The notes beneath the pieces were generated by a model that was not told where the DNA came from, made no database searches, and saw only the letters and a list, made by a program, of their open reading frames with translations. This document shows, in pieces, positions 1-64,000 of a DNA stretch of 64,000 bases. The translations under genes and the position numbers were made by a program. The first letter of the stretch is position 1, and each line of letters opens with the position of its first letter. Origin of the DNA: Magnetospirillum gryphiswaldense MSR-1 v2 (lineage in GTDB: Bacteria; Pseudomonadota; Alphaproteobacteria; Rhodospirillales; Magnetospirillaceae); assembly GCF_000513295.1 (NCBI RefSeq), contig NC_023065.1, positions 2,774,501-2,838,500 of the forward strand. Direction: 5' to 3'.

Positions 1-1239
1 GCGGCGGCCGTGCGCGTGCGCATCGCCCAGTTGATCGAGGACGGCCACCATTACGGTGAACTGGCGCTTGATGACGAAACCCTGGAATTGATCCGTGACC
101 AGTTCCGCCGCTTCGTCGAGGATAACGTCGCCCCTTATGCCCATGAATGGCATTTGAAGGACGAGTTGATCCCGCTCGAGGTCTTGAACGCAGTGGCGGA
201 AATGGGCGTGTTCGGCCTGACCCTGCCGGAGGAATTCGGTGGTCTGGGCATGAGCAAAACCTCCATGTGCGTGGTCACCGAGGAATTGTCGCGCGGCTAT
301 ATCGGCGTCGGCTCCTTGGGCACCCGCGCCGAAATCGCCGGCGAGTTGATCCGCCTGGGCGGTACCCAAGAGCAAAAAGAAGAATGGCTGCCGAAAATCG
401 CCTCGGGCGAGATTCTGCCCACCGCCGTGTTCACCGAACCCAATACCGGCTCGGATCTGGGAAGCCTGCGCACCCGCGCGGTCAAGGAAGGCGACGATTA
501 CGTCGTCACCGGCAACAAGACCTGGATCACCCATGCGTCGCGCACCGACGTCATGGCGCTTTTGGTGCGCACCGATCCCAACACCAAGGATTGGCGCGGC
601 CTGTCCATGTTCCTGGCGCCGAAAGTGCGCGGCACCGAGGAAAACCCCTTCCCCACCCCCGGCATGACCGGCGGCGAGATCAAGGTGTTGGGCTATCGCG
701 GCATGAAGGAATACGAATTGGGCTTCGACGGCTTCAAGGTGCCGGCGGCCAATCTGCTGGGTCAAGTCGAAGGCCAGGGCTTCAAGCAGCTGATGGAAAC
801 CTTTGAATCGGCCCGTATCCAGACCGCCGCCCGCGCCATCGGCGTCGCCCAGAACGCCATGGAAATCGGCCAGCAATACGCCAAGGATCGGGTGCAGTTC
901 GGCAAGCCCATCTACAAGTTCCCGCGCGTGGCTTGCAAGATCGCCTGGATGGCGGTGGAAACCATGATCGCCCGCCAGCTCACGTATTTCTCGGCGCGCG
1001 AAAAGGATGGCGGCCACCGCTGCGACATCGAGGCCGGCATGGCCAAGCTGTTGGGCGCCCGCGTCGCCTGGTCCAACGCCGACAACGCGTTGCAGGTCCA
1101 TGGCGGCAACGGCTATGCCGAGGAATACCAGATCAGCCGCATCCTGTGTGACGCCCGCATCCTCAACATCTTCGAGGGCGCGGCGGAAATCCAGGCCCAA
1201 GTCATCGCCCGCGGCTTGTTGTCCGGGGCCCGGGGCTGA
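1..1239 (+). CDS. mcd: (2S)-methylsuccinyl-CoA dehydrogenase, 5' partial
   Basis: A flavin acyl-CoA dehydrogenase that by its sequence pattern is the (2S)-methylsuccinyl-CoA dehydrogenase of the ethylmalonyl-CoA pathway, oxidising methylsuccinyl-CoA to mesaconyl-CoA during acetyl-CoA assimilation. The visible 412 codons hold the acyl-CoA dehydrogenase core: the FAD/substrate loop [11 protein letters not shown], the stretch KTWITHA, the ARAIGVAQ helix and the C-terminal [16 protein letters not shown]. The segments [14 protein letters not shown] and [15 protein letters not shown] match Mcd as I remember it better than general acyl-CoA dehydrogenases. Mcd proteins are about 550 residues with an N-terminal extension, and the frame is open to base 1, so the true start lies upstream; the GTG at base 10 is probably internal. 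A terminator follows. Family certain; Mcd assignment strong. Confidence 0.88.
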
Positions 1240-1243
1240 GCTG

Positions 1244-1349
1244 TTAGCGCATTTTCACGCAAAGCGTGTATATGCGCTAAGCCTGAGCGGCCCGTCACGG
1301 GCCATTTGTAAGAGTTAGACCAGTTTCCGCTTTAGCTGAAACTGGTCTA
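1244..1349 (+). repeat. Tripartite palindromic intergenic repeat, copy 1
   Basis: Three hairpins in a row. Module C pairs TTAGCGCAT (1244-1252) with ATGCGCTAA (1272-1280) and encloses CACGC-AAA-GCGTG. Module B is GGCCCG-TCA-CGGGCC (1289-1303). Module A pairs TAGACCAGTTTC (1316-1327) with GAAACTGGTCTA (1338-1349). The same modules recur in reversed orientation at 57822-57940, and B recurs at 17247-17268, so this is a dispersed element rather than a local terminator. It lies between mcd and its terminator and would be transcribed with mcd. Confidence 0.8.
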
Positions 1350-1353
1350 GAGT

Positions 1354-1387
1354 AAAAGCCGGCAGGGACCACCCTGCCGGCTTTTTT
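1354..1387 (+). terminator. Rho-independent terminator after mcd
   Basis: AGCCGGCAGGG pairs with CCCTGCCGGCT across a short loop and is followed by a run of T (1382-1387). It stands 115 bases after mcd, just before the next gene. Confidence 0.85.
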
Positions 1388-1401
1388 CATGGGGGGTGGC
1401 G

Positions 1402-2253
1402 ATGCTGCGTTTTGCCGTGGTGATGGGCGTGCTCGTGGTGTCGGTGGCGGTGCCGGCCTTGGCCCAACCCATGGGTGGTCCGCCGCCCGAAGCCTTCGCC
1501 GCCTGTGATGGCAAGGACAGCGGAGCGGAATGCAGCCATCCGACACCCAATGGCACCATGAATGGTGCGTGCCAGCGTCGTGGCGACAAGTTGCAATGTG
1601 TCCCGTCGCGCCCGCCCGGCGGCGGCGGGCGCCCGGCTTTGGACGAACGAGGGAACGAAACCGGCTTTCCCGCCAGTCCGCGCCTGACCTTCGATACCAT
1701 TCCGGTCCCCTTCGATCGCCTGGCTCCGGCTTCCTTCATTTTGCCCAGCGGCGAGACTCATTGGTACGAAGTGGTCTATCTGCCGCAAGGCGGCGTCAAC
1801 TGGACACAGGCCAAAGCCCTGGCCGAGCAGGCCGGCGGCTATCTGGCCACCCTGCACTCGACTGCGGAAAACGATTTCGTCTTTGCCCTGATCAGTGATC
1901 GCAAATTTTGGTTTGAATGGGATCACACCCATAACTTCGTCATGAACGGCCCGTTCCTGGGCGGGTTCCAGCCAGCGGGCGCCAGCGAACCCAAGGGCGG
2001 CTGGCGCTGGGTCAGCGGCGAAGCATGGAGCTATGAGAACTGGGCCTGGGACGGCATGTCCGGCGACAACGACCTGCGCAACAACACCCAGCCCAACGAC
2101 GCCACCGGCAACCAGAACGTCCTGGCCTTTGGCGAGGTCAATAAGCCGGTCCCCACCTGGGGTGATTTCCCGCACCGTTTCGGCACCCATGGCGAGGGCC
2201 GCGAAGGCCGCGCGCAGGGCTTTATCATCGAATACGACAAAGCCCCACGCTGA
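1402..2253 (+). CDS. Secreted protein with C-type-lectin-like fold
   Basis: A 283-residue exported protein. Residues 1-22 form a signal peptide (hydrophobic core, cleavage near ALAQ). A cysteine-containing region follows (CDGKDSGAEC, GACQRRGDKLQC), then a proline/glycine linker. From about residue 120 to the end there are marks of a C-type lectin-like domain: WTQAKALAEQAGGYLATLHS near its start and a WRWVSGEAWSYENWAWD segment with an asparagine-rich GDNDLRNN. Such domains bind glycans or proteins outside the cell; the ligand cannot be read from sequence. An in-frame GTG at 1396 is possible, but the G-rich run at 1391-1396 suits ATG 1402 as a ribosome binding site. It appears to be a single-gene unit. 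Confidence 0.75.
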   Translation: MLRFAVVMGVLVVSVAVPALAQPMGGPPPEAFAACDGKDSGAECSHPTPNGTMNGACQRRGDKLQCVPSRPPGGGGRPALDERGNETGFPASPRLTFDTIPVPFDRLAPASFILPSGETHWYEVVYLPQGGVNWTQAKALAEQAGGYLATLHSTAENDFVFALISDRKFWFEWDHTHNFVMNGPFLGGFQPAGASEPKGGWRWVSGEAWSYENWAWDGMSGDNDLRNNTQPNDATGNQNVLAFGEVNKPVPTWGDFPHRFGTHGEGREGRAQGFIIEYDKAPR

Positions 2254-2264
2254 CGAACCGGCGA

Positions 2265-3965
2265 CTACGCCGCCCGCACTTCGGCCAGGAAGGTCTCCAC
2301 TTCGCGCGACAGATCCGAGGCCTGACGCGCCAGTTGCGACGCCGATTCCAAGACGACGGTCGAAGCCGAGCCGGTTTCTTCCGACGCCCGCATGACGCCG
2401 ATGACATTACCGCTGACTTCCTGGGCGCCGTGGGCTGCTTCCGAGACATTGCGTGAGATTTCACCGGTCGAGGCCGATTGCTCTTCCGCCGAGGCGGCGA
2501 TGGTGGCGGTGATGCCGTCGACATCGCCGATACCGCTGACGATCTTGCTCACCGCGGCGACCGCCACTTTCATCGCATTCTGGATGGTGTTGATCTGGCT
2601 GCCGATTTCTCCGGTGGCGTTGGCGGTCTGATTGGCCAGGGATTTCACCTCGTGGGCAACGACGGCAAAACCTTTGCCGGCGTCGCCGGCGCGCGCCGCC
2701 TCGATGGTGGCATTGAGCGCCAACAGATTGGTCTGACTGGCGATTTCATTGATCAGGCGGACCACATCACCGATGCGATTGGCGGTTTCAGCCAATTGCG
2801 CCACCGCCTCGTCGGTGGCCTTGGCGTCGCCGGCCACTTCCCGCGTGCGTTGCGCGGCGGTGTTGATCTGGCGGGTGATTTCATCCACCGACGCCGACAT
2901 TTCCTCGGTGGCGGCGGCCACCGTTTGCAGATTGGCCGATGTCTGTTCCGATGCTGCCGACACCGCACCGGCTTGCCGGCTGGTTTCTTCCGCCGTCGCC
3001 GACAATTGCTGCGAGGTCGCCTGCAATTCGGTGGCCGCCGACGATACGGCGATGATCAATGATTTGACCCGGTTCTCAAAATCGTCAGCCATGCCCAGCA
3101 TGGCTTGCTTGCGCTCGGCCGCGGCCCGGCCTTCCTGTGCCGCCGCTTCCGTCCGCAGCCGTTCGGCCTCTTGGGCGTTGTCGCGGAACACCAAAGCGGT
3201 GCGGGCGATGTCGCCGATCTCGTCCTTGCGTCCGGTCCCCAGGATGTCGATATCCAGGCGACCATGGGCCAGGTTCTTCAAGGTGTCGACGATACGATGA
3301 ATGGGGGTGACGATCCCCTTGCGGGCGACGGCAAGGCCGATGACCAAGCCGATGATGATGCCGGCGGCGGCACCGATGATCATGGTCTTGGACAGGACGT
3401 TGGCCTGCTGGTCGGCCTCGGCCTTGATTTTCTCGCTCTTGTCGTCGGTATAGGTGACGAACTCGTTGACCTTGTTGCGTAAGGCGCGGGCATTGAGGCG
3501 GCTGACGGCGACCTGATCGGCGATTTCCTTGCGCGCCGCATCCAAGCTGACATGGTCACGATGCCTATGGGCCGTTTCCAGCGATTGCTGTACCGACTTG
3601 CCATAGGTGGCATAGGCTTGGCGAACATCAGCCAGCAGGCGGGCCTGATTGGGGCCGGCGTTTTTTTCCAAGCGGCTCAGGCGGTCATCCAGGGTTGCGC
3701 TGACCTTTTTGACGTTTTCGGCGATCTGCTCATAGGCGGCGGGATCGGTGGCTGCCCAATATTCCGCCCGGTTCAGCTCGACCACATTTTCGTTGAGGCG
3801 GGCGGCGATGCGGATTTCCTCGGCGGTCTCGACGATGTCTTGGGCGTTGGAGTTCAGCACCATCAAGCCATTGGTCCCCAGGCCGGCGATACCGGCGGCG
3901 ACAAGCCCCAGAAATGCGACGATCCCCAGGATCTTATTAGAAATGCTTATGTTTTCCAGCATCAT
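2265..3965 (-). CDS. Methyl-accepting chemotaxis protein
   Basis: A transmembrane chemoreceptor of 566 residues. A first membrane helix (about residues 12-30) is followed by a helical periplasmic region of about 165 residues that looks like a four-helix bundle rather than a Cache fold. A second helix (about 195-213) leads to a HAMP domain (about 214-265, KDEIGDIA). The long cytoplasmic coiled coil contains the signalling tip [19 protein letters not shown] with GKGFAVVA, which contacts CheA and CheW. It has no C-terminal CheR-tethering pentapeptide; it ends EVRAA. Two adjacent ATGs (3965, 3962) follow an AAAGGG ribosome binding site. It stands alone; the ligand is unknown. Confidence 0.93.
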
Positions 3966-4101
3966 GCTGCCCTTTGTCCATTGCATGGCAAAGGATGCAG
4001 GGGAAAGACATGTTCGGTCATGTCCGCATATGGCGAAACCCTGGGTATAAAAAGTGTAATATTAAAAAACCAAGGTATACGGAGCATTCATTGGAACTAC
4101 G

Positions 4102-4129
4102 CCCCCTGGACAGGGCCTGGCCCAGGGGG
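4102..4129 (-). terminator. Hairpin downstream of the ArsC-family gene
   Basis: CCCCCTGG (4102-4109) pairs with CCAGGGGG (4122-4129), a few bases past the stop of the minus-strand gene at 4137. There is no clear T run, so it may only protect the 3' end. Confidence 0.35.
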
Positions 4130-4136
4130 GGAGAAT

Positions 4137-4481
4137 TCACAAAATGGTCAGCACGTTTTCCGGTGGGCGGCCCAGGGCGGCCTTGTCGCCCTTGACGACG
4201 ATGGGCCGCTCGATGGCCGTGGGATTGGCGGCAAGCGCCGCGATCAGCGCCTGATCGGACAGCCCGCCCACGTCGATACCGACCTCGGCGACTTCCTTCT
4301 TGCGGATGATGTCCTTCGGCCCCTTGCCCAGTTTGGCCAGGATGGCGGCCAATAGGGCGGCGCTGGGCGGAGTCTTCAGATACTCCACCACCCGCGGTGT
4401 CACGCCCTGATCCTCCAGCAGCTTCAGGGTTTCGCGCGATTTGGAGCAGCGCGGATTGTGATAGATGGTCACCTCGGTCAT
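4137..4481 (-). CDS. ArsC-family glutaredoxin-like reductase
   Basis: A 114-residue thioredoxin-fold protein of the ArsC family, whose classical members reduce arsenate to arsenite with glutathione and glutaredoxin. The active-site segment IYHNPRCSKSRETL carries the catalytic cysteine (residue 12). The C-terminal ERPIVV...LGRPPENV is typical of the family. Length is canonical. It most resembles the chromosomal YfgD-type branch, whose role in arsenic resistance is not certain. No arsenite pump or ArsR-type arsenic operon lies beside it. An upstream ATG at 4520 would add 13 residues. It is divergent from the mechanosensitive channel gene, with under 70 bases between starts. Confidence 0.85.
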   Translation of the reverse strand: MTEVTIYHNPRCSKSRETLKLLEDQGVTPRVVEYLKTPPSAALLAAILAKLGKGPKDIIRKKEVAEVGIDVGGLSDQALIAALAANPTAIERPIVVKGDKAALGRPPENVLTIL

Positions 4482-4548
4482 ACGTTTTGAATCCTTGAAA
4501 ACCACAAAAGCAGCACCCATTGTGAGCCCGCCTCTTTGACCCGGCAAG

Positions 4549-5715
4549 ATGGGACCGATGATGATTGCCTTGCTGCGCCTGTTCTGCCTGATCGCCTTTG
4601 CCGTCACCGCTTTCGCCACCGCCCAGCCGGCGCGGGCGCAAAGCGCCGCCGAGGTGGAAAGGCTGGTCGCCACCCTCGAGGATGATTCCGCCCGGGCCAA
4701 GCTGGTCGGCCAGTTGAAGCTGCTGTTGAAGGCGCAGAACACCAAGGCGAATGGTTCGCTGGTGCAGGGCAACGACAGCTCGGCCCTCTTGAACGTCATC
4801 CCCGACAAGCTCGAACGTTCACTGTGGTCGATGGTGGGGCAATGGGGCGGCGGTGCGGCCAAATGGCTGTCCCAAGGCATCGGCCAGCGCCTGATTGGCG
4901 GCCTCATTTCCATCCTGTCGGCGCTGGGGATCGCCTATGCCGTATGGCGCCTGGTGGCGACCTCCATCCGCCGCTATCTGCAACGGACCGACAAGGACGG
5001 CAACGCCATCGAGCGGTCGCGCCGGGTGCGCACCTTGCTGCCGTTGCTGCGGCTGGTGGTGCGTATGGTTCTGACGGTCATGGTGGCGCTGATCATCTTG
5101 TCGGAATTGGGCGTCAACATCGCCCCGCTGTTGGCCGGTGCCGGCGTGGTCGGCATCGCCGTCGGCTTCGGCGCACAAAAGCTGGTGCAAGACATCATCA
5201 CCGGCATCTTCATCCTGATCGAGGACACCATTTCCATCGGCGATGTGGTGCGCATCGATGCCGTCCATGCCGGTACGGTGGAAAGCATGTCCATTCGGGC
5301 ACTGAAACTGCGCGATTCCAGCGGCGCCTTGCATTCCATCCCGTTTTCGTCGGTGGGATCGGTGACCAATATGAGCAAGGAATTCGCCTTTGCCGTCTTC
5401 GACGTGGGCGTCTGCTATGGCGAGGATGTGGACCGGGTCAGCACCGAGCTCAACCGGTTGGGCGATGAAATGCTGGTCGAGCCCGAATGGGCCGGCAAAA
5501 TCCTTAATCCGCTGGAGGTGCTGGGGCTCGAGCGTTTCGACACCAATGCGGTCATCGTCCGCGCCCGCTTCCGCACCAAGGCGTTGCAGCAATGGGCGGT
5601 GGCGCGCGAGTTCAACCGTCGCATCAAACAACGTTTCGACGCCGAGGGCATTCGCTTTCCCACACCGGCGGCCACCTTGCTGATGGGTGCCGACGGCAAG
5701 ATGAAGCCGAGCTAA
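4549..5715 (+). CDS. Mechanosensitive channel, MscS family
   Basis: A 388-residue inner-membrane channel of the small-conductance mechanosensitive family, which releases solutes on hypo-osmotic shock. An N-terminal signal-like helix (residues 1-30, ending ARAQ) precedes a periplasmic segment. Membrane helices follow near 110-135, 168-188 and 192-215. The last holds the pore helix GAGVVGIAVGFGAQKLVQDIITG with the Gly/Ala packing typical of MscS TM3. The beta domain follows (IEDTISIGDVVRI, AGTVESMSIRALKLRD). Its organisation is closer to YbiO-like members than to minimal MscS. It overlaps the convergent recX by four bases. Confidence 0.92.
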   Translation: MGPMMIALLRLFCLIAFAVTAFATAQPARAQSAAEVERLVATLEDDSARAKLVGQLKLLLKAQNTKANGSLVQGNDSSALLNVIPDKLERSLWSMVGQWGGGAAKWLSQGIGQRLIGGLISILSALGIAYAVWRLVATSIRRYLQRTDKDGNAIERSRRVRTLLPLLRLVVRMVLTVMVALIILSELGVNIAPLLAGAGVVGIAVGFGAQKLVQDIITGIFILIEDTISIGDVVRIDAVHAGTVESMSIRALKLRDSSGALHSIPFSSVGSVTNMSKEFAFAVFDVGVCYGEDVDRVSTELNRLGDEMLVEPEWAGKILNPLEVLGLERFDTNAVIVRARFRTKALQQWAVAREFNRRIKQRFDAEGIRFPTPAATLLMGADGKMKPS

Positions 5716-6269
5716 GACGTCAGCAACTCTTCCAGCCCGTCGACGCTGTCGGCATCGATGACCCGCCGCGCGGTGTCGAAATCGAAGCCCGCGCGGGCCA
5801 GGGCCGCCATATCCTTGGCCCGCGTCTCCGCCCGCTTTTCTGGCAGGCGAAAGGGGCCGAGACGGCGCTTGCGCGCCAGTTTGACGGCGGCGGCAAGATC
5901 GGGTTGGGCGTGTTCTTCGGTCAGGGTTTCCATGGCCTGTTCGGCCAGGTCGCTGTCCACCCCCTTGGCCGCCAAGGTGGCGCGGATGGCGCGGCTGCCC
6001 TTGCCCTGGCGATGCAGCGCCCGGGTCTTCATCTCGGCGAAGGCTTGGTCGTTCAGATAGCCCAGATTGGTCAGCTTGACGATGACCGCGTCCACCGCCG
6101 CCAGATGGTCGGCGCGCTCGCCGCCCCAATGGGCGACCGAGCGGTCGACCTTGCGCAACAGCACCCGGCGCAAACCGGCACTGGACGCGGCGAAGCGTTC
6201 AAGGTAATGCAACGCTGCATTCTCGAGGTATTGCGGGGTGATCCTGGTGGGGATGCGAGTGGCGGCCAT
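5712..6269 (-). CDS. recX: Regulatory protein RecX
   Basis: A 185-residue RecX protein, which binds RecA filaments and limits recombinase activity. It is built of helical tandem repeats; YLERFAASSAGLRRVLLRKV near the N-terminus, LGYLNDQAFAEMKTRALHRQGKGSRAIRATLAAKG in the middle and the C-terminal RRVID region are typical. Length is within the usual 150-260. recA is not in the window, so it is separated from its usual partner. The only likely start, ATG 6269, lies about 30 bases from the divergent permease start. Confidence 0.85.
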   Translation of the reverse strand: MAATRIPTRITPQYLENAALHYLERFAASSAGLRRVLLRKVDRSVAHWGGERADHLAAVDAVIVKLTNLGYLNDQAFAEMKTRALHRQGKGSRAIRATLAAKGVDSDLAEQAMETLTEEHAQPDLAAAVKLARKRRLGPFRLPEKRAETRAKDMAALARAGFDFDTARRVIDADSVDGLEELLTS

Positions 6270-6303
6270 GGCCGCAATCTAGCGCCAACGGAGCTTGCAC
6301 GCC

Positions 6304-7116
6304 ATGAAAGACCCTATCGCCACCCTGCCGCCGGTCCCCCGCAGCTATGGGATGGTCAACTGGCTGGGGTTCTATACCCTGTTGGCCAAGGAGGTGCGCC
6401 GCTTCCTCAAGGTCTATTTCCAGACCATCATGGCCCCGGTGGTGACGACGCTGCTGTTTCTGGCGGTGTTCGCCCTGGCGCTCGGTCGGGTGGCGGCGGA
6501 TGTGCACGGCGTGCCCTTCGTCGAGTTCCTGGCGCCGGGCCTGATCATGATGGCCATGGTGCAGAACGCCTTCGCCAACACCTCGTCGTCGCTGATCATC
6601 GCCAAGGTCCAAGGCAATATCGTTGATATGCTGATGCCGCCCCTGTCGGCGACGGAACAGACCCTGGCGGTGGCCTTGGGCGGGGTGATCCGCGGCGTGG
6701 TGGTGGGACTGGTGGTCGGGCTGGTGATGACGTTGTTCGTCAATGTCCATGTGCACGACGCCTTCTTCATCGTCTTCCATGCGGTGATGGGGTCGTTGCT
6801 GCTGTCGCTTCTGGGCATGGTCGGCGGCATCTGGGCCGACAAGTTCGACCACATGGCGGCGGTGACCAATTTCATCGTCACGCCGCTGTCGTTCCTGTCC
6901 GGAACCTTCTACACCATCGACCGCCTGCCGGAAGGCTTTCACGCCATCGCCCTGGCCAATCCATTCTTTTACATGATCGACGGTTTCCGCTATGGCTTCA
7001 TCGGTCATGCCGACGGATCGCTGGCGGTGGGATTGATGGTGGTGGGACTGGCCGATCTGGCCCTGCTGGCGCTGACCTGGCGCATGCTGTCCACCGGCTA
7101 TAAACTGAAGGCCTAA
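6304..7116 (+). CDS. ABC-2 type transporter permease
   Basis: A 270-residue polytopic inner-membrane permease of the ABC-2 class (YadH/NodJ/DrrB-like), with six hydrophobic segments. The N-terminal VNWLGFYTLLAKEVRRFLKVYFQTIMAPVV amphipathic-to-membrane transition and the loop around GTFYTIDRLPEGF before the C-terminal helices are family marks. Members pair with a separate ATPase to export drugs, polysaccharide or other amphiphiles. No ATPase gene is adjacent here: recX lies upstream and the convergent hyf-like operon downstream, so the partner is elsewhere or lies beyond a rearrangement. Start ATG 6304 has GGAG about ten bases upstream; a TTG at 6295 is less likely. Confidence 0.85.
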   Translation: MKDPIATLPPVPRSYGMVNWLGFYTLLAKEVRRFLKVYFQTIMAPVVTTLLFLAVFALALGRVAADVHGVPFVEFLAPGLIMMAMVQNAFANTSSSLIIAKVQGNIVDMLMPPLSATEQTLAVALGGVIRGVVVGLVVGLVMTLFVNVHVHDAFFIVFHAVMGSLLLSLLGMVGGIWADKFDHMAAVTNFIVTPLSFLSGTFYTIDRLPEGFHAIALANPFFYMIDGFRYGFIGHADGSLAVGLMVVGLADLALLALTWRMLSTGYKLKA

Positions 7117-7643
7117 CCGTCCACCGCCTCCAGCAGCGCCAGCAGACCGGCGATGATGTTGATGGGGGTGGGCGGACAGCCGGGGATGGTCATGTCCACC
7201 GGCACGATGGCAGCCGCACCGCCGGCCACGGCGTAAGAGCCGGCGAAGCAGCCGCCGTCGATGGCGCAATCGCCCATGGCCACCACCCAACGCGGTTCCG
7301 GCGTTGCCTCCACCGTACGGCGCAGGGCTTCCGCCATGTTCCAGCTGACCGGGCCGGTGACCAGCAGCACATCGGCATGGCGCGGGCTGGCGACAAACTT
7401 GATACCGAAGCGTTCCAGGTCGTAGACCGGGTGGTTGACGGCGTGGATTTCCAGCTCGCAGCCATTGCATGACCCGGCATCCACCGCGCGGATGGCCAAG
7501 GACCGGCCCAGCTTGGCCTGGGCGGCCAGCCCCAGGCTGTCGGCCAGTTCGCGCAACGCGGCTTCCGCCGGATTGAATTTGTCCTTGGTCGTATGTGGGC
7601 GCAGCAGGTGGCGAGCCAGCATTTTGGCGATGGGCGGAATCAT
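7113..7643 (-). CDS. hyfI-like: Hydrogenase-4-type small subunit (NuoB/HyfI-like)
   Basis: A 176-residue iron-sulfur subunit homologous to NuoB, HycG and HyfI, expected on the cytoplasmic face of a membrane complex. It keeps the ligands of the proximal [4Fe-4S] cluster: CNGC (C59, C62), GDCAIDGGC (C126) and PGCPPTP (C156). So electrons can still reach the large subunit even though that subunit lacks nickel ligands. The ATG at 7643 overlaps the stop of the large-subunit gene (ATGA), showing translational coupling, and favours this start over upstream in-frame codons. It is the last gene of the six-gene operon and overlaps the convergent permease end by four bases. Confidence 0.88.
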   Translation of the reverse strand: MIPPIAKMLARHLLRPHTTKDKFNPAEAALRELADSLGLAAQAKLGRSLAIRAVDAGSCNGCELEIHAVNHPVYDLERFGIKFVASPRHADVLLVTGPVSWNMAEALRRTVEATPEPRWVVAMGDCAIDGGCFAGSYAVAGGAAAIVPVDMTIPGCPPTPINIIAGLLALLEAVDG

Positions 7644-9157
7644 AGGTCGTGGCCCGAATAGGAACAGTTGAACGACTTGTTGCACAGCGGAAAGTCGGCG
7701 ACGATGTTGCCCTCGATCGCCGCTTCCAACAGCGGCCACTGGAACCAGGACGGATCGTGCGGATGGGCGCGGACCACCTTGCCGGTTTCCGACAAGCGCA
7801 CCCAAAAGGCCACCTCACCGCGGAACGATTCCACCAGCGCCACGCCCTCGCCGGCGCGCATGGGCAGCGCCGTCAGGAAAGCGCCGCCGGGCAGGCCGGT
7901 CAAAATCTGCTCGATCAGCGACAGCGACGCCCGCACCTCCTCGATGCGGATCTGCACGCGGGCATGGACGTCACCCTCGGCCAGCACCGGAATGGTGAAA
8001 TCCAGATCGTCATAGGGCGGATAGCCGGGCATACGGCGGGCATCGACGCTGCGCGACGAGGCCCGGCCGACAAAGCCGGAGACGGCGAAACGATGGGCCA
8101 AGGTGCCCTGGATCGTACCGGTGCCGGTGGTGCGGTCCAACAGCGACGGCGTCTGCTCGTAAAGCGCCACCGCCCGCTTGAAGCCGTGCCGCAGGCGGGG
8201 CAGCAGCGCCGCCAGCCTTTGCCGCCCGGCTTCGTCCAAATCCATGCTGACGCCGCCGGGGACGACGCGGTCCATCAGCAGGCGGTGACCGAAAATGGCG
8301 TTATTCGCGGCCAATATCTGCTCGCGCAGCGCCCCCATGTGCGACAGCATGATGGCGAAAGCGGCGTCGTTGCAGATGGCGCCGATGTCGAACAGGTGGT
8401 TGGCGACCCGCTCCAGTTCGGCCATCAGGGCGCGCAGCCAATGGGCACGCGGCGGGGCATCCTGGCCCAAGGCGGCCTCGACCGCGCGGGCGAAGGCGAT
8501 GGCGTAGGCCACCGTGGCATCGCCCGACACCCTGCCGGCGATGCGGGCGGCATCCAGGATCGGCTTGCCGGCCAGCAGTCCCTCGATGCCCTTATGGACA
8601 TAGCCCAGGCGTTCTTCCAGCCGCACCACCGTTTCGCCCTGGCAGTGAAAGCGGAAATGCCCCGGTTCGATCACCCCGGCATGGACCGGGCCGACGGGGA
8701 TTTGATGCAAACCGTCGCCCTCGGCGGTGAGGAACTTATAGATATGGCGCCCGCCATCATACTGGCGCGGATGGCCCAGCGGATGGCTGACCCGCCAATG
8801 GCCGTGATCCAGCCACGGGCGCTGGTCCTCCAGCCCTTCAGGGATCACCCCCCACAAATCGCGGATGGCCCGTTCCAGCCGGATGGCTGCCGGGCGCACT
8901 TGGCCGAGCGCGAAGAAGGCACCGTCGGGGCAAGGATGCGAGGCGACGGCGATGGCGCCTGAATCCTCGCCGCGCAACAGCACGTGCACTTCCGCCGGCT
9001 CGCCCCATTCGGCCAGAATTTCCCAGTTGGACACGGTCATCTGTTCGGCCAACTGGCGCCAGCCCTTGGCATCCAGCTGATAGCGCGGCCACGGGCGGTG
9101 GTTGGCCACCTCGCGGCCCATGGACAGAAATTCCAGCAGGGTGACGTTTCCCATCAT
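7640..9157 (-). CDS. hyfG-like: Hydrogenase-4-type large subunit without canonical Ni ligands
   Basis: A 505-residue fusion: an N-terminal NuoC-like domain (about residues 1-125) and a NuoD/HycE-like catalytic domain (LEERLGYVHKGIEGLL and onward). In true [NiFe] hydrogenases a CxxC pair lies in RxCGxC near the start of the catalytic domain and another in DPCxxC at the C-terminus. Here the first motif reads RVSGDA (residues 209-214), with both cysteines gone. The C-terminus ends PLCNKSFNCSYSGHDL, with cysteines 492 and 498 spaced CX5C. This matches the hydrogenase-related Ehr group, so hydrogen turnover is unlikely. The start is one of two adjacent ATGs (9157, 9154), seven bases after the stop of the preceding gene. 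Confidence 0.88.
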   Translation of the reverse strand: MMGNVTLLEFLSMGREVANHRPWPRYQLDAKGWRQLAEQMTVSNWEILAEWGEPAEVHVLLRGEDSGAIAVASHPCPDGAFFALGQVRPAAIRLERAIRDLWGVIPEGLEDQRPWLDHGHWRVSHPLGHPRQYDGGRHIYKFLTAEGDGLHQIPVGPVHAGVIEPGHFRFHCQGETVVRLEERLGYVHKGIEGLLAGKPILDAARIAGRVSGDATVAYAIAFARAVEAALGQDAPPRAHWLRALMAELERVANHLFDIGAICNDAAFAIMLSHMGALREQILAANNAIFGHRLLMDRVVPGGVSMDLDEAGRQRLAALLPRLRHGFKRAVALYEQTPSLLDRTTGTGTIQGTLAHRFAVSGFVGRASSRSVDARRMPGYPPYDDLDFTIPVLAEGDVHARVQIRIEEVRASLSLIEQILTGLPGGAFLTALPMRAGEGVALVESFRGEVAFWVRLSETGKVVRAHPHDPSWFQWPLLEAAIEGNIVADFPLCNKSFNCSYSGHDL

Positions 9158-9164
9158 GGCCGCA

Positions 9165-10658
9165 TCATCCCAACAGTTTCGCCACGTGTTCGAACCACCG
9201 GACCAGCGGCGCGGGCAGATACAGACCGGCCACCACCACCAGCCCCACATGCAGCAGCAGCGGTGTATAGGCCAGTACCGTGCCGAAAGTCGTTTGCTGG
9301 CCGTGCGCATGACGCGGCATGGGCGGCGGGGCACCGAAGATCATCGCCTGCAAGCGCATGATCAGGGCGGCGAAGGCCACCAGCAAGGCGATGATCAGCG
9401 GAATGGCCAGCAAGGGCTGGCGGGCGAAGGTGGAACTGACCACCAGGAACTCGCTCATGAACACGCCCATGGGCGGCAGGCCGGCGATGGCCAGGACAGC
9501 GATGGCGAAAGTCCAGCCCAGCACCGGATGGCTGACGGTCAGGCCGCGAATCTCATTCAGCCGCTTGGTGCCGCCGTTCTGGGTGATGGCGCCGACGGCG
9601 AAGAAGATGCCCGACTTGGTCAACGAATGCATGGTCATGTGCAACAGCCCGGCGAAATTGGCCAAAGGCCCGCCCATGCCGAAAGCGAAGGTGATCAGCC
9701 CCATGTGTTCGATGGAGGAATAGGCGAACAGGCGCTTGATGTCGCCGCGCCGGTACAGCATGAAACCGGACAGGAACAGACTGGACAACCCCATCAGGAT
9801 CATCAGCGGCCCCGGCGCCAAGGTATCGGGATTGGCGGAGATCAGCATCTTGAAGCGCAGCAGGGCATAAAGCGCCACGTTCAACAGCAGCCCCGACAGC
9901 ACCGCCGAAATGGGCGTCGGCCCCTCGGCATGGGCGTCGGGCAGCCAGGCGTGCAAGGGTGCCAGCCCAACCTTGGTGCCATAGCCGACCAGCAGGAAGA
10001 CGAAGGCCAGATTGAGCAGATCGGGGTGGAAGCGCGCCGCCTGCTTGATCAACAAGGTCCAGGCCATGGCGTCGGCGCCGTCGCCCATCACCGGCTGCGC
10101 CGCCAGATAGACCAAGGTGGTGCCGAACAGGGCCAGACCGATGCCGACCGAACACAGGATGAAGTATTTCCACGCCGCTTCGATGGCTTCACGGGTGCGA
10201 TAGAGACTGACCATCAGCACGGTGGTCAGGGTCGCCGCCTCCACCGCCACCCACATCACCCCGGTATTGTTGGCGGTCAACGCCAGCAGCATGGTGAACA
10301 GGAAAGCCTGATACATGGAATGATAGAAGCGCAGGTGCAGATCGGACAGGCGGGCGGAATCCGCCTCGCGCGCGATATAGCCGGCGGAAAAGATGGCGGT
10401 GGTGAAACCGACGAAGGTGGTCAGCGCCACCAGATAGATGTTGAAATCGTCGATGAACAGCAGCCTGGTGTCGGGCGGACGATGGCTGAACAGCGACAGG
10501 CTGGCGGCGAAGGTGGCGCCCGAGACGGCGATGTTCAGCCACGACGCCAGCCGCCAGCCGGGCAGCACCGCCAGGAAACCGGCGGACGCCAGCGGAATGG
10601 CCAGGATCAGCAGCAGCGGGTTGTCGGACAAGGCGATGATCAAGGCATCCAGGCTCAT
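9165..10658 (-). CDS. hyfF-like: Proton-pumping antiporter-like subunit (HyfF-like)
   Basis: A 497-residue polytopic membrane protein of the NuoL/M/N and Mrp antiporter family, most like HyfF. About 13-14 hydrophobic helices are visible. Conserved ion-path features include the charged WVAVEAATLTTVLMV (glutamate in the TM5-equivalent), the lysine in YGTKVGLAPLHAWLPDAHAEGPTPISA, and KRLFAYSSIEHMGLI. It probably moves protons, or sodium, coupled to redox chemistry in the peripheral arm. Its start overlaps the end of the hyfE-like gene by four bases. Confidence 0.9.
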   Translation of the reverse strand: MSLDALIIALSDNPLLLILAIPLASAGFLAVLPGWRLASWLNIAVSGATFAASLSLFSHRPPDTRLLFIDDFNIYLVALTTFVGFTTAIFSAGYIAREADSARLSDLHLRFYHSMYQAFLFTMLLALTANNTGVMWVAVEAATLTTVLMVSLYRTREAIEAAWKYFILCSVGIGLALFGTTLVYLAAQPVMGDGADAMAWTLLIKQAARFHPDLLNLAFVFLLVGYGTKVGLAPLHAWLPDAHAEGPTPISAVLSGLLLNVALYALLRFKMLISANPDTLAPGPLMILMGLSSLFLSGFMLYRRGDIKRLFAYSSIEHMGLITFAFGMGGPLANFAGLLHMTMHSLTKSGIFFAVGAITQNGGTKRLNEIRGLTVSHPVLGWTFAIAVLAIAGLPPMGVFMSEFLVVSSTFARQPLLAIPLIIALLVAFAALIMRLQAMIFGAPPPMPRHAHGQQTTFGTVLAYTPLLLHVGLVVVAGLYLPAPLVRWFEHVAKLLG

Positions 10659-11320
10659 GACCGATCCCCGCGATAGCTTTCCAGATAGGCCACGTCCAGC
10701 GAATCGAAGCGCTCGCGGATACGGAAGAAGAAGATGCCGAACAAGGTCATGGCCACCAGCACCGAGAAGGCGATGGAGATTTCCACCACCAAGGGCATGC
10801 CCTTGGCCGAGACGGCGGCCAGGATCAGACCGTTTTCCAGGGCCATGAAGCCGACCACCTGGGTCACCGCGTTGCGGCGGGTGATCATCATCAACATGCC
10901 CAGCAGCACCACGCTCATGGCCAGAGCCAGGGATTCGCGGGTCAGCGCCGCCGCCGCAGCGGTCACCGGCAGCACCAGCATGATTGACAGGGCCACCAGG
11001 GCGACGCCGACGATCATGGTCCAGCCGATGGACAAGGCCGTCTCCACCGCCCGGTGGATGCCTAAGCGCTCCACCAGCCAGTGCAGCGCGAAGGGCACGG
11101 CGATGGCCTTGAACAGAAGCGCGATGGCCGCGGTGAAATAAAGGTGCGGCGCGTCTTGCACATGCGCCTGCCAGGCGGCGGCGGCGGCCAGGGCCAGGGC
11201 CTGGAAGGCGAAGCTGTTGAGCACGGCGAACAGCCGGCGCTGATACAGCAGGCTGAACCCGGCCATCAGCACGGTGGCACCGATCAGATGGGCGATGTCA
11301 TAGCTGAATTGCTGGTTCAT
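10655..11320 (-). CDS. hyfE-like: HyfE-like membrane subunit
   Basis: A 221-residue membrane protein with about seven hydrophobic helices. It resembles HyfE of hydrogenase 4, whose C-terminal half is related to NuoK and MrpC: NAVTQVVGFMALENGLILAA matches the NuoK-type ENGL helix with its buried glutamate. Its ATG at 11320 overlaps the stop of the hyfC-like gene (ATGA), and its own end overlaps the next gene by four bases. This tight coupling supports equal production of the membrane subunits. Confidence 0.87.
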   Translation of the reverse strand: MNQQFSYDIAHLIGATVLMAGFSLLYQRRLFAVLNSFAFQALALAAAAAWQAHVQDAPHLYFTAAIALLFKAIAVPFALHWLVERLGIHRAVETALSIGWTMIVGVALVALSIMLVLPVTAAAAALTRESLALAMSVVLLGMLMMITRRNAVTQVVGFMALENGLILAAVSAKGMPLVVEISIAFSVLVAMTLFGIFFFRIRERFDSLDVAYLESYRGDRS

Positions 11321-12267
11321 CACACCGCCTCGGAAACGTAAAGGAAGATGGTGGCCAGCAACCCCAACAGCAGGGCGCCGCCCAGGAAATCGGCATAGCG
11401 GAACACCCGCATCTTGGCGATGGAGGTCTCGAACACCGCCAGGGCGCTGGCCAGCAGGAAGGTCTTGGCCAGGAACGCGCCCATGCCCACCAGCACCCCC
11501 AGCGGCCCGGCGCCGGGCTGGGCGATGCCCCAGGGCGCGAACAAGGTGGCGATGAGGGCGATGAACAAGGTTAGCCGCACCATGCTGGCCGCCTCGATCA
11601 TGGCCAGATGACGACCGGAATATTCCAACACCATGGCTTCGTGCACCATGGTCAGTTCCAGATGGGTGGCCGGGTTGTCGATGGGGATGCGCCCGTTCTC
11701 GGCGATGGCGACCATGACCAGGGCGGCCAGGGCCAAGCCCAGACTGACTTCCACCCCCACATTGCCGGCGAGGACGAAGGCGACGATCTGGCCCGGCGCC
11801 GTGGTCCCCGAGATCAGCGACAGTGAAAAGGTCACCATCAGCATGGCCGGCTCGGCCAGAGAGGCGATCAGCATCTCGCGGCTGGCGCCCAGGCCGCCGA
11901 AGGCGGTGCCCACATCCATGCCGGCCAGCGCCGTCCAGAACCGGCCCACCGCCAGCAAAGCCACCAGGGCGATCAGATCGGCCGCCGGGGCCAGCACCAT
12001 GTTGGTGGTGAAGGTCGGCACGATGCAGGCCGCCAGCCAGACGCTGGCGAAGGTGACGTAAGGGGCGGCGCGGAAAATCCAACTGGCCGAATGGGCGACG
12101 ATGGCTTCCTTTTGCAGCAGCCGATAAAGGTCGCGATAGGGCTGGATCGGCGACGGCCCGCGCCGTCCGTTCAGCCGGGCTTTCACCCAACGGACATAGC
12201 CGGTGATCAAGGGCGCCAGCGCCACCACCAGGATGATTTGCAGGACTTGCCAGATCATCGCGTTCAT
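11320..12267 (-). CDS. hyfC-like: HyfC/NuoH-like membrane subunit
   Basis: A 315-residue membrane protein of the NuoH/HycD/HyfC family, the piece that joins the peripheral redox arm to the antiporter subunits. Family marks are the N-terminal VKARLNGRRGPSPIQPYRDLYRLLQKE on the cytoplasmic side and the conserved acidic loop ENGRIPIDNPATHLELTMVHEAM. About eight helices can be traced. Starts and stops overlap both neighbours by four bases. Confidence 0.92.
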   Translation of the reverse strand: MNAMIWQVLQIILVVALAPLITGYVRWVKARLNGRRGPSPIQPYRDLYRLLQKEAIVAHSASWIFRAAPYVTFASVWLAACIVPTFTTNMVLAPAADLIALVALLAVGRFWTALAGMDVGTAFGGLGASREMLIASLAEPAMLMVTFSLSLISGTTAPGQIVAFVLAGNVGVEVSLGLALAALVMVAIAENGRIPIDNPATHLELTMVHEAMVLEYSGRHLAMIEAASMVRLTLFIALIATLFAPWGIAQPGAGPLGVLVGMGAFLAKTFLLASALAVFETSIAKMRVFRYADFLGGALLLGLLATIFLYVSEAV

Positions 12268-14270
12268 AGCTGTTGCCTCACCGCCACCACCAACAGCATG
12301 AACACCAAGGTCAGGAACATCATCAGCAGATAACCGCGCACGGTCAGGTATTGCAGCCGGTTGACGTGGTCGGCGATCCAGCCGATGACCCGACCCAGGG
12401 GGGCGTACAGGCCCGACCAGATGGGATCGAACATGGTGACCTTATGGGTGGCGGGGGCATCGTCGCCCGGCTCGGGCATAACCACCGTTTCCCGCGCCTG
12501 GAAGATGGTGTGACCGAAGGCCCGGCGCAGCGGCTGGGCAAAGGATTGGCTGGTGTACTGGGTCTGGGGGATGTCCTCGGGATGGCCGCAATCCCACGGA
12601 TCGGCCCGGCGGATGGCCTGGGTGCCCAGACGGTGCACGGTGAAGATGGCGATGGCGAACAGGGCCAGCCCGAACATGACCAGGATGGTGCCGGAATAGG
12701 CGCCGCGGGTGGCCGAGACCGGCGATAGCCACGGCCAGCCCAGATCGGCGGAAACGGCGAACTGGACGCCGGTCAAAGGCTGCACCGCATGCGACAGGGC
12801 GTCGGTGACGGTGACCGGGATGACGCCGAGCACCACGCACAGCACCGCCAGCACCACCATGGACCAGCGCATGCCGAAGCTGACCTCGGTCGCCTGGGCG
12901 GCATCGGTGGAACGGGGGCGGCCCAAAAAGGCGATGCCATAGGCGCGGACGAAGCAGGTGGCGGCCAGCGCTGCGGCCAGGGCAAGAAAGGCGCCGACCA
13001 CGGGGACGCCGAACTTCATCGCCCAATGGGGCATGGCCGGTCCCTTGAACAACGATTGCAGGATCAGCCATTCCGAGACGAAGCCGTTCAACGGCGGCAG
13101 GGCGGAAATGGCGGCGGCGCCGACCAGAAAGGCGGTGCCGGTCCACGGCATGCGCTTGAGCAATCCGCCCAAAACGGTCAGCGACCGGTGGCCGGTGGCG
13201 CTGATGACGGCGCCGGCGCCCAGAAACAGCAGGGTCTTGAACACCGAATGGTTAGCCATGTGATACAGGCTGGCGACCAGGGCCAGGGCGGCCAGTTCGG
13301 TCTGACCGTCGCCCTTGAAGGCGATGGCCAAGCCCAGACCGATGACGGCGACGCCGATATTTTCCACGGTGGAATAGGCCAGCAGGGTTTTCAGATCGTC
13401 CTGCAATACCGCATAGAGCACGCCCATGACGGCGGTGATCCCCCCCACCAGCATCAGGCCAGCGCCCCAATGCCACGACAAGGTGCCGTGCAGGTCGAGC
13501 AGGATACGGATCATGCCGTAAAGCGCCACCTTGGTCATGACCCCGCTCATCAGGGCCGAGACATGGCTGGGGGCGGCGGGATGGGCCAAGGGCAGCCAGG
13601 CGTGCAGCGGCACCAGCCCGGCCTTGGACCCGGCGCCCATGATGGCCAGCAGCGCCACCAGGAAACCGCCCATCAGCCCCAAATCCTTGATGCGCATGGC
13701 GTCGAAGGTGAAATCGCCGCCGGGCCCGGCCATCAGGCCGAAGGCCGGCAACAGACAGAAGGTGCCGAAGGCGGCCATGATCAGATAGACGTTGCCGGCC
13801 TTGCGGTTTTCTTCTTCCGTGTGGTCGGACACCACCATCAGCCACGACGCCAGCGACATGAATTCCCACGAGACCAGGAAGATGAAGGCGTCATCGGCCA
13901 TCAACACCAGATTCATGGCCAGCAGGAACAGGGGGAAGAACGGGGTGACGCGGCGGCGTTGCGGCAGATGCTGGCTGTAGCCGACGGCGAAGGCGGAAGC
14001 AGCGGCGGCGCCCAGATTGATCATCAGCATGAACAGCGCCGACAGATTGTCGATGCGGAAATGCGCCTTCAGCCACGGCAGGCCCAAGGGCAACACCAGC
14101 CGGGGCGAGGCATCATGGCCGCCCAGATAGGTCAACCCGCCGGCCAGCAAGGCGATGGAGGCGACGAAGCAGCCGGCATAGGTGATGGAATGGCCCACAT
14201 CGCGCCTGCCGACCAGCACCGCGAACAGGGCCAGCAGCGGCAACGACAGCAAGGCGCCGGCGATCAGCAT
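12264..14270 (-). CDS. hyfB-like: HyfB-like proton-pumping subunit, first gene of the operon
   Basis: A 668-residue antiporter-like membrane subunit, the length of HyfB. It has about 16 helices, the AGSKAGLVPLHAWLPLAHPAAPSHVSALMSG core with its lysine, FLVSWEFMSLASWLMV with its helix glutamate, and LLAYSTVENIGVA. The complex therefore has two antiporter-like subunits plus the HyfE type. I prefer ATG 14270 because GGGAAG precedes it at good distance; a TTG at 14333 would add 21 residues. It leads the operon hyfB-C-E-F-G-I. No HyfA or HyfH polyferredoxin, formate dehydrogenase or hydrogenase maturation gene is present. Confidence 0.9.
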   Translation of the reverse strand: MLIAGALLSLPLLALFAVLVGRRDVGHSITYAGCFVASIALLAGGLTYLGGHDASPRLVLPLGLPWLKAHFRIDNLSALFMLMINLGAAAASAFAVGYSQHLPQRRRVTPFFPLFLLAMNLVLMADDAFIFLVSWEFMSLASWLMVVSDHTEEENRKAGNVYLIMAAFGTFCLLPAFGLMAGPGGDFTFDAMRIKDLGLMGGFLVALLAIMGAGSKAGLVPLHAWLPLAHPAAPSHVSALMSGVMTKVALYGMIRILLDLHGTLSWHWGAGLMLVGGITAVMGVLYAVLQDDLKTLLAYSTVENIGVAVIGLGLAIAFKGDGQTELAALALVASLYHMANHSVFKTLLFLGAGAVISATGHRSLTVLGGLLKRMPWTGTAFLVGAAAISALPPLNGFVSEWLILQSLFKGPAMPHWAMKFGVPVVGAFLALAAALAATCFVRAYGIAFLGRPRSTDAAQATEVSFGMRWSMVVLAVLCVVLGVIPVTVTDALSHAVQPLTGVQFAVSADLGWPWLSPVSATRGAYSGTILVMFGLALFAIAIFTVHRLGTQAIRRADPWDCGHPEDIPQTQYTSQSFAQPLRRAFGHTIFQARETVVMPEPGDDAPATHKVTMFDPIWSGLYAPLGRVIGWIADHVNRLQYLTVRGYLLMMFLTLVFMLLVVAVRQQL

Positions 14271-14472
14271 GGCAAAAGGCTTCCCGGCCGCAAGCGGCCC
14301 AGGCGAATCGAAGCACGCACGAAAAACCTCCAACCCCGGACGGGGCGCTCTCCCGGATGCCGGCCTGTGGCGGCTTGATGATTTATTTTATTCAGGCGGG
14401 GCAAAGCTTAAACCAGCGGCTGGCCCGAGGACAAGGGGCTAACCGGCATCGGAAAGCTGATTAAACAATCCG

Positions 14473-15063
14473 TCAGAAACTGCGCCGCGCCCGCAAGGCG
14501 GCGCCGATAGTGCCGTCGTCGAGATAATCCAACTCGCCGCCCACCGGCACGCCATGGGCCAGCCCCGATACGGTAATACCGCAATCGGCAAGGAAATCGG
14601 CGATGTAATGGGCGGTGGTCTGGCCCTCGACCGTGGCCGGGGTGGCCACCACCACTTCACGGATGGAACCGTCCAGCCGTGCCCGCAGCCGGCCCAGGCC
14701 CAGATCGTCGGGGCCGATGCCGTCCAGCGCCGACAGCAAACCGCCCAACACGTGATAGCGCCCGCTGAACACGCCGGCCCGCTCCATCGCCCACAGGCTG
14801 CCGACGCCCTCGACCACGCACAGGATGGTCTGGTCGCGGCGGGGATCGGCACAGATGGAACAGGGATCGACGCTGTCGAAATTGCCGCAAACCGAACAGG
14901 TCTTGACGCTGTCGCCCACCGCGCTCAACGCCTTGGCCAGCGGTAGCAGCAGGGTTTCACGCTTTTCCACCAGATGCAGCGCCACCCGGCGGGCGGAACG
15001 CGGCCCCAAGCCGGGCAACCGCGACAGCAGTTGCATCAGGCGCTCGATCTCGGGGCCGACCAT
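14473..15063 (-). CDS. recR: Recombination protein RecR
   Basis: A 196-residue RecR, which with RecF/RecO loads RecA at single-strand gaps. Visible domains are the N-terminal helix-hairpin-helix ([19 protein letters not shown]), the zinc finger ([16 protein letters not shown], residues about 57-72) and the Toprim domain (ILCVVEG and the C-terminal [15 protein letters not shown]). Length is canonical. It is the third gene of the dnaX-ybaB-recR set, 15 bases after ybaB, an arrangement widely conserved in bacteria. Confidence 0.96.
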
Positions 15064-15078
15064 GATTTTATTCCGCCC

Positions 15079-15402
15079 TCAAAACGGCAGCTTCATGCCG
15101 GCGGGCAGGTTCAACCCGCCGGTCAGCTTGGCCATCTCGTCCTGCATGGCCACCTCGGCCTTGACCTTGGCGTCGTTGAAGGCGGCGACGATCAGGTCTT
15201 CCAGCACTTCCACGTCTTCGGGGTCGACCAGCGACTTGTCGATCTTGATCTTCTTCAGCTCGAACTTGCCGTTCAGGGTCACCTGCAGCATGCCGCCGCC
15301 GGCAGCACCCGAGACTTCCATCTCCGCCATCTTGGCCTGCATTTCGCCCATCTTGGCCTGCATCTGCTGGGCCTGCTTCATCAGATTGCCGAGATTCTTC
15401 AT
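15079..15402 (-). CDS. ybaB: YbaB/EbfC nucleoid-associated protein
   Basis: A 107-residue member of the YbaB/EbfC family, small dimeric DNA-binding proteins with a tweezer-like fold. The N-terminus [28 protein letters not shown] is the typical amphipathic helix, followed by the [21 protein letters not shown] strand region. Its ATG overlaps the dnaX stop by four bases and recR follows, so it belongs to the same transcription unit. Confidence 0.95.
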
Positions 15403-17159
15403 AGTTCCTCTTCTCCTGGGGTCAAATCGGCGTCAAAGGCCAGATCGCTTTCTTCCGGTTCCGCTTCCACCAGATCGCGGACGATTTCGATGGCGGCACC
15501 GGGAAAGGCATCGAGAACGGCGCGGACCAGCGGATGGTTGGCCGCGTCCTCGCGCCGCTTGTGTTCGGCCAAGGCCTCTTGTTCCGACAGCGTCGGATCG
15601 GCGGGGTCAGTCAGATTGACGGTGACGGTCCAGCGCCGCCCGGTCCATTCCGACAGCAGGCGCGAGACGCGCGGCGCCAGATCGTGCGGCGCGCTTTTAT
15701 GGGGACGGAACTCGATGCGCCCCGCCTCGAACTTGACCGGATTGACCTGATTGCGCAAATGCACGGCCAGCACGCCTTCGCGCTTTTCCGAGAACAGCGC
15801 CACCACTTCGGCAAAGCTGGCCGGCATGGCCGGCAGGTGGATGGGTTGGGCGGCCAAGGCCGGCTCCATCTTCAAGGCCGCGCTCGGCCCGCCCATGGAA
15901 CCGGGGGACACCATTTGTGTCGATAAGGCAACGGTTCCGCCACCACCGGGAGCGGGAGCGCCGCCGCCGCCGGGACCACGCGGTGACGGCGGGTTGTCGC
16001 GCAATTGCTGGATCAGATCGGCGGGACTGGGCAGATCGGCGACATAGGCCAACCGCACCAGCGACATTTCCGCCGCCTGCAACGGATTGGGGGCCGAGCG
16101 CACCTCGGCCAGCCCCTTCAACAGCATCTGCCAGGTGCGGGTCAGTTGGGCCATGGACAGATCGCCGGCCATCTGCGTGCCCTTGACCTTTTCGGTTTCC
16201 GAGGCGGCGGAGGAATCGGCTGCGTCGGGGGTGATCTTCAGCCGGGTCAGCCAATGGGCCAGTTCCAGCATGTCCTGCACCACCACCGCCGGATCGGCGC
16301 CCAGGGCATATTGTTCCGCCAGCAGATCGAGTGCCGGGGCCATCTGCCCCTTCATCACCAATTCGAACAGATCGAAGACACGGGCGCGGTCGGCCAGCCC
16401 CAGCATGTCGCGCACCTGAGCTTCCGACACCAGCCCGGCGCCGTGGGAGATGGCCTGATCCAACAGCGACAGCCCGTCGCGCACCGAGCCGTCGGCGGCG
16501 CGCGCGATCAGGCGCAGGGCGGCCGGCTCGATCTCGGCCCCTTCCGTGTCGGCGATGGCAGCGAAATGCTTGGTCAACACCTCCATTTCCACCCGGCGCA
16601 GGTCGAAACGCTGGCAGCGCGACAGCACGGTGACCGGAATCTTGCGGATTTCGGTGGTGGCGAAGATGAACTTCACATGTTCCGGCGGTTCTTCCAGCGT
16701 CTTCAACAGGGCATTGAAGGCGGCGGTGGACAGCATGTGCACTTCGTCGATGATATAGACCTTGAACCGGGCCGAGGTCGGCCGGTAGCGCACGCTTTCG
16801 ATGATCTCGCGGATATCGTTCACGCCGGTGCGGCTGGCGGCGTCCATCTCCAGGATATCGACGTGGCGATCCTCGGCGATGGCCCGGCAATGTTCGCACT
16901 GGCCGCAGGGGTCGATGGTCGGGCCGCCCTGGCCATCGGGGCCGATACAGTTGAGGGCGCGGGCGATGATCCGCGCCGTCGTCGTCTTGCCCACACCGCG
17001 CACGCCGGTCAGCACGAAGGCATGGGCCAACCGACCCGAGGCGATGGCGTTGGTCAGCGTCCGCACCATGGCGTCCTGACCGATCAGGGTGGCGAAATCG
17101 GTCGGACGGTACTTGCGGGCAAGGACGCGGTAAGGCGTGGGCTGAACGGTATCGGTCAT
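15399..17159 (-). CDS. dnaX: DNA polymerase III subunits gamma and tau
   Basis: The clamp-loader ATPase, 586 residues. The AAA+ module shows Walker [10 protein letters not shown] (residues 52-60), a zinc-binding set of cysteines (C71, C85, C88, C91), Walker B DEVH (138-141) and the sensor-1 region [21 protein letters not shown] Pro/Gly-rich linker (about 393-410) separates the conserved part from a tau-specific C-terminal region that would contact the polymerase and helicase. I saw no A-rich slippage heptamer such as the one that makes the short gamma form in E. coli. Start ATG 17159; first gene of dnaX-ybaB-recR. Confidence 0.97.
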
Positions 17160-17203
17160 GGCCCAACCATATATCGGTGCATCCGATTTCCCAAGGGGGG
17201 AAC

Positions 17204-17268
17204 AGCGATTCCGATAAAGTCGGAATCGCTTAAGCCCGCGTGGCGTCTGAACGGGCCCGGCACGGGCC
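17204..17268. repeat. Palindromic intergenic repeat, partial copy 3
   Basis: AGCGATTCCGA (17204-17214) pairs with TCGGAATCGCT (17220-17230). Then comes a near copy of module B: CTGAACGGGCCC-GGC-ACGGGCC (17247-17268), two mismatches from the copy-2 version. It lies between the dnaX start and the end of the convergently placed TAXI gene, so it is not a simple terminator. Confidence 0.6.
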
Positions 17269-17287
17269 GCGCCTCACGCCAAGCTTC

Positions 17288-18313
17288 CTATCTCACCAAT
17301 CCGGCATCGAAATAAAAGGCCGAGGCGCCGCCATGGATCTGAATGCCCATCTTTTCGATGGTCTGGGCATCCAGATTTATCTTGGCCCCGTGCGGGCTGT
17401 TCTGGGTCAGCAGCTTTTGCGTGCTGGGGTGCCAAAGCGCCCGCGTCACCCCATAGATCAGCTTTTCATCCTGCTCGGCCCCGGTGACCAGGGCGACGCC
17501 GACGCCCAGCGACTTGACGGGATCGGCCATACCGTCATAAGTGCCGCCGTCGATCTGGGATTGCAGCAAAAAGGGGAAGCGCTCCAGCATCTTGGCCGCT
17601 TCCGGCCCGTCCAACGGCACCAGATTGATGGCGGTCTTGCGGGCCAGATCGGCGATCACCGGCACCGGAAAGGCATCGACCATCAAAAAGGCGTCCAACT
17701 CGCCGGCGGCCAGGGCATCGGCGGCGGCGCCGGGCTTCAGGAACGACAGCTTCATCTGCTTTTCACCGATGCCATAGCCTTCCAGCAACAACCGGCCATG
17801 GACCAGCGAACCGGAATCCTTGTCGCCGAACGACACCTTCTTGCCACGCAAATCCTTGACCGAGGCGATCTTGGCCCCCTTGCGCGCCACCAGATGCAGG
17901 GTTTCCGGATACAGCATGGCGATGCCGCGCAGATTGGACACCGCTCCCTTGCCCTTGTAGATGCCGGTGCCGTGATAGGCCCAATAGGCGATGTCGGCAT
18001 GAACCAGGGCGGCATCGAGACGCTTTTGCCCGATGGCTTCCACATTGGCGACCGAACCGCCGGTGGATTTGGCCACCGCCACCAGACCGGGCACACCGCA
18101 TGACCCGCCCTTTTCGCACTCGCGCGAGCCGGGGGGATTGGACAGCGCGTTGGCGATCAGGCCGCCGACGGGAAAGCGGGTCTCGCCGGTCGGGCCGGTC
18201 CCCAATTGGAAAAAGCGCAATTCCTGGGCCGTGGCCTGACCCTGAAAGGCCATGAAAACCGCCACCACGGCAGCCGCCCGGGCGAAGCGGCGCATCAGCT
18301 GCATCGTCTGCAC
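17288..18313 (-). CDS. TAXI-family TRAP transporter solute receptor
   Basis: A periplasmic substrate-binding protein of the TRAP-associated extracytoplasmic immunogenic (TAXI) type, about 341 residues. A signal peptide (RRFARAAAVVAVFMAFQGQATA) precedes the mature start ELRFFQLGTGPTGETRFPVGG, a typical glycine-rich first strand. Other marks are VANVEAIGQKRLDAALVHADIAY and LRGKKVSFGDKDSGS. TAXI receptors usually pair with a fused DctQM permease and often bind glutamate or other acids, but no permease gene is near. GTG 18313 has GGAGG eight bases upstream and is preferred; ATG 18304 is the alternative. It is divergent from the next gene. Confidence 0.85.
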   Translation of the reverse strand: MQTMQLMRRFARAAAVVAVFMAFQGQATAQELRFFQLGTGPTGETRFPVGGLIANALSNPPGSRECEKGGSCGVPGLVAVAKSTGGSVANVEAIGQKRLDAALVHADIAYWAYHGTGIYKGKGAVSNLRGIAMLYPETLHLVARKGAKIASVKDLRGKKVSFGDKDSGSLVHGRLLLEGYGIGEKQMKLSFLKPGAAADALAAGELDAFLMVDAFPVPVIADLARKTAINLVPLDGPEAAKMLERFPFLLQSQIDGGTYDGMADPVKSLGVGVALVTGAEQDEKLIYGVTRALWHPSTQKLLTQNSPHGAKINLDAQTIEKMGIQIHGGASAFYFDAGLVR

Positions 18314-18522
18314 GTGTTCATCCTCCCCAACCTCTTTGGCACCGGCGCTTTTGTTATACCGGCTTTTGTTGAGGCCGAGTATAAACGCATACTTTAATTT
18401 TTCCTCATATAATATCGACATCATCGTACGATCTTCACGGTCCTATTTGCTTTTCGCGGTTTCGCGCCGCAACGTTTCACGGCAATATGATCAGACTTTC
18501 ATCGGGGACGTTTTGCCTGCCC

Positions 18523-19545
18523 ATGGACGACGAACTTAAAGCCATCGCCGACAGCGACATGGATTCCATGTTCGTGCTGCCGCTGTCGATCATCCCGCTG
18601 GAAACGCCGGCCTTGCAAAGCGCTAAGCTGATCAAGAACGTGCGCCTGCAAAGCGTCATCGAAATCTTCGCCGACGAGCAGACCGGATCGGGGCAGGTGG
18701 ACATCGAAAGCCTGCCGCGCATGTTCAATTGGCCGCTGGACGAGTTGCACCCCGACCACGCCATCTTGCGCCGCCTGGCGCTGTTGCCCAGCTACGACGT
18801 CTATTCCTTGCGCATCTCCTTGCGCGAGCACGGTATTCCGGTCAACGATTACTCGGCCTTGAAGCTGTCGCCCGACAAGGCCAACGAGTTGACCAAGTAC
18901 ATGCTGATGTTCACCCGCCCGCTGATGAAGCTGATCTATGCGGACGAGGCGGTGAACGTGGAATCCTATGACGACCTGCTGCACCTGTTCCGCGACCCCG
19001 ACGTCAAAAAGGCGCGCCAGCGACTGGAACAGATGGCCACCAGCCTGAACATCGACATCTGGGACGTGCCACGTTTCTTGGAAGATTACGGCGACACCTT
19101 CCTGTCGCTGTCCTATTTCCGTCATTGCCTGGACCGGTTGGAACCCTATTTCTCGGCCTGTGTCGACGCCATGAAGCCCATCCGCACCCATTTCCAGCTC
19201 AAGCAGGATCAGGGGCTGATGAAGACCTGCGACACCATCGAGGACACCATCAACAACATGTCGGCGGCCATCACCGGGCGGCTGGAAGTGTTCGAGAAAC
19301 GTACGCGCGAAATGTGGGGCAATCTGAACCAGGAGGAATTCCGCCAGGTCAAGACCCTGATCGAGCGCTATCACATCACCATCGGCGCCGTATTGTGCGG
19401 ACTGACGGTGAAGATGAACTCGTTCGCCCGCATGTTCCCCCGCCCCAATAGCGGCGGCCCGGTCAAGCGCGCCGATTTCATGGCCTCGGAAATGATCCAG
19501 GGCATCGGCCAGATCCGTCAGGCGGAAAAGACCTTCTCCGTATGA
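18523..19545 (+). CDS. Conserved-looking helical protein of unknown function
   Basis: I do not recognise this 340-residue protein. It has no signal peptide, no membrane helix and no cysteine pairs. It is rich in charged helices: DEELK-like N-terminus, KANELTKYMLMFTRPLMKLIYADEAV, then a long helical C-terminal half including DQGLMKTCDTIEDTINNMSAAITGRLEVFEKRTREMW that could form a coiled coil. Codon use and base composition match the neighbours, so it is a real gene. Its stop overlaps the ATG of a small cytochrome c gene (ATGA), suggesting joint translation. ATG 18487 upstream would add 12 residues; neither start has a strong ribosome binding site. Confidence 0.7.
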   Translation: MDDELKAIADSDMDSMFVLPLSIIPLETPALQSAKLIKNVRLQSVIEIFADEQTGSGQVDIESLPRMFNWPLDELHPDHAILRRLALLPSYDVYSLRISLREHGIPVNDYSALKLSPDKANELTKYMLMFTRPLMKLIYADEAVNVESYDDLLHLFRDPDVKKARQRLEQMATSLNIDIWDVPRFLEDYGDTFLSLSYFRHCLDRLEPYFSACVDAMKPIRTHFQLKQDQGLMKTCDTIEDTINNMSAAITGRLEVFEKRTREMWGNLNQEEFRQVKTLIERYHITIGAVLCGLTVKMNSFARMFPRPNSGGPVKRADFMASEMIQGIGQIRQAEKTFSV

Positions 19546-19865
19546 GGGCGTGGCCGACCTTGCCCATGGCCATCCTGTTGGCGGCCACCCCCGCCATGGC
19601 GGCGAACGATGACGCCGCCATGCTGGAACTGGCCGATAAAAGCCGCTGCACCGCCTGCCACGACGTGCGCGAAAAAGTCACCGGACCGGCCTGGATCGAC
19701 GTCGCCAAGCGCTATCGCAACGATGCCGGCGCGCTTGAGCGCCTGGTGGTCAAGGTGCGTGACGGCGGCTCCGGCGCCTGGGGCACGGTGCCCATGTCGC
19801 CCAACAAACGCGTGCCGGAAGAAAACATCCGCAAACTGGTCAGCTGGATTTTGTCGCTGAAATAA
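19542..19865 (+). CDS. Small class I cytochrome c
   Basis: A 107-residue periplasmic monohaem cytochrome c of the c551/c552 type, an electron carrier. A signal peptide (residues 1-20, ending AMA) is followed by the haem-binding CTACH (C36, C39, H40) and a probable methionine ligand in VPMSPN (M85). The closing helix IRKLVSWILSLK is typical. The gene starts inside the stop of the upstream unknown gene, so both are probably translated from one message. Confidence 0.92.
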   Translation: MRAWPTLPMAILLAATPAMAANDDAAMLELADKSRCTACHDVREKVTGPAWIDVAKRYRNDAGALERLVVKVRDGGSGAWGTVPMSPNKRVPEENIRKLVSWILSLK

Positions 19866-19924
19866 GCCGTACGTCCGGTCGCTTTGTCCTTGCAATCAGT
19901 ACCGCTTGCCCCGATATTCCCGCC

Positions 19925-20020
19925 GGGAGATCGGCGATGGACGAGCCTGTCGCCAACCCGGTCAGGTCCGGAAGGAAGCAGCCGTAACGATTTCCGGTTC
20001 GGGTCGTTGTCCGGTCTCCC
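19925..20020 (+). ncRNA. ffs: Signal recognition particle RNA, small (4.5S) type
   Basis: The SRP RNA hallmark GGTCAGGTCCGGAAGGAAGC (19960-19979) with following AGCCGTAAC forms the domain IV tetraloop and symmetric loop that bind Ffh. Flanking arms pair to close the rod: GGGAGATCGG (19925-19934) with CCGGTCTCCC (20011-20020), continued by GATGGACGA against TCGTTGTC. Length near 96 bases is normal for this type. The exact ends are estimated from the pairing. It lies between the cytochrome gene and the groESL promoter. Confidence 0.93.
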
Positions 20021-20092
20021 ACCCTCAATTCCAGAAAATTCATACCAATCAGGGACTTAGTCGACAGCCGCGAAAAATCGTCGGTTTGTCGC

Positions 20093-20120
20093 TTGACTCC
20101 TTTGGGCAGTCTCCCTAGAT
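20093..20120 (+). promoter_or_regulatory. Sigma-70-type promoter of groESL
   Basis: TTGACT (20093-20098) and CTAGAT (20115-20120) stand 16 bases apart, directly ahead of the CIRCE operator. Repressor on CIRCE would cover the start of transcription. Confidence 0.65.
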
Positions 20121-20122
20121 GG

Positions 20123-20149
20123 TTAGCACTCGCCGGGGGTGAGTGCTAA
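20123..20149 (+). promoter_or_regulatory. CIRCE operator (HrcA site)
   Basis: A perfect TTAGCACTC-N9-GAGTGCTAA inverted repeat. HrcA binds this element and represses groESL until heat shock. It lies about 60 bases before groES. hrcA itself is not in the window. Confidence 0.97.
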
Positions 20150-20211
20150 CAACAAGGCTCCCGCCGGTATATCCATTCCTGGAACCAAACCGCATTGACG
20201 GAGGTTTTTAT

Positions 20212-20499
20212 ATGAAGTTCCGCCCGCTCCATGATCGTGTGCTGGTGAAGCGCCTTGACGCGGAAGAAAAGACCGCTGGTGGCATCATCATCCCCGATAC
20301 CGCCAAGGAAAAGCCCATGCAGGGCGAAGTGATCGCCGTTGGCTCCGGCGTTCGCGGCGAAGACGGCAAGATCGTCGCTCTCGACGTCAAGGCCGGTGAC
20401 CGCATCCTGTTCGGCAAGTGGTCCGGCACCGAAGTCAAGATCGACGGCGAAGACCTGTTGATCATGAAGGAATCCGACATTCTGGGCATTCTGGCCTGA
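20212..20499 (+). CDS. groES: Co-chaperonin GroES
   Basis: A 95-residue GroES, the heptameric lid of the GroEL chamber. It begins [15 protein letters not shown], has the mobile loop [18 protein letters not shown] that contacts GroEL, and ends [14 protein letters not shown] site lies seven bases before ATG 20212. First gene of the CIRCE-controlled operon, 36 bases before groEL. Confidence 0.98.
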
Positions 20500-20523
20500 G
20501 AATCGTTCCCGCTAAACGGATAG

Positions 20524-22179
<1,656 letters not shown>

Positions 22180-22213
22180 TAAAAGTCCGTTCACTTTGGC
22201 CTTCGTGTCGGAA

Positions 22214-22245
22214 AAGCCCTCTTCCCCTGGGAAGGGGGCTTTTTC
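22214..22245 (+). terminator. Terminator of groESL
   Basis: AAGCCCTCTTCCC pairs with GGGAAGGGGGCTT around CTGG and is followed by TTTTTC. Confidence 0.85.
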
Positions 22246-22294
22246 TTTGCCCCCCGCTTGGCGTAAGCTTAAGGCCTGCGCGGCGAGGAAAAGC

Positions 22295-22630
22295 ATGTTT
22301 GGATTCTTCAAGAACAAGTTCGAAAAAGACGCCCAGGCGGCCATCGAACGCCGCGCCCAGCAGATGGCGCCCAAAGCGGCGGCCAAGGTGGCCAAGCCGG
22401 CTCCGGCTTCGTCCAGCCGCGACGACGACATCGCCCGCATGCAGGCCCAGGTCGGCCAGTTCGTCACCCCGGAACGCCAGGCGCTGATCCAGAACGCGCT
22501 CAAGGTACAGCGGGCCAAACGCCAGATTCTCGACCAATTGGATGACGAGAGCCGGGCCAAGCTGGTGGCCATGGCCATCACCGCGCTGATGCGCGAAGAC
22601 GGCCCCCCCGACAGCAACAAGAAGAAATAG
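22295..22630 (+). CDS. Small hypothetical protein
   Basis: A 111-residue soluble protein that I cannot assign. It starts MFGFFKNKFEKDAQAAIERRA, an amphipathic basic helix, then an Ala/Pro/Lys-rich stretch (MAPKAAAKVAKPAPASSS), then a helical region (VGQFVTPERQALIQNALKVQRAKRQILDQLDDESRAKLVAMAITALMRE) and a lysine tail. The final helices resemble a small interaction module. A GAGGA site precedes the ATG and the meaB gene follows ten bases after its stop, so they may be co-transcribed. Confidence 0.7.
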   Translation: MFGFFKNKFEKDAQAAIERRAQQMAPKAAAKVAKPAPASSSRDDDIARMQAQVGQFVTPERQALIQNALKVQRAKRQILDQLDDESRAKLVAMAITALMREDGPPDSNKKK

Positions 22631-22640
22631 GAAGCCGCCC

Positions 22641-23624
22641 TTGTCCACCGACCCCATCGCCCTGGCTCAAGGCGTGCTGGCCGGCGACCGCCGCTCGGTC
22701 GCCCGTGCCATCACCTTGATCGAATCGACCCGCGCCGACCACCGCGAGGCGGCGGAACGCCTGCTGCACGAGATATTGCCCCAGGCCGGGCGTTCGATCC
22801 GCATCGGCATCACCGGCGTGCCCGGAGCCGGCAAGTCCACCTTCATCGAGGCCTTCGGCCTGCATGTGGTCGAACAGGGCCATAAGCTGGCGGTGCTGGC
22901 GGTGGACCCGTCGTCCCCGCGCTCGGGCGGTTCGATCCTGGGCGACAAGACCCGCATGGAGGATCTGTCGCGCGACATCCGCGCCTTCATCCGCCCCAGC
23001 CCATCGGGCTGCACCCTGGGCGGCGTGGCGCGACGCACGCGTGAAGCCATGCTGGTGTGCGAAGCCGCCGGCTTCGACGTGGTGGTGGTGGAAACCGTCG
23101 GCGTCGGCCAAAGCGAGACGGCGGTGGCCGACATGGTCGACATGTTCCTGCTGTTGCTGGTGCCGGGCGGTGGCGACGAGTTGCAGGGCATCAAGAAAGG
23201 CATCGTCGAACTGGCCGACGCCATCATCGTCAACAAGGCCGATGGCGATCTGGCGGTGGCGGCCAAACGGGCGGCGCGCGACTACACCAACGCCCTGCAC
23301 CTGCTGACCCCGGCCAGCGCCGCCTGGACGGTGCCGGTGCTGACCTGTTCGGCCCTGGAACGCGGCGGTATCGCCGAGGTGTGGACCGCCATCGGCGGCT
23401 ACCGCCAGACCATGGCAGCCATCGGGCGCTTCGATGAAAGACGGGCGGAACAGGCCCACGCCTGGATGTGGAACGAAATCAACGAAACCCTGCTGCAAAC
23501 ACTGAAGGACGATTCCAGTGTCGCCACCCAATTGCCGGCGCTTGAACGCGAGGTCACCGCCGGACGCATGGCCCCCGGCGCGGCGGCACGGCGATTGATC
23601 AAGGCCTTCCGCCATGGGAACTAG
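22641..23624 (+). CDS. meaB: Methylmalonyl-CoA mutase-associated GTPase MeaB
   Basis: A 327-residue G3E-family P-loop GTPase of the MeaB/ArgK group, which guards and reloads the B12 cofactor of acyl-CoA mutases. Walker A GVPGAGKST is at residues 59-67. Other motifs are VDPSSPRSGGSILGDKTRM, VVVETVGVGQSE and the base-recognition NKAD. Methylmalonyl-CoA mutase acts at the end of the ethylmalonyl-CoA pathway, which fits mcd elsewhere in this window. The start is probably TTG 22641 with AGGAAG upstream; no in-frame ATG lies close by. Confidence 0.92.
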   Translation: MSTDPIALAQGVLAGDRRSVARAITLIESTRADHREAAERLLHEILPQAGRSIRIGITGVPGAGKSTFIEAFGLHVVEQGHKLAVLAVDPSSPRSGGSILGDKTRMEDLSRDIRAFIRPSPSGCTLGGVARRTREAMLVCEAAGFDVVVVETVGVGQSETAVADMVDMFLLLLVPGGGDELQGIKKGIVELADAIIVNKADGDLAVAAKRAARDYTNALHLLTPASAAWTVPVLTCSALERGGIAEVWTAIGGYRQTMAAIGRFDERRAEQAHAWMWNEINETLLQTLKDDSSVATQLPALEREVTAGRMAPGAAARRLIKAFRHGN

Positions 23625-23714
23625 CTGATTTTATACGTATGCGTCAGTCGCTTTGCGTTGTCTTACCAGTCAAGATATGCTGCGTTTGCACCTAGCCGGA
23701 ATTCAGGACTGACA

Positions 23715-24287
23715 ATGCCCTCGTCCCCCCCCGTTTCTGCCCAAGACCTGCTTATTCTGAAAAGGGAGATGGTCGGTCTGTTCGGCCACTTGCAGCGCAT
23801 CCGCAAGGAGCTGGCGGCGCTGAACCCGCCGGGGGCGCCCGACCATTTCGGCTCGATGTCGGAACAGCTGGATGAGATCATCCACGCCACCGAAGGCGCC
23901 ACCAACACCATCATGGAAAGCGTCGAGGGCGTCGACACCCTGATGAACGACGCCCGCGCCCTGACCGAGGATCCCAAGCTCAAGGCCATCTTCGACGCCG
24001 TCACCGACAAGGTAAACATGGTGTTCGAGGCCTGCTCGTTCCAGGACATCACCGGCCAGCGGGTGACCAAGGTGGTCAATTCCATGAAATTCGTGGAAGA
24101 GCGCATCAATTCCATCATCATCACCTGGGGCCGCGATGAACTGACCAAGGTGGTAGTGGAACTGAAGGAAGAAAAAGACCCCGACAAGAAGCTGCTGAAT
24201 GGGCCGCAATTGCCCGGCCAGGGGGTGGCCCAGGCCGACGTCGACAAGATGTTCAATCAAGATGACATCGACAAGCTGTTCGGCTGA
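23715..24287 (+). CDS. CheZ-like protein phosphatase
   Basis: A 190-residue helical protein that resembles CheZ, the phosphatase of CheY-P. The key segment CSFQDITGQRVTKVV (about residues 113-127) matches the CheZ active-site helix, whose conserved Asp and Gln (QDxTGQ) act in dephosphorylation. A variable Pro/Gly linker follows. The C-terminal NQDDIDKLFG resembles the CheY-binding tail of CheZ. The N-terminal half fits a long hairpin. I would call it CheZ-like rather than CheZ, since no che genes adjoin. An ATG at 23658 is possible but less likely than ATG 23715. Confidence 0.78.
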   Translation: MPSSPPVSAQDLLILKREMVGLFGHLQRIRKELAALNPPGAPDHFGSMSEQLDEIIHATEGATNTIMESVEGVDTLMNDARALTEDPKLKAIFDAVTDKVNMVFEACSFQDITGQRVTKVVNSMKFVEERINSIIITWGRDELTKVVVELKEEKDPDKKLLNGPQLPGQGVAQADVDKMFNQDDIDKLFG

Positions 24288-24308
24288 ACGAAACGAGTCT
24301 GAATCCGC

Positions 24309-24337
24309 TTGACGAAAGGGCTTCGGCCCCTTAAAAA
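24309..24337 (+). promoter_or_regulatory. Probable rpmB promoter
   Basis: TTGACG (24309-24314), 17-base spacer, TAAAAA (24332-24337). The spacer itself contains a small hairpin, AAGGG-CTTCGG-CCCTT-like. It lies about 85 bases ahead of rpmB. Confidence 0.45.
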
Positions 24338-24421
24338 CGCGGCTTCCCGGCTTTGCCTGGACCCGGATTACCTGTGGCGCCGATTGCGTGCGCCCCAAGC
24401 GAACAAAGAGAGGATGTCACC

Positions 24422-24724
24422 ATGGCCCGTCGTTGCTCCATCACCGGCAAGGGCGTTCTGACCGGTAACAACGTCAGCCACGCGAACAACAAGAGCCGTC
24501 GCCGCTTCCTGCCCAACCTGCAGGAAACCTCGGTCCTGTCCGACGCGCTGGGCCAGATGGTTCGCCTGAAGGTCTCGACCCGTGGCCTGAAGACCATTGA
24601 ACACAATGGCGGTCTGGATGCTTTCCTGCTGGGCACCAATGATTCCCGTCTGCCCGACGAAGCCCGTCGCCTGAAGAAGCGCGTCGCCAAGGCTTTGGCC
24701 ACCAAGCAGGCCGCCGCCGTCTAA
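24422..24724 (+). CDS. rpmB: 50S ribosomal protein L28
   Basis: A 100-residue L28, a large-subunit protein. It begins [24 protein letters not shown] with the usual RRRFLPNLQ, and ends in a basic helix ([19 protein letters not shown]). Length is normal for alphaproteobacteria. ATG 24422 is preceded by GAGAGGA. It is monocistronic, with its own promoter candidate and terminator. Confidence 0.98.
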
Positions 24725-24748
24725 TCGACGTCAGCACTTACGATACGA

Positions 24749-24777
24749 AAAAGCCCGGCGAATGCCGGGCTTTTTTG
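24749..24777 (+). terminator. Terminator of rpmB
   Basis: AAGCCCGGC pairs with GCCGGGCTT across GAAT and is followed by TTTTTG. Confidence 0.9.
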
Positions 24778-24858
24778 TACGACGTCCGTGGTCCGTGGAT
24801 CAAATCTGTGCTCGCCACTGGCGATGAGCGTAGTTTGCCTTGGTTCCACCAGGCTGTT

Positions 24859-25548
24859 TCAATCATCCAAGGTCGATACATAGGCCCACAGATTGTCCCA
24901 GTCCTTGGCGGATTTGGGCCGCATCAACTCGTCCACATCCTCGTGCTTGCGTTGCCCGGTCAGGAACAGAGTGATCTGGGTGCGCAAATAGGGGACATGC
25001 TGCTGAGCCAGGGGCGGCTTTTTCACCCGGCCCAGGCCATCGCGGGCATGGCATTCCATGCAATCGGCATCGTATAATTTTTGGCCGGCGGCGATATCCC
25101 CAGGCTGTCGAGATATCTGTACGGCCTGCTTGGCCAGGGTCAGTCGCTCGAAGGCATCCATGGTCACGTCGTCGGACGGGGGATGCTTTGGCGGGGTGAT
25201 GGCGGCCAGATAATAAGACACGTCGAGCACGTCTTTTTCCGGCAATTCCCTGTCATTGGCATAGGGAATCATCGGGATGTTTTCGCGTGCTCGTGATTTG
25301 AACGCCCGCAATTGCTCGGCGATGTAGTCGGGGTGCATACCGGAAATACGTGGATAGACGCCGCCGCCACCGCCGCCGCCGAATTCACCATGGCAGGCGG
25401 CACAGGTCCGCATGATGTCGCGTCCGGCATCGGCATCATAGGTCCAGGTCTTGCCATTGGGCAGTTGACGCGGCTCTGGGGCCTTTTGTGCCCAGGCCGT
25501 GCAGACCAGTCCGGTTGCCACCACAATCGTCACCATCGCCAAACGCAT
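24859..25548 (-). CDS. Dihaem cytochrome c (c4-like)
   Basis: A 229-residue exported protein with two cytochrome c domains. Residues 1-20 form a signal peptide (ending TAWA). The first haem site is CAACH (C49, C52, H53), followed by an unusual run of seven glycines (57-63). The second is CMECH (C163, C166, H167). Each domain ends in a helix typical of class I cytochromes (VLDVSYYLAAI, WAYVSTLDD). The c4-like two-domain layout suggests electron transfer to a terminal oxidase or reductase; the partner is unknown. Confidence 0.88.
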   Translation of the reverse strand: MRLAMVTIVVATGLVCTAWAQKAPEPRQLPNGKTWTYDADAGRDIMRTCAACHGEFGGGGGGGVYPRISGMHPDYIAEQLRAFKSRARENIPMIPYANDRELPEKDVLDVSYYLAAITPPKHPPSDDVTMDAFERLTLAKQAVQISRQPGDIAAGQKLYDADCMECHARDGLGRVKKPPLAQQHVPYLRTQITLFLTGQRKHEDVDELMRPKSAKDWDNLWAYVSTLDD

Positions 25549-25633
25549 GATCCGTTCATCCCACCACAGGAAAGCCGATCATGGTTGTCGCCCGAAAGCG
25601 ACGCGGCGGACTTTGAGTGCGGTCAAGCGATCG

Positions 25634-26170
25634 TTATTTCGCTTTGGGGCGGAAGGCCTTGCAGAAAGTCGGATCCGTTTCCAGGAACGGTCCGCCGATC
25701 AGATCGATGCAATAGGGAATGGCCGGCATCACCGCTTCCAGACAATCGGCGATGGCGCTAGGCTTTCCTGGCAAATTGACGATCAGCGACTGACCGCGGA
25801 TGCCGGCGGTCTGCCGCGACAGAATGGCGGTGGGGACCACCTTCAGGCTGACCGCGCGCATCAATTCGCCAAAACCCGGCATCATCTTGTCGCATACCGC
25901 CTCGGTCGCTTCGGGGGTGACGTCGCGTGGCGATGGGCCGGTGCCGCCGGTCGTGACGATAAGAGCGCATTTCTCGACATCGGCCAGTTCGCGCAAGGTG
26001 GCTTCGATCAGCGGCTGTTCGTCGGCGATCAGGCGCGCCACCGGATGCCATGGCGACACCAAGGCCTTGCCTAGCCACTCGACCATGGCCGGCCCCCCGA
26101 GGTCCTGATAGACACCGGTCGAGGCACGATCGGAAATGGTGACGACACCGATGGGAAATGGTCCGGTCAT
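25634..26170 (-). CDS. mog: Molybdopterin adenylyltransferase (MogA/MoaB family)
   Basis: A 178-residue protein of the MoaB/Mog family, which adenylates molybdopterin before molybdenum insertion. Family motifs are IGVVTISDRASTGVYQDLGGPAM at the N-terminus, IVTTGGTGPSPRDVTPEAT for the nucleotide/pterin site, and LIVNLPGKPSAIADCLEAVMPAIP. Length agrees with Mog (about 180). Start ATG 26170 fits the family N-terminus; the ribosome binding site is weak. No other moa/moe gene adjoins. Confidence 0.9.
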   Translation of the reverse strand: MTGPFPIGVVTISDRASTGVYQDLGGPAMVEWLGKALVSPWHPVARLIADEQPLIEATLRELADVEKCALIVTTGGTGPSPRDVTPEATEAVCDKMMPGFGELMRAVSLKVVPTAILSRQTAGIRGQSLIVNLPGKPSAIADCLEAVMPAIPYCIDLIGGPFLETDPTFCKAFRPKAK

Positions 26171-26903
26171 GGGTATTCGCTGGTCAGGAATGGCAAGGGA
26201 GTGGGGCGGGTGAGATAACACCAGCTTACTGAATACAGGCAGAATCGTGACCGAAGTGCACAACTTGAATAGTATTCGTTGGCAAGTCGTTGGGGTCAAG
26301 AAAAACGTGAAGTCGCGGCCCTCTGGCCGTTGATTTCCTTGCGTCTTGCAGAGACGATTACCAAGCAAGTCTGGCTAGCGCTGCGTGGTTTGGGGGCTGT
26401 GCCCGAAATTGAGGTTATGATTGCGGTTATGGCGAGTTTCGCCAGCTTTTCCGCCCCAGTGAGCTGGGTGTATTGGGCCTTGAAATCGGGATTGAACCGA
26501 ATGGCGACCAGGGCGGACAGCGGCTCACCCGCCGCAAATGAAGGCTCTTCCCGCCCATCGCCTGGATTGCCGCGTGACCGGCCAGACTGGTGGCCTAGCC
26601 TGGCACCAAGCTTCCCAGTTCCGGCATTTCGATCAACAGCCCCAAAGCGCTAGTGTCGAGACGCTCCCTTGGGCTGTCGGCACGCGCGATGCCAGTACAA
26701 CCACCCGTCAAGTGGCGATCCGTCCGACCTTCATGCGTCGGCACGTTCTGGAGGCGGACGCACTCGGCACCACAGTCGGGTCGATCGATTTCACCCGCTA
26801 TCCAGGCCAGTGCGTCGTTACCGAATTCTCCTGGCAACCCGGTTATGCTACCGCCCACCGCCTGCTTCTGGCACAACCCCAAGCAGGCGGTGAGGGGGTA
26901 GCG
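26171..26903. other. Gene-poor region between mog and lepA
   Basis: About 730 bases without a convincing intact gene. The middle holds the IS110 fossil. The part from 26171 to about 26400 is less GC-rich than its surroundings and I see nothing recognisable in it. The part from about 26660 to 26890 is open on both strands but neither translation resembles a family I know. Confidence 0.55.
26415..26655 (-). pseudogene. IS110-family transposase fragment, decayed
   Basis: Read on the minus strand, this stretch holds pieces of the C-terminal half of an IS110-type transposase in different frames. LGLLIEMPELGSL ends in a stop at 26595-26597. ATSLAGH follows directly in the same frame. Then, after a frame change, LSALVAIRFNPDFKAQYTQL and KLAKLAITAI appear. 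These match the usual order (MPELG...G-A-SLAG...ALVA-RFNP...K-A-TA). There is no full element and I can see no ends. The identification is by recalled family pattern. Confidence 0.6.
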
Positions 26904-28706
26904 TCAGTCGTCGCCCATCTTGAGCGCAGCCAGGAAGGCGCTTTGCGGGATTTCGACGCGACCGAACTGGCGCATGCGCTTCTTGCCTTCCTTCTGCTTA
27001 TCCAAAAGCTTGCGCTTGCGGCTGACGTCGCCGCCATAGCACTTGGCCAGCACGTCCTTGCGCAGGGCGCTGATGGATTCACGCGCGACGATGCGCCCGC
27101 CGATGGCCGCCTGGATGGCGATCTGGAACATCTGGCGCGGGATCAGCTCTTTCAAACGGGTGCAGATGCCGCGTCCACGGCTTTCGGCATTGGCGCGGTG
27201 GACGATGAAGGCCAGGGCGTCGACCGGTTCCTGGTTGACCAGGATCGACACCTTGACCAGATCGCTTTCGGTGTAGCAATCCATCTCGTAATCGAAGCTG
27301 GCATAGCCGCGCGAAATCGACTTCAAACGATCGTAGAAATCGAACACCACCTCGTTCAAGGGCAGCTTGTAGACGGCCATGGCACGGTTGCCGGCATAGG
27401 TCAGGTCAAGCTGCTGGCCGCGCCGTTCGGTGCACAATTGCAGGATCGAGCCCAGATATTCGTCCGGCACCATGATGGTGGCCTTGATCCACGGCTCGTC
27501 CACATGGTCGATCAGACCCTGGTCGGGCATGTCGGCGGGATTGTGCAGTTCCTGCATGGAGCCGTTGGTCATGTGGATGTGATAGACCACCGACGGCGCC
27601 GTGGTGATCAGGTCCAGGTTGAACTCGCGTTCCAGCCGCTCCTGGATGATTTCCAGGTGCAACAGACCCAAAAAGCCGCAACGGAAGCCGAAGCCCAGGG
27701 CGGCCGAGGTTTCCGGCTCGTATTGGAAACTGGCGTCGTTCAGGCGCAGCTTGGCCAGGCTATCGCGCAAATCCTCGTAATCGGCAGCGTCGATGGGGAA
27801 CAGGCCGCACCACACCACCGGGATCGACGGCTTGAAGCCGGCCAGGGCGCTGGCGGCGGGCTTCTTGTCGTCGGTGATGGTGTCGCCCACATTGGTGTCG
27901 GCCACCGCCTTGATGCCGGCGGTGATGAAGCCCATCTCGCCCGGACGCAAGGCGTCGGCCTTGATCATCTTGGGCGTGAAGTAACCGACCGAATCCACTT
28001 CATAGGCCGAACCGTTGGCCATCATGCGGATCTTCATGCCGCGCTTCAAAACGCCGTTTTTGACGCGAACCAGGATGATGACGCCCAGATAGGCGTCATA
28101 CCAGGAATCCACCAAGAGCGCCTGCAGATCGGCCTTTTCATCGCCTTCCGGGCAGGGCAGACGGGTGACCAAAGCTTCCAGCACGTCCTCGATGCCGATA
28201 CCCGACTTGGCCGAGATCATCACCGCATCCGACGCGTCCAGGCCGATGACGTCCTCGACCTGCTGCTTGACCCGCTCCGGCTCCGCCGCCGGCAGGTCGA
28301 TCTTGTTCAAGACCGGCACGATCTCGTGACCGGCATCCAGCGCCTGATAGACATTGGCCAGGGTCTGCGCTTCCACCCCCTGGCTGGCATCGACCACCAG
28401 GATCGAACCTTCGCAGGCGGCGAGCGAGCGGCTGACCTCGTAGGCGAAGTCCACGTGGCCGGGGGTGTCCATCAGATTCAACTGATAGGTCTTGCCGTCC
28501 TTGGCCTGATAGGCCAGGCGCACGGTCTGGGCCTTGATGGTGATACCGCGCTCGCGCTCGATATCCATGGAATCGAGCATCTGCTCCTTCATGTCGCGCG
28601 CTTCGACGGCGCCGCATTGCTGGATCAGGCGATCAGCCAGGGTCGACTTGCCGTGGTCGATATGGGCGATGATGGCGAAGTTACGGATGTGCTCGAGCTT
28701 GGTCAT
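26904..28706 (-). CDS. lepA: Elongation factor 4 (LepA)
   Basis: A 600-residue translational GTPase that back-translocates ribosomes and aids initiation under stress. The G1 motif AHIDHGKST (about residues 14-22), [18 protein letters not shown]3 DTPGHVDF and G4 NKIDLP are intact. The C-terminal LepA-specific domain includes [21 protein letters not shown] and a basic tail ([25 protein letters not shown]). Start ATG 28706 fits the family; longer in-frame openings upstream do not. It is monocistronic by position. Confidence 0.98.
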
Positions 28707-28766
28707 GGACTTCTTATGCAAGGCCGGATGAATCGAGGGAACATAGGGCCTTGCGCGACTTTTGGG

Positions 28767-28793
28767 AAGGGCGGAGCGCACCGCTCCGCCCTT
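28767..28793 (-). terminator. Hairpin between the reductase gene and lepA
   Basis: AAGGGCGGAGCG (28767-28778) pairs with CGCTCCGCCCTT (28782-28793) across CAC. It lies just past the stop of the minus-strand reductase gene. There is no long T run on that strand. Confidence 0.55.
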
Positions 28794-28800
28794 TGTCCCT

Positions 28801-29802
28801 TCAGAATCCGGCCAGCACCACTTTGCCCATGGCATGACCGTCCTCGATCAGGGCATGAGCCCGGCGCAAAGTGGCAGCATCGATGGGACCAAGACTTTGC
28901 GCCTGGGTGCTGCGCAACACCCCCAGATCAACCAGTTCAGCCACCCGCTTCAGCAAAGTGTGCTGCGCGATCATGTCGTCAGTCTGGAACAGCGAACGGG
29001 TGAACATGAATTCCCAGTGGATGGAAATCGCCTTGCGTTTGAACAGGCCGATATCGAAGCCCTTGGGGTCGTCGATCAACCCCAACGCCCCTTGCGGGGC
29101 AATGATCTCGGCCAGAGCCGCCTGATGCTGGTCGGTGTTGGTCAGGGCCAGGATCAGGCCTGCGCCGCCCAGACCCAGCCCTTGCCACTGCCCGACCAGA
29201 TCCTGCCCATGGTCGATAACGTGATGAGCGCCCAAATCCAGACACCATTGCCGGCTTTGCGGGCGTGAGGCGGTGGCGACCACCGTCAGGCCGGTCAATT
29301 GCCGGGCCAGTTGAATGGCCGCCGACCCCACCCCGCCGGCACCGCCGATGATCAACAGGCTGCGCGTATCTTCAGCGGTGACGCCCAAGCGGTCGAACAG
29401 CAATTCCCAGGCGGTGATGAAGGTCAGCGGCATGGCGGCGGCGGCGGCAAAATCCAGGCTGGCCGGCATCGGGCCGACGATGCGTTCGTCGACCAGATGC
29501 AATTGGCTGTTGGTACCGGGGCGGTCGAGGGCACCGGCATAAAACACCCGGTCACCGACCTTGAACAAGCTGACCTCGGGGCCGGTGGCGACGACCACGC
29601 CGGCGGCGTCGTAGCCCAGAACCTTGACGGCACCACCAGGATCGACATTGCGACGCACCTTGGTGTCCACCGGATTGACGGCGATGGCTTCGATCCGCAC
29701 CAGCAGGTCACGGCCTTGGGCGACCGGATCGGGCAGGTCCACATCTTCCAAGGCGGCGGGATCGGTGATGGGCAGGCTGTGGCGATAAGCGATGGCACGC
29801 AT
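28801..29802 (-). CDS. Zinc-type alcohol dehydrogenase-like NADPH quinone reductase
   Basis: A 333-residue medium-chain dehydrogenase/reductase of the zinc-free, quinone-oxidoreductase-like branch (ZADH1/YogA-like). It has the GroES-like N-terminal domain ([34 protein letters not shown]) and a Rossmann domain ([20 protein letters not shown]). The zinc ligands of true alcohol dehydrogenases are absent. It is divergent from an HxlR regulator over a short spacer with a palindrome, an arrangement common for quinone- or aldehyde-responsive reductases. Start ATG 29802, with GGAG upstream. Confidence 0.88.
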
Positions 29803-29884
29803 GAGTTGGGCTCCGCTGACTGGGGTGCGCCATATATGGACCTTTACTGATCCATCTCGCAAGAATGCACATTTTTGGTGTATA

Positions 29885-29900
29885 GTATCAAAAAAGATAC
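29885..29900. promoter_or_regulatory. Palindromic operator between reductase and HxlR gene
   Basis: GTATC-AAAAAA-GATAC, a perfect 5-base inverted repeat with a six-base centre, 15 bases before the regulator ATG. The site is well placed for autoregulation and for control of the divergent reductase. Confidence 0.6.
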
Positions 29901-29914
29901 CATTGAGGTTTTCC

Positions 29915-30268
29915 ATGGCGCACAAGGTCTATGATTGCTCACCCGGCTGCCCGGTCGAAGCGACTTTGGAGAAGATCGGCGGCAAGTGGAAGGGCGTGGT
30001 GCTCTATCACCTGCTGGAAGGTGTGCATCGCTTCAGCGAATTGCGCCGCAAGCTGCCCAACGTCACCCAGCGTATGCTGACCAAGCAATTGCGCGAGTTG
30101 GAAGACGCCGGGTTGGTGCTGCGCACGGTCTATGCCGAAGTGCCGCCGCGGGTTGAATATTGCCTGACCGATCTGGGTGAGACCTTGCGCCCGGTGGTGG
30201 TGGCCTTGAAGACGTGGGGCGATACCCATGGCGGGTCCACCAATCATCTGCACTCGTCGGCCGCTTGA
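29915..30268 (+). CDS. HxlR-family transcriptional regulator
   Basis: A 117-residue winged-helix regulator of the HxlR/YodB type. The signature [25 protein letters not shown] starts at about residue 12 with the conserved sensor-type cysteine, preceded by a second cysteine two to four residues away (CSPGC). The recognition region [29 protein letters not shown] follows. YodB-like members sense quinones or aldehydes through that cysteine. Divergent from the reductase gene, which is the likely target. Confidence 0.92.
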
Positions 30269-30285
30269 CCAAGGGGGAGAACGTC

Positions 30286-30585
30286 ATGTTGTTCCAGTCC
30301 AAAACCGACACCACCCCCACGGCCCGCGACCGGCGCAACCGCATGGCCGGATTGTGGGCTGCGGAGTTGTTGGGCTTGCTGGGCCATGCCGCCCGCGATT
30401 ACGCCCACGATCTGACCCACGCCCACGCTCAGGATCACGATGGCGACGGCGACGAAAAGCTGATCCAACGCCTGGGCAAGGATTTGCGCGGCAAGGTCGA
30501 TATCCACGAAATCCGGGAAAAGCTGTCCCACCTGCTGCACGAGGCCGGGCGGCAATTGCACCATCAGGATCCGGACAAACACTGA
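30286..30585 (+). CDS. DUF1476 (ATP synthase zeta-subunit-like) protein lacking the N-terminal inhibitory segment
   Basis: A 99-residue protein. Residues 14-95 resemble DUF1476, the alphaproteobacterial ATPase inhibitor subunit zeta: RRNRMAGLWAAELLGLLGHAARDYAHDL, then GDGDEKLIQRLGKDLRGK and IREKLSHLLHEA. Authentic zeta subunits start with a conserved FdxRe-aFEnkfA-like inhibitory stretch of about 20 residues. Here that part is replaced by a short unrelated MLFQSKTDTTPTA. A His/Asp-rich insertion (HAHAQDHDGDGDE) is also unusual. It lies 17 bases after the HxlR gene. Function is open. Confidence 0.65.
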   Translation: MLFQSKTDTTPTARDRRNRMAGLWAAELLGLLGHAARDYAHDLTHAHAQDHDGDGDEKLIQRLGKDLRGKVDIHEIREKLSHLLHEAGRQLHHQDPDKH

Positions 30586-30606
30586 TCACCCTATGCCTTT
30601 CCGATC

Positions 30607-30650
30607 GACGAAGCCGAAGAGGGCAGCCCTCTTCGGCTTCGTCCGTTTTG
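30607..30650 (+). terminator. Terminator after the DUF1476-like gene
   Basis: A perfect 17-base stem (30607-30623 with 30627-30643, loop CAG) followed by CGTTTTG. Confidence 0.8.
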
Positions 30651-30689
30651 GAACTTCATCAAAAAGCGATAAAAAACCCCTTGCCATCT

Positions 30690-30708
30690 GCAAATGCGAA
30701 TGACTATC
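30690..30708 (+). promoter_or_regulatory. Fur-box-like sequence
   Basis: GCAAATGCGAATGACTATC agrees with the classical 19-base Fur box at 13 positions. It lies 30 bases before the start of a Fur-ArsR hybrid regulator. Confidence 0.5.
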
Positions 30709-30738
30709 ATCCGCGTCAAAGAGCAGGTGGAGGAACTC

Positions 30739-31269
30739 ATGACGACCCAAGGAATGGATACAGCCGTTGCCGCCCTGCGTCAGGCCGGGCTGATGCCGAC
30801 GCGGGAAAGGTTGTTGGTGGCCGGACTGGTGTTTTCCGGTCCGCTGATCACCCTCAACCCCGGAGAATTGCGGGAACGCGCGCTGGATCAGGGATTGTAT
30901 TTGAGCGAGGGCGAGGTCGGCAGCGCCTTGGCCGAGTTGAGCCAAGCGGGAGTGTTGCCGAAGATGTTGTCCGGTTCCGGGTCCAGCCCCACCAATTTGC
31001 GACGGATCGCCGCCGCCTTGCAGGCCATGGGCAACCATCACCGGCTGCTGGTGCTGGTGGAACTGGCCCAGGGCGAACGCTCCGTCGGCGAATTACGCCG
31101 AGCCGTGGGCCTGCGCCCGTCGGCCCTGTCCCAGCATCTGGCCAAGCTGCGCATCGGTGGCTTGGTGCGCACGCGCCGCGACGCCACCCGCATTTACTAT
31201 TCGCTGTACTCACCAGAGGTACTGACCGTCTTGCGCGGTTTTGGCTGTCTGACCACCAAGTCAGACTGA
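30739..31269 (+). CDS. Hybrid Fur-like / ArsR-like transcriptional regulator
   Basis: A 176-residue regulator with two different winged-helix halves. Residues about 15-75 (LMPTRERLLVAGLVFSG, then GELRERALDQGLYLSEGEVGSALAELSQAGVL) follow the pattern of the Fur N-terminal DNA-binding domain. Residues about 85-176 are ArsR-type: GNHHRLLVLVELAQGERSVGELRRAVGL, then SALSQHLAKLRIGGLVRTRRDATRIYYSL. The Fur dimerisation domain and its metal-binding histidines are missing, and the ArsR half lacks an obvious CxC metal site. ATG 30739 has GGAGG upstream; an earlier ATG at 30694 would put a Fur-box-like sequence inside the gene. Confidence 0.75.
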   Translation: MTTQGMDTAVAALRQAGLMPTRERLLVAGLVFSGPLITLNPGELRERALDQGLYLSEGEVGSALAELSQAGVLPKMLSGSGSSPTNLRRIAAALQAMGNHHRLLVLVELAQGERSVGELRRAVGLRPSALSQHLAKLRIGGLVRTRRDATRIYYSLYSPEVLTVLRGFGCLTTKSD

Positions 31270-31364
31270 AGTTGGACGTCACATAACGCGTCTGGCGTTT
31301 TGTCGTCGGACGCGTTATCACCCCGATCATCCGTCTTGATATTTGGGTGTCTGGGGATTTTTGC

Positions 31365-32087
31365 ATGATTCTGGAACGCCGTGTCCTCGTTTTCCCGCGT
31401 GCCGATTTTCTCGACGCCATGCGTCGTTATGGCGAACGCACCGGCAAGGCCATGCCCGATGTGCCACCCATGGCCATCAGTTTCGACCCGGCCCAGGATG
31501 TGGCCCTGACCGTGACCTTCGCCGCCACGCGCGGTGGGGTCGAGACCCGCTTCGCCTTCTCGCGCGAGGATGTGGGGCAGTCGCTGACCGATCATTGCCG
31601 CGCCCACAAGGTGCCGCTGCCCAAGGACGTGTCCAAGCAAGTGGAAAAGTTCAAGGATGGCGCCGCTTTGTCCATGCAGATCGGCTCGCCCGGTATGCAT
31701 GTGATGATCATCGACGACCAGGAGGTCATGCGCAATATCATCAAGAAGCTGCTGTCCAAGGCCAACCCCGCCCAGATCACCGAAGCCACCGACGGCGCCC
31801 AGGCGTTGGAGATGCTGCGTTCGGGCGAGGTCGATCCCGACGTCATCTTGTGCGACCTGCACATGGAAAAAATGGACGGCAGCCAGTTTCTCAAGGAATT
31901 GCGGGCCGACAAGACCAATCTGAACAACCGCAAGCCGGTGCTGATCCTGACCGGCGACAAGAACGAGCAGGCGCACGAAATCACCCGGCAGATGGGCGCC
32001 TCCAAGGTGCTGACCAAGCCCATCTCCGCCGACGACCTGATCAAGCAGATCATGCTGGTTCAAGGCTATTTCGAGGCCGGCAAGTAA
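31365..32087 (+). CDS. Response regulator with novel N-terminal domain
   Basis: A 240-residue protein. Residues about 114-235 are a receiver domain: acidic pair in VMIIDDQEVM, phosphorylatable aspartate in ILCDLHMEKMDG, threonine in ILTGDK, and the conserved lysine in LTKPIS. The first 110 residues are not a domain I recognise and contain no output helix-turn-helix; they are mixed alpha/beta and end in a lysine-rich helix. The receiver being C-terminal suggests stand-alone signalling or regulation of the N-terminal part. ATG 31365 is preceded by GGGGA; ATG 31347 would add six residues. Confidence 0.85.
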   Translation: MILERRVLVFPRADFLDAMRRYGERTGKAMPDVPPMAISFDPAQDVALTVTFAATRGGVETRFAFSREDVGQSLTDHCRAHKVPLPKDVSKQVEKFKDGAALSMQIGSPGMHVMIIDDQEVMRNIIKKLLSKANPAQITEATDGAQALEMLRSGEVDPDVILCDLHMEKMDGSQFLKELRADKTNLNNRKPVLILTGDKNEQAHEITRQMGASKVLTKPISADDLIKQIMLVQGYFEAGK

Positions 32088-32155
32088 CCTCTTCCCCCGT
32101 GCGGTTAATCTGGGCAATATAACCTCTGGTATAAGAGCTCACATGGGGGTGAGCG

Positions 32156-33865
32156 ATGTTCGAGCGTGTCTCCATCAGACTGCGCCTTTACTCCCTTGCC
32201 CTGACCATGCTGGCTCTGGCCGGAGTGATCGGTGCCAGCGGCCTGAACGCGCTGCACGATCGCCTGCTGATCGAGCGGCAGAATCAAAGTCGCATGCTGG
32301 TCCAGGGCGCCTTGGGCTATATGGACCGCCTGGACGGCATGGTCCGCGCCGGAGCCTTGACCCAGGGCGAGGCCATGGACCGCGCCATCAACGCCGTCGC
32401 CGCCATGTCGGCTCGCCAGGGTGATTATCTGTGGATCAATGATTTGCAGCCCCGGGTTATCTGGCACCCCATGGGAAGCTGGATGGGGCGCGACGTTTCC
32501 GATTTCACCGACAGTGATGGCCGCTATCTGTTCCGCGAGTTCGTCGACCGCACCAACGGCACTGGCGGCACCTTCGTCCATTATTCCTGGCCCGACCCGA
32601 AAACCGGCCAGATTGGCGCCAAGATATCCTATGTGGAACGCTTCGCCCCCTGGGGCTGGGTGGTGGGATCGGGCCTGTACCTGGACGATCTGCACCAGGC
32701 CTGGCGCCAGGGAGCCGTCGGTTGGGGCCTCACTGCCGGGCTGGCCTTGCTGGTCTGCATGGCCTTGGCCTGGGTGCTGGGACAGTCCATCACCAAGCCC
32801 TTGGGCAGGATCACCCGATCCATGCGTCTGCTGGCCCAAGGCCATGACGTCGAGGTGCCGGAAACCAACCGGGGCGACGAAATCGGCGACCTGACCCGGG
32901 CCATGGCGGTGTTCCGGCAACACCTGATCCAGCGCGAGGAAGCGCGGCAGGCCCATGACCGGGTGCTGGCCCAGGCCAAGACGGTGTTCGACCATATCTC
33001 GGAAGCGGTGATGCTGACCGACGAAGCCAACCGCATCATCATGGTCAACCCGTCTTTTGCTCGCATCACCGGGTATTCACTGAACGAGGTGGTGGGCAAG
33101 ACCCCCGATATTTTGTCTTCGGGCCGCCACGACGACAGCTTTTATCAGGCCTTGTGGCGCGAATTGCGGGAAAGCGGGGAATGGCATGGCGAAATATGGA
33201 ACCGCACCAAAAGCGGCGCCATTTACCCGGAATCCCTGTCCATCACCCAATTGCGCCAACCCGATGGCCGCATGGATGGCTATGTGGCCACCTTCATGGA
33301 CATCACCGACCGCAAACGGCGGGAAGCGCGGGTGCGCTGGCGGGCTGAACACGATTCGCTGACCGGACTTTGCAACCGCGCCCAATTCGAGGCCCGGCTG
33401 GCTGACGCCGTGCGAATCGCCGCTGACAGTTCGTCGCTGGCGGCGGTGATGTACCTGGACCTGGACGGCTTCAAGCCGGTCAACGACAGCCTGGGTCATG
33501 CCGCCGGCGACCAAGTGTTGAAGCGGGTGGCAAAGCGCATCGAGGCGGCGGTACGCGGCGACGACGTGGTGGCGCGACTGGGCGGCGATGAATTCGTCGT
33601 GCTGGTGGAAGGATTGGCGGCCGCCGACGATGTCGCCCGCATCGCCGCCAAGCTGGTCGACTCGCTGGCGCAGCCCTTCAATATCGACCACCAGTCGGTC
33701 ACCATCGGCGTCAGCATCGGTATCGCCCTGTTTCCGCGCGACGGCACCGACCCCGCGACCCTGCTGGTCGCCGCCGATACCGCCATGTATCAGGCCAAAC
33801 ACCAGGGCCGTGGCGGCTTCGCCTTTGCCCAACCGGGGCAGGTGCTGGTATCGGTCGAGGGATAA
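32156..33865 (+). CDS. Cache-HAMP-PAS-GGDEF diguanylate cyclase
   Basis: A 569-residue membrane sensor. A first membrane helix (about 12-32) is followed by a single-Cache periplasmic domain (QGDYLWINDLQPRVIWHP, then FAPWGWVVGSGLYLDD). A second membrane helix (about 190-212) leads to HAMP (about 213-265), a PAS domain (about 275-395, VFDHISEAVMLTDEANRIIMVNPSFARITGYS) and a GGDEF domain (about 400-565). The catalytic LGGDEF is intact, so it should make c-di-GMP from GTP. YLDLDGFKPVNDSLGHAAGD is the usual metal/GTP segment. There is no EAL domain. Confidence 0.94.
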   Translation: MFERVSIRLRLYSLALTMLALAGVIGASGLNALHDRLLIERQNQSRMLVQGALGYMDRLDGMVRAGALTQGEAMDRAINAVAAMSARQGDYLWINDLQPRVIWHPMGSWMGRDVSDFTDSDGRYLFREFVDRTNGTGGTFVHYSWPDPKTGQIGAKISYVERFAPWGWVVGSGLYLDDLHQAWRQGAVGWGLTAGLALLVCMALAWVLGQSITKPLGRITRSMRLLAQGHDVEVPETNRGDEIGDLTRAMAVFRQHLIQREEARQAHDRVLAQAKTVFDHISEAVMLTDEANRIIMVNPSFARITGYSLNEVVGKTPDILSSGRHDDSFYQALWRELRESGEWHGEIWNRTKSGAIYPESLSITQLRQPDGRMDGYVATFMDITDRKRREARVRWRAEHDSLTGLCNRAQFEARLADAVRIAADSSSLAAVMYLDLDGFKPVNDSLGHAAGDQVLKRVAKRIEAAVRGDDVVARLGGDEFVVLVEGLAAADDVARIAAKLVDSLAQPFNIDHQSVTIGVSIGIALFPRDGTDPATLLVAADTAMYQAKHQGRGGFAFAQPGQVLVSVEG

Positions 33866-33906
33866 GGGTATGGTGTCGCTCCCGTCGTCAAGGGTACCCC
33901 ATCCCC

Positions 33907-34710
33907 ATGAGCCTGAACCGTTATTCCACCGAACTGGCCCAATCCTTTTTCCTGCCGCTTGAACAGCCCGGCCCCTGGCTGCGCGCCATCGCGCCTTGGT
34001 TCGTGCTGGCACTGGCCGCCCATTTCGCCGTCGGCCTGGGGTTGCCCGGGGGCGGATTGATCCCCTTCGGGCTGAACGGACTGGCCTTCGGCGCCTTTGC
34101 CGTCACCTGGCAACGCTTCGTCGCCCTGGGGGAGGAGCCGGGCCGGCCGGTGGCCATCCGCATCGGCCTGCGCCATCTGCTGTGGGCCTTGGCCTATCAA
34201 TTGCTGTTGGGTTTCGAAAGCTTTCCGATCCTGCTGCTGAGCTCCAGCCTGGCCGATATGGAAAGCGGCAAGATCATCGGCATCGCCGTGCAGGAAGCCT
34301 TTCAATTGCTGATCGGCATCATGTTCCTGATCCTGCCGCACATCGCCCTTTACCAGCGCGGTGAGGGCAAAAGCGGCGCATCGTTGCAGGAAATGACCCT
34401 GGCCGGCGGCATTTCCGTCGGTTTCGGCTATGTGCTGGCCAACCTGCCCTTCCTGGTCATCTCGTTGGCCTGGGCCGATCTGGTCGGACAATTGCCGGCT
34501 GGCCAAGGCACCGAAATCGCTGCCGGTCTGGTGCAATTCGTCCTGTCTTTCGCTGCCCTGACGGTATCTTCGGCCTATTTCGCCAAGGTTTGGCTGCGGC
34601 TGCGCGTCGAAGCCCCGCGCCTGGGCCGCCCGGCACCGGAAACCGACGACACCGAGGGACAGCCGGACAAGCCGCGCCGCACCGAACGGCTGCAAAAGCG
34701 CAAACGCTGA
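33907..34710 (+). CDS. Polytopic membrane protein of unknown function
   Basis: A 267-residue inner-membrane protein with about six hydrophobic segments and a charged C-terminal tail (about residues 235-267, rich in Arg, Lys and Asp/Glu). I do not recognise a family signature. The segment FGLNGLAFGAFAVTWQRFVALGEEPGRP, with a conserved-looking loop before a helix, resembles uncharacterised alphaproteobacterial membrane proteins. It starts 41 bases after the diguanylate cyclase stop and its end is convergent with the next gene, three bases away. Confidence 0.75.
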   Translation: MSLNRYSTELAQSFFLPLEQPGPWLRAIAPWFVLALAAHFAVGLGLPGGGLIPFGLNGLAFGAFAVTWQRFVALGEEPGRPVAIRIGLRHLLWALAYQLLLGFESFPILLLSSSLADMESGKIIGIAVQEAFQLLIGIMFLILPHIALYQRGEGKSGASLQEMTLAGGISVGFGYVLANLPFLVISLAWADLVGQLPAGQGTEIAAGLVQFVLSFAALTVSSAYFAKVWLRLRVEAPRLGRPAPETDDTEGQPDKPRRTERLQKRKR

Positions 34711-34712
34711 AC

Positions 34713-36386
34713 CTACGCCGCCACGTCTTGGCCGGTCAGATGGAAGCCGTTGCCGCCCCCGGCCTTGACCAGGCCTTGGGCGGCGCGGGCGGCCTTCAAC
34801 AACTGGGTGAAACCCCGCCCGTCCTGCGGCGCCTGAGCGATACCCACCGACACCGATATCCCGATCTTGCTGTCGCCGACGCTAAGGGCTGCGTGCATGG
34901 CCTCGATGATGCGGGTGGCGACGGCGCGGATTTCAGCCACCCCTGAATAATCCTCCATCAGCACGGCATAATCGTCGCCGCCCAAACGCGCGACCATGTC
35001 GGCACCACGCACCACCTTCATCAGCCGAAGCGCGATGAAACGCAGGATTTCGTCACCGGCAACCATGCCGTGGGCGGCATTGACCTGGGCAAAATCATCC
35101 ACGTCCACCACCAGCAAGGCCACCGGACGGCCGGTGCGCGACGCCTTGGCCAGCATCCTGGACGCCTGTTCGGCCAGCAGGTCGTGATCGGCCAGATTGG
35201 TCAACGGGTCATGCATGGGCAGGAAACGGGCGCCGCGCTGATTGCGGCTGTGTTCAACCACGTCATGCATGATGGCGACAAAATTAAGGATGCGCCCAGA
35301 ATCGTCGCGGATGGCGGAAATGCGCTCGTAGACCACCAGCACCTCGCCATTGGCGCGGCGGTTCCACACTTCGCCTTCCCACGCACCGCCATTGATCAGG
35401 CGGCTCCACATATCGGCGAAAAATTCGTCGTCGTGATGGCCAGACTTCAAGATCGACGCCTTCTGGCCGACCAGATCGGCGGCGGCATAACCGCTGATGG
35501 TGCAAAGAGCGGCGCTGGCCAGAACGATCCGACCGCTGTGATCGGTGATCAGCACCGCTTCCCGGCTGGTATCGAACACCTTGGCCATCAACTCGCGCGA
35601 ACGCTGGACCTCGTCCGCCATCACCGCTACCTGACGTAAGGATTCCACCGCCTCGGCCAATTGCCCCAACTCATCCGCCCGATCGGTGTGCGATACGTCG
35701 CGGTCGAAATCGCCCCGGCGAATGGCATGCACCCCCGCCACCAGATCGCGCAAAGGCACGGCTACCGACCGCGCCAGCCAGAAAACCCCGGCGATCAACA
35801 CCAGCCCCAGGGGCACCACCACCATGGCGAATTGCCGGGCCCGCTTGGCGAACATGGTCTGGACGTCGTCCACATAGGCGCCGGAACCGACAACCCAGCC
35901 CCACGGCGCGAACAGGCGCACCGCCGATGTTTTTTCCACCGACTCACCGCCATGGACGCGGGGATAGCGATAGCGGACCGTGCCCACCCCCTGCGCGGCA
36001 ACGTCGGCAAGGCGGGACAGCAGGGGACGCCCCTCGACGTCCACCAGGTCACGCGGCACCGTGCCCTCCAGATGGGGAAAGCCAGGATTGACGATGAAAC
36101 CGCCATCCAATCCCAGAACAAAAATATAATCGCCGTTATCATAGCGCAGGGCGCGCAGGGTAGCCTTGGCCTGATCCTGGGCCGCCTTCAGGTCCATCTG
36201 ACCTTCAAGGCGCCGGGCATCGATCTGTTGCAGCATGCTGACGGTCAGGTCGACGACGCTGGCGTTGCGCGCCTCGTAAGCGGCCAGGACCACCTTGCGC
36301 TGTTCCAGCAGCGACAGAGTGAACAAAGCGATGAAGGCAGCAACACCGATCATCACGGCCAGTACAAACTTTTCACGAATGCCCAT
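34713..36386 (-). CDS. Cache-HAMP-PAS-GGDEF protein with altered GGDDY motif
   Basis: A 557-residue membrane sensor with the same layout as the cyclase at 32156. It has an N-terminal membrane helix, a single Cache domain (YDNGDYIFVLGLDGGFIVNP, then LFAPWGWVVGSGAYVDD), a second helix, HAMP, PAS (VFDTSREAVLITDHSGRIVLASAALCTISGYA) and a GGDEF-type domain. The active motif reads LGGDDY, not GGDEF, and the DPLTNL start lacks the usual following NR. The acidic catalytic residue at the fourth position remains, so activity is uncertain. ATG 36386 (MGIREKF) is preferred to an upstream codon at 36416. Confidence 0.9.
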   Translation of the reverse strand: MGIREKFVLAVMIGVAAFIALFTLSLLEQRKVVLAAYEARNASVVDLTVSMLQQIDARRLEGQMDLKAAQDQAKATLRALRYDNGDYIFVLGLDGGFIVNPGFPHLEGTVPRDLVDVEGRPLLSRLADVAAQGVGTVRYRYPRVHGGESVEKTSAVRLFAPWGWVVGSGAYVDDVQTMFAKRARQFAMVVVPLGLVLIAGVFWLARSVAVPLRDLVAGVHAIRRGDFDRDVSHTDRADELGQLAEAVESLRQVAVMADEVQRSRELMAKVFDTSREAVLITDHSGRIVLASAALCTISGYAAADLVGQKASILKSGHHDDEFFADMWSRLINGGAWEGEVWNRRANGEVLVVYERISAIRDDSGRILNFVAIMHDVVEHSRNQRGARFLPMHDPLTNLADHDLLAEQASRMLAKASRTGRPVALLVVDVDDFAQVNAAHGMVAGDEILRFIALRLMKVVRGADMVARLGGDDYAVLMEDYSGVAEIRAVATRIIEAMHAALSVGDSKIGISVSVGIAQAPQDGRGFTQLLKAARAAQGLVKAGGGNGFHLTGQDVAA

Positions 36387-36576
36387 CAAGACCCCTGGCC
36401 GCAACAGCAACACCAAACGATGGTATTAACTATATACTTTTTTCCAGGCGACTTTCAGCAGTAACAATGCAAATGCACAAACATTTAGTTGAATACGTCG
36501 CAAACAATAAGAATGGAGCAACAACAGATTTCAATGCTGTCTACGATTCATTCACGGAACATTTACGAAGGCAAAA

Positions 36577-36603
36577 GAAAAGCCCGGTCAAACTGACCGG
36601 GCC
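36577..36603 (-). terminator. Terminator of the lipoprotein gene
   Basis: On the minus strand GGCCCGGTCAG pairs with CTGACCGGGCT-type sequence and is followed by TTTTCTTTTG. Confidence 0.8.
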
Positions 36604-36631
36604 TCGATACGTCTCACCGGAAAAACAGCAA

Positions 36632-36991
36632 TCACTCGCCCTTGTCCGGCACCCACTCGGCCACGACCCAGGTACCATCGGCCCCCTTGCAAGCGGTGAC
36701 CTGACGGGCGGCGCCGTCACGTTCATGCTTCAACGGCTGGCACTGGCGGCGGGCCCGGTCGGGATAGGCAGGGCCGCTGGCCGACACCGCACCGTAAGAA
36801 CTCTCCGACACCGCCCAGGTCTGGGCCTTGCCGCTTTCCGACGCCGCCAGCAGGGCACGCGCATTCTCGCCGTCGGACTTGTAATTGAAGTTGGCGGGGG
36901 AATGCCCGGAAATGCCGCTCTCATAGGGCTGCACGGCACAGGCGCCGACGGACACGGCGATGGCGGCGGCAATGGCAAGCTTGGCATACAT
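36632..36991 (-). CDS. Small lipoprotein
   Basis: A 119-residue exported lipoprotein. Residues 1-17 form a signal peptide with lipobox VGAC (Cys 18 would be acylated). The mature part is polar with two cysteines (RQCQPL, VTACKGADGTWV), which may form a disulfide. The C-terminal pattern with CQPL...DGTWVVAEW resembles small surface-antigen-like lipoproteins common in proteobacteria. It is monocistronic with a terminator after it. Function unknown. Confidence 0.8.
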   Translation of the reverse strand: MYAKLAIAAAIAVSVGACAVQPYESGISGHSPANFNYKSDGENARALLAASESGKAQTWAVSESSYGAVSASGPAYPDRARRQCQPLKHERDGAARQVTACKGADGTWVVAEWVPDKGE

Positions 36992-37081
36992 GGCGCGAAT
37001 TCCCTATCCCCTGCCCTCGCCGTTCTGGCGAGGAACCGATACCATGAGTCTTACCAAATGGTTAAGACCTTGGGAAGAGAC

Positions 37082-38425
37082 TCAACGCCCCGCCACGGTC
37101 ATGCCGTCGATCCGCACGGTCGGGCAATCGACGCCATAGCGGAACTCCAGGTCGCTGGCCGGAGTCAAATTCAGGAACATGTCTTTCAGATTGCCGGCCA
37201 CGGTGACTTCCGACACCGGATAGACGATTTCGCCGGCCTCGATCCAGAAACCGGCGGCACCGCGCGAATAATCGCCGGTGACGCCATTGACGCCCTGGCC
37301 GAACAGCTCGGTGATATAGAAGCCGTCATGGATGTCGCCGATCATCTCGGCCACCGTCACCGCCCCAGCTTCCATATAGAAATTACTGGCCGACGGGCTG
37401 GGCGGGCTGGCGGTGCCGCGGCTGGCATGGCCGGTGCTTTTCAAACCCAACTGGCGGGCCGAACGGCAATCCATCAACCACGAAGTCAGCACCCCGTCTT
37501 CAACCACGTTCAGACGGCGGGTGGCCACGCCCTCGCCATCGCAGGGGCGCGAGCGCAGGCCGCGCAGGCGGTGCGGATCGTCGACGATGCGGATGCCGGG
37601 GGCGAACAGGCGCTGCCCCATCTTATCCTTGAGGAACGAGGTGCCGCGCGCCACCCCGGCGCCGTTGATGGCCCCGGCCAATGACCCGACCAGACCGCGG
37701 CTGACCCGGGGGTCGAGCACCACCGGCACCTGACAGGTCTTGACCTTGCGCGCGCCCAGACGACGGACGGCACGACGTCCGGCCTGATGGCCCACATCCT
37801 CGGGGGCGCGCAGATCGGCCATGAACACCGCCTGGGTATAATCGTAATCGCGCTCCATTCCCTGCTCGGCATCGCCGGCCAGCACCGCCGCCGACAACGA
37901 GCCCGAGGTGGCGGCATAGCCAAAGGAAAAGCCGTTGGAACCGACGAAGGCCACCGCCGAGCGGCCCCAGCCCGCCTCGGCCCCCTCGGAATTGGTCACG
38001 CCGGGCACGGCGCGGGCGGAATCCTCGGCCGCCTTGACCATCTCCAGCAGGATTTCCGCCGACGGTTCGCCAGGATCGCAGGCCTGCAAATCCAAAAATT
38101 CGCGCGCCAGTTCCGACGGATCGGCCAGACCGGCATAGGGGTCTTCCGGCACCGCCCGAGCCATGGCGACGGCGCGGTCGACCAACTCACCCAAGGCATC
38201 GGGCGAACGGTCCGACGACGACACCATGGCCTGACGCTTGCCGATCAGCACGCGCAGACCGATATCGGCGCCTTCCGAGCGTTCCATGCGTTCCAGCTGT
38301 CCCAGGCGCACGCCCACCGACAACGACACATTGTCCACCGCCACCGCGTCGGCGGCATCGGCACCGGCCCGGCGGGCCTGCGCCACCAGCCCATCCAGCA
38401 AAGACAGGGTATCGGCAGTGGACAT
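37082..38425 (-). CDS. pmbA: Metalloprotease-related protein TldE/PmbA
   Basis: A 447-residue TldD/PmbA-family protein (TldE). With TldD it forms a peptidase that matures microcins and degrades CcdA-like peptides. Features include the N-terminal helical region, VGVRLGQLERMERSEGADIGLRVLIGKRQA, the central VVLDPRVSRGLVGSLAGAING, FLKDKMGQRLFAPGIRIVDDP and the C-terminal GVNGVTGDYSRGAAGFWIEAGEIVYPVSEVTVAGNL. TldE lacks the HExxxH metal site of TldD, and none is seen here. ATG 38425 follows a GGAGG. Confidence 0.93.
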   Translation of the reverse strand: MSTADTLSLLDGLVAQARRAGADAADAVAVDNVSLSVGVRLGQLERMERSEGADIGLRVLIGKRQAMVSSSDRSPDALGELVDRAVAMARAVPEDPYAGLADPSELAREFLDLQACDPGEPSAEILLEMVKAAEDSARAVPGVTNSEGAEAGWGRSAVAFVGSNGFSFGYAATSGSLSAAVLAGDAEQGMERDYDYTQAVFMADLRAPEDVGHQAGRRAVRRLGARKVKTCQVPVVLDPRVSRGLVGSLAGAINGAGVARGTSFLKDKMGQRLFAPGIRIVDDPHRLRGLRSRPCDGEGVATRRLNVVEDGVLTSWLMDCRSARQLGLKSTGHASRGTASPPSPSASNFYMEAGAVTVAEMIGDIHDGFYITELFGQGVNGVTGDYSRGAAGFWIEAGEIVYPVSEVTVAGNLKDMFLNLTPASDLEFRYGVDCPTVRIDGMTVAGR

Positions 38426-38494
38426 GACTTCCTCCGGGACGGGTACGGGCAGCAAGGCTAGCACGGGCTTGGCAGCGTGGGAACCCCGCCCCAT

Positions 38495-39514
38495 ATGCCG
38501 AAAATGAGAGATGCCGCCGCCCATGACCTGGATCACCCGCAGGATCGCCACCGCCGCATCCTGGCGGCGTGGCTGCTGATGGTGGCGGCCATGGTGGCGG
38601 TGATGGTGACCTTGGGCGGGCTGACCCGGCTGACCGGATCGGGCCTGTCCATGACCCAATGGAATCCCCACCACATCCTGCCGCCCCTCGACGCCGGCCA
38701 ATGGCAGGAAGCCTTCGCCCTTTACCGGCAAAGCCCGGAATTCCGACTGATCAACACCCAGATGGATCTGGCCGGCTATCAATCCATTTTCTGGCTGGAA
38801 TATATCCATCGCCTGTGGGGGCGGCTGATCGGCCTGGCCTTCGCCCTGCCGCTGGTCTGGTTCGTCTGGCGGCGCATGGTGCCGGCGGGCTGGCTGCCGC
38901 GCCTGCTGGCCCTGCTGGCCCTGGGCGGCGGCCAAGGGGTGATGGGCTGGCTGATGGTGGCCAGCGGCTTGGCCGACCGTCCCGAGGTCAGTCATTTCCG
39001 CCTTGCCGCCCATCTGCTGCTGGCCCTGGTCATCCTGGCGGCGCTGATCTGGTGTGCCCTGGCGCTGCGGGATCACCCCCGCCAACGCCACCGCCTGCTG
39101 TTCACCACCTTGTGGTTGGTCGCCGCCCTGACCCTGGCCGCCATGAGCTGGGGTGCCCTGGTCGCCGGACTGGATGCGGGGCGCATCCACAATACCTTTC
39201 CGCTGATGCAAGACGGCTGGCTGCCGTCGCCGCCGCTCGGCAACGCCATCACCGATGCCGCCTCGGTACAATATGTGCACCGGGTGTTGGCAATCACCGC
39301 CTGGGCCTGCCTGTCGCTGCTGGCGGCATGGAGCTGGCGTCGCCATGGACCGCGCCCGCTGCTGCTGACCGGCGCCTGGGTCCAGGTTCAGGCCGGACTG
39401 GGCATCGCCACCTTGCTGCACGGCGCCCCATTGGTTCTGGCTGCACTGCATCAAGGGGGCGCGGTGGTGCTGGTTGCTCTGCTAACATGGGCGCTGTTCT
39501 CGGTTCGGAGATAG
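38495..39514 (+). CDS. ctaA: Haem A synthase (CtaA/Cox15)
   Basis: An eight-helix inner-membrane enzyme that oxidises haem O to haem A for aa3-type cytochrome oxidase, about 339 residues. Marks of the proteobacterial Cox15 type are TLGGLTRLTGSGLSMTQWNP in the first helix-loop, EYIHRLWGRLIGL with its haem-ligand histidine, SHFRLAAHLLLAL, and the C-terminal YVHRVLAI and ALHQGGAVVLV histidines. It is preceded by divergent pmbA and followed four bases later by the M23 gene. ATGs at 38477 and 38504 are alternatives. Confidence 0.93.
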   Translation: MPKMRDAAAHDLDHPQDRHRRILAAWLLMVAAMVAVMVTLGGLTRLTGSGLSMTQWNPHHILPPLDAGQWQEAFALYRQSPEFRLINTQMDLAGYQSIFWLEYIHRLWGRLIGLAFALPLVWFVWRRMVPAGWLPRLLALLALGGGQGVMGWLMVASGLADRPEVSHFRLAAHLLLALVILAALIWCALALRDHPRQRHRLLFTTLWLVAALTLAAMSWGALVAGLDAGRIHNTFPLMQDGWLPSPPLGNAITDAASVQYVHRVLAITAWACLSLLAAWSWRRHGPRPLLLTGAWVQVQAGLGIATLLHGAPLVLAALHQGGAVVLVALLTWALFSVRR

Positions 39515-39518
39515 GAAC

Positions 39519-40313
39519 ATGCGCCGTGTATTGGGTTTTGTGCTGCTGCTGGCCGTGGGGCCAGCCTGGGCCGGGGATTTGCGCGGCAAGCTGGAGCAAG
39601 GCGGGCTGGTCATCGGCCAAGCCCCGCCCGGTGCCGCCATCAGCCTGGACGGACGGGCCGTCCCCACCGATGACCAGGGCCGTTTCCTCCTGGGGTTCGG
39701 TCGCGATGCCGGCCCTGCCGCCAGCTTGACCATCGGCACGCAAACCCGGATTTTGCCCATCGCCAAGCGCGACTGGCAAATCCAGCGCATCGACGGCCTG
39801 CCGGCGGCCAAGGTCAGTCCCGACCCGGCGCAACTGGCCCGCATCCAGGCGGAAAACCGCCTGATCGCCGAACGTCGGCAGCAATCCCAACCGCGCGCCC
39901 TGTTCCTGGCCGGTCTGGCCGCCCCCGCCGACGGCATCGTCTCGGGCGTGTTCGGCAGTCAGCGGGTGTTGAACGGCGAAGCCCGCGCCCCCCATTCCGG
40001 CACCGACATCGCCGCCATCACCGGTGCGCCGGTGCGGGCGGCGGGCGACGGCATCGTCACCTTGACCCACCCGGACATGTTCTTCACCGGCCAGACGCTG
40101 ATGATCGACCATGGCTTGGGCTTGCAAAGCGTCTATGCCCATCTGTCGCGCATGGATGTGACCGAAGGTCAGACCGTCGCCAAGGGCCAGGTCATCGGCG
40201 CGGTGGGGGCCAGCGGTCGGGCGACCGGGCCGCATCTGCATTGGGGGGCGTCGTGGCTGGATGTGCGCCTGGACCCGGAAACGGTATTGGCCGTGCTGCC
40301 TTGCTGCTCGTGA
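39519..40313 (+). CDS. M23-family (LytM) metallopeptidase
   Basis: A 264-residue exported peptidoglycan hydrolase or amidase activator. A signal peptide (residues 1-18, ending AWA) precedes an N-terminal beta domain (about 20-100) and an M23 domain. The zinc-site motifs HSGTD and, near the end, GPHLHWG (HxH) are both present, as is GLQSVYAHLSRM, so the enzyme should be active. The gene starts four bases after ctaA. Its TGA stop (40311-40313) is the first three bases of a long inverted-repeat element, so the terminal CCS residues may be altered by that element. Confidence 0.9.
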   Translation: MRRVLGFVLLLAVGPAWAGDLRGKLEQGGLVIGQAPPGAAISLDGRAVPTDDQGRFLLGFGRDAGPAASLTIGTQTRILPIAKRDWQIQRIDGLPAAKVSPDPAQLARIQAENRLIAERRQQSQPRALFLAGLAAPADGIVSGVFGSQRVLNGEARAPHSGTDIAAITGAPVRAAGDGIVTLTHPDMFFTGQTLMIDHGLGLQSVYAHLSRMDVTEGQTVAKGQVIGAVGASGRATGPHLHWGASWLDVRLDPETVLAVLPCCS

Positions 40314-40547
40314 AAAAGTCCTTCGCTTCGCTCAGTGTACTTTTCCCCGTTCATTGAAGCGGAGAAAAATAGGCTTGGGACGGCCCTGCACCTATTTTTC
40401 ACTTTCTTCTTTTGCCGCCATCAGGCGAACAAGGTTCTCCTGATGGCGGAAGAAAAGGTAAAGCCCGCGCGGAAAGCTTGCTTGAGCACGGGCTTACACA
40501 TCAAATCGGGGAAAAGTACACTGAGGCGAAGCCGAGGGACTTTTCCA
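40311..40547. repeat. Cloverleaf-like inverted-repeat element
   Basis: A 237-base intergenic element. Outer arms of about 40 bases (40311-40349 and 40507-40547) are near-perfect inverted repeats sharing CAGTGTACTTTTCCCCG at their inner ends. Between them sit three hairpins: GAAAAATAGG/CCTATTTTTC (40364-40373 with 40391-40400), CCGCCATCAGG/CCTGATGGCGG (40415-40425 with 40439-40449), and AAGCCCG/CGGGCTT (40461-40467 with 40489-40495). No transposase frame is inside. It lies between two convergent genes. Confidence 0.8.
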
Positions 40548-40557
40548 CGGGCGACGG

Positions 40558-40827
40558 CTACTCAGCCTTGATCCGGCTGATGCGGTAAAGGGCGAAAATC
40601 AGCGCCGGCAGCACCAGCCAGGCCAGCGGCAGCGCCGACAATCCGGTCTTGTGCTGCACCGAGATGATGATGCCGGCGGAGCCCAAGGCCGCGAACACCA
40701 CGGTCAAAGAGCCGAATACCACCTTGCCCCACAAAAAACCGGCGCGGCGAAACGCCCACGGCGCCCCCACCAGGGCCAGCAGCGCCACCAAGGGCAGAGC
40801 CAGGAAATTGATTTCACCCGCGCCCAT
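40558..40827 (-). CDS. Small membrane protein
   Basis: An 89-residue protein with three hydrophobic helices (LPLVALLALVGAPWAF, VVFGSLTVVFAALGSAGIIISV, LPLAWLVLPALIFALY) and a basic C-terminus. No family is recognised. ATG 40827 lies four bases after the stop of the UPF0114 gene, so the two are almost certainly co-transcribed and may act together in the membrane. Confidence 0.72.
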   Translation of the reverse strand: MGAGEINFLALPLVALLALVGAPWAFRRAGFLWGKVVFGSLTVVFAALGSAGIIISVQHKTGLSALPLAWLVLPALIFALYRISRIKAE

Positions 40828-40831
40828 GGCC

Positions 40832-41338
40832 TTAGTGGTCCCGATGGGCGGCAAAGGCCAGCTTGTCCACATAAGCCAGGATCAGCGCCGAAAGGACGAA
40901 GGTCATGTGCAGGATGACCAGCCACATCAGCTTGTCGTTGGGAATGGACAGGATGTTGACGAAGGCCTTGAGCAGGTGGATCGAGGAGATGGCGACGATG
41001 GAGGCGGCCACCTTGATCTTCAAGGTGCCGGCGTCGACCTTGCCCAGCCACGACAGCTTTTCGGTTTGTGCCGACTGGTCGATGCGGGAAATGAAATTCT
41101 CGTAGCCTGACAGGATGACCATGATCAGCAGGTTGCCGACCAGGGCCAGATCAATCAGACCCAACGCCGTCAGGATCAGGTCGGCTTCGACCATCTGCGG
41201 CAGCAGTGGCACCAGATGGATCAGTTCCTGGAAAAACTTGAAGGCGAAGAATATCAGGACGACGGTCAGCCCCATATAGAGCGGGGCCAACAGCCAGCGG
41301 CTCCAAAACAGAAATCCCTCGATGGCGCGCTCGATCAT
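40832..41338 (-). CDS. UPF0114 (YqhA-like) membrane protein
   Basis: A 168-residue inner-membrane protein of the UPF0114/YqhA family. It begins [28 protein letters not shown], has [27 protein letters not shown] and ends with a helix ([18 protein letters not shown]). Four membrane helices are visible. The biochemical role of the family is unknown; genetic links to iron and stress are reported for some members. ATG 41338 fits the family N-terminus. First gene of a two-gene unit. Confidence 0.9.
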
Positions 41339-41565
41339 GATGGTTCTCCCTTCCCTCGACTTGTCATTACCGCGCTGCGGCAGAGCTGGCAAGGGGCAGC
41401 AAGCTTCTTACACTCATTGCGGTTAATGGATCGAAGGGCCACAAACTAAAACTAAAGTTATGTTTCAATTTCCAGCACATACCATTTGGTGTAGAATTTT
41501 GGCGCCCACTTGAAACAACCCTGGATTCGGGCACGCCTGCGCATCACTTCTCGGCAGACCAGCTC

Positions 41566-44286
41566 ATGCTTACGCAAACCAGCGCCTCGCTCCGTGATCC
41601 TGTCGTCCTCTCCGCCACCGGCGACCACATCCGGGTTCCCGGTGCCGACTGGCTGGACGGCGCCGATCTCAGCCGTGACGGCGGCGATCTGCTGCTGACC
41701 GGCAGTGACAGCGTCAGCATGGTGGTACCCGGTTATTTCGATCTGCCCAATCCGCCCGCCCTGGTGGACGATGGCGGCATGATGGTGACCGGCGACTGGG
41801 CCGTCCGGCTGGCCGGGCCGCTGGCGCCGGGGCAATACGCCCAAGCCGGCGGCGCGGCAGCGGCGCCGGCCATCGGTACCGTCAGCAACGCCGTCGGCCA
41901 GGTCCAGGTCCGTCACGCCGACGGCACCCAGGACGCGGTAAAAAACGGCGACGCGGTCAAGGTCGGCGATATCATCAGCACCGGCGGCAACGGCAAGGTC
42001 GGCATCACCTTCGACGACGGCTCGACCTTTGCCTTGGGCGGCAATGGCCGCATGAGCGTCGACGAGATGACCTTGCCCGACGCAGCCGGCGGCGGCGGCA
42101 AGGAAGTGCTGGCGATCCAGGGCGGGTCGTTCTCGTTTTCCAGCGGAACCATCGCCAAATCCGTGCCCGACGCCATGCAATTGAAGACGCCGGTGGCCAA
42201 TATCGGCGTGCGCGGGACCACCGGCGCCGGCGTTGCCGGGCCGGAAGGCCAGAACAACACCGTATCGCTGTTGCCCGATGCCGACGGCAATGTCGGCCAG
42301 ATGTCGGTCAGCAACCAAGCCGGCACCCAGATGCTGAGCCAGCCGGGCGCCACCACCCAGTTCACCAGCGCCTTCACCGCGCCGCCGCCGCCGGTGATCC
42401 TGTCGCCGCAACAGATTCAGCAGCAATACGGCGACACCTTGCAGGCGCTGCCGCCGCCGCCGTCGCCGGAACAGCTTCAACAGCAACAGCAACAGCGTCA
42501 GGCCGACGCCACCACCGAAGCCCAGCAACAAGCCCAAGCCGAGGCGGCGGAAAAAGCCGCCGCCGAGCAGGCCGCCACCGAGGCCGAGGCCGAAAATGCG
42601 CTGAATGCCGAAGGCGAGGCGGCGCGTGAAGAGGCAACCGATCTGTTCGGATCATTGAACGATCTGGCCCAGGCCTTGGGCACCGATCTGGGACTGTTCG
42701 GCCAAGACGGCCAGATCATGATGAACGAAATCGACGATCTGTTCGAACAGATGCTGGGCGACGACGGGCCGTTGTTCGGCGAATTCGGCCCCGACCCGTT
42801 CGGAGAGTTCGGCCCCGGTGAGTTCGATCTAGGTGAGTTGATCGGTGAACTCGGCTTTGAAATCGGCGAGATCATCGACGAGGCCTTGCAGGACATGATC
42901 GACCAGATCGAGGACGAGGCGTTAAGCCAGCCGATGCAGCAGCATAACCTGACCGGTGGTGCCGCCACCATCACCGTCACCGATGGGGTCACCGACTATA
43001 TCGTCGGCGTGGAAAACACCGCCGACGCCGTCACCATCGCCGCCAACTCCACCCTATCCACCGGCGACACCTTCATCGATTACACCAGCGGTGATGGCGA
43101 TTCGCTGACCTTGGCCGCCGCCGGCCCCAACGCCAATTGGCGGGTGGCCGGGGTGGAAACCATCAATCTATCCCAGACCACCGACGACAACACCTTCGCC
43201 ATCGGCAGCAGCGGCGCCACCAGCATCACCCTCAGCGGTAACATCGATTCCATCAGTGAAACCCAGTTCAGCGAAGCCCACTGGCTGTTGCAGAACGGCG
43301 ACCAGAACTGGACGCTGACCGGCAACATGGGCAGCGACAACATCAATATGGGCGCCGGTGCCAATGCGCTTTATCTGGTGGATGCCGGCAACCATTCCGC
43401 CAGCCTGAACAATGTGAACAATATGTACTTTTTGGGCAGCGGCACCCATTTCACCGCCGAGGCCCCGCTGACCAATATCAGCATCAGCGGCAGCGCCGGC
43501 TCCGACAGCGTCACCTTGGATGACGGCGTCAATGCCATCACCATCAACGCGGTCGAATCGGTAACCGGCGGCACCGGCCTCGACATCGTCACCCTGGCTG
43601 CCGGCGGTCAAACCGTCGAGGTCAGTGGGGTGGAATCGGTGATCGGCGGCAGCGGCACCGACAGCATCACCCTGGCTGCCGGCGGTCAGACCATCGGGGT
43701 CAGCGGTGTCGAGACGGTAACCGGGGGCACCGGCAACGACATCATCACCGGTTCGAGCGCGGCCGAAAGTCTGGTGGGTGGTCTCGGCGACGACACCCTG
43801 ATCGGTGGCGGCGGGGCTGATACCCTGACTGGCGGCGATGGTGCCGATATTTATAAATACGCGGCGACCACCGATTTCGGCGACATCATCACCAGTTTCT
43901 CCCACAACGACGACACTATCGTGCTGAACATGGCCGATTTTTCTGCCTTGCCTTCAGCCATGACCGTCAATTCCGCCATCGATGTCAGCTTCTATAGCCT
44001 GTTGCCCGACAGTAATTTCTCCTCCGCCGATCTGACCGGCATCAATTTCGTCCTTTTGACCGGCCAGACCTATGCCGACGCCGAAACCGCACTGGCCGCC
44101 GTCAGCACCGCCGGCGGCACCTTGGGCACCGGCGGTTTGCTGGTCATGTATGCCAACAGCAACAGCAAAAGCACACTGGCCTGGGATGCCAACCGCGCCG
44201 ACGCAGGGACGCCAGCGGTGGACATCGCCGTTCTGGATGCTGAAGCCGACGCCAATTTCAACAATACCGACATCGTGATGGTCTGA
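41566..44286 (+). CDS. Type I secreted RTX protein with N-terminal FecR domain
   Basis: A 906-residue acidic protein without a signal peptide. Residues about 100-230 form a FecR-type domain (GTVSNAVGQVQVRHADGTQ, then VGDIISTGGNGKVGITFDDGSTFALG). A Pro/Gln linker and a long Ala/Glu helix (about 280-350) follow, then a low-complexity stretch of EFGP/GEFD repeats (about 405-440). The C-terminal third has beta-roll repeats: two near copies of ITLAAGGQT-V-VSGVE, then true RTX nonapeptides (GGTGNDIITG, GGLGDDTLIGGGGADTLTGGDGADIY). It ends in NNTDIVMV, acidic then hydrophobic like a type I export signal. TolC, ABC and HlyD genes follow directly, so it is their likely substrate. Confidence 0.88.
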   Translation: MLTQTSASLRDPVVLSATGDHIRVPGADWLDGADLSRDGGDLLLTGSDSVSMVVPGYFDLPNPPALVDDGGMMVTGDWAVRLAGPLAPGQYAQAGGAAAAPAIGTVSNAVGQVQVRHADGTQDAVKNGDAVKVGDIISTGGNGKVGITFDDGSTFALGGNGRMSVDEMTLPDAAGGGGKEVLAIQGGSFSFSSGTIAKSVPDAMQLKTPVANIGVRGTTGAGVAGPEGQNNTVSLLPDADGNVGQMSVSNQAGTQMLSQPGATTQFTSAFTAPPPPVILSPQQIQQQYGDTLQALPPPPSPEQLQQQQQQRQADATTEAQQQAQAEAAEKAAAEQAATEAEAENALNAEGEAAREEATDLFGSLNDLAQALGTDLGLFGQDGQIMMNEIDDLFEQMLGDDGPLFGEFGPDPFGEFGPGEFDLGELIGELGFEIGEIIDEALQDMIDQIEDEALSQPMQQHNLTGGAATITVTDGVTDYIVGVENTADAVTIAANSTLSTGDTFIDYTSGDGDSLTLAAAGPNANWRVAGVETINLSQTTDDNTFAIGSSGATSITLSGNIDSISETQFSEAHWLLQNGDQNWTLTGNMGSDNINMGAGANALYLVDAGNHSASLNNVNNMYFLGSGTHFTAEAPLTNISISGSAGSDSVTLDDGVNAITINAVESVTGGTGLDIVTLAAGGQTVEVSGVESVIGGSGTDSITLAAGGQTIGVSGVETVTGGTGNDIITGSSAAESLVGGLGDDTLIGGGGADTLTGGDGADIYKYAATTDFGDIITSFSHNDDTIVLNMADFSALPSAMTVNSAIDVSFYSLLPDSNFSSADLTGINFVLLTGQTYADAETALAAVSTAGGTLGTGGLLVMYANSNSKSTLAWDANRADAGTPAVDIAVLDAEADANFNNTDIVMV

Positions 44287-44324
44287 CCCCCATGCCCCAC
44301 CACCGCCAAGGAAAAATCGCCCCC

Positions 44325-45611
44325 ATGCGCCTGATGCCGCTTGCCGCCGTGACGGCGGCCCTGCTCGCTTTCGCCCCCCTATCGGCGCGGGCGGAATCCT
44401 TACGCGAGATGTTGGATCAGATGCTGCCCGGCCATAACCGCATGAAGGCGGCCCAAGCCGATGTCACCGGCGCCGAAAATCTGCTCGAGGTCGCCCGCGG
44501 CACTTGGTACCCGACCCTGACCACCACGGTGGATTATGGTTATGAAAGCCAGAACAAGCCCAGCGGCAGCCAGGACACCGACGCCTATCTGAAACGCTAC
44601 GAGCTTCAGATCAAGCAATTGCTATGGGATTTCGGCGCCGCCAACGCCAATATCGACAAGGCTGAGTTGGCCAAGATCCAGGCCGAGGCGACCAAGACCG
44701 GCGCCCGTCAGGCCTTGGTGCTGGAGGCGGTGACCGCCTATATCAATCTGGTGCGTACCCAACGCCAAGTGGACTTCGCCCGCGAATCCGAAGCCAATAT
44801 CCGCAAGCAGACCGGGCTGGAACAGGCCCGCGTCGATCGCGGCTCGGGCCTGTCCACCGACGTTCTGCAAGCCAAGACCCAACTGGCCGGGGCCGAGGCC
44901 TCGCGCGTCGCCGCCGAGGGCGCCCTGGCCACGGCGCAAAACCGATTCCGCGCCGTTTTCGGTCGCGCCCCCGCCCAAGTCTCCACCATGGCCCTGCCGC
45001 CGGTCCCCGCCGATGTGCTGCCGGCCCAACTGGACGAAGCCACCGCCATCGCCAAGACCGGCAGTATCCAGTTGAAGCTGGCCAAGCTGGCCGCCGACAG
45101 CGCCGCCAAGACGGCACAGGCGACCGAAGCCACCTTGTATCCGCGTCTGGACCTGATCGGCGAGGCCCGCAACAAGCAGAATTACGGCGGCACCATGGGC
45201 AACCAGACCGAACAGGTGGCCAAGGTCGAGCTGACCTATCCGCTCAATCTGGGCTTCACCGTGGTCAATTCCATCCGCTCCGCCGACAGCGCGGTGAATG
45301 CCGCCAATGCCCGGCTGGCCGACGCCCACGACATCGTCGAGGAACAGGTGCGCAATGCCTGGGAAAATCTGGCGACGCAGAAATCGCGCGCCGATTTCCT
45401 GAAGAACCAGTCCAACATCGCCAACGAGTTCCTGACCCTGGCGCGCAAGGAACGCAGTTTGGGCAACCGCTCGCTCATCGATGTGCTGGCCGGCGAAACC
45501 GCGCTGATCAACGCCAACAGCGCCGCCGCCGTCGCCGACGCCGACGTCTCCATCGCCGCCTTCACCTTGCTGTCGACCATGGGCCGGTTGGACGAGAACG
45601 CGGTCCGCTGA
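44325..45611 (+). CDS. TolC-family outer membrane channel of type I secretion
   Basis: A 428-residue outer-membrane efflux protein. A signal peptide (residues 1-23, ending ARA) precedes two helical repeats: LKRYELQIKQLLWDFGAANANIDKAELA and VAKVELTYPLNLGFTVVNSIRSADSAVNAANARLADA, each the strand-helix unit of TolC. It would form the trimeric exit duct for the RTX protein. It starts 36 bases after the substrate gene and its TGA overlaps the ATG of the ABC gene. ATG 44292 would add 11 residues, but the AAGGA site favours 44325. Confidence 0.92.
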   Translation: MRLMPLAAVTAALLAFAPLSARAESLREMLDQMLPGHNRMKAAQADVTGAENLLEVARGTWYPTLTTTVDYGYESQNKPSGSQDTDAYLKRYELQIKQLLWDFGAANANIDKAELAKIQAEATKTGARQALVLEAVTAYINLVRTQRQVDFARESEANIRKQTGLEQARVDRGSGLSTDVLQAKTQLAGAEASRVAAEGALATAQNRFRAVFGRAPAQVSTMALPPVPADVLPAQLDEATAIAKTGSIQLKLAKLAADSAAKTAQATEATLYPRLDLIGEARNKQNYGGTMGNQTEQVAKVELTYPLNLGFTVVNSIRSADSAVNAANARLADAHDIVEEQVRNAWENLATQKSRADFLKNQSNIANEFLTLARKERSLGNRSLIDVLAGETALINANSAAAVADADVSIAAFTLLSTMGRLDENAVR

Positions 45612-47278
45612 TGCAGGCCTTGCTGCGCAGCCTGACCAGCCGCCCGCGTCTTCTCGCCGAGTTGCTGGCGGCTTCGCTGCTCATCAATATCCTGGGGTTG
45701 GCCAGCACCGCTTTCGTCATGCTGGTGCTGGGCCGCTACGTCCCTTACGGCATCGATGCCACCTTGGTCACCCTGAGCTTGGGCGTCACTCTGGCCTTGG
45801 CGCTGGAATTCGGTTTCCGCGAGGCCCGGCGCCGGCTGGCGGCGCAAGCCCTGGCCCCGGCAGCGCTCGAGCGCGGCAATGCTGGCTTCGCCGCCCTGGC
45901 CGGCATCAGGGCAGCGGTGTTCGATCGCCTGCCCGCCGCCGCCCGCGCCGACATCATGCGCGCGGTGGACAGCGTCGAGCGCAGCCACACTGCCCCCACC
46001 CTGACCGCGCTGCTGGACGTGCCGTTTTCGGCCCTTACTTTGTTGGCGTTGCTGCTGATCAGCCCCGCCCTGGCCCTGATCGCCGGTGTCGGCATGGCGT
46101 TGTCGGTGACCGTCACCCTGGCCGGGGAACGCTGGCTGCGCACCCGCATGGCCAATGTCCAGGCCGCCGAGCAGCGCGGCCAGCATCTGGTCGCCACCGT
46201 GCTGCGGGCCAGCGACGCCGTGCGCGCCTTCAATGCCGGCGCCTGGCTGCACCGACGCTGGAGCCAGACCCAGGCCGACCTTGCCGCCTTGCGCGGCGAC
46301 AGCGTTGCCGTTCAGGGCTTGATCTCGTCGGCAACCCAGTTTCTCACCGGCGCCCAAGGGGTGGCCATCATCGCCTATGGCGCCATCTTGTGCGTCGAGG
46401 GCACGCTGTCGACGGCGCAATTGATCGGCGCCAACATCCTGGCCGCCCGCGCCCTGGCGCCCTTGAACCGGCTGGCCCAATTGATCGAGCCCCTGGCCCG
46501 GGCCCAGTGGGCCTTGCGGCAATTGGCCGAAATCGCCCGCCTGCCGCGCGAGCAACTGGCCGGCAACGCCCTGCGCACGCTGGAGGGGCGGCTGGAATTG
46601 TCCGACATCGCCTTCGCCTATGCCGGCGCGGTGACGCCGCTGGCCGAACATCTGTCGCTGTCCGTGCCGGCGGGCGGCATCATGCTGGTGGCCGGTCCCA
46701 CCGGAGCGGGCAAGACCACCTTCGCCCGCCTGCTGCTGGGGTTGGCCGAGCCCTTGCGCGGGCGCATCCTGATCGACGGCATGGACATGCGTCAGATGAG
46801 CCTGGAATGGTGGCGCCGTCAGGTGTGCTACCTGCCGCAGGAACCGGATTTCATCGACGGCACCATCGCCGATAATTTGCGCCTCAACCATCCCGATCTG
46901 GACGATTCCGCACTGTATCGGGCCATCGCCCAGGCCGGGCTCAAATCCTGGCTCGACACCACCGCCCAAGGTCTGGACACCATGGTGGAAGATAGCGGCA
47001 AGCGCCTGCCGCCGGGCCTGCGCCGCCGCCTGGGGCTGGCCCGCGCCCTGGCTGGCAATGGCAAGGTCTGTGTGTTCGACGAACCGACCGAGGGGCTGGA
47101 CGACGAAGGCCGCGCCGCCGTTTACACCGCCTTGCGCCAATTGGCCGCCGAGGGCCGCACCTTGATCCTGTGCGGCAACGACCCGGCCCTGGCCCAGGGC
47201 TCGGGCATGCTGCTGGACCTGGGTTGCAAGCCGGTGCCGCGCGTGGTCATGGCCAAGGAGGCCCCAGGCCATGCTTGA
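45611..47278 (+). CDS. Type I secretion ABC transporter with abnormal signature motif
   Basis: A 555-residue membrane-ATPase fusion of the PrtD/HlyB type without a C39 peptidase-like domain. The membrane domain (residues 15-310) has six helices. In the ATPase domain Walker A is normal (GPTGAGKTT, 362-370), as are the Q-loop (LPQEPDF, Q410) and Walker B with catalytic glutamate (VCVFDE, 486-491). The signature that should read LSGGQ reads LPPGL (466-470), and the H-loop position holds Asn (CGND, N523) instead of His. The rest of the signature helix (RRRLGLARAL) is conserved. Stop-start overlaps link it to tolC and hlyD. Confidence 0.9.
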   Translation: MQALLRSLTSRPRLLAELLAASLLINILGLASTAFVMLVLGRYVPYGIDATLVTLSLGVTLALALEFGFREARRRLAAQALAPAALERGNAGFAALAGIRAAVFDRLPAAARADIMRAVDSVERSHTAPTLTALLDVPFSALTLLALLLISPALALIAGVGMALSVTVTLAGERWLRTRMANVQAAEQRGQHLVATVLRASDAVRAFNAGAWLHRRWSQTQADLAALRGDSVAVQGLISSATQFLTGAQGVAIIAYGAILCVEGTLSTAQLIGANILAARALAPLNRLAQLIEPLARAQWALRQLAEIARLPREQLAGNALRTLEGRLELSDIAFAYAGAVTPLAEHLSLSVPAGGIMLVAGPTGAGKTTFARLLLGLAEPLRGRILIDGMDMRQMSLEWWRRQVCYLPQEPDFIDGTIADNLRLNHPDLDDSALYRAIAQAGLKSWLDTTAQGLDTMVEDSGKRLPPGLRRRLGLARALAGNGKVCVFDEPTEGLDDEGRAAVYTALRQLAAEGRTLILCGNDPALAQGSGMLLDLGCKPVPRVVMAKEAPGHA

Positions 47279-48548
47279 GCGGCTGCTGCGCCTGGGCGGC
47301 GAACGCCTGTTCCTGTACACGGCGACGCTGTTGGTGGTGGGGTTGGCCCTGTGGTCGGCCCTGGGCCGCATCGACATCGTCGCCCATGCGACCGGCGAGG
47401 TGATCCCGTCGTCGCAGGTCAAGAGCGTGCAGCACCTGGAAGGCGGCATCGTCGCCGAAATCCTGGTGCGCGAGGGCCAAAGGGTGGCCGCCGACCAGCC
47501 GTTGCTGGCCCTGCAATCCATCAGCTCGGATGCCCAGGTGGACGAATTGGGGGTGCGCCTGACCGCCCTGGCCCTGGACGTCGCCCGCCTGCAGGCGGAA
47601 GCCGCCGGGTCCAGTGATCTGGAGCTGCCGCCCGCCCTGCTGCGCGACCATCCGGCGGAAAGTCAGCGCACCCAGGCGCTGTTCCGCTCGCGCCGCGACA
47701 ATTACCAATCGGCCATCGCCAGCCAGCAAAAGGCCATCGGCCAGCGGGAACAGGCGGTGGCGGAAATCTCGGCCCGGCTGCGCAACACCCGCAATTCCCT
47801 GGGGCTGATCGACGAGCAGGTGCGCATCAGCAACGATCTTTTACGCGACAACCTGACCAACCGTTACAACCACCTCGCCCTGCTGCGCGATCAGTCCAAC
47901 CTGCGTTCGCGCATGGACGAAGATGCCATCGCCGTGCGCCGGGGCGAATTGGCCATCGAGGAAGCGCGCTCGCAGATCAACGGCATCCGCCATGCGCACG
48001 AGCAGGAGGTCAAGGAGCAACTGGCCGCCGCCTTGCGCGAACACGACGAGTTGCAGCAACGCAGCCGCCGACTATCCGACAGCCAAAGCCGTACGGTGTT
48101 GCGTTCACCGGTGGATGGTTTCGTCAAGACCTTGCACGTGGTCACCCAAGGCGGCGTCATCCAGCCGGGCAAGACGGTGGTGGACATCGTCCCCGCCGAT
48201 GACCGCCTGATCGTCGAGGGCCGGTTGCCGGTCTACGAGGTGGGCCATGTGAGCGTCGGCCAGCCGACCAGGATCAGCCTGTCATCGGCGGAATCAACCC
48301 GCTTCGGCACTATCGGCGGCACCGTCATCCACATCAGTCCCGATACCCTGGTCAGCCAGGACAGCGGCGCCTATTACCGGGTCAGGGTGGAAACCAATGC
48401 CGACCACTTCGCCAGCGCCGGCCAGCGTTATCAGCTTTATCCCGGTGTGCAGGTGGATATCAGCATCATCACCGGCACGCGCTCGGTGCTGGATTATCTG
48501 CTGACCCCGTTCCTGGGCTATGCCGACAAGGCCTTGCAGGAACGCTGA
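47271..48548 (+). CDS. HlyD-family membrane fusion protein of type I secretion
   Basis: A 425-residue periplasmic adaptor. One N-terminal membrane helix (about residues 12-32) is followed by the first lipoyl half (ATGEVIPSSQVKSVQHLEGGIVAEILVREGQ), a long coiled coil (about 95-270), the second lipoyl half (LRSPVDGFVKTLHVVTQGGVIQPG) and a beta-barrel domain (SAESTRFGTIGGTVIHISPDTL). It would join the ABC protein to TolC. ATG 47271 lies inside the last codons of the ABC gene. Last gene of the operon, and convergent with the HD-GYP gene ten bases away. Confidence 0.94.
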   Translation: MLERLLRLGGERLFLYTATLLVVGLALWSALGRIDIVAHATGEVIPSSQVKSVQHLEGGIVAEILVREGQRVAADQPLLALQSISSDAQVDELGVRLTALALDVARLQAEAAGSSDLELPPALLRDHPAESQRTQALFRSRRDNYQSAIASQQKAIGQREQAVAEISARLRNTRNSLGLIDEQVRISNDLLRDNLTNRYNHLALLRDQSNLRSRMDEDAIAVRRGELAIEEARSQINGIRHAHEQEVKEQLAAALREHDELQQRSRRLSDSQSRTVLRSPVDGFVKTLHVVTQGGVIQPGKTVVDIVPADDRLIVEGRLPVYEVGHVSVGQPTRISLSSAESTRFGTIGGTVIHISPDTLVSQDSGAYYRVRVETNADHFASAGQRYQLYPGVQVDISIITGTRSVLDYLLTPFLGYADKALQER

Positions 48549-48558
48549 GGGGAAAACC

Positions 48559-50331
48559 CTATTCCGCCGCCTTGGGCAGGTATTGGGTGATGTCGACGGC
48601 ATCCACCTGTTCCGGCTTCAGGTATTGCTCGGCATAAGTCTTCCACACCCCCGATTGCAGGAACAAGACCCACAGATCGGGATCGATGTGCTTGTCCTTG
48701 ACCATGAACGACATGATCTTCAGCGATTCCGACAGCGTCTTCGGCTTTTTGTAGGGGCGGTCGGCGGCGGTCAGCGCCTCGAAGATATCGGCGATGGCCA
48801 TCATCCGGGCCGGGTCGCTCATCTGTTGGCGCGTCAGGCTCTTGGGATAGCCGGTGCCGTCCATCTTTTCGTGGTGGCCACCGGCCCATTCCGGCACCCG
48901 GGCCAGATTCTTGGGGAAGGGCAGCGCCTTCAGCATCAGGATGGTCTGGGTGATGTGTTCGTTGATCTTGAAACGGTCCTCGGCGGTCAGGGTGCCGCGA
49001 CCGATGGACAGATTGTAGATTTCGCCCAGATTGTACTTCTGGGCGCAGGGCCGCATGGTGAAGCCCTCGGCATCGTATTGCGACAGGTCGAAGGCCACTT
49101 CGTGCGGGATGATGTGCCAATCCTTGTCGGACAGCACCTTTTCCTGCACCGGCGGCTTCGGCTGTTCACCGTGACGGCGGCGCATCTCGTCAATGGACAG
49201 GCCCAAGGTGTCGTCGATGGTCCGGGTCCAGGTGATCTCGGCGATGCGCTTCATGCGCTCGATGCGTTCGGGCGCCATGAACTCGCCGCCCACATTGCAC
49301 TCGGCGATAAAGGCGAAATCGTCGTCCAACTCGGCCAGACGGGCATCGAGGGCGGCCTTCAGCGCGGTTTCCGGCTGTTCCTCGGCCAGCACCCCTTGCA
49401 GGTAATCGATCACCGCATCGCGCTTCAACACCTCGAAGCGCATGCGCACCTCGTGGATACGGTTATAGATGGTCTCAAGCTTGGTCGCCTTGTCGACGAT
49501 GTATTCCGGCGTCGTCACCTTGCCGCAATCGTGCAGGCCGGCGGCGACCTCAAGCTCGTACCATTCCTCGTCGGTGAGGTGGAAATCCTTGTAAGGCCCC
49601 TCTTGCTGCTCGCAGGCGGCACGGGCGAGCATGAAGGTGAGCGCCGGAACGCGGTTGCAGTGCCCGCCGGTATACGGGCTCTTGGCGTCGATGCTGCCGG
49701 CGATCACTTGAATGAAGCTTTTGAACAGATGTTTCTGCGCTTCGATCAGGCGCTGGTTGTCGAGCGCCACCGCCGCCTGCGACGCCAAGGCCTCGATCAA
49801 GGGGGTGATGTCGGGACCGAAGGCGATGACGGTGTTTTTGCGGTCGCGGGCGTTGATCAGCTGCAACACGCCGATCACTTCGTTTTCATAATTCTTGAGC
49901 GGCACGGTCAGGAACGATTTCGACCGATAGCCGGTCTTGGCGTCGAACGCCTTGGTGCCGGAAAAGTCGAACTTGTCCACGTCATAGGCGTCGGTGATGT
50001 TCACCGTGGTGCCCGACAGGGCGCAATAGGACGACACGTTCTTGTGGTTGGGATTGCCCTGGTCGTCGTGCAGCTTCAACGGCGGGAACGGGATGGGCTT
50101 GCCGGTGGTGCCGCCCATGGCCACGTCGAGCGTGTCGTTCAGCATGATCTCGAACTTGAGACCGTCCTTGTGCTCGGTGACCAGGTACAGCGTCCCGCCA
50201 TCGGCGTTGGTCATGGACTTGGCGCCAAGCAGAATCTTTTCCATCAGCCGGTTATGATTGCGCTCGGCCGACAGGGCGATGCCCAGTTCGATCAGCGTGC
50301 GATAGCGTTGTTCCTGCGACGCGGCAGCCAT
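48559..50331 (-). CDS. GAF-HD-GYP phosphodiesterase with large insertion
   Basis: A 590-residue cytoplasmic protein. Residues about 20-195 are a GAF domain (LIELGIALSAERNHNRLMEKIL; LTVPLKNYENEVIGVLQLIN). An HD-GYP domain follows: GGHCNRV (222-228), the HD pair in GLHDCGKVTTPEYIVDK (H267, D268), and HHEKMDGTGYP (486-496). The HD and GYP motifs are normally 55-65 residues apart; here about 220 separate them, so an extra helical segment (about 300-440) is inserted. The metal ligands look intact, so c-di-GMP hydrolysis is plausible. Divergent from ubiD. Confidence 0.92.
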   Translation of the reverse strand: MAAASQEQRYRTLIELGIALSAERNHNRLMEKILLGAKSMTNADGGTLYLVTEHKDGLKFEIMLNDTLDVAMGGTTGKPIPFPPLKLHDDQGNPNHKNVSSYCALSGTTVNITDAYDVDKFDFSGTKAFDAKTGYRSKSFLTVPLKNYENEVIGVLQLINARDRKNTVIAFGPDITPLIEALASQAAVALDNQRLIEAQKHLFKSFIQVIAGSIDAKSPYTGGHCNRVPALTFMLARAACEQQEGPYKDFHLTDEEWYELEVAAGLHDCGKVTTPEYIVDKATKLETIYNRIHEVRMRFEVLKRDAVIDYLQGVLAEEQPETALKAALDARLAELDDDFAFIAECNVGGEFMAPERIERMKRIAEITWTRTIDDTLGLSIDEMRRRHGEQPKPPVQEKVLSDKDWHIIPHEVAFDLSQYDAEGFTMRPCAQKYNLGEIYNLSIGRGTLTAEDRFKINEHITQTILMLKALPFPKNLARVPEWAGGHHEKMDGTGYPKSLTRQQMSDPARMMAIADIFEALTAADRPYKKPKTLSESLKIMSFMVKDKHIDPDLWVLFLQSGVWKTYAEQYLKPEQVDAVDITQYLPKAAE

Positions 50332-50489
50332 GTACCCTTGCTCCCCGTATGGCCTGTCCGCAATTGGCCTGTGCGGACCCTATTAAGGGTACAGCCAAAC
50401 CCCTTTCAGGCCAAGGCGTCTAAAGGCGTAGGGTTGACGCCCGATGGCTTCTGGCGCTTTCTTGTGCGCGTCAGAAAGCGGAGGCTACG

Positions 50490-52004
50490 GTGTCTTACGA
50501 TTCATTGCGCGACTTCATGCGCCATCTTGAAACCCAGGGTCGTTTGGTGCGGGTCACCGCCCCCGTCTCCCCCGCTTTGGAAATGACCGAGATCCAGACC
50601 CGCCTGCTGGCCGAGGGCGGCCCGGCGGTGTTGTTCGAGAACGTCATCCGCCCCGATGGCGGCAAATATGCCATGCCGGTGCTGGTCAATCTGTTCGGCA
50701 CGGTGGAGCGCGTCGCCTGGGGCATGAACCGCGAGCCGCACCAACTGCGCGAAGTGGGCGAGACCCTGGCCTTCCTCAAGCAGCCGGAACCGCCTGGCGG
50801 CTGGCGCGAGGCCATGGAAATGCTGCCCCTGATCAAGACGGTGATGGCGATGAAGCCGAAAACCGTGGGAAGCGCGCCGTGCCAACAGGTGGTGCTGACC
50901 GGCGACGACGTGGATTTGTCGCGGCTTCCCATCCAAAGCTGCTGGCCGGGCGAGCCGGCGCCCCTGATCACCTGGCCGCTGGTGGTTACCCAAGGCCCCG
51001 ACCCCAAGGGCGACAAGCGCGACGCCTTCAACCTGGGCATCTACCGCATGCAGGTGACCGGCAAGAACACCACCTTGATGCGCTGGCTGAAGCATAGGGG
51101 CGGCGCCCAGCATTATCAGCGCTGGGGCCAGGGCAAGCGCCAGCCCATGCCGGCAGCGGTGGTTTTGGGCGCCGATCCCGGCACCATCCTGGCCGCCGTC
51201 ACCCCGGTGCCCGACACGTTGAGCGAATACCAGTTCGCCGGCCTGCTGCGCGGCAAGAAGGTGGAACTGGTCGATTGCAAGACGGTGCCCCTGAAGGTGC
51301 CGGCCGAGGCCGAGATCGTGCTGGAAGGCCATGTCATGCTGGACGAGTTCGGCCCCGAAGGCCCGTACGGCGACCACACCGGCTATTACAATTCGGTCGA
51401 GGATTTCCCCGTCTTCCGGGTTTCGGCCATCACCATGCGCCGCGATCCCATCTATCTGTCCACCTTCACCGGGCGCCCGCCGGACGAACCGTCGGTGCTG
51501 GGCGAGGCGCTGAACGAGGTGTTCATCCCGCTCTTGACCCAGCAATTCCCCGAGATCGTCGATTTCTGGCTGCCGCCCGAGGGCTGTTCCTACCGCATCG
51601 CCGTGGTCAGCATGAAGAAGGCCTATCCCGGCCATGCCAAGCGGGTGATGATGGGGGTGTGGTCGTTCCTGCGCCAGTTCATGTACACCAAATTCGTCAT
51701 CGTCGTGGATGACGACATCAACGCGCGCGACTGGAAAGACGTCATGTGGGCCATGTCCACCCGCATGGACCCGGCCCGCGACATCACCGTCATCGAGGGC
51801 ACCCCCATCGACTACCTGGATTTCGCCAGCCCTGAATCGGGCCTGGGCGGCAAGCTGGGCCTGGACGCCACCAACAAATGGCCGCCGGAAACCAAACGGG
51901 AATGGGGCGAAAAGATCCAGATGGACCAGGACGTCATCGACACAGTGAACAAGCGCTGGGCCGAATACGGTCTGCCGGGATCGGGCAAGCCGATCTGGAA
52001 ATAG
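50490..52004 (+). CDS. ubiD: UbiD-family 4-hydroxy-3-polyprenylbenzoate decarboxylase
   Basis: A 504-residue prenylated-FMN decarboxylase of ubiquinone synthesis. Family marks are [30 protein letters not shown], the nucleotide-binding [18 protein letters not shown] (with the KN-T metal site), [29 protein letters not shown] with its catalytic acidic pair, and [20 protein letters not shown]. It begins with GTG 50490, six bases after GGAGG. The flavin prenyltransferase gene ubiX, which supplies its cofactor, is not nearby. Confidence 0.95.
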
Positions 52005-52079
52005 CCCCCCTTGCCGCAAGGCCAAATCAGGCATAGCCTCGAAACCATTGGTTATAGGGTGGGATAGGGGGATTTCATC

Positions 52080-53594
52080 ATGTTCGAGGCTGCCGAGCTG
52101 GGCCGCAAGGTCACGCGTGAGGAATTCGACGCCATCGCGCCGCAATTGCGCACCGAATTGCTGGAGGTGCAGCGCCGCCTGCGCGAGGCCGACTTCCCCG
52201 TCATCATCGTCTTCGGCGGCGTCGACGGCGCCGGCAAGAACGAAACCGCCAATCTGCTCAACGAATGGATGGACCCGCGCTGGACGGTGACCCGCGCCTA
52301 TAGCCGCCCGTCAGACGAGGAATCGGACCGTCCGCCGTTCTGGCGCTTTTGGCGCGATCTGCCGTCCAAGGGCAAGATCGGCATGTTCCTGTCGTCGTGG
52401 TATCACGCGCCGCTGCTGGACCGCGTCCACGGTCAAATCAGCGTCGCCGAAATGGACGAGCGGCTGATCCGCATCAACCACTTTGAAAAAGCCCTGGCCG
52501 ATGACGGCGCCCTGGTCATCAAGTTCTGGATGCACCTGTCGAAGAAGGCGCAGAAGAAGCGGCTGAAGAAGCTGGAGGACGACCCGCTGACCGCTTGGCA
52601 GGTCACCCCGGTGGATTGGGAACACTGGAAAATGTACGACAAGTTCGTCGGCGCCGCCGAACGGCTGATCATGCAGACCTCCAAGGGCCATGCGCTGTGG
52701 CACATCGTCGAGGGCGCCGATGCCCGCTATCGCTATTCGGTGGTGCTCAACACCCTGAAAGACGCCATCACCGCCCATCTCGACCGGCGCGAAGCGCAAA
52801 AGAAGGTGGCGGCTGAGTTGAAAAAACCCAAAACCGCCAAAAAGCCGGCGCCGGAAATCCTGACCAAGCAACCGTCCATCCTGTCGTCGCTGGACATGAC
52901 GCAAAACCTGGACGGCGATGATTATAACCAAAAATTGCAGGAGCAGCGCGCCCGCCTGTCGACCCTGCACCGCCGGGCCAAGGACAAGGGCGTGTCCACC
53001 GTCTTGGTGTTCGAGGGTTGGGACGCCGCCGGCAAGGGCGGCACCATCCGCCGCCTGACCAATGCGTTGAATGCGCGCGACTATCAGGTCATCCCCATCG
53101 CCGCGCCGACCGAGGAAGAGCGCGCCCAGCATTATCTGTGGCGGTTCTGGCGCCATCTGTCGCGCGCCGGTCGCGTCACCATCTTCGACCGCTCGTGGTA
53201 TGGCCGCGTGCTGGTGGAACGGGTCGAGGGCTTTTGCACCGACGATGCCTGGCAACGGGCCTATGGCGAAATCAACGACTTCGAGGAACAGATCGTCGAA
53301 GCCGGCCACGTCTTATGCAAATTCTGGCTGCACATCACGCCGGAAGAGCAGCTCGCCCGCTTCAACCAGCGCAGCGAAATCGAATACAAACAGTGGAAGC
53401 TGACCGACGAGGATTGGCGCAACCGCGAGAAATGGGGCGCCTACGAAACCGCCGTCAATCACATGGTCGAACAGACCTCGACCCAGATCGCGCCATGGAC
53501 CCTGGTTGAAGCCAACAGCAAAACCTGGGCCCGCGTCAAAGTATTGCGCACAGTCTGCGATGCATTGGAAGCCGGTCTGAAAAAAAGCAAATAG
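52080..53594 (+). CDS. pap: Two-domain PPK2 polyphosphate:AMP phosphotransferase
   Basis: A 504-residue protein made of two tandem PPK2 domains, the layout of polyphosphate:AMP phosphotransferase, which makes ADP from AMP with polyphosphate. Domain 1 (about 1-240) has the P-loop VDGAGKNE; domain 2 (about 270-504) has EGWDAAGKGGTIRRLT, followed by FDRSWYGRVLVERVEGF. In known class II enzymes the second copy is the catalytic one, and here too its motifs are the more canonical. A Lys/Pro linker joins them. ATG 52080; single-gene unit. Confidence 0.9.
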   Translation: MFEAAELGRKVTREEFDAIAPQLRTELLEVQRRLREADFPVIIVFGGVDGAGKNETANLLNEWMDPRWTVTRAYSRPSDEESDRPPFWRFWRDLPSKGKIGMFLSSWYHAPLLDRVHGQISVAEMDERLIRINHFEKALADDGALVIKFWMHLSKKAQKKRLKKLEDDPLTAWQVTPVDWEHWKMYDKFVGAAERLIMQTSKGHALWHIVEGADARYRYSVVLNTLKDAITAHLDRREAQKKVAAELKKPKTAKKPAPEILTKQPSILSSLDMTQNLDGDDYNQKLQEQRARLSTLHRRAKDKGVSTVLVFEGWDAAGKGGTIRRLTNALNARDYQVIPIAAPTEEERAQHYLWRFWRHLSRAGRVTIFDRSWYGRVLVERVEGFCTDDAWQRAYGEINDFEEQIVEAGHVLCKFWLHITPEEQLARFNQRSEIEYKQWKLTDEDWRNREKWGAYETAVNHMVEQTSTQIAPWTLVEANSKTWARVKVLRTVCDALEAGLKKSK

Positions 53595-53621
53595 CTCATT
53601 AACAATAACCACAGGTAGAAT

Positions 53622-53640
53622 ACTATACTATTAGTATAGT
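53622..53640. promoter_or_regulatory. Perfect palindrome upstream of the Cache chemoreceptor
   Basis: ACTATACTATTAGTATAGT has nine-base arms around a single T. It is AT-rich in a GC-rich genome and about 80 bases before the receptor start. It is a candidate operator; there is no T tail after it. Confidence 0.5.
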
Positions 53641-53721
53641 TGACCGATTCTAACCGTTCGTATAAGCCCCTCCCTAACCGACGTCACAAAAAAATCATCG
53701 TCGGACGGGAGGAATGGAATC

Positions 53722-55404
53722 ATGCGCATAGGCGGACGCCTGTGGCTGGTCGTGGCCGTGTCCATGCTGGGCACCTTGGTCGTGGCCGGTCTGGCCCTGA
53801 AGCAAACCCGCGGCGACCTGATGGAGGGCCGCGAGACCAAGACCCGGCACATCGTCGAGGTGGGGCGCTCCCTTCTGGCCCATTATCAGGCCGAGGAACA
53901 GGCGGGACGACTATCGCGCGACGCCGCCCAGGCCCAGGCCCTGTCCGCCCTGTCCGCCCTGCGCTACGAGGGCACCGAGTATCTGTGGGTGCACCAAAAG
54001 ACCGGCTCGATCATGCTGGCCCATCCCAATGCCAAGTTGATCGGCACCAGCGTCGATGCCATGCAGGACAAGGCCGGCGGCTATCTGTTCCGTCGCATGA
54101 ATGCCGAGGTGGACAAGGCCGGCGCCGGTTTCGTCACCTATGACTGGCCCAAGCCGGGTCAGGACAAGGCGGTACCCAAACTATCCTATGTGGCCGGCTT
54201 CGCCCCATGGGACTGGGTGGTCGGCACCGGCATCTATATCGATGACGTCGACGGCACCTTCGCCACCCGCGCCGGCCTGTTCGGCCTGGGCGTGCTGGTG
54301 GTGGTGGCCGCTGTCGGCCTGATCGCCACCTTGATCGGTCGTTCCATCACCCGCCCCTTGGGCGACGTCACCGCCGCCATCAAACGATTGACCAACGACG
54401 AACACGGCTTCGACATCGCCCATACCGGACGGGTCGACGAAGTGGGCGACCTCGCGCGTGGGCTGGTCATTTTCCGCGATCACGTGGAAGCGGCCGAGCG
54501 CGCCAATACCGCCCGCCAGGCCGAACAAGAGGTGCAGATGCGCCGTCAGGCCCGCATCGCCGAACTGACCCTTCAGTTCGACCAGACCACCGCCGGCATC
54601 ATCAAGACGGTGGCCTCTGCCGCCACCCAGATGCAGGCGACCAGCCAAAGCATGTCGGCCATCGCCGCCCAGACCAGCCAGCAATCCACCAACGTGGCCA
54701 GCGCCGCCGGCAGCGCTGCCGTCAGCGTACAGACGGTGGCCGCCGCCACCGAGGAATTGTCGGCGACCGAGGCGGAAATCGCCCGTCAGGTGGAAACCTC
54801 GACCCAGATCGCCAATTCCGCCGTTGCCCAGGCCCAGCATTCCAGCGCCATCGTCGAGTCATTGAACCAGACCACCCGCCGTATCGGCGAAGTGGTCGGC
54901 CTGATCAGCGAAATCGCCAGCCAGACCAACCTGTTGGCGCTTAATGCCACCATCGAGGCGGCCCGCGCCGGCGATTCCGGCAAAGGCTTCGCCGTGGTCG
55001 CCGGCGAGGTCAAGTCGCTGGCCAACCAAACCACGCGGGCGACGACGGAGATCAGCGAACAGATCAGCGCCGTCCAGGCCAGCGCCCGCGAAGCGGCGGA
55101 AGCCATCGATTCCATCGTCGGCATCATCAGCCAGATCGGCCATGCCTCGGCGGAAGTGGCGGCGGCGGTGGAACAGCAGACCGCCGCCACCCACGAGATC
55201 GCCCGCTCCATCGAAACCGCGGCCAACGATACCCACGAAGTGTCGGCCAATATCGCTCAGGTCAGCATCGCCGCCACCACCGCCGGCCATACCGCCCACG
55301 AAGTGCTGGCCGCCGCCGGCGAATTGTCGAGCCAGGCGGAAAGCCTGCGCCTGCACGTGGAAAGCTTCCTGTCCGGTGTGCGCGAGGCCGGTCAGGCCGC
55401 GTGA
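53722..55404 (+). CDS. Cache-domain methyl-accepting chemotaxis protein
   Basis: A 560-residue chemoreceptor. Between membrane helices at about 7-27 and 188-210 lies a single Cache domain: YEGTEYLWVHQKTGSIMLAHP, then FAPWDWVVGTGIYIDD. HAMP (about 211-265) and a signalling coiled coil follow with the tip [19 protein letters not shown] and [18 protein letters not shown]. The sensor is of the same type as in the two GGDEF proteins at 32-36 kb, so similar small organic acids may be detected, which is inference. It ends in VREAGQAA with no pentapeptide. GGGAGGA precedes ATG 53722. tRNA-Leu follows. Confidence 0.95.
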   Translation: MRIGGRLWLVVAVSMLGTLVVAGLALKQTRGDLMEGRETKTRHIVEVGRSLLAHYQAEEQAGRLSRDAAQAQALSALSALRYEGTEYLWVHQKTGSIMLAHPNAKLIGTSVDAMQDKAGGYLFRRMNAEVDKAGAGFVTYDWPKPGQDKAVPKLSYVAGFAPWDWVVGTGIYIDDVDGTFATRAGLFGLGVLVVVAAVGLIATLIGRSITRPLGDVTAAIKRLTNDEHGFDIAHTGRVDEVGDLARGLVIFRDHVEAAERANTARQAEQEVQMRRQARIAELTLQFDQTTAGIIKTVASAATQMQATSQSMSAIAAQTSQQSTNVASAAGSAAVSVQTVAAATEELSATEAEIARQVETSTQIANSAVAQAQHSSAIVESLNQTTRRIGEVVGLISEIASQTNLLALNATIEAARAGDSGKGFAVVAGEVKSLANQTTRATTEISEQISAVQASAREAAEAIDSIVGIISQIGHASAEVAAAVEQQTAATHEIARSIETAANDTHEVSANIAQVSIAATTAGHTAHEVLAAAGELSSQAESLRLHVESFLSGVREAGQAA

Positions 55405-55457
55405 AAATCGCGGGGGTGACGACGGGTGACGGCTTGCGTTATAAGACGCGGGGCCAC

Positions 55458-55541
55458 GGGGACGTGGTGAAATGGTAAACACTGACGACTTAAAATCGTC
55501 CGGCTTCGGCCTTGCGGGTTCAAGTCCCGCCGTCCCCACCA
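55458..55541 (+). tRNA. tRNA-Leu (anticodon UAA)
   Basis: GGGGACG (55458-55464) pairs with CGTCCCC (55531-55537) as acceptor stem, then ACCA, so CCA is encoded. The anticodon loop ACTTAAAAT presents TAA, which reads UUA/UUG. A long variable arm (CCGGCTTCGGCC region) fits a class II tRNA, and the T loop reads GGTTCAAGTCC. Length 84. Confidence 0.95.
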
Positions 55542-55548
55542 ACTGCCC

Positions 55549-55770
55549 TCACTCCACCGGACGGGCGACGATGTGGGCGAGCAGCAGCAAGATGACGCCC
55601 AAGGTCAGGCCGGCGATGCTGGGCACCGCCGTCAGCAGGGCATAGCCCGCCATCTCCGGCTCGGTGATGGCCGTGCGCAATCCTTTGAACACACCGATGG
55701 CCGACAGCAGCAGCAGCCCGATTCCGGCAAGGCGCATCACGAGGGGAATCCGGCTTTTCTTCGCTGTCAT
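55549..55770 (-). CDS. Small membrane protein of unknown function
   Basis: A 73-residue protein with two clear membrane helices (LAGIGLLLLSAIGVF and VPSIAGLTLGVILLLLAHIVA) around a short acidic loop and a basic N-terminus (MTAKKSR). No family recognised. It ends eight bases from the tRNA gene on the other strand. Composition and codon use fit the genome, but with this length it could be a chance frame. Confidence 0.5.
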   Translation of the reverse strand: MTAKKSRIPLVMRLAGIGLLLLSAIGVFKGLRTAITEPEMAGYALLTAVPSIAGLTLGVILLLLAHIVARPVE

Positions 55771-55898
55771 TTCGCGCTCCTTGGACGATTGTCCCCACCA
55801 TAGACGCTGACGACAGGAACGCAACCGGCCAGCCCCCTTGACGCCGATCCCCCGCCGGTGGCAGACAAGCCGATCATCGTATGTGCAAGGATCGTCCT

Positions 55899-56726
55899 AT
55901 GCCGTCATGGCCGCTGGATCAAGTGCTGCCGTTGGCCATCGCCCTGCCGTTGGTGGGCATCGCCGCCGGGCTGATCGCCGGCCTGCTGGGGGTGGGCGGC
56001 GGTATCGTCATCGTCCCGGTGCTTTATCACGTCTTCACCGTCTTGGGCCTGGACGAGGCGATCCGCATGCATGTGGCGGTGGGCACCTCGCTGGCCACCA
56101 TCATCGCCACCTCGACCTCGTCCTGGCGGTCGCATGCGCGCAAGGGCGCGGTGGACAGGGATCTGTTGCGCAGTTGGGGGCCGTTCATCCTGGTCGGCGT
56201 CGCCATCGGCAGCCTGGCCGCCGGCTGGGTCAAGGGGCCGGTCCTCACCGGTATTTTCGCCGGCTTCGCTCTGTTGGTTTCCCTGCACATGGCCTTCGGC
56301 CGGCCGGAATGGCGCCTGGGCCACAGCCTGCCCACCGGCGCCGCCAAGGCCGGGCTGGCCGCCCTGATCGGCGGTTGTTCAGCCATGATGGGCATCGGCG
56401 GCGGCACCTTCGCCGTCCCCACCTTGACCTTGTTCGGCACCCCCATCCACCGAGCGGTGGGCACCGCCTCGGCCATCGGTCTGATCATCGGCATCCCCGG
56501 CACCATCGGCTTCATCCTCACCGGCTGGAACGCCGCCCAGTTGCCGCCGTTCAGCCTGGGTTATGTCAACCTTTTGGGGGTGGCGGCCATCCTGCCCACC
56601 TCCATGGCGGCGGCACCGTGGGGGGCCCGGCTGGCCCATAGTCTGGACACAAGGCTGCTGCGCCGGGCCTTCGCCGTTTTCCTGTTCCTGACGTCTTTAC
56701 GCATGGCCTATGGCTTGCTGAACTGA
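55899..56726 (+). CDS. TauE/SafE-family sulfite/sulfonate permease
   Basis: A 275-residue membrane protein of the TauE/SafE (DUF81) family, which exports sulfite or organosulfonates. It has eight hydrophobic segments and the duplicated family motif: GLIAGLLGVGGGIVIVPVL in the first half and ALIGGCSAMMGIGGGTFAVPTL in the second. The substrate cannot be told from sequence. ATG 55899 (MPSWPL) or the upstream 55881 may be used. It lies 58 bases before argC. Confidence 0.88.
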   Translation: MPSWPLDQVLPLAIALPLVGIAAGLIAGLLGVGGGIVIVPVLYHVFTVLGLDEAIRMHVAVGTSLATIIATSTSSWRSHARKGAVDRDLLRSWGPFILVGVAIGSLAAGWVKGPVLTGIFAGFALLVSLHMAFGRPEWRLGHSLPTGAAKAGLAALIGGCSAMMGIGGGTFAVPTLTLFGTPIHRAVGTASAIGLIIGIPGTIGFILTGWNAAQLPPFSLGYVNLLGVAAILPTSMAAAPWGARLAHSLDTRLLRRAFAVFLFLTSLRMAYGLLN

Positions 56727-56784
56727 CATTGCCCCTGCTATCGTCCGCGCCAGTTTTGACCGATAGCAACGGAAAGGGTGTGTC

Positions 56785-57825
56785 ATGAGCGAGGTCAAGG
56801 TCGCGATTCTGGGGGCCAGCGGCTATACCGGGGCCGAATTGGTGCGCATGCTGGCCAGCCATCCCAGCTTCCGCATGACCGCGCTGACCGCCGACCGCAA
56901 GGCCGGGCAGGAGATGGCGGCGGTGTTCCCGCAATTCGCCGCTCTCGACCTGCCGCGTCTGGTCAGCATCGATCAGGTGGATTTCGCCGGTATCGATGCG
57001 GTGTTCTGCGCCCTGCCCCACGGCACCACGCAAGAGGTGATCGCCGGCCTGCCCGGTCACGTCAAGATCGTCGACCTGTCGGCAGATTTCCGCCTTTACG
57101 ACCTGGAGGCCTACAACACCTGGTACGGCCATCCGCACCAGGCGCCGGAGCTGCAAAAGCAGGCGATCTACGGTTTGACCGAGTTGAAACGCGACGCGGT
57201 CAAGACCGCGCGGCTGGTGGCCAATCCCGGCTGCTATCCGACCTCGGTGCAGATCCCGCTGGTGCCGTTGCTCAAGGCCGGGCTGATCGCGGCGGAAGAC
57301 ATCATCATCGACGCCAAGTCGGGCACCTCGGGCGCCGGACGCGCGGCCAAGGAAAACATCCTTTATTGCGAAGTGACCGAGGGCCTGCACGCCTATGGCA
57401 TCGCCAGCCACCGCCACGCCCCCGAGATCGAGCAGGAACTGGGCGAAGCGGCGCGCAAGCCGGTCATCGTCAGCTTCACCCCACATCTGATGCCCATGAG
57501 CCGGGGCATGCTGTCGACCATCAATGTGCGGCTGGTCGATGGCGCCAAGGCCGCCGATCTGCGCGCCGCCTGGCAGCAGGTCTATAAGGACGAGCCCTTC
57601 GTCAAGGTGCTGCCCGCCGGGGTGGCACCGCAGACCCGGCATGTGCGCGGCTCCAATTGTTGCTTCATCAATGCCTTCGACGACCGGCTGCCGGGCCGGG
57701 TGATCATCTGCTCGGTCATCGACAATCTGGTCAAGGGCGCCTCGGGCCAAGCCATCCAGAACATGAACCTGATGTTCGGCCAGCAAGAAACCGCCGGCAT
57801 CAGCCAGCAACCCTTGTTCCCCTAG
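56785..57825 (+). CDS. argC: N-acetyl-gamma-glutamyl-phosphate reductase
   Basis: A 346-residue NADPH enzyme of arginine synthesis (type 1, long form), reducing acetylglutamyl phosphate to the semialdehyde. The N-terminal Rossmann motif GASGYTGAELVRML, the catalytic cysteine in NPGCYPTS and the acid-base histidine region HRHAPEIEQEL are present. The C-terminal domain ends near VKGASGQAIQNMNLMFG. The stop codon TAG (57823-57825) falls inside the first stem of a dispersed palindromic repeat. GGAAAGGGTG precedes ATG 56785. Confidence 0.97.
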   Translation: MSEVKVAILGASGYTGAELVRMLASHPSFRMTALTADRKAGQEMAAVFPQFAALDLPRLVSIDQVDFAGIDAVFCALPHGTTQEVIAGLPGHVKIVDLSADFRLYDLEAYNTWYGHPHQAPELQKQAIYGLTELKRDAVKTARLVANPGCYPTSVQIPLVPLLKAGLIAAEDIIIDAKSGTSGAGRAAKENILYCEVTEGLHAYGIASHRHAPEIEQELGEAARKPVIVSFTPHLMPMSRGMLSTINVRLVDGAKAADLRAAWQQVYKDEPFVKVLPAGVAPQTRHVRGSNCCFINAFDDRLPGRVIICSVIDNLVKGASGQAIQNMNLMFGQQETAGISQQPLFP

Positions 57826-57940
57826 ACCAGTTTCCGCTGAAGCGGAGACTGGTCTAGGTTTCAAAAGTGGCCCGTGACGGGCCCGCTCAGGCGCCGCGCG
57901 GGCTTGTCGCAGGTCCACGCTTCGCGTGAAAATGCTCTAA
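57822..57940 (-). repeat. Tripartite palindromic intergenic repeat, copy 2
   Basis: Same modules as 1244-1349, in the opposite orientation. Module A: CTAGACCAGTTTCCGCT pairs with AGCGGAGACTGGTCTAG (57822-57838 with 57841-57857, one G-T pair). Module B: GGCCCG-TGA-CGGGCC (57869-57883). Module C core: CACGC-TTC-GCGTG then AAAATGC (57916-57935). The element begins at the argC stop and ends at the ribosome binding site of the next gene. Confidence 0.8.
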
Positions 57941-57950
57941 GGAGTCCCCC

Positions 57951-58478
57951 ATGTCCGGTCTGATCCTGCCCTTCAAGGGCACCAGCCCCACCATCGCCGA
58001 TGATTGCTTCATCGCTCCCAACGCCACCATCATCGGCGACGTGGTCATCGGCGCCGGCACCAGCGTGTGGTTCGGCTGCGTCATCCGTGGCGACGTCCAT
58101 GAAATCCGCATCGGCGAACGCACCAATATTCAGGACGGCACCATCGTCCACGTCACCGGCGGCAAGCTGGGCACCTATATCGGTTCCGATATCACCATCG
58201 GTCATGGTGCCGTGCTGCATGCCTGCACCTTGGAAGACGGCTGCTTCATCGGCATGGGCGCGGTGGTTCTGGACGGCGCGGTGATCGAATCGGGCGCCAT
58301 GGTCGCCGCCGGCGCGGTGGTGACGCCGGGCAAGCGGGTGGCGGCGGGCGAGTTGTGGTCGGGCAATCCAGCCAAGCTGATGCGCCCGCTGAAAGAGGCG
58401 GAAATCGCCTTCTTCCCCAAATCGGCGGCCAATTACCGGACTTTAGGCGATACCTATCGCCAAAGTCTGGGGGACTGA
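57951..58478 (+). CDS. Gamma-carbonic anhydrase family protein
   Basis: A 175-residue left-handed beta-helix (hexapeptide repeat) protein of the gamma-carbonic anhydrase/YrdA/PaaY type, usually trimeric with zinc between subunits. The three probable zinc histidines are H67 (IVHVTGG), H85 and H90 (GHGAVLHAC). Repeats such as NATIIGDVVIGAG and GAVVLDGAVIESGAMVAAGAVVTPG are clear. It lacks the long acidic loop of the archaeal enzyme, as do many family members, so activity is uncertain. GGAG precedes the ATG, directly after the palindromic repeat. Confidence 0.92.
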   Translation: MSGLILPFKGTSPTIADDCFIAPNATIIGDVVIGAGTSVWFGCVIRGDVHEIRIGERTNIQDGTIVHVTGGKLGTYIGSDITIGHGAVLHACTLEDGCFIGMGAVVLDGAVIESGAMVAAGAVVTPGKRVAAGELWSGNPAKLMRPLKEAEIAFFPKSAANYRTLGDTYRQSLGD

Positions 58479-58492
58479 AATGGCGTTTGGAC

Positions 58493-58522
58493 GTTTACCG
58501 AAAGGCAAGGCTTTCGGTAAAC
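58493..58522. repeat. Intergenic hairpin
   Basis: GTTTACCGAAAG pairs perfectly with CTTTCGGTAAAC around GCAAGG. No T run follows, so it is not a standard terminator. It stands between the carbonic-anhydrase-like gene and the next gene. Confidence 0.6.
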
Positions 58523-58571
58523 AGTGGCGAGATCGGCCAGAATCGGCCCAGCCCCTGAACGGAGCCCCCCT

Positions 58572-60254
58572 ATGAGCGAGAAACGGTCGAGAAACGGCCT
58601 GTTGTCACGCATCGCCGCCCCCATCGCCAAGGTTGCCCGCCGCATGGCTCGGCGCGGCACCATCGACGAGATGTCGGTGACCGATGCCGCCCGCGAGATG
58701 GAGCAGGCCCGTGCCGCCGCCCGTGCCGCCGCCACCGATTCCCTGACCTCGGAAGATTTCCGTCTGGCCATGGAACAGGTGCTGCGCGAGGACCAGGGCC
58801 GTTTCGGCACCAAACTGCACGTGGTATCGCTGGTGGAATTCCGTGAGGCGGTAGGCGAACGCTGGGCCAGGATTTCCGACAAGGTGATGATGATCGCCGA
58901 GGGCGTCATCACCAAGCACCTGGGCACCGGCAATCTGTTCGCGCGTCAGGGCAGTGATTTCTTTACCCTGGTGTTCCGTACCTGTAGCGCCGACGAAGGT
59001 CGCCTGCGTGCCCACACCATCGCCCAGGAACTGGGGACCAGACTGGTGGGCGACCAGTTCCAAGGCATCGACCGCCCGCTGGCCCTGTCGGCGGAAATGG
59101 ATCTGGCCGACGCCGTCCAGATCGACGGCACTTTGAACCACCCGGCCATCCAGAAGGCGGTGGGGGAAAAGCGCGCCCTGATCGCCGGCACCGTCAGCGA
59201 CGCGGCGTCGCAAACCTGGGTACCGCCGCAGGCCAGCCAAACACCGGCAAAGCCCGCGGCAAAGCATCACCTCATCCAAACCCAGCCCAAGCGCCCGGAT
59301 GCCACCCCCGACCTGCCCAACGCCGTCACCAGCGGCGAAAAGCCCGCCGCAATCCGCGATCCCGGTTGGGTGGCCATGGACGCGCCCAAGCGCATCAAGG
59401 AATCCGACACCGCCTGGATCATCCTGGACAGCGGCCCGCGCCCGGAACAACCGGTGCCGAACAAGGCGCCGGCCATCCTGCCATCGGCCCCGCCCTTACC
59501 CGACACCGCGCGGCTGTCCTTGCTGTGGCGCCCCACCTGGGTCGCCGGCAGCGAAACCATCGGCGCCTATGTGGCCCGCATCCAGCGCCTGGACAAACCC
59601 GACGGCATGCCCGTGGACGGTTCGCTGGCCTATCCGCGCGACGATGAAAACTCGGTCCTGACCCTGGATCGCTATTGCATCGCCAATGCGCTCAGGGATT
59701 TTCGCGGTTCTGAAAACGCCGGCAACGGCTCGACCGTGGTGCTCCCCATCCACTGGACGACGCTATGCGCCGATAACCGCATGGATTATCTGGCCCCGTT
59801 CGCCGATATCACCGAACAGGCGCGCAGCGCCCGCGTGATCATCGACCTGTTCGGCGTGCCCGATCAGACCAATGCCCGCCAATTGGGCGAAATCATCGCC
59901 ATCGCCAAGGGTCTGTGCCGTGAAGTGGTGCTGCGCACCCGCCTGACCGACAGCCGGGCCAAGCTGGCCGCCGATTGCGGCGCGTCGATGATCGGCATCG
60001 ATCTGTCGCAATTGTCGCCAGCGGAACGCACCGACGATGCCGCCTTGCTGACCAATCTGCGCCGTTTCCTCGACCAGGCCGGCACGTTCGGCCTGGGCGC
60101 CTATGTGTGGGGGGCGCGACGCCGTGCCGCCGTGGTCGGATCGGTCCAGGGCGGCTTCGCCATGGTCAACGGCCCGGCGCTGATGAAGGATATCGCCAAG
60201 CCGGCCAAGGTTCTGCCGGCGCCTAAGACCCGCTTTGCCGCCATGCCCACCTGA
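58572..60254 (+). CDS. Degenerate GGDEF/EAL-like protein
   Basis: A 560-residue soluble protein that I place only by distant similarity. Residues about 60-180 follow a GGDEF layout (HVVSLVEFREAVGERWARISDKVM, then LFARQGSDFFTLVF, GSDFF where GGDEF would be). A Pro/Ala linker (about 215-300) follows. Residues about 310-545 follow an EAL layout: TVVLPIHWTTL, ARVIIDLFGVPD, ASMIGIDLSQL, FLDQAGTFGLGAYVWG and GGFAMVNGPALM. EAL metal ligands cannot be matched, so it is probably a receptor or scaffold rather than an enzyme. The membrane protein gene after it starts two bases past its stop. Confidence 0.6.
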   Translation: MSEKRSRNGLLSRIAAPIAKVARRMARRGTIDEMSVTDAAREMEQARAAARAAATDSLTSEDFRLAMEQVLREDQGRFGTKLHVVSLVEFREAVGERWARISDKVMMIAEGVITKHLGTGNLFARQGSDFFTLVFRTCSADEGRLRAHTIAQELGTRLVGDQFQGIDRPLALSAEMDLADAVQIDGTLNHPAIQKAVGEKRALIAGTVSDAASQTWVPPQASQTPAKPAAKHHLIQTQPKRPDATPDLPNAVTSGEKPAAIRDPGWVAMDAPKRIKESDTAWIILDSGPRPEQPVPNKAPAILPSAPPLPDTARLSLLWRPTWVAGSETIGAYVARIQRLDKPDGMPVDGSLAYPRDDENSVLTLDRYCIANALRDFRGSENAGNGSTVVLPIHWTTLCADNRMDYLAPFADITEQARSARVIIDLFGVPDQTNARQLGEIIAIAKGLCREVVLRTRLTDSRAKLAADCGASMIGIDLSQLSPAERTDDAALLTNLRRFLDQAGTFGLGAYVWGARRRAAVVGSVQGGFAMVNGPALMKDIAKPAKVLPAPKTRFAAMPT

Positions 60255-60256
60255 TC

Positions 60257-61651
60257 ATGCGCCGCCTCGCCGCCACCCTCGCCTTGCTGTGCGTGGTTGC
60301 CGGCGCCATCGCCCAGCCCTTGGGCGGCGGCCCCTGGGCTGGATTGGCCGCCGCCGCCGCCATGGCACTTTATCTGCTGCTGGAAGGCTGGGGCTGCCGC
60401 CGCAACGGTCGCATCATCCTGGCCCTGGCCGTCGTCGCCACCGCCGCAACGCTGATCTGGCACCCCGAACCGCTGTCGCTGCTGGCCCGCGCCGGTACCG
60501 CCGCCGCCGCCATCATCGGCCTGTTCACCGCCCTGGGATTTCTGCGCGAGGCGGCGGAAAGCTCGGTTCTGGTGCAGGAATGCGGGCAATTGCTGGTGCG
60601 CCAGCCGCCGGGGCGGCGCTATCTGGCCCTGACCCTGGGCAGCCACGTGATTTCCCTGGTGCTGAATTTCGGCGTGCTGCCCTTGCTGGGCACCATGGTG
60701 GTCAAGGGCAACACCCTGGACGCCGCCGGCGGCGATGCACGCATCGTCGCCATCCGCGCCCAGCGCATGCTGTCGGCCATGCTGCGCGGTTTCGCCGTCA
60801 TGACCGTGTGGTCGCCGTTGTCGGTATCCTTCGCCGTCACCGTGGCGGTGGTGCCCGGCCTGGCATGGCAAACCCTGTTGCCGGTGCAAATCGTGCTTTC
60901 CGTCTTGTTGCTGCTCTTGGGACTGGCGCTCGACCGCCGCGCCTTCCCGCCGCGGGCCCAGCCGCTTGCCCCGCCCCTGGCCCCGGCGGCGGTCGGCCCG
61001 CAGGACTGGCGCCCGGCCTGGGCCATGGCCGCCCTGGTGGCGGCGGTGGTGGCCGGCTCGGTGCTGGTGGCGGAACTGTCGGGGGTGCGTCTGGTCAACG
61101 GCGCCATGATGGTGGTGCCGCCCGCCGCCCTGATCTGGCTGTGGGTACAGCAACGCCACATGGGCGCCGTCCTGGCCGGATTATGGCGCAAGCTGCTGGT
61201 CAGCCTGCCCGGCTTCCGCGACGAAGTGGCCATGCTGGGCGGTGCCATGTTCGTCGGCACCATCGCCACCGGCTTCCTCTCGGCCGAACGCATCGGTGCG
61301 GTCGTCGAAGGTCTGGGATTGCCGCCCTTGCTGCTGGTGATCCTGCTGGCCTGGGCGGTCATGGCCCTGGCCCAGATCGGCGTCTCGCAGATCGTCACCA
61401 CCACCTTGCTGGGCGGCGCCCTGATCCATGTGGTCCCGCCGCTGGTACTGGCCAGCGCCCTGATGGGGGCCTGGGCCTTGTCCGCCTGCTCCACCCCGGT
61501 GGGGGCGGCGGTGCTGACCGTGGCCCGTATCGGCGCCGTGCCGGTCCGGGTGGTCGCCCATGATTGGAACAGCCGCTATGTGCTGACCGGCGCCATGGTG
61601 CTGGCGGCATGGCTGGCGGTACTGAACGGTGGCCTGTCCCTGTTTGGCTGA
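60257..61651 (+). CDS. Polytopic membrane protein, probable transporter
   Basis: A 464-residue inner-membrane protein with about 11-12 hydrophobic segments. The family is not recognised. It has an arrangement of two halves joined by a Pro/Ala-rich loop (about residues 225-250), and re-entrant-like segments (LNFGVLPLLGTMVVKGN; ALAQIGVSQIVTTTLLGGAL) of the sort found in ion-transporter-superfamily permeases. It starts two bases after the degenerate GGDEF/EAL-like gene, so the two are likely functionally linked. ATG 60257; no strong ribosome site, consistent with translational coupling. Confidence 0.75.
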   Translation: MRRLAATLALLCVVAGAIAQPLGGGPWAGLAAAAAMALYLLLEGWGCRRNGRIILALAVVATAATLIWHPEPLSLLARAGTAAAAIIGLFTALGFLREAAESSVLVQECGQLLVRQPPGRRYLALTLGSHVISLVLNFGVLPLLGTMVVKGNTLDAAGGDARIVAIRAQRMLSAMLRGFAVMTVWSPLSVSFAVTVAVVPGLAWQTLLPVQIVLSVLLLLLGLALDRRAFPPRAQPLAPPLAPAAVGPQDWRPAWAMAALVAAVVAGSVLVAELSGVRLVNGAMMVVPPAALIWLWVQQRHMGAVLAGLWRKLLVSLPGFRDEVAMLGGAMFVGTIATGFLSAERIGAVVEGLGLPPLLLVILLAWAVMALAQIGVSQIVTTTLLGGALIHVVPPLVLASALMGAWALSACSTPVGAAVLTVARIGAVPVRVVAHDWNSRYVLTGAMVLAAWLAVLNGGLSLFG

Positions 61652-61708
61652 TGCCACAGCGCGGCGGGTCGGCTACACTCGCGCCCAGGATGGGTGGGCG
61701 GAACCGGC

Positions 61709-64000
61709 ATGACGCGTAGAAACAGGATCATTGTACTTTCCTTGGCGGGTTTGGCGGCCATCGGCTTGGCCTTTGTGCTGACGCGCGACTGGCAGGCGCC
61801 CTTGCAAACCGTCCTGGCCCGGGCCGAACGGGCCTTGGGTCTATCCATCACCATCGGCGGCAAGACCAGGCTGGCGCTGTTGCCGCCGGCCCTGACCGCC
61901 GAGCAGGTACGCCTGCACAAGGACGGCAACGACATCGCCACCATCGGTCGGCTGTCGCTGCGGCTGGCCCCGGCCAGCCTGTTCACCGGCGCCCTCGACG
62001 TGCGCGGGTTGATGGCCGAGCATCTGCGCCTGGGCAACCTGGACCTGGACCGCATCGAAGCCCATCTGGATGGCCGCAAACTGGACGGCTTCACCAAGAT
62101 CGGCGGCCACAATCTGACCTTCAGCGCTGCCCTCGACGGCAAGGACGGTCACGCCGCCAGCCTGCGTCTATCCGCCCCGGCCCTGGGGGCGGCACTGCAT
62201 TTCGACGGCAACCTCGAGCGCGATGCCGAAGGACCGGTGCTGTCGGGTCGGCTGAGTTTGAACAGCGGCGAGTTGGCGGCTTGGGCGCCGCATCTCGATC
62301 TGCCGGCGGGGGCGACACTGAAGGCCGAGGCCGATGTGGAAGCCGGCGCCGGTCAATTGGCCCTGGTCAACCTGACCATGACCAGCCTGGGCAGCCGCGC
62401 CGCCGGATCGCTGCAGATCCTGGCAGGCAGCCCGGTGCTGGCCGAAGCCGACCTCGAGGTGGACAGCCTTGACCTGGACGCCTGGCGCCCGATCAAGAGC
62501 AATGCCCTGACCAATCTGCTGCCCGCCGCCCTGACCCCGCCGGAAGCCGCCGCCAAACCGCCGGCCCCGCCCTTGCCGCCGCCGGCCAATGTGGCCGCCG
62601 CCCCGATTCCGGTCCTGCCCGATCTGCTGGCCAATGTGACGCTGACCCTGCACAGCCTGCGCTGGCATGGCCAAACCCTGCGTGAGATGCACATCCGCGC
62701 CGGCCTGGATCAGGGCCAAGTGGTGCTGCGCCATGCCCAGGCCGATCTGGGCGGTGATTGGCGGATCAATGCCGATGGCGTGCTGGCCGGCCAGGATTTC
62801 AAGGGCAGGCTGCGCGTCAACGGCCCCAGCCTGTCGGGCCGTGCCGATGTGGCGGCGTTGTGGCCGCGCCTGGATTTGACCGATATCAACCTCAACCACG
62901 ACGGCACCTTCGTTCGCGGCAAACTGTCGGCACAGTGGGCTGATGCGGTGGCGGCGCAATGGAACGGCCAGATCGGCAGTTGGAACGACACTGCCGCCAC
63001 CCTCCGCCTGATTCCGGTCAAGGCCGGCTTCGACGCGCCGGACCTGTCCGTGCGCATCGGCACGCTGGCGGTGCACGGCCAGATGCACGGCGATTTTTCC
63101 GACCCCCGCCCGCGCATCGACGCCGTCTTGCGTAGCGGCGACATCGATTTGAAGGCGCTGCCCACCTCGCCCCTGGCCACACCGCCGGTCCGCGCCCCCA
63201 AATTGCTCGGCCGTCAGAAGATTCCCGCCGGCCCGGCCCAACCCAAGCCGGTGGCCGCCCCGGCCAAGGGCGCCGCGCCGTTTTCCACCGCGCCGCTGGA
63301 CTGGTCGGCTCTCGAGCGGGTGGACGGCACCTGGAAGGTCCAGGCGCAATCGCTGTCCGGGGATTTCGGTCGCCTGGAACAGCCGGTACTGACCGCGCAG
63401 TTGAACAACGGCACCGCCCGGATCGAAAGCTTCAGCGCCGGCTACCTGGGCGGCACCGTCAATGCCAGCGGCGCCGCCAGCGGCGGCCCGGTTCCCACCT
63501 TGCGCCTGGACACCAAACTGAGCGGCCTGGACATGGCGCGGCTGAAGCCGGCCCTGGCCGGCCTGTCGGTGGAGAGCGGCAAGATCAGCGGCACGCTTCG
63601 CCTGCACAGTTTCGGCAAAAGCAGCCGCGACATGGCCGCCAACGCGCAAGGCGAAGGCCAGATCGAGGGCGGTCCCGGCAGCATCGGCGGCATCGATCTG
63701 GCCGCCATCGACAGCCAATTGGCACGCCTGGAAAATATCGGCAACGTGCTGTCCCTGGCCCAAGCCGGTCTGGGCGGCGGCACCACCGCCTATTCCCGCC
63801 TGTCCGGTCGACTGATCGTCAAGGATGGCGTGGTCCGCAGCCCCGACCTGCTGCTGGCGGCGACCGGCGGCAGCCTGGGGGCCGACGGCAGCATCGATCT
63901 GGCGCAATGGAGCACGGAAAGCACGGTCTCGCTGACCTTGGCCTCGTTGCCGGCAACCCCCATCGTGCTGCGGCTGTCCGGCCCGCTGGGCAATCCGCGC
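61709..64000 (+). CDS. AsmA-family protein, 3' partial
   Basis: The first 764 codons of a large AsmA-like protein, open to the window end. A short cytoplasmic N-terminus and one membrane helix (about residues 7-23) precede a long periplasmic beta-rich region. Marks of the family are the early LGLSITIGGKTRLALLPPALTAEQVRL and DIATIGRLSLRLAPASLFTGALDVRGLMAEHLRLG, plus the late stretch GTTAYSRLSGRLIVKDGVVRSPDLLLAATGGSLGADGSIDL. AsmA/TamB-like proteins bridge or maintain the envelope, possibly moving phospholipid. Pro/Ala-rich linkers occur near 275-300 and 510-530. ATG 61709 is 57 bases after the previous gene. Confidence 0.88.
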   Translation, partial: MTRRNRIIVLSLAGLAAIGLAFVLTRDWQAPLQTVLARAERALGLSITIGGKTRLALLPPALTAEQVRLHKDGNDIATIGRLSLRLAPASLFTGALDVRGLMAEHLRLGNLDLDRIEAHLDGRKLDGFTKIGGHNLTFSAALDGKDGHAASLRLSAPALGAALHFDGNLERDAEGPVLSGRLSLNSGELAAWAPHLDLPAGATLKAEADVEAGAGQLALVNLTMTSLGSRAAGSLQILAGSPVLAEADLEVDSLDLDAWRPIKSNALTNLLPAALTPPEAAAKPPAPPLPPPANVAAAPIPVLPDLLANVTLTLHSLRWHGQTLREMHIRAGLDQGQVVLRHAQADLGGDWRINADGVLAGQDFKGRLRVNGPSLSGRADVAALWPRLDLTDINLNHDGTFVRGKLSAQWADAVAAQWNGQIGSWNDTAATLRLIPVKAGFDAPDLSVRIGTLAVHGQMHGDFSDPRPRIDAVLRSGDIDLKALPTSPLATPPVRAPKLLGRQKIPAGPAQPKPVAAPAKGAAPFSTAPLDWSALERVDGTWKVQAQSLSGDFGRLEQPVLTAQLNNGTARIESFSAGYLGGTVNASGAASGGPVPTLRLDTKLSGLDMARLKPALAGLSVESGKISGTLRLHSFGKSSRDMAANAQGEGQIEGGPGSIGGIDLAAIDSQLARLENIGNVLSLAQAGLGGGTTAYSRLSGRLIVKDGVVRSPDLLLAATGGSLGADGSIDLAQWSTESTVSLTLASLPATPIVLRLSGPLGNPR

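Follow-up and report, generated by a model that had tools for sequence, protein, structure and literature searches.

The window analysed here is a 64,000-nucleotide stretch of the Magnetospirillum gryphiswaldense MSR-1 v2 genome. A reading of the sequence alone had placed a hydrogenase-4-like operon, hyfB-C-E-F-G-I, at positions 7113-14270, and we found six open reading frames in this order and at these coordinates on the minus strand. The proposed subunit assignments were confirmed by Pfam and NCBIfam, with HyfE recognised only through weak matches below cut-off. The genes, their neighbours, and two motifs of HyfG are listed below; the motif coordinates were calculated by hand, the first being counted from position 9157.

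14473..15063, minus strand: recR, upstream neighbour, outside the complex (Pfam RecR domains)
12264..14270, minus strand: hyfB, antiporter-like subunit, 668 aa (Pfam PF00361, Proton_antipo_M)
11320..12267, minus strand: hyfC, NuoH-like subunit, 315 aa (Pfam PF00146, NADHdh)
10655..11320, minus strand: hyfE, HyfE-like membrane subunit, 221 aa (NCBIfam NF008556 and synteny)
9165..10658, minus strand: hyfF, second antiporter-like subunit, 497 aa (Pfam PF00361)
7640..9157, minus strand: hyfG, fused NuoC-D-like large subunit, 505 aa (Pfam PF00346, Complex1_49kDa, plus PF00374, NiFeSe_Hases)
8513..8533, minus strand: former N-terminal CxxC of hyfG, R-V-S-G-D-A-T, residues 209-215 (aligned with HycE RVCGICG)
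7643..7684, minus strand: C-terminal motif of hyfG, C-N-K-S-F-N-C-S-Y-S-G-H-D-L, residues 492-505 (aligned with HycE and NuoCD)
7113..7643, minus strand: hyfI, NuoB-like subunit, 176 aa (Pfam PF01058, Oxidored_q6)
6295..7116, plus strand: ABC-2 permease gene, convergent with hyfI, outside the complex (Pfam PF01061)

HyfB and HyfF exceeded the cut-offs of the NCBIfam models for hydrogenase 4 subunit B (NF005086; 813.7 bits vs 667) and subunit F (NF005043; 810.3 bits vs 533). HyfE reached 85.5 bits with NF008556, short of the cut-off of 136, and its gene in the window was overlooked by our gene caller. An alternative TTG start for hyfB lies at 14333, with the frame open.

Adjacent genes overlap by 1-4 bases (B/C, C/E, E/F, and G/I) or, between hyfF and hyfG, are separated by 7 bases, so that no space remains within the operon for a HyfH-, HyfD-, or HyfA-like gene. 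In line with the sequence-only reading, no hyp or formate dehydrogenase genes were recognised in positions 1-22000 of the window, which were surveyed by eye with Pfam searches of nine proteins. The exact gene order recurred in 69 of the 127 loci scanned, and in ten further loci the same genes were swapped or split, seemingly an effect of reading segments that overlap; this recurrence indicates that the arrangement is not due to chance. The remaining loci were cut by locus ends, carried an extra B-like segment, or were hydrogenase or complex I references.

Homologs of HyfB, C, E, F, G, and I occur in the same relative order in hydrogenase-4 (formate hydrogenlyase-2, Hyf) of Escherichia coli. 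Unlike that system, the window operon lacks HyfA, HyfD, HyfH, HyfJ, HyfR, FocB, the Ni ligands, and the C-terminal propeptide. Its NuoB-, NuoCD-, NuoH-, and NuoL/M-like subunits also resemble the core of respiratory complex I, but NuoA, E, F, G, and I are absent, leaving neither an NADH module nor NuoI. Charged residues are retained in at least 97% of sequences in both antiporter-like subunits (HyfB E136, K216, K247, and E400, 83 sequences; HyfF E140, K229, K348, and E403, 114 sequences), as is each of the HyfI 4Fe-4S ligands C59, C62, C126, and C156 (110 sequences). In HyfC, three histidines (H202, H209, and H220) are conserved in one loop across 84 sequences, whereas E. coli HyfC and HycD carry other residues there.

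Loss of metal ligands in the large subunit

All four Ni/Fe cysteines are missing from HyfG, which carries SGDA for CGIC and SYSG for CYSC. The first Ni motif had been read as RVSGDA, which is what residues 209-214 spell. A C-terminal pair spaced CX5C had also been proposed. The pair exists (C492 and C498) but is not the ligand pair; in an ungapped alignment with HycE DPCYSC and NuoCD, S499 and G502 take the ligand positions. We also rejected CX5C as a required metal pair, since 17 of 114 sequences have another residue at C492 and 5 at C498. HyfG stops in the alignment at the end of the mature hydrogenase, which is presumably marked by the cleavage site of the HycI/HyfK-type protease, and has no C-terminal propeptide.

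Across these 114 sequences (window included), D213, R446, D488, K494, N497, G502, and D504 are invariant, E164 and N493 are present in 113, and S211 in 112. The missing ligands, together with the lack of recognised maturation genes alongside the operon, could be taken to mean that the complex works only as an ion antiporter with a vestigial redox part, or is a decaying hydrogenase. We consider this very improbable because the C-terminal motif and pocket are nearly invariant, the HyfI cluster cysteines are retained, and the whole complex is kept in a 0.95-Mb genome (G179, described below).

The predicted HyfG model had a mean pLDDT of 82.9, with values below 50 for most of residues 141-188 and all of 482-505. 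These regions contain ligand loops, and the former Ni pocket therefore could not be inspected. A Foldseek search with this model returned HycE (7z0s_E) as the top match and also a fold match to NuoCD. By alignment, HyfG has a hydrogenase-type Glu loop in place of the quinone-loop His of NuoCD. Its second-best sequence match among solved structures was MbhL of Pyrococcus Mbh (6cfw), which has a CGIC motif where the window HyfG has SGDA. Mbh contains a ferredoxin-like subunit whose counterpart is absent from the window operon.

Another remote homolog, 6u8y_L, which we take to be an Mbs chain, would fit a different small substrate. Mbs reduces sulfane sulfur, and Mbs/Mbx combine a ferredoxin-like electron-input subunit with a sulfur-reducing site. 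The window operon holds no ferredoxin-like electron-input subunit. We consider a substrate such as sulfane sulfur, or electron supply by a formate dehydrogenase whose genes lie elsewhere, an unlikely explanation: the scores of HyfG with HycE and MbhL exceeded its score with 6u8y_L, and the partly annotated neighbour clusters showed no recognisable fdh or sulfur gene. In its favour, a formate dehydrogenase-Ehr pairing is proposed, in the available part of one source, for Margulisbacteria (PMC6349859).

We then placed HyfG in trees. A first tree of 75 rows gave the split between Ehr-type sequences and the others a support of 98; it held a mis-cut fragment (L259) and two very long branches (L128 and L129), both on the side of the energy-converting-hydrogenase-related (Ehr) proteins. 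A second tree, of 55 rows, left out 20 sequences, namely these three, the partial L153, and 16 with relatives kept. In this unrooted tree, HyfG and its relatives are split from the hydrogenases HycE and HyfG, MbhL, and NuoD with a support of 100/100, the comparison sequences being hydrogenases and NuoD rather than the original Ehr set (Marreiros 2013), to which likeness was judged by described features. The large subunit therefore falls outside the group 4 hydrogenases, as the sequence-only reading had anticipated.

The four absent ligands, the missing propeptide, and the tree split support an Ehr-type complex rather than a [NiFe]-hydrogenase. A group-4-like complex with antiporter-like and NuoH-like membrane subunits is present, and the two CxxC motifs, the propeptide, and a tree position with group 4 are not. 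As far as the available part of the source describes it, Ehr of Sulfobacillus similarly has group-4-like subunits with missing ligands, and six genes lie in synteny close to the large subunit (PMC4378227). We conclude that the operon very probably encodes an Ehr/Hyq complex and not a [NiFe]-hydrogenase.

Comparison with Azorhizobium Hyq

The Ehr kind was already known, and the present complex is the same complex as Hyq of Azorhizobium, a match that the sequence-only reading had missed. Genome surveys are not the only source on the group, since deletion of Hyq, which is encoded by the same genes, gave a phenotype (PMC2650096, PMC3357923). In the literature that we found, no source connects Ehr to Hyq or to a genome lacking complex I, and no reaction of Ehr/Hyq complexes is established; their function is disputed.

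The Azorhizobium caulinodans 'endo-hydrogenase' operon, hyqRBCEFGI, has its six structural genes in the same order as the window. HyqG (504 aa) has no CxxC pairs, and its CX5C (Cys491/497) and Cys258 match C492, C498, and C262 of the window HyfG; HyqG is known to us from its published description, and the sequences compared are those of Xanthobacter relatives. HyqI has a CxxC and two more cysteines. The Azorhizobium operon is preceded by the regulator gene hyqR and is under NifA control, whereas the window has no such gene. The 450 bases searched in the window contained no exact NifA box. None of 76 loci had an exact NifA box with a sigma-54-like site (≤2 mismatches) in a search that had no positive control and in which the L010 region was mis-cut. 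NifA control as a family rule is unsupported.

Deletion of hyq slowed diazotrophic growth by 21%, an effect not seen with ammonium (PMC2650096). In whole cultures, both H2 uptake and evolution were reported to depend on Hyq (PMC3357923). At 20 µM O2, rates were 16 (Hup-) vs 540 (Hup- Hyq-) pmol H2 per 1e9 cells per min, and at <1 µM O2 they were 61,000 vs 14,000 (PMC3357923, Table 2). Operon-dependent H2 exchange, which the sequence-only reading had named as evidence against itself, has thus literally been reported. In our judgement it is unproven, as a cell-free assay was lacking, hyqR was removed in the same deletion, and we saw no complementation (the word 'complement' is absent from the 2012 text). 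Taken together, the Ehr surveys and the Hyq genetics are in direct conflict, with H2 exchange reported for a complex lacking hydrogenase ligands.

The Azorhizobium group explains these data by H2:quinone oxidoreductase activity at a novel active site other than NiFe, with proton pumping and a reversal at very low oxygen. The gas exchange and the growth defect on N2 favour this, as does the presence of all three Hyq-conserved cysteines in 92 of 114 sequences. We nevertheless find it quite improbable. The authors themselves call an Ni,Fe site 'uncertain, if not unlikely' (PMC3357923), none of the three cysteines occurs in L106, L109, or L132, which still have K494 and N497, and nifH occurs in only 10 of the 58 Ehr+ genomes surveyed below. 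In addition, Rhodopseudomonas palustris, a listed hyq carrier, accumulates H2 during N2 fixation, and its only other hydrogenase is an unexpressed uptake enzyme, as stated in the available part of the source (PMC9973337); conditions differ, and that strain's operon is assumed. A new class of nickel-free hydrogenase that splits and makes H2 as an H2:quinone oxidoreductase, with its site in the emptied NiFe pocket (S211, D213, N493, K494, and N497) and no need of Hyp maturation, has a similarly slim likelihood. If true, the gas data from Azorhizobium would no longer clash with the absent ligands, and host-derived H2 would be the substrate in G179.

Distribution and genomic partners

Ehr/Hyq was present in 58 of 299 sampled genomes of the phylum, or about a fifth. 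These were retained from 67 matches after exclusion of two divergent ones (G039 and G295) and seven at 31-32%; ligands were present in the five of these seven that were read, the other two being G199 and G258. Ligand motifs were read in 36 of the 58, and the rest were assigned by score (G144 is a fragment).

RuBisCO (PF00016, which includes RuBisCO-like proteins) matched in 37 of the 58 Ehr+ genomes and in 57 of the 241 Ehr- genomes. This association is uncorrected for descent and comes largely from one family, through 23 of its 31 Ehr+ genomes. We rejected RuBisCO as a phyletic partner because of this confounding. The association would fit reverse electron flow, in which quinol and the proton-motive force would supply biosynthesis with reduced ferredoxin or some other carrier of low potential. 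The slower growth of the Azorhizobium mutant on N2 (PMC2650096) and reports of Ehr in Sulfobacillus and comammox Nitrospira, in the available parts of those sources, point the same way. We regard reverse flow as rather unlikely, given that family bias, the lack of significant association with soxB (8/58), nifH (10/58), or coxL (2/58), and the retention of Ehr in G179, which has no RuBisCO, nifH, or COX1 match.

FixC was found in 7 of 58 Ehr+ vs 6 of 241 Ehr- genomes, counting full-length matches and not a broken fragment in Ehr+ G291 or a 35% match in G166. FixABCX therefore cannot be the general donor, and we rejected it as a universal one. Clustering of neighbours in 110 loci yielded no partner gene at a fixed position among clusters that are partly annotated (sequences of 11 clusters were read). 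A small XRE regulator recurs in 25 of these loci, on the operon strand in 19 of 21 orientable cases, and a distinct XRE-type regulator, judged by eye, lies ahead of the operon in 4 of 6 loci of family f28. Apart from the six operon genes and ORFs presumed to be antisense shadows, no other cluster occurs in more than 11 loci. We thus found no family-wide partner.

Proposed function and a reduced relative

The complex is probably an ion-moving redox complex, its six subunits forming a complex I core that would move ions. More tentatively, we propose a quinone reductase that pumps ions and receives its electrons from a low-potential carrier; donor, acceptor, direction, and pumping are what we infer. 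A soluble carrier (reduced ferredoxin or flavodoxin) would deliver electrons to HyfI, whose only 4Fe-4S cluster lies exposed in the absence of a NuoI/HyfH subunit. They would leave at the HyfG/HyfI/HyfC cavity to a membrane quinone, and the energy released would drive the E-channel and the two antiporter-like subunits. In species possessing it, bifurcating FixABCX may feed the carrier.

The loss of ligands alongside a strictly kept new pocket in 114 sequences supports this explanation, as do the tree split and the retained HyfI cysteines and antiporter Glu/Lys residues. By alignment, HyfG lacks the quinone-loop His and Tyr, whose roles in complex I we take as given, and quinone binding is therefore unsupported by residues. 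The reported Hyq-dependent H2 uptake and evolution also speak against the proposal (PMC3357923), as does Margulisbacteria Ehr, which occurs without a full quinone pathway in the available part of that source (PMC6349859).

New here is that a reduced relative, G179, keeps all six Ehr genes while its complex I consists of fragments. This draft genome comprises 49 contigs and 946,554 bases at 33% GC. All six Ehr genes are open, with hyfC split by a contig end; 92 of 96 invariant HyfG columns are kept, as are the tested residues except HyfB K247. Only pieces of nuoB, nuoC, and nuoD remain. Of 35 Ehr+ genomes searched for NuoD (a set without the window genome), 34 have it and G179 is the sole exception. 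No COX1-family match was found, compared with 3-5 matches in each of four genus mates. Searches likewise gave no match to cydA, cyoB, or PFOR, or to hypB and hypD (blastp, 817 ORFs), although E. coli queries may miss divergent alphaproteobacterial genes. The genus mates have group 4 hydrogenases (HycE-like in 4/4, CISC-type in 3/4 read), whereas in G179 the HyfG query matched nothing but Ehr.

G179 retains FixABCX, a 2[4Fe-4S] ferredoxin, fumarate reductase (Frd/Sdh A and B with a cytochrome subunit), and six ATP synthase subunits. It also has IspG and IspH, for which the ferredoxin may be kept. Its quinone supply is uncertain because UbiE was the only match among the E. coli queries tried, alongside a UbiA-family protein found by Pfam.

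FixABCX, ferredoxin, and Ehr would together serve as a modular complex I, and the loss of complex I with Ehr kept in a reduced relative would then make sense. G179 represents a natural experiment, in which complex I, heme-copper oxidases, and, within the searches made, group 4 hydrogenases have been lost and Ehr is the complex-I-type complex that has been kept.

An operon of the Ehr kind in the window

The window comes from a genome consisting of a single contig of 4,365,796 bases, whose nearest named relatives are Magnetospirillum spp. (85-87%). The six-gene operon proposed by the sequence-only reading is present in full, with overlaps of 1-4 bases at the B/C, C/E, E/F and G/I junctions:

14270-7113, minus strand: hyfB, hyfC, hyfE, hyfF, hyfG and hyfI, encoding HyfB, C, E, F, G and I
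Upstream of the operon: recR
Downstream of the operon, convergent: ABC-2 permease gene

The same genome also encodes the NuoD of complex I and contains other matches to NiFe-hydrogenase large subunits.

Alignment with E. coli HycE and HyfG revealed that the first ligand motif, RVCGIC, reads RVSGDA in the window HyfG and that NCSYSG stands in place of the last, DPCYSC. Each of the four ligand cysteines is substituted (S211, A214, S499 and G502), confirming the earlier claim of a large subunit without nickel ligands. The CX5C that had been read as the C-terminal ligand pair is a different feature, as its cysteines precede the first of the C-terminal ligand positions by 1 and 7 residues. The HyfG chain ends where mature hydrogenases end and therefore has no propeptide. 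HyfG retains R446 and E164, the latter being the hydrogenase-type glutamate of the first loop, and alignment with the references found neither the His nor the Tyr of the complex I quinone loop. HyfI retains C59, C62, C126 and C156.

The comparison covered 114 HyfG sequences (window included, ten references excluded). Cysteine occurs at the first ligand position in two of them (L075 and L132), at the second in one (L111) and at the third or fourth in none. Every sequence has D213, R446, D488, K494, N497, G502 and D504, while 113 have E164, 113 have N493 and 112 have S211.

We compared 80 loci, the best 80 of 93 confirmed relatives. Among 299 sampled genomes of the phylum, 67 had matches at E <= 1e-40 and 58 were counted as Ehr, with ligand motifs read in 36 of the 58. 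The exact B-C-E-F-G-I order was found in 69 of 127 scanned loci, and 10 others contain all six genes but with segments that appear swapped or split; the remainder are truncated loci, loci with an additional B-like segment, and reference loci. Where orientation could be assigned (77 places), the median distance from the hyfG start to the hyfI start is 1542 bases, a median spacing too short for a HyfH-like gene. A tree of 55 large subunits, unrooted and of the kind that the sequence-only reading had suggested as a check, separated Ehr from HycE/HyfG, MbhL, NuoD and CISC-type group 4 hydrogenases with SH-aLRT/UFBoot support of 100/100; support was 98 in a first tree that still included bad rows. 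The operon is an unremarkable and well-conserved representative of a known kind whose function is disputed.

Several loci showed individual features. L006, a contig assigned to a Stygiobacter MAG, carries the operon with a HyfG 96% identical to that of the window, and is probably a mis-binned alphaproteobacterial contig. Two genomes of family f28 (L134 and L138) have a second HyfB-like antiporter gene directly before hyfB; as read, these genes encode 496 and 414 aa but may be truncated. In genome G270, a gene for what appears by eye to be a gamma-carbonic-anhydrase-type protein (L276:15303-15863) precedes hyfB, with a gene for a 659-aa membrane-like protein further upstream. Two small alphaproteobacterial genomes (G039 and G295; L128 and L129) encode a very divergent relative in which the Ni ligands are likewise missing (RINAVD/RINALD; end of the SFG-LSTGVDL type), as is the NKSFN motif of Ehr; it may represent a second lineage without ligands. 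The two reading segments of hyfF in L045 and of hyfG in L084 and L085 are frameshifts or sequencing errors.

Relation to the Hyq complex of Azorhizobium

Ligand-less Ehr complexes are recorded, in the portions of the literature covered here, for comammox Nitrospira and CPR bacteria, for Sulfobacillus with six syntenic genes (PMC4378227) and for Margulisbacteria (PMC6349859). The hydrogenase-4-like cluster of a sulfur-oxidizing gammaproteobacterium, described in the covered text as lacking a ferredoxin subunit and suggested to form a supercomplex with another oxidoreductase, is possibly another case (PMC4136832).

The assignment to Ehr was right in kind, but it overlooked work on the Hyq complex of Azorhizobium caulinodans. 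According to the text covered, hyqRBCEFGI is NifA-dependent and its deletion slowed diazotrophic growth by 21%, from which the authors inferred H2 recycling (Ng et al. 2009, PMC2650096). From culture gas measurements, Sprecher et al. 2012 (PMC3357923) reported Hyq-dependent H2 uptake at 20 uM O2 and H2 evolution below 1 uM O2, and themselves pointed out that neither CxxC motif is present in HyqG and that Cys258, 491 and 497 are retained. The H2 results are the weightiest counter-evidence to the view that Ehr is not a hydrogenase. They are whole-culture gas data with no cell-free assay, hyqR was deleted along with the structural genes, and the text covered contained no complementation.

Going by the published description of HyqG, we take Hyq and the window Ehr to be the same thing, because the three HyqG cysteines match C262, C492 and C498 of the window by spacing and because hyqR, hand-read from the published primer Hyq-B, starts Met-Ile-Thr like the XRE regulators before Xanthobacter operons. 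All three cysteines are present in 92 of the 114 sequences, and three sequences (L106, L109 and L132) have none. Recycling of nitrogenase H2 is unlikely as a family-wide role, since 10 of the 58 Ehr+ genomes carry nifH and 0 of 76 loci, window included, paired an exact NifA box with a sigma-54-like site (<=2 mismatches) in a search with no positive control and one mis-cut region. The NifA box alone occurs at 8 of the 76. The Hyq work makes the case both more contested and more testable.

Possible electron path

The set of parts, their conservation, the loss of the ligands and the retention of the complex are observed; beyond that, we infer that a low-potential carrier would pass electrons to the HyfI cluster, a quinone would accept them and the membrane arm would pump. 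With FixABCX, the sum would be NADH:quinone oxidoreduction with pumping. Full-length FixC was found in 7 of 58 Ehr+ compared with 6 of 241 Ehr- genomes, so in most species some other donor must serve. Reverse electron flow in autotrophs would fit the association with RuBisCO, which is present in 37 of 58 Ehr+ and 57 of 241 Ehr- genomes (Fisher p 2e-8, ignoring descent; 23 of the 37 come from one family).

Retention of Ehr in a reduced genome

G179 (loci L155-L174, L176-L224 and L262-L266), a genome of the same family, comprises 946,554 bases in 49 contigs with a GC content of 33% (first 929,646 bases), whereas four genus mates span 5.7-7.1 Mb. All six Ehr genes are open in G179, with hyfC split between the ends of two contigs. 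Its HyfG retains 92 of 96 invariant columns, HyfI all four cysteines, HyfF 8/8 tested residues and HyfB 6/7 (K247 is N).

Complex I is represented in G179 by pieces of nuoB, nuoC and nuoD only. Own-genome queries at the nuoA and nuoE-K places (named by order and length) and E. coli nuoE-I gave no match, nuoL, M and N queries matched Ehr genes only, and a repeat search of the last sequence pieces gave no nuo match. Nor were there matches to COX1, cydA, cyoB, PDH E2, lpd, PFOR, fldA, fdx, fpr, RuBisCO, nifH, soxB or coxL, or to hypB and hypD (blastp, 817 ORFs). The genome does carry FixABCX, a 2[4Fe-4S] ferredoxin, Frd/Sdh A and B with a cytochrome subunit, six ATP synthase subunits, an H+-pyrophosphatase, lactate permease, IspG, IspH, UbiE and a UbiA-family protein. 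G179 probably belongs to an anaerobic host-associated bacterium: it is AT-rich, measures 0.95 Mb in a genus of ~6 Mb species, encodes lactate permease, FixABCX and a fumarate reductase, and gave no match to a heme-copper or bd oxidase.

Besides NuoD and Ehr, the genus mates encode ligand-bearing group 4 hydrogenases, HycE-like in 4/4 and CISC-type in 3/4 read; the latter (L252-L254) are a separate type with the motifs ERICSLC and DPCISC. A HyfG query in G179 found Ehr alone. Ehr is the sole redox-driven pump recognised in G179, and this genome is a natural experiment for the complex.
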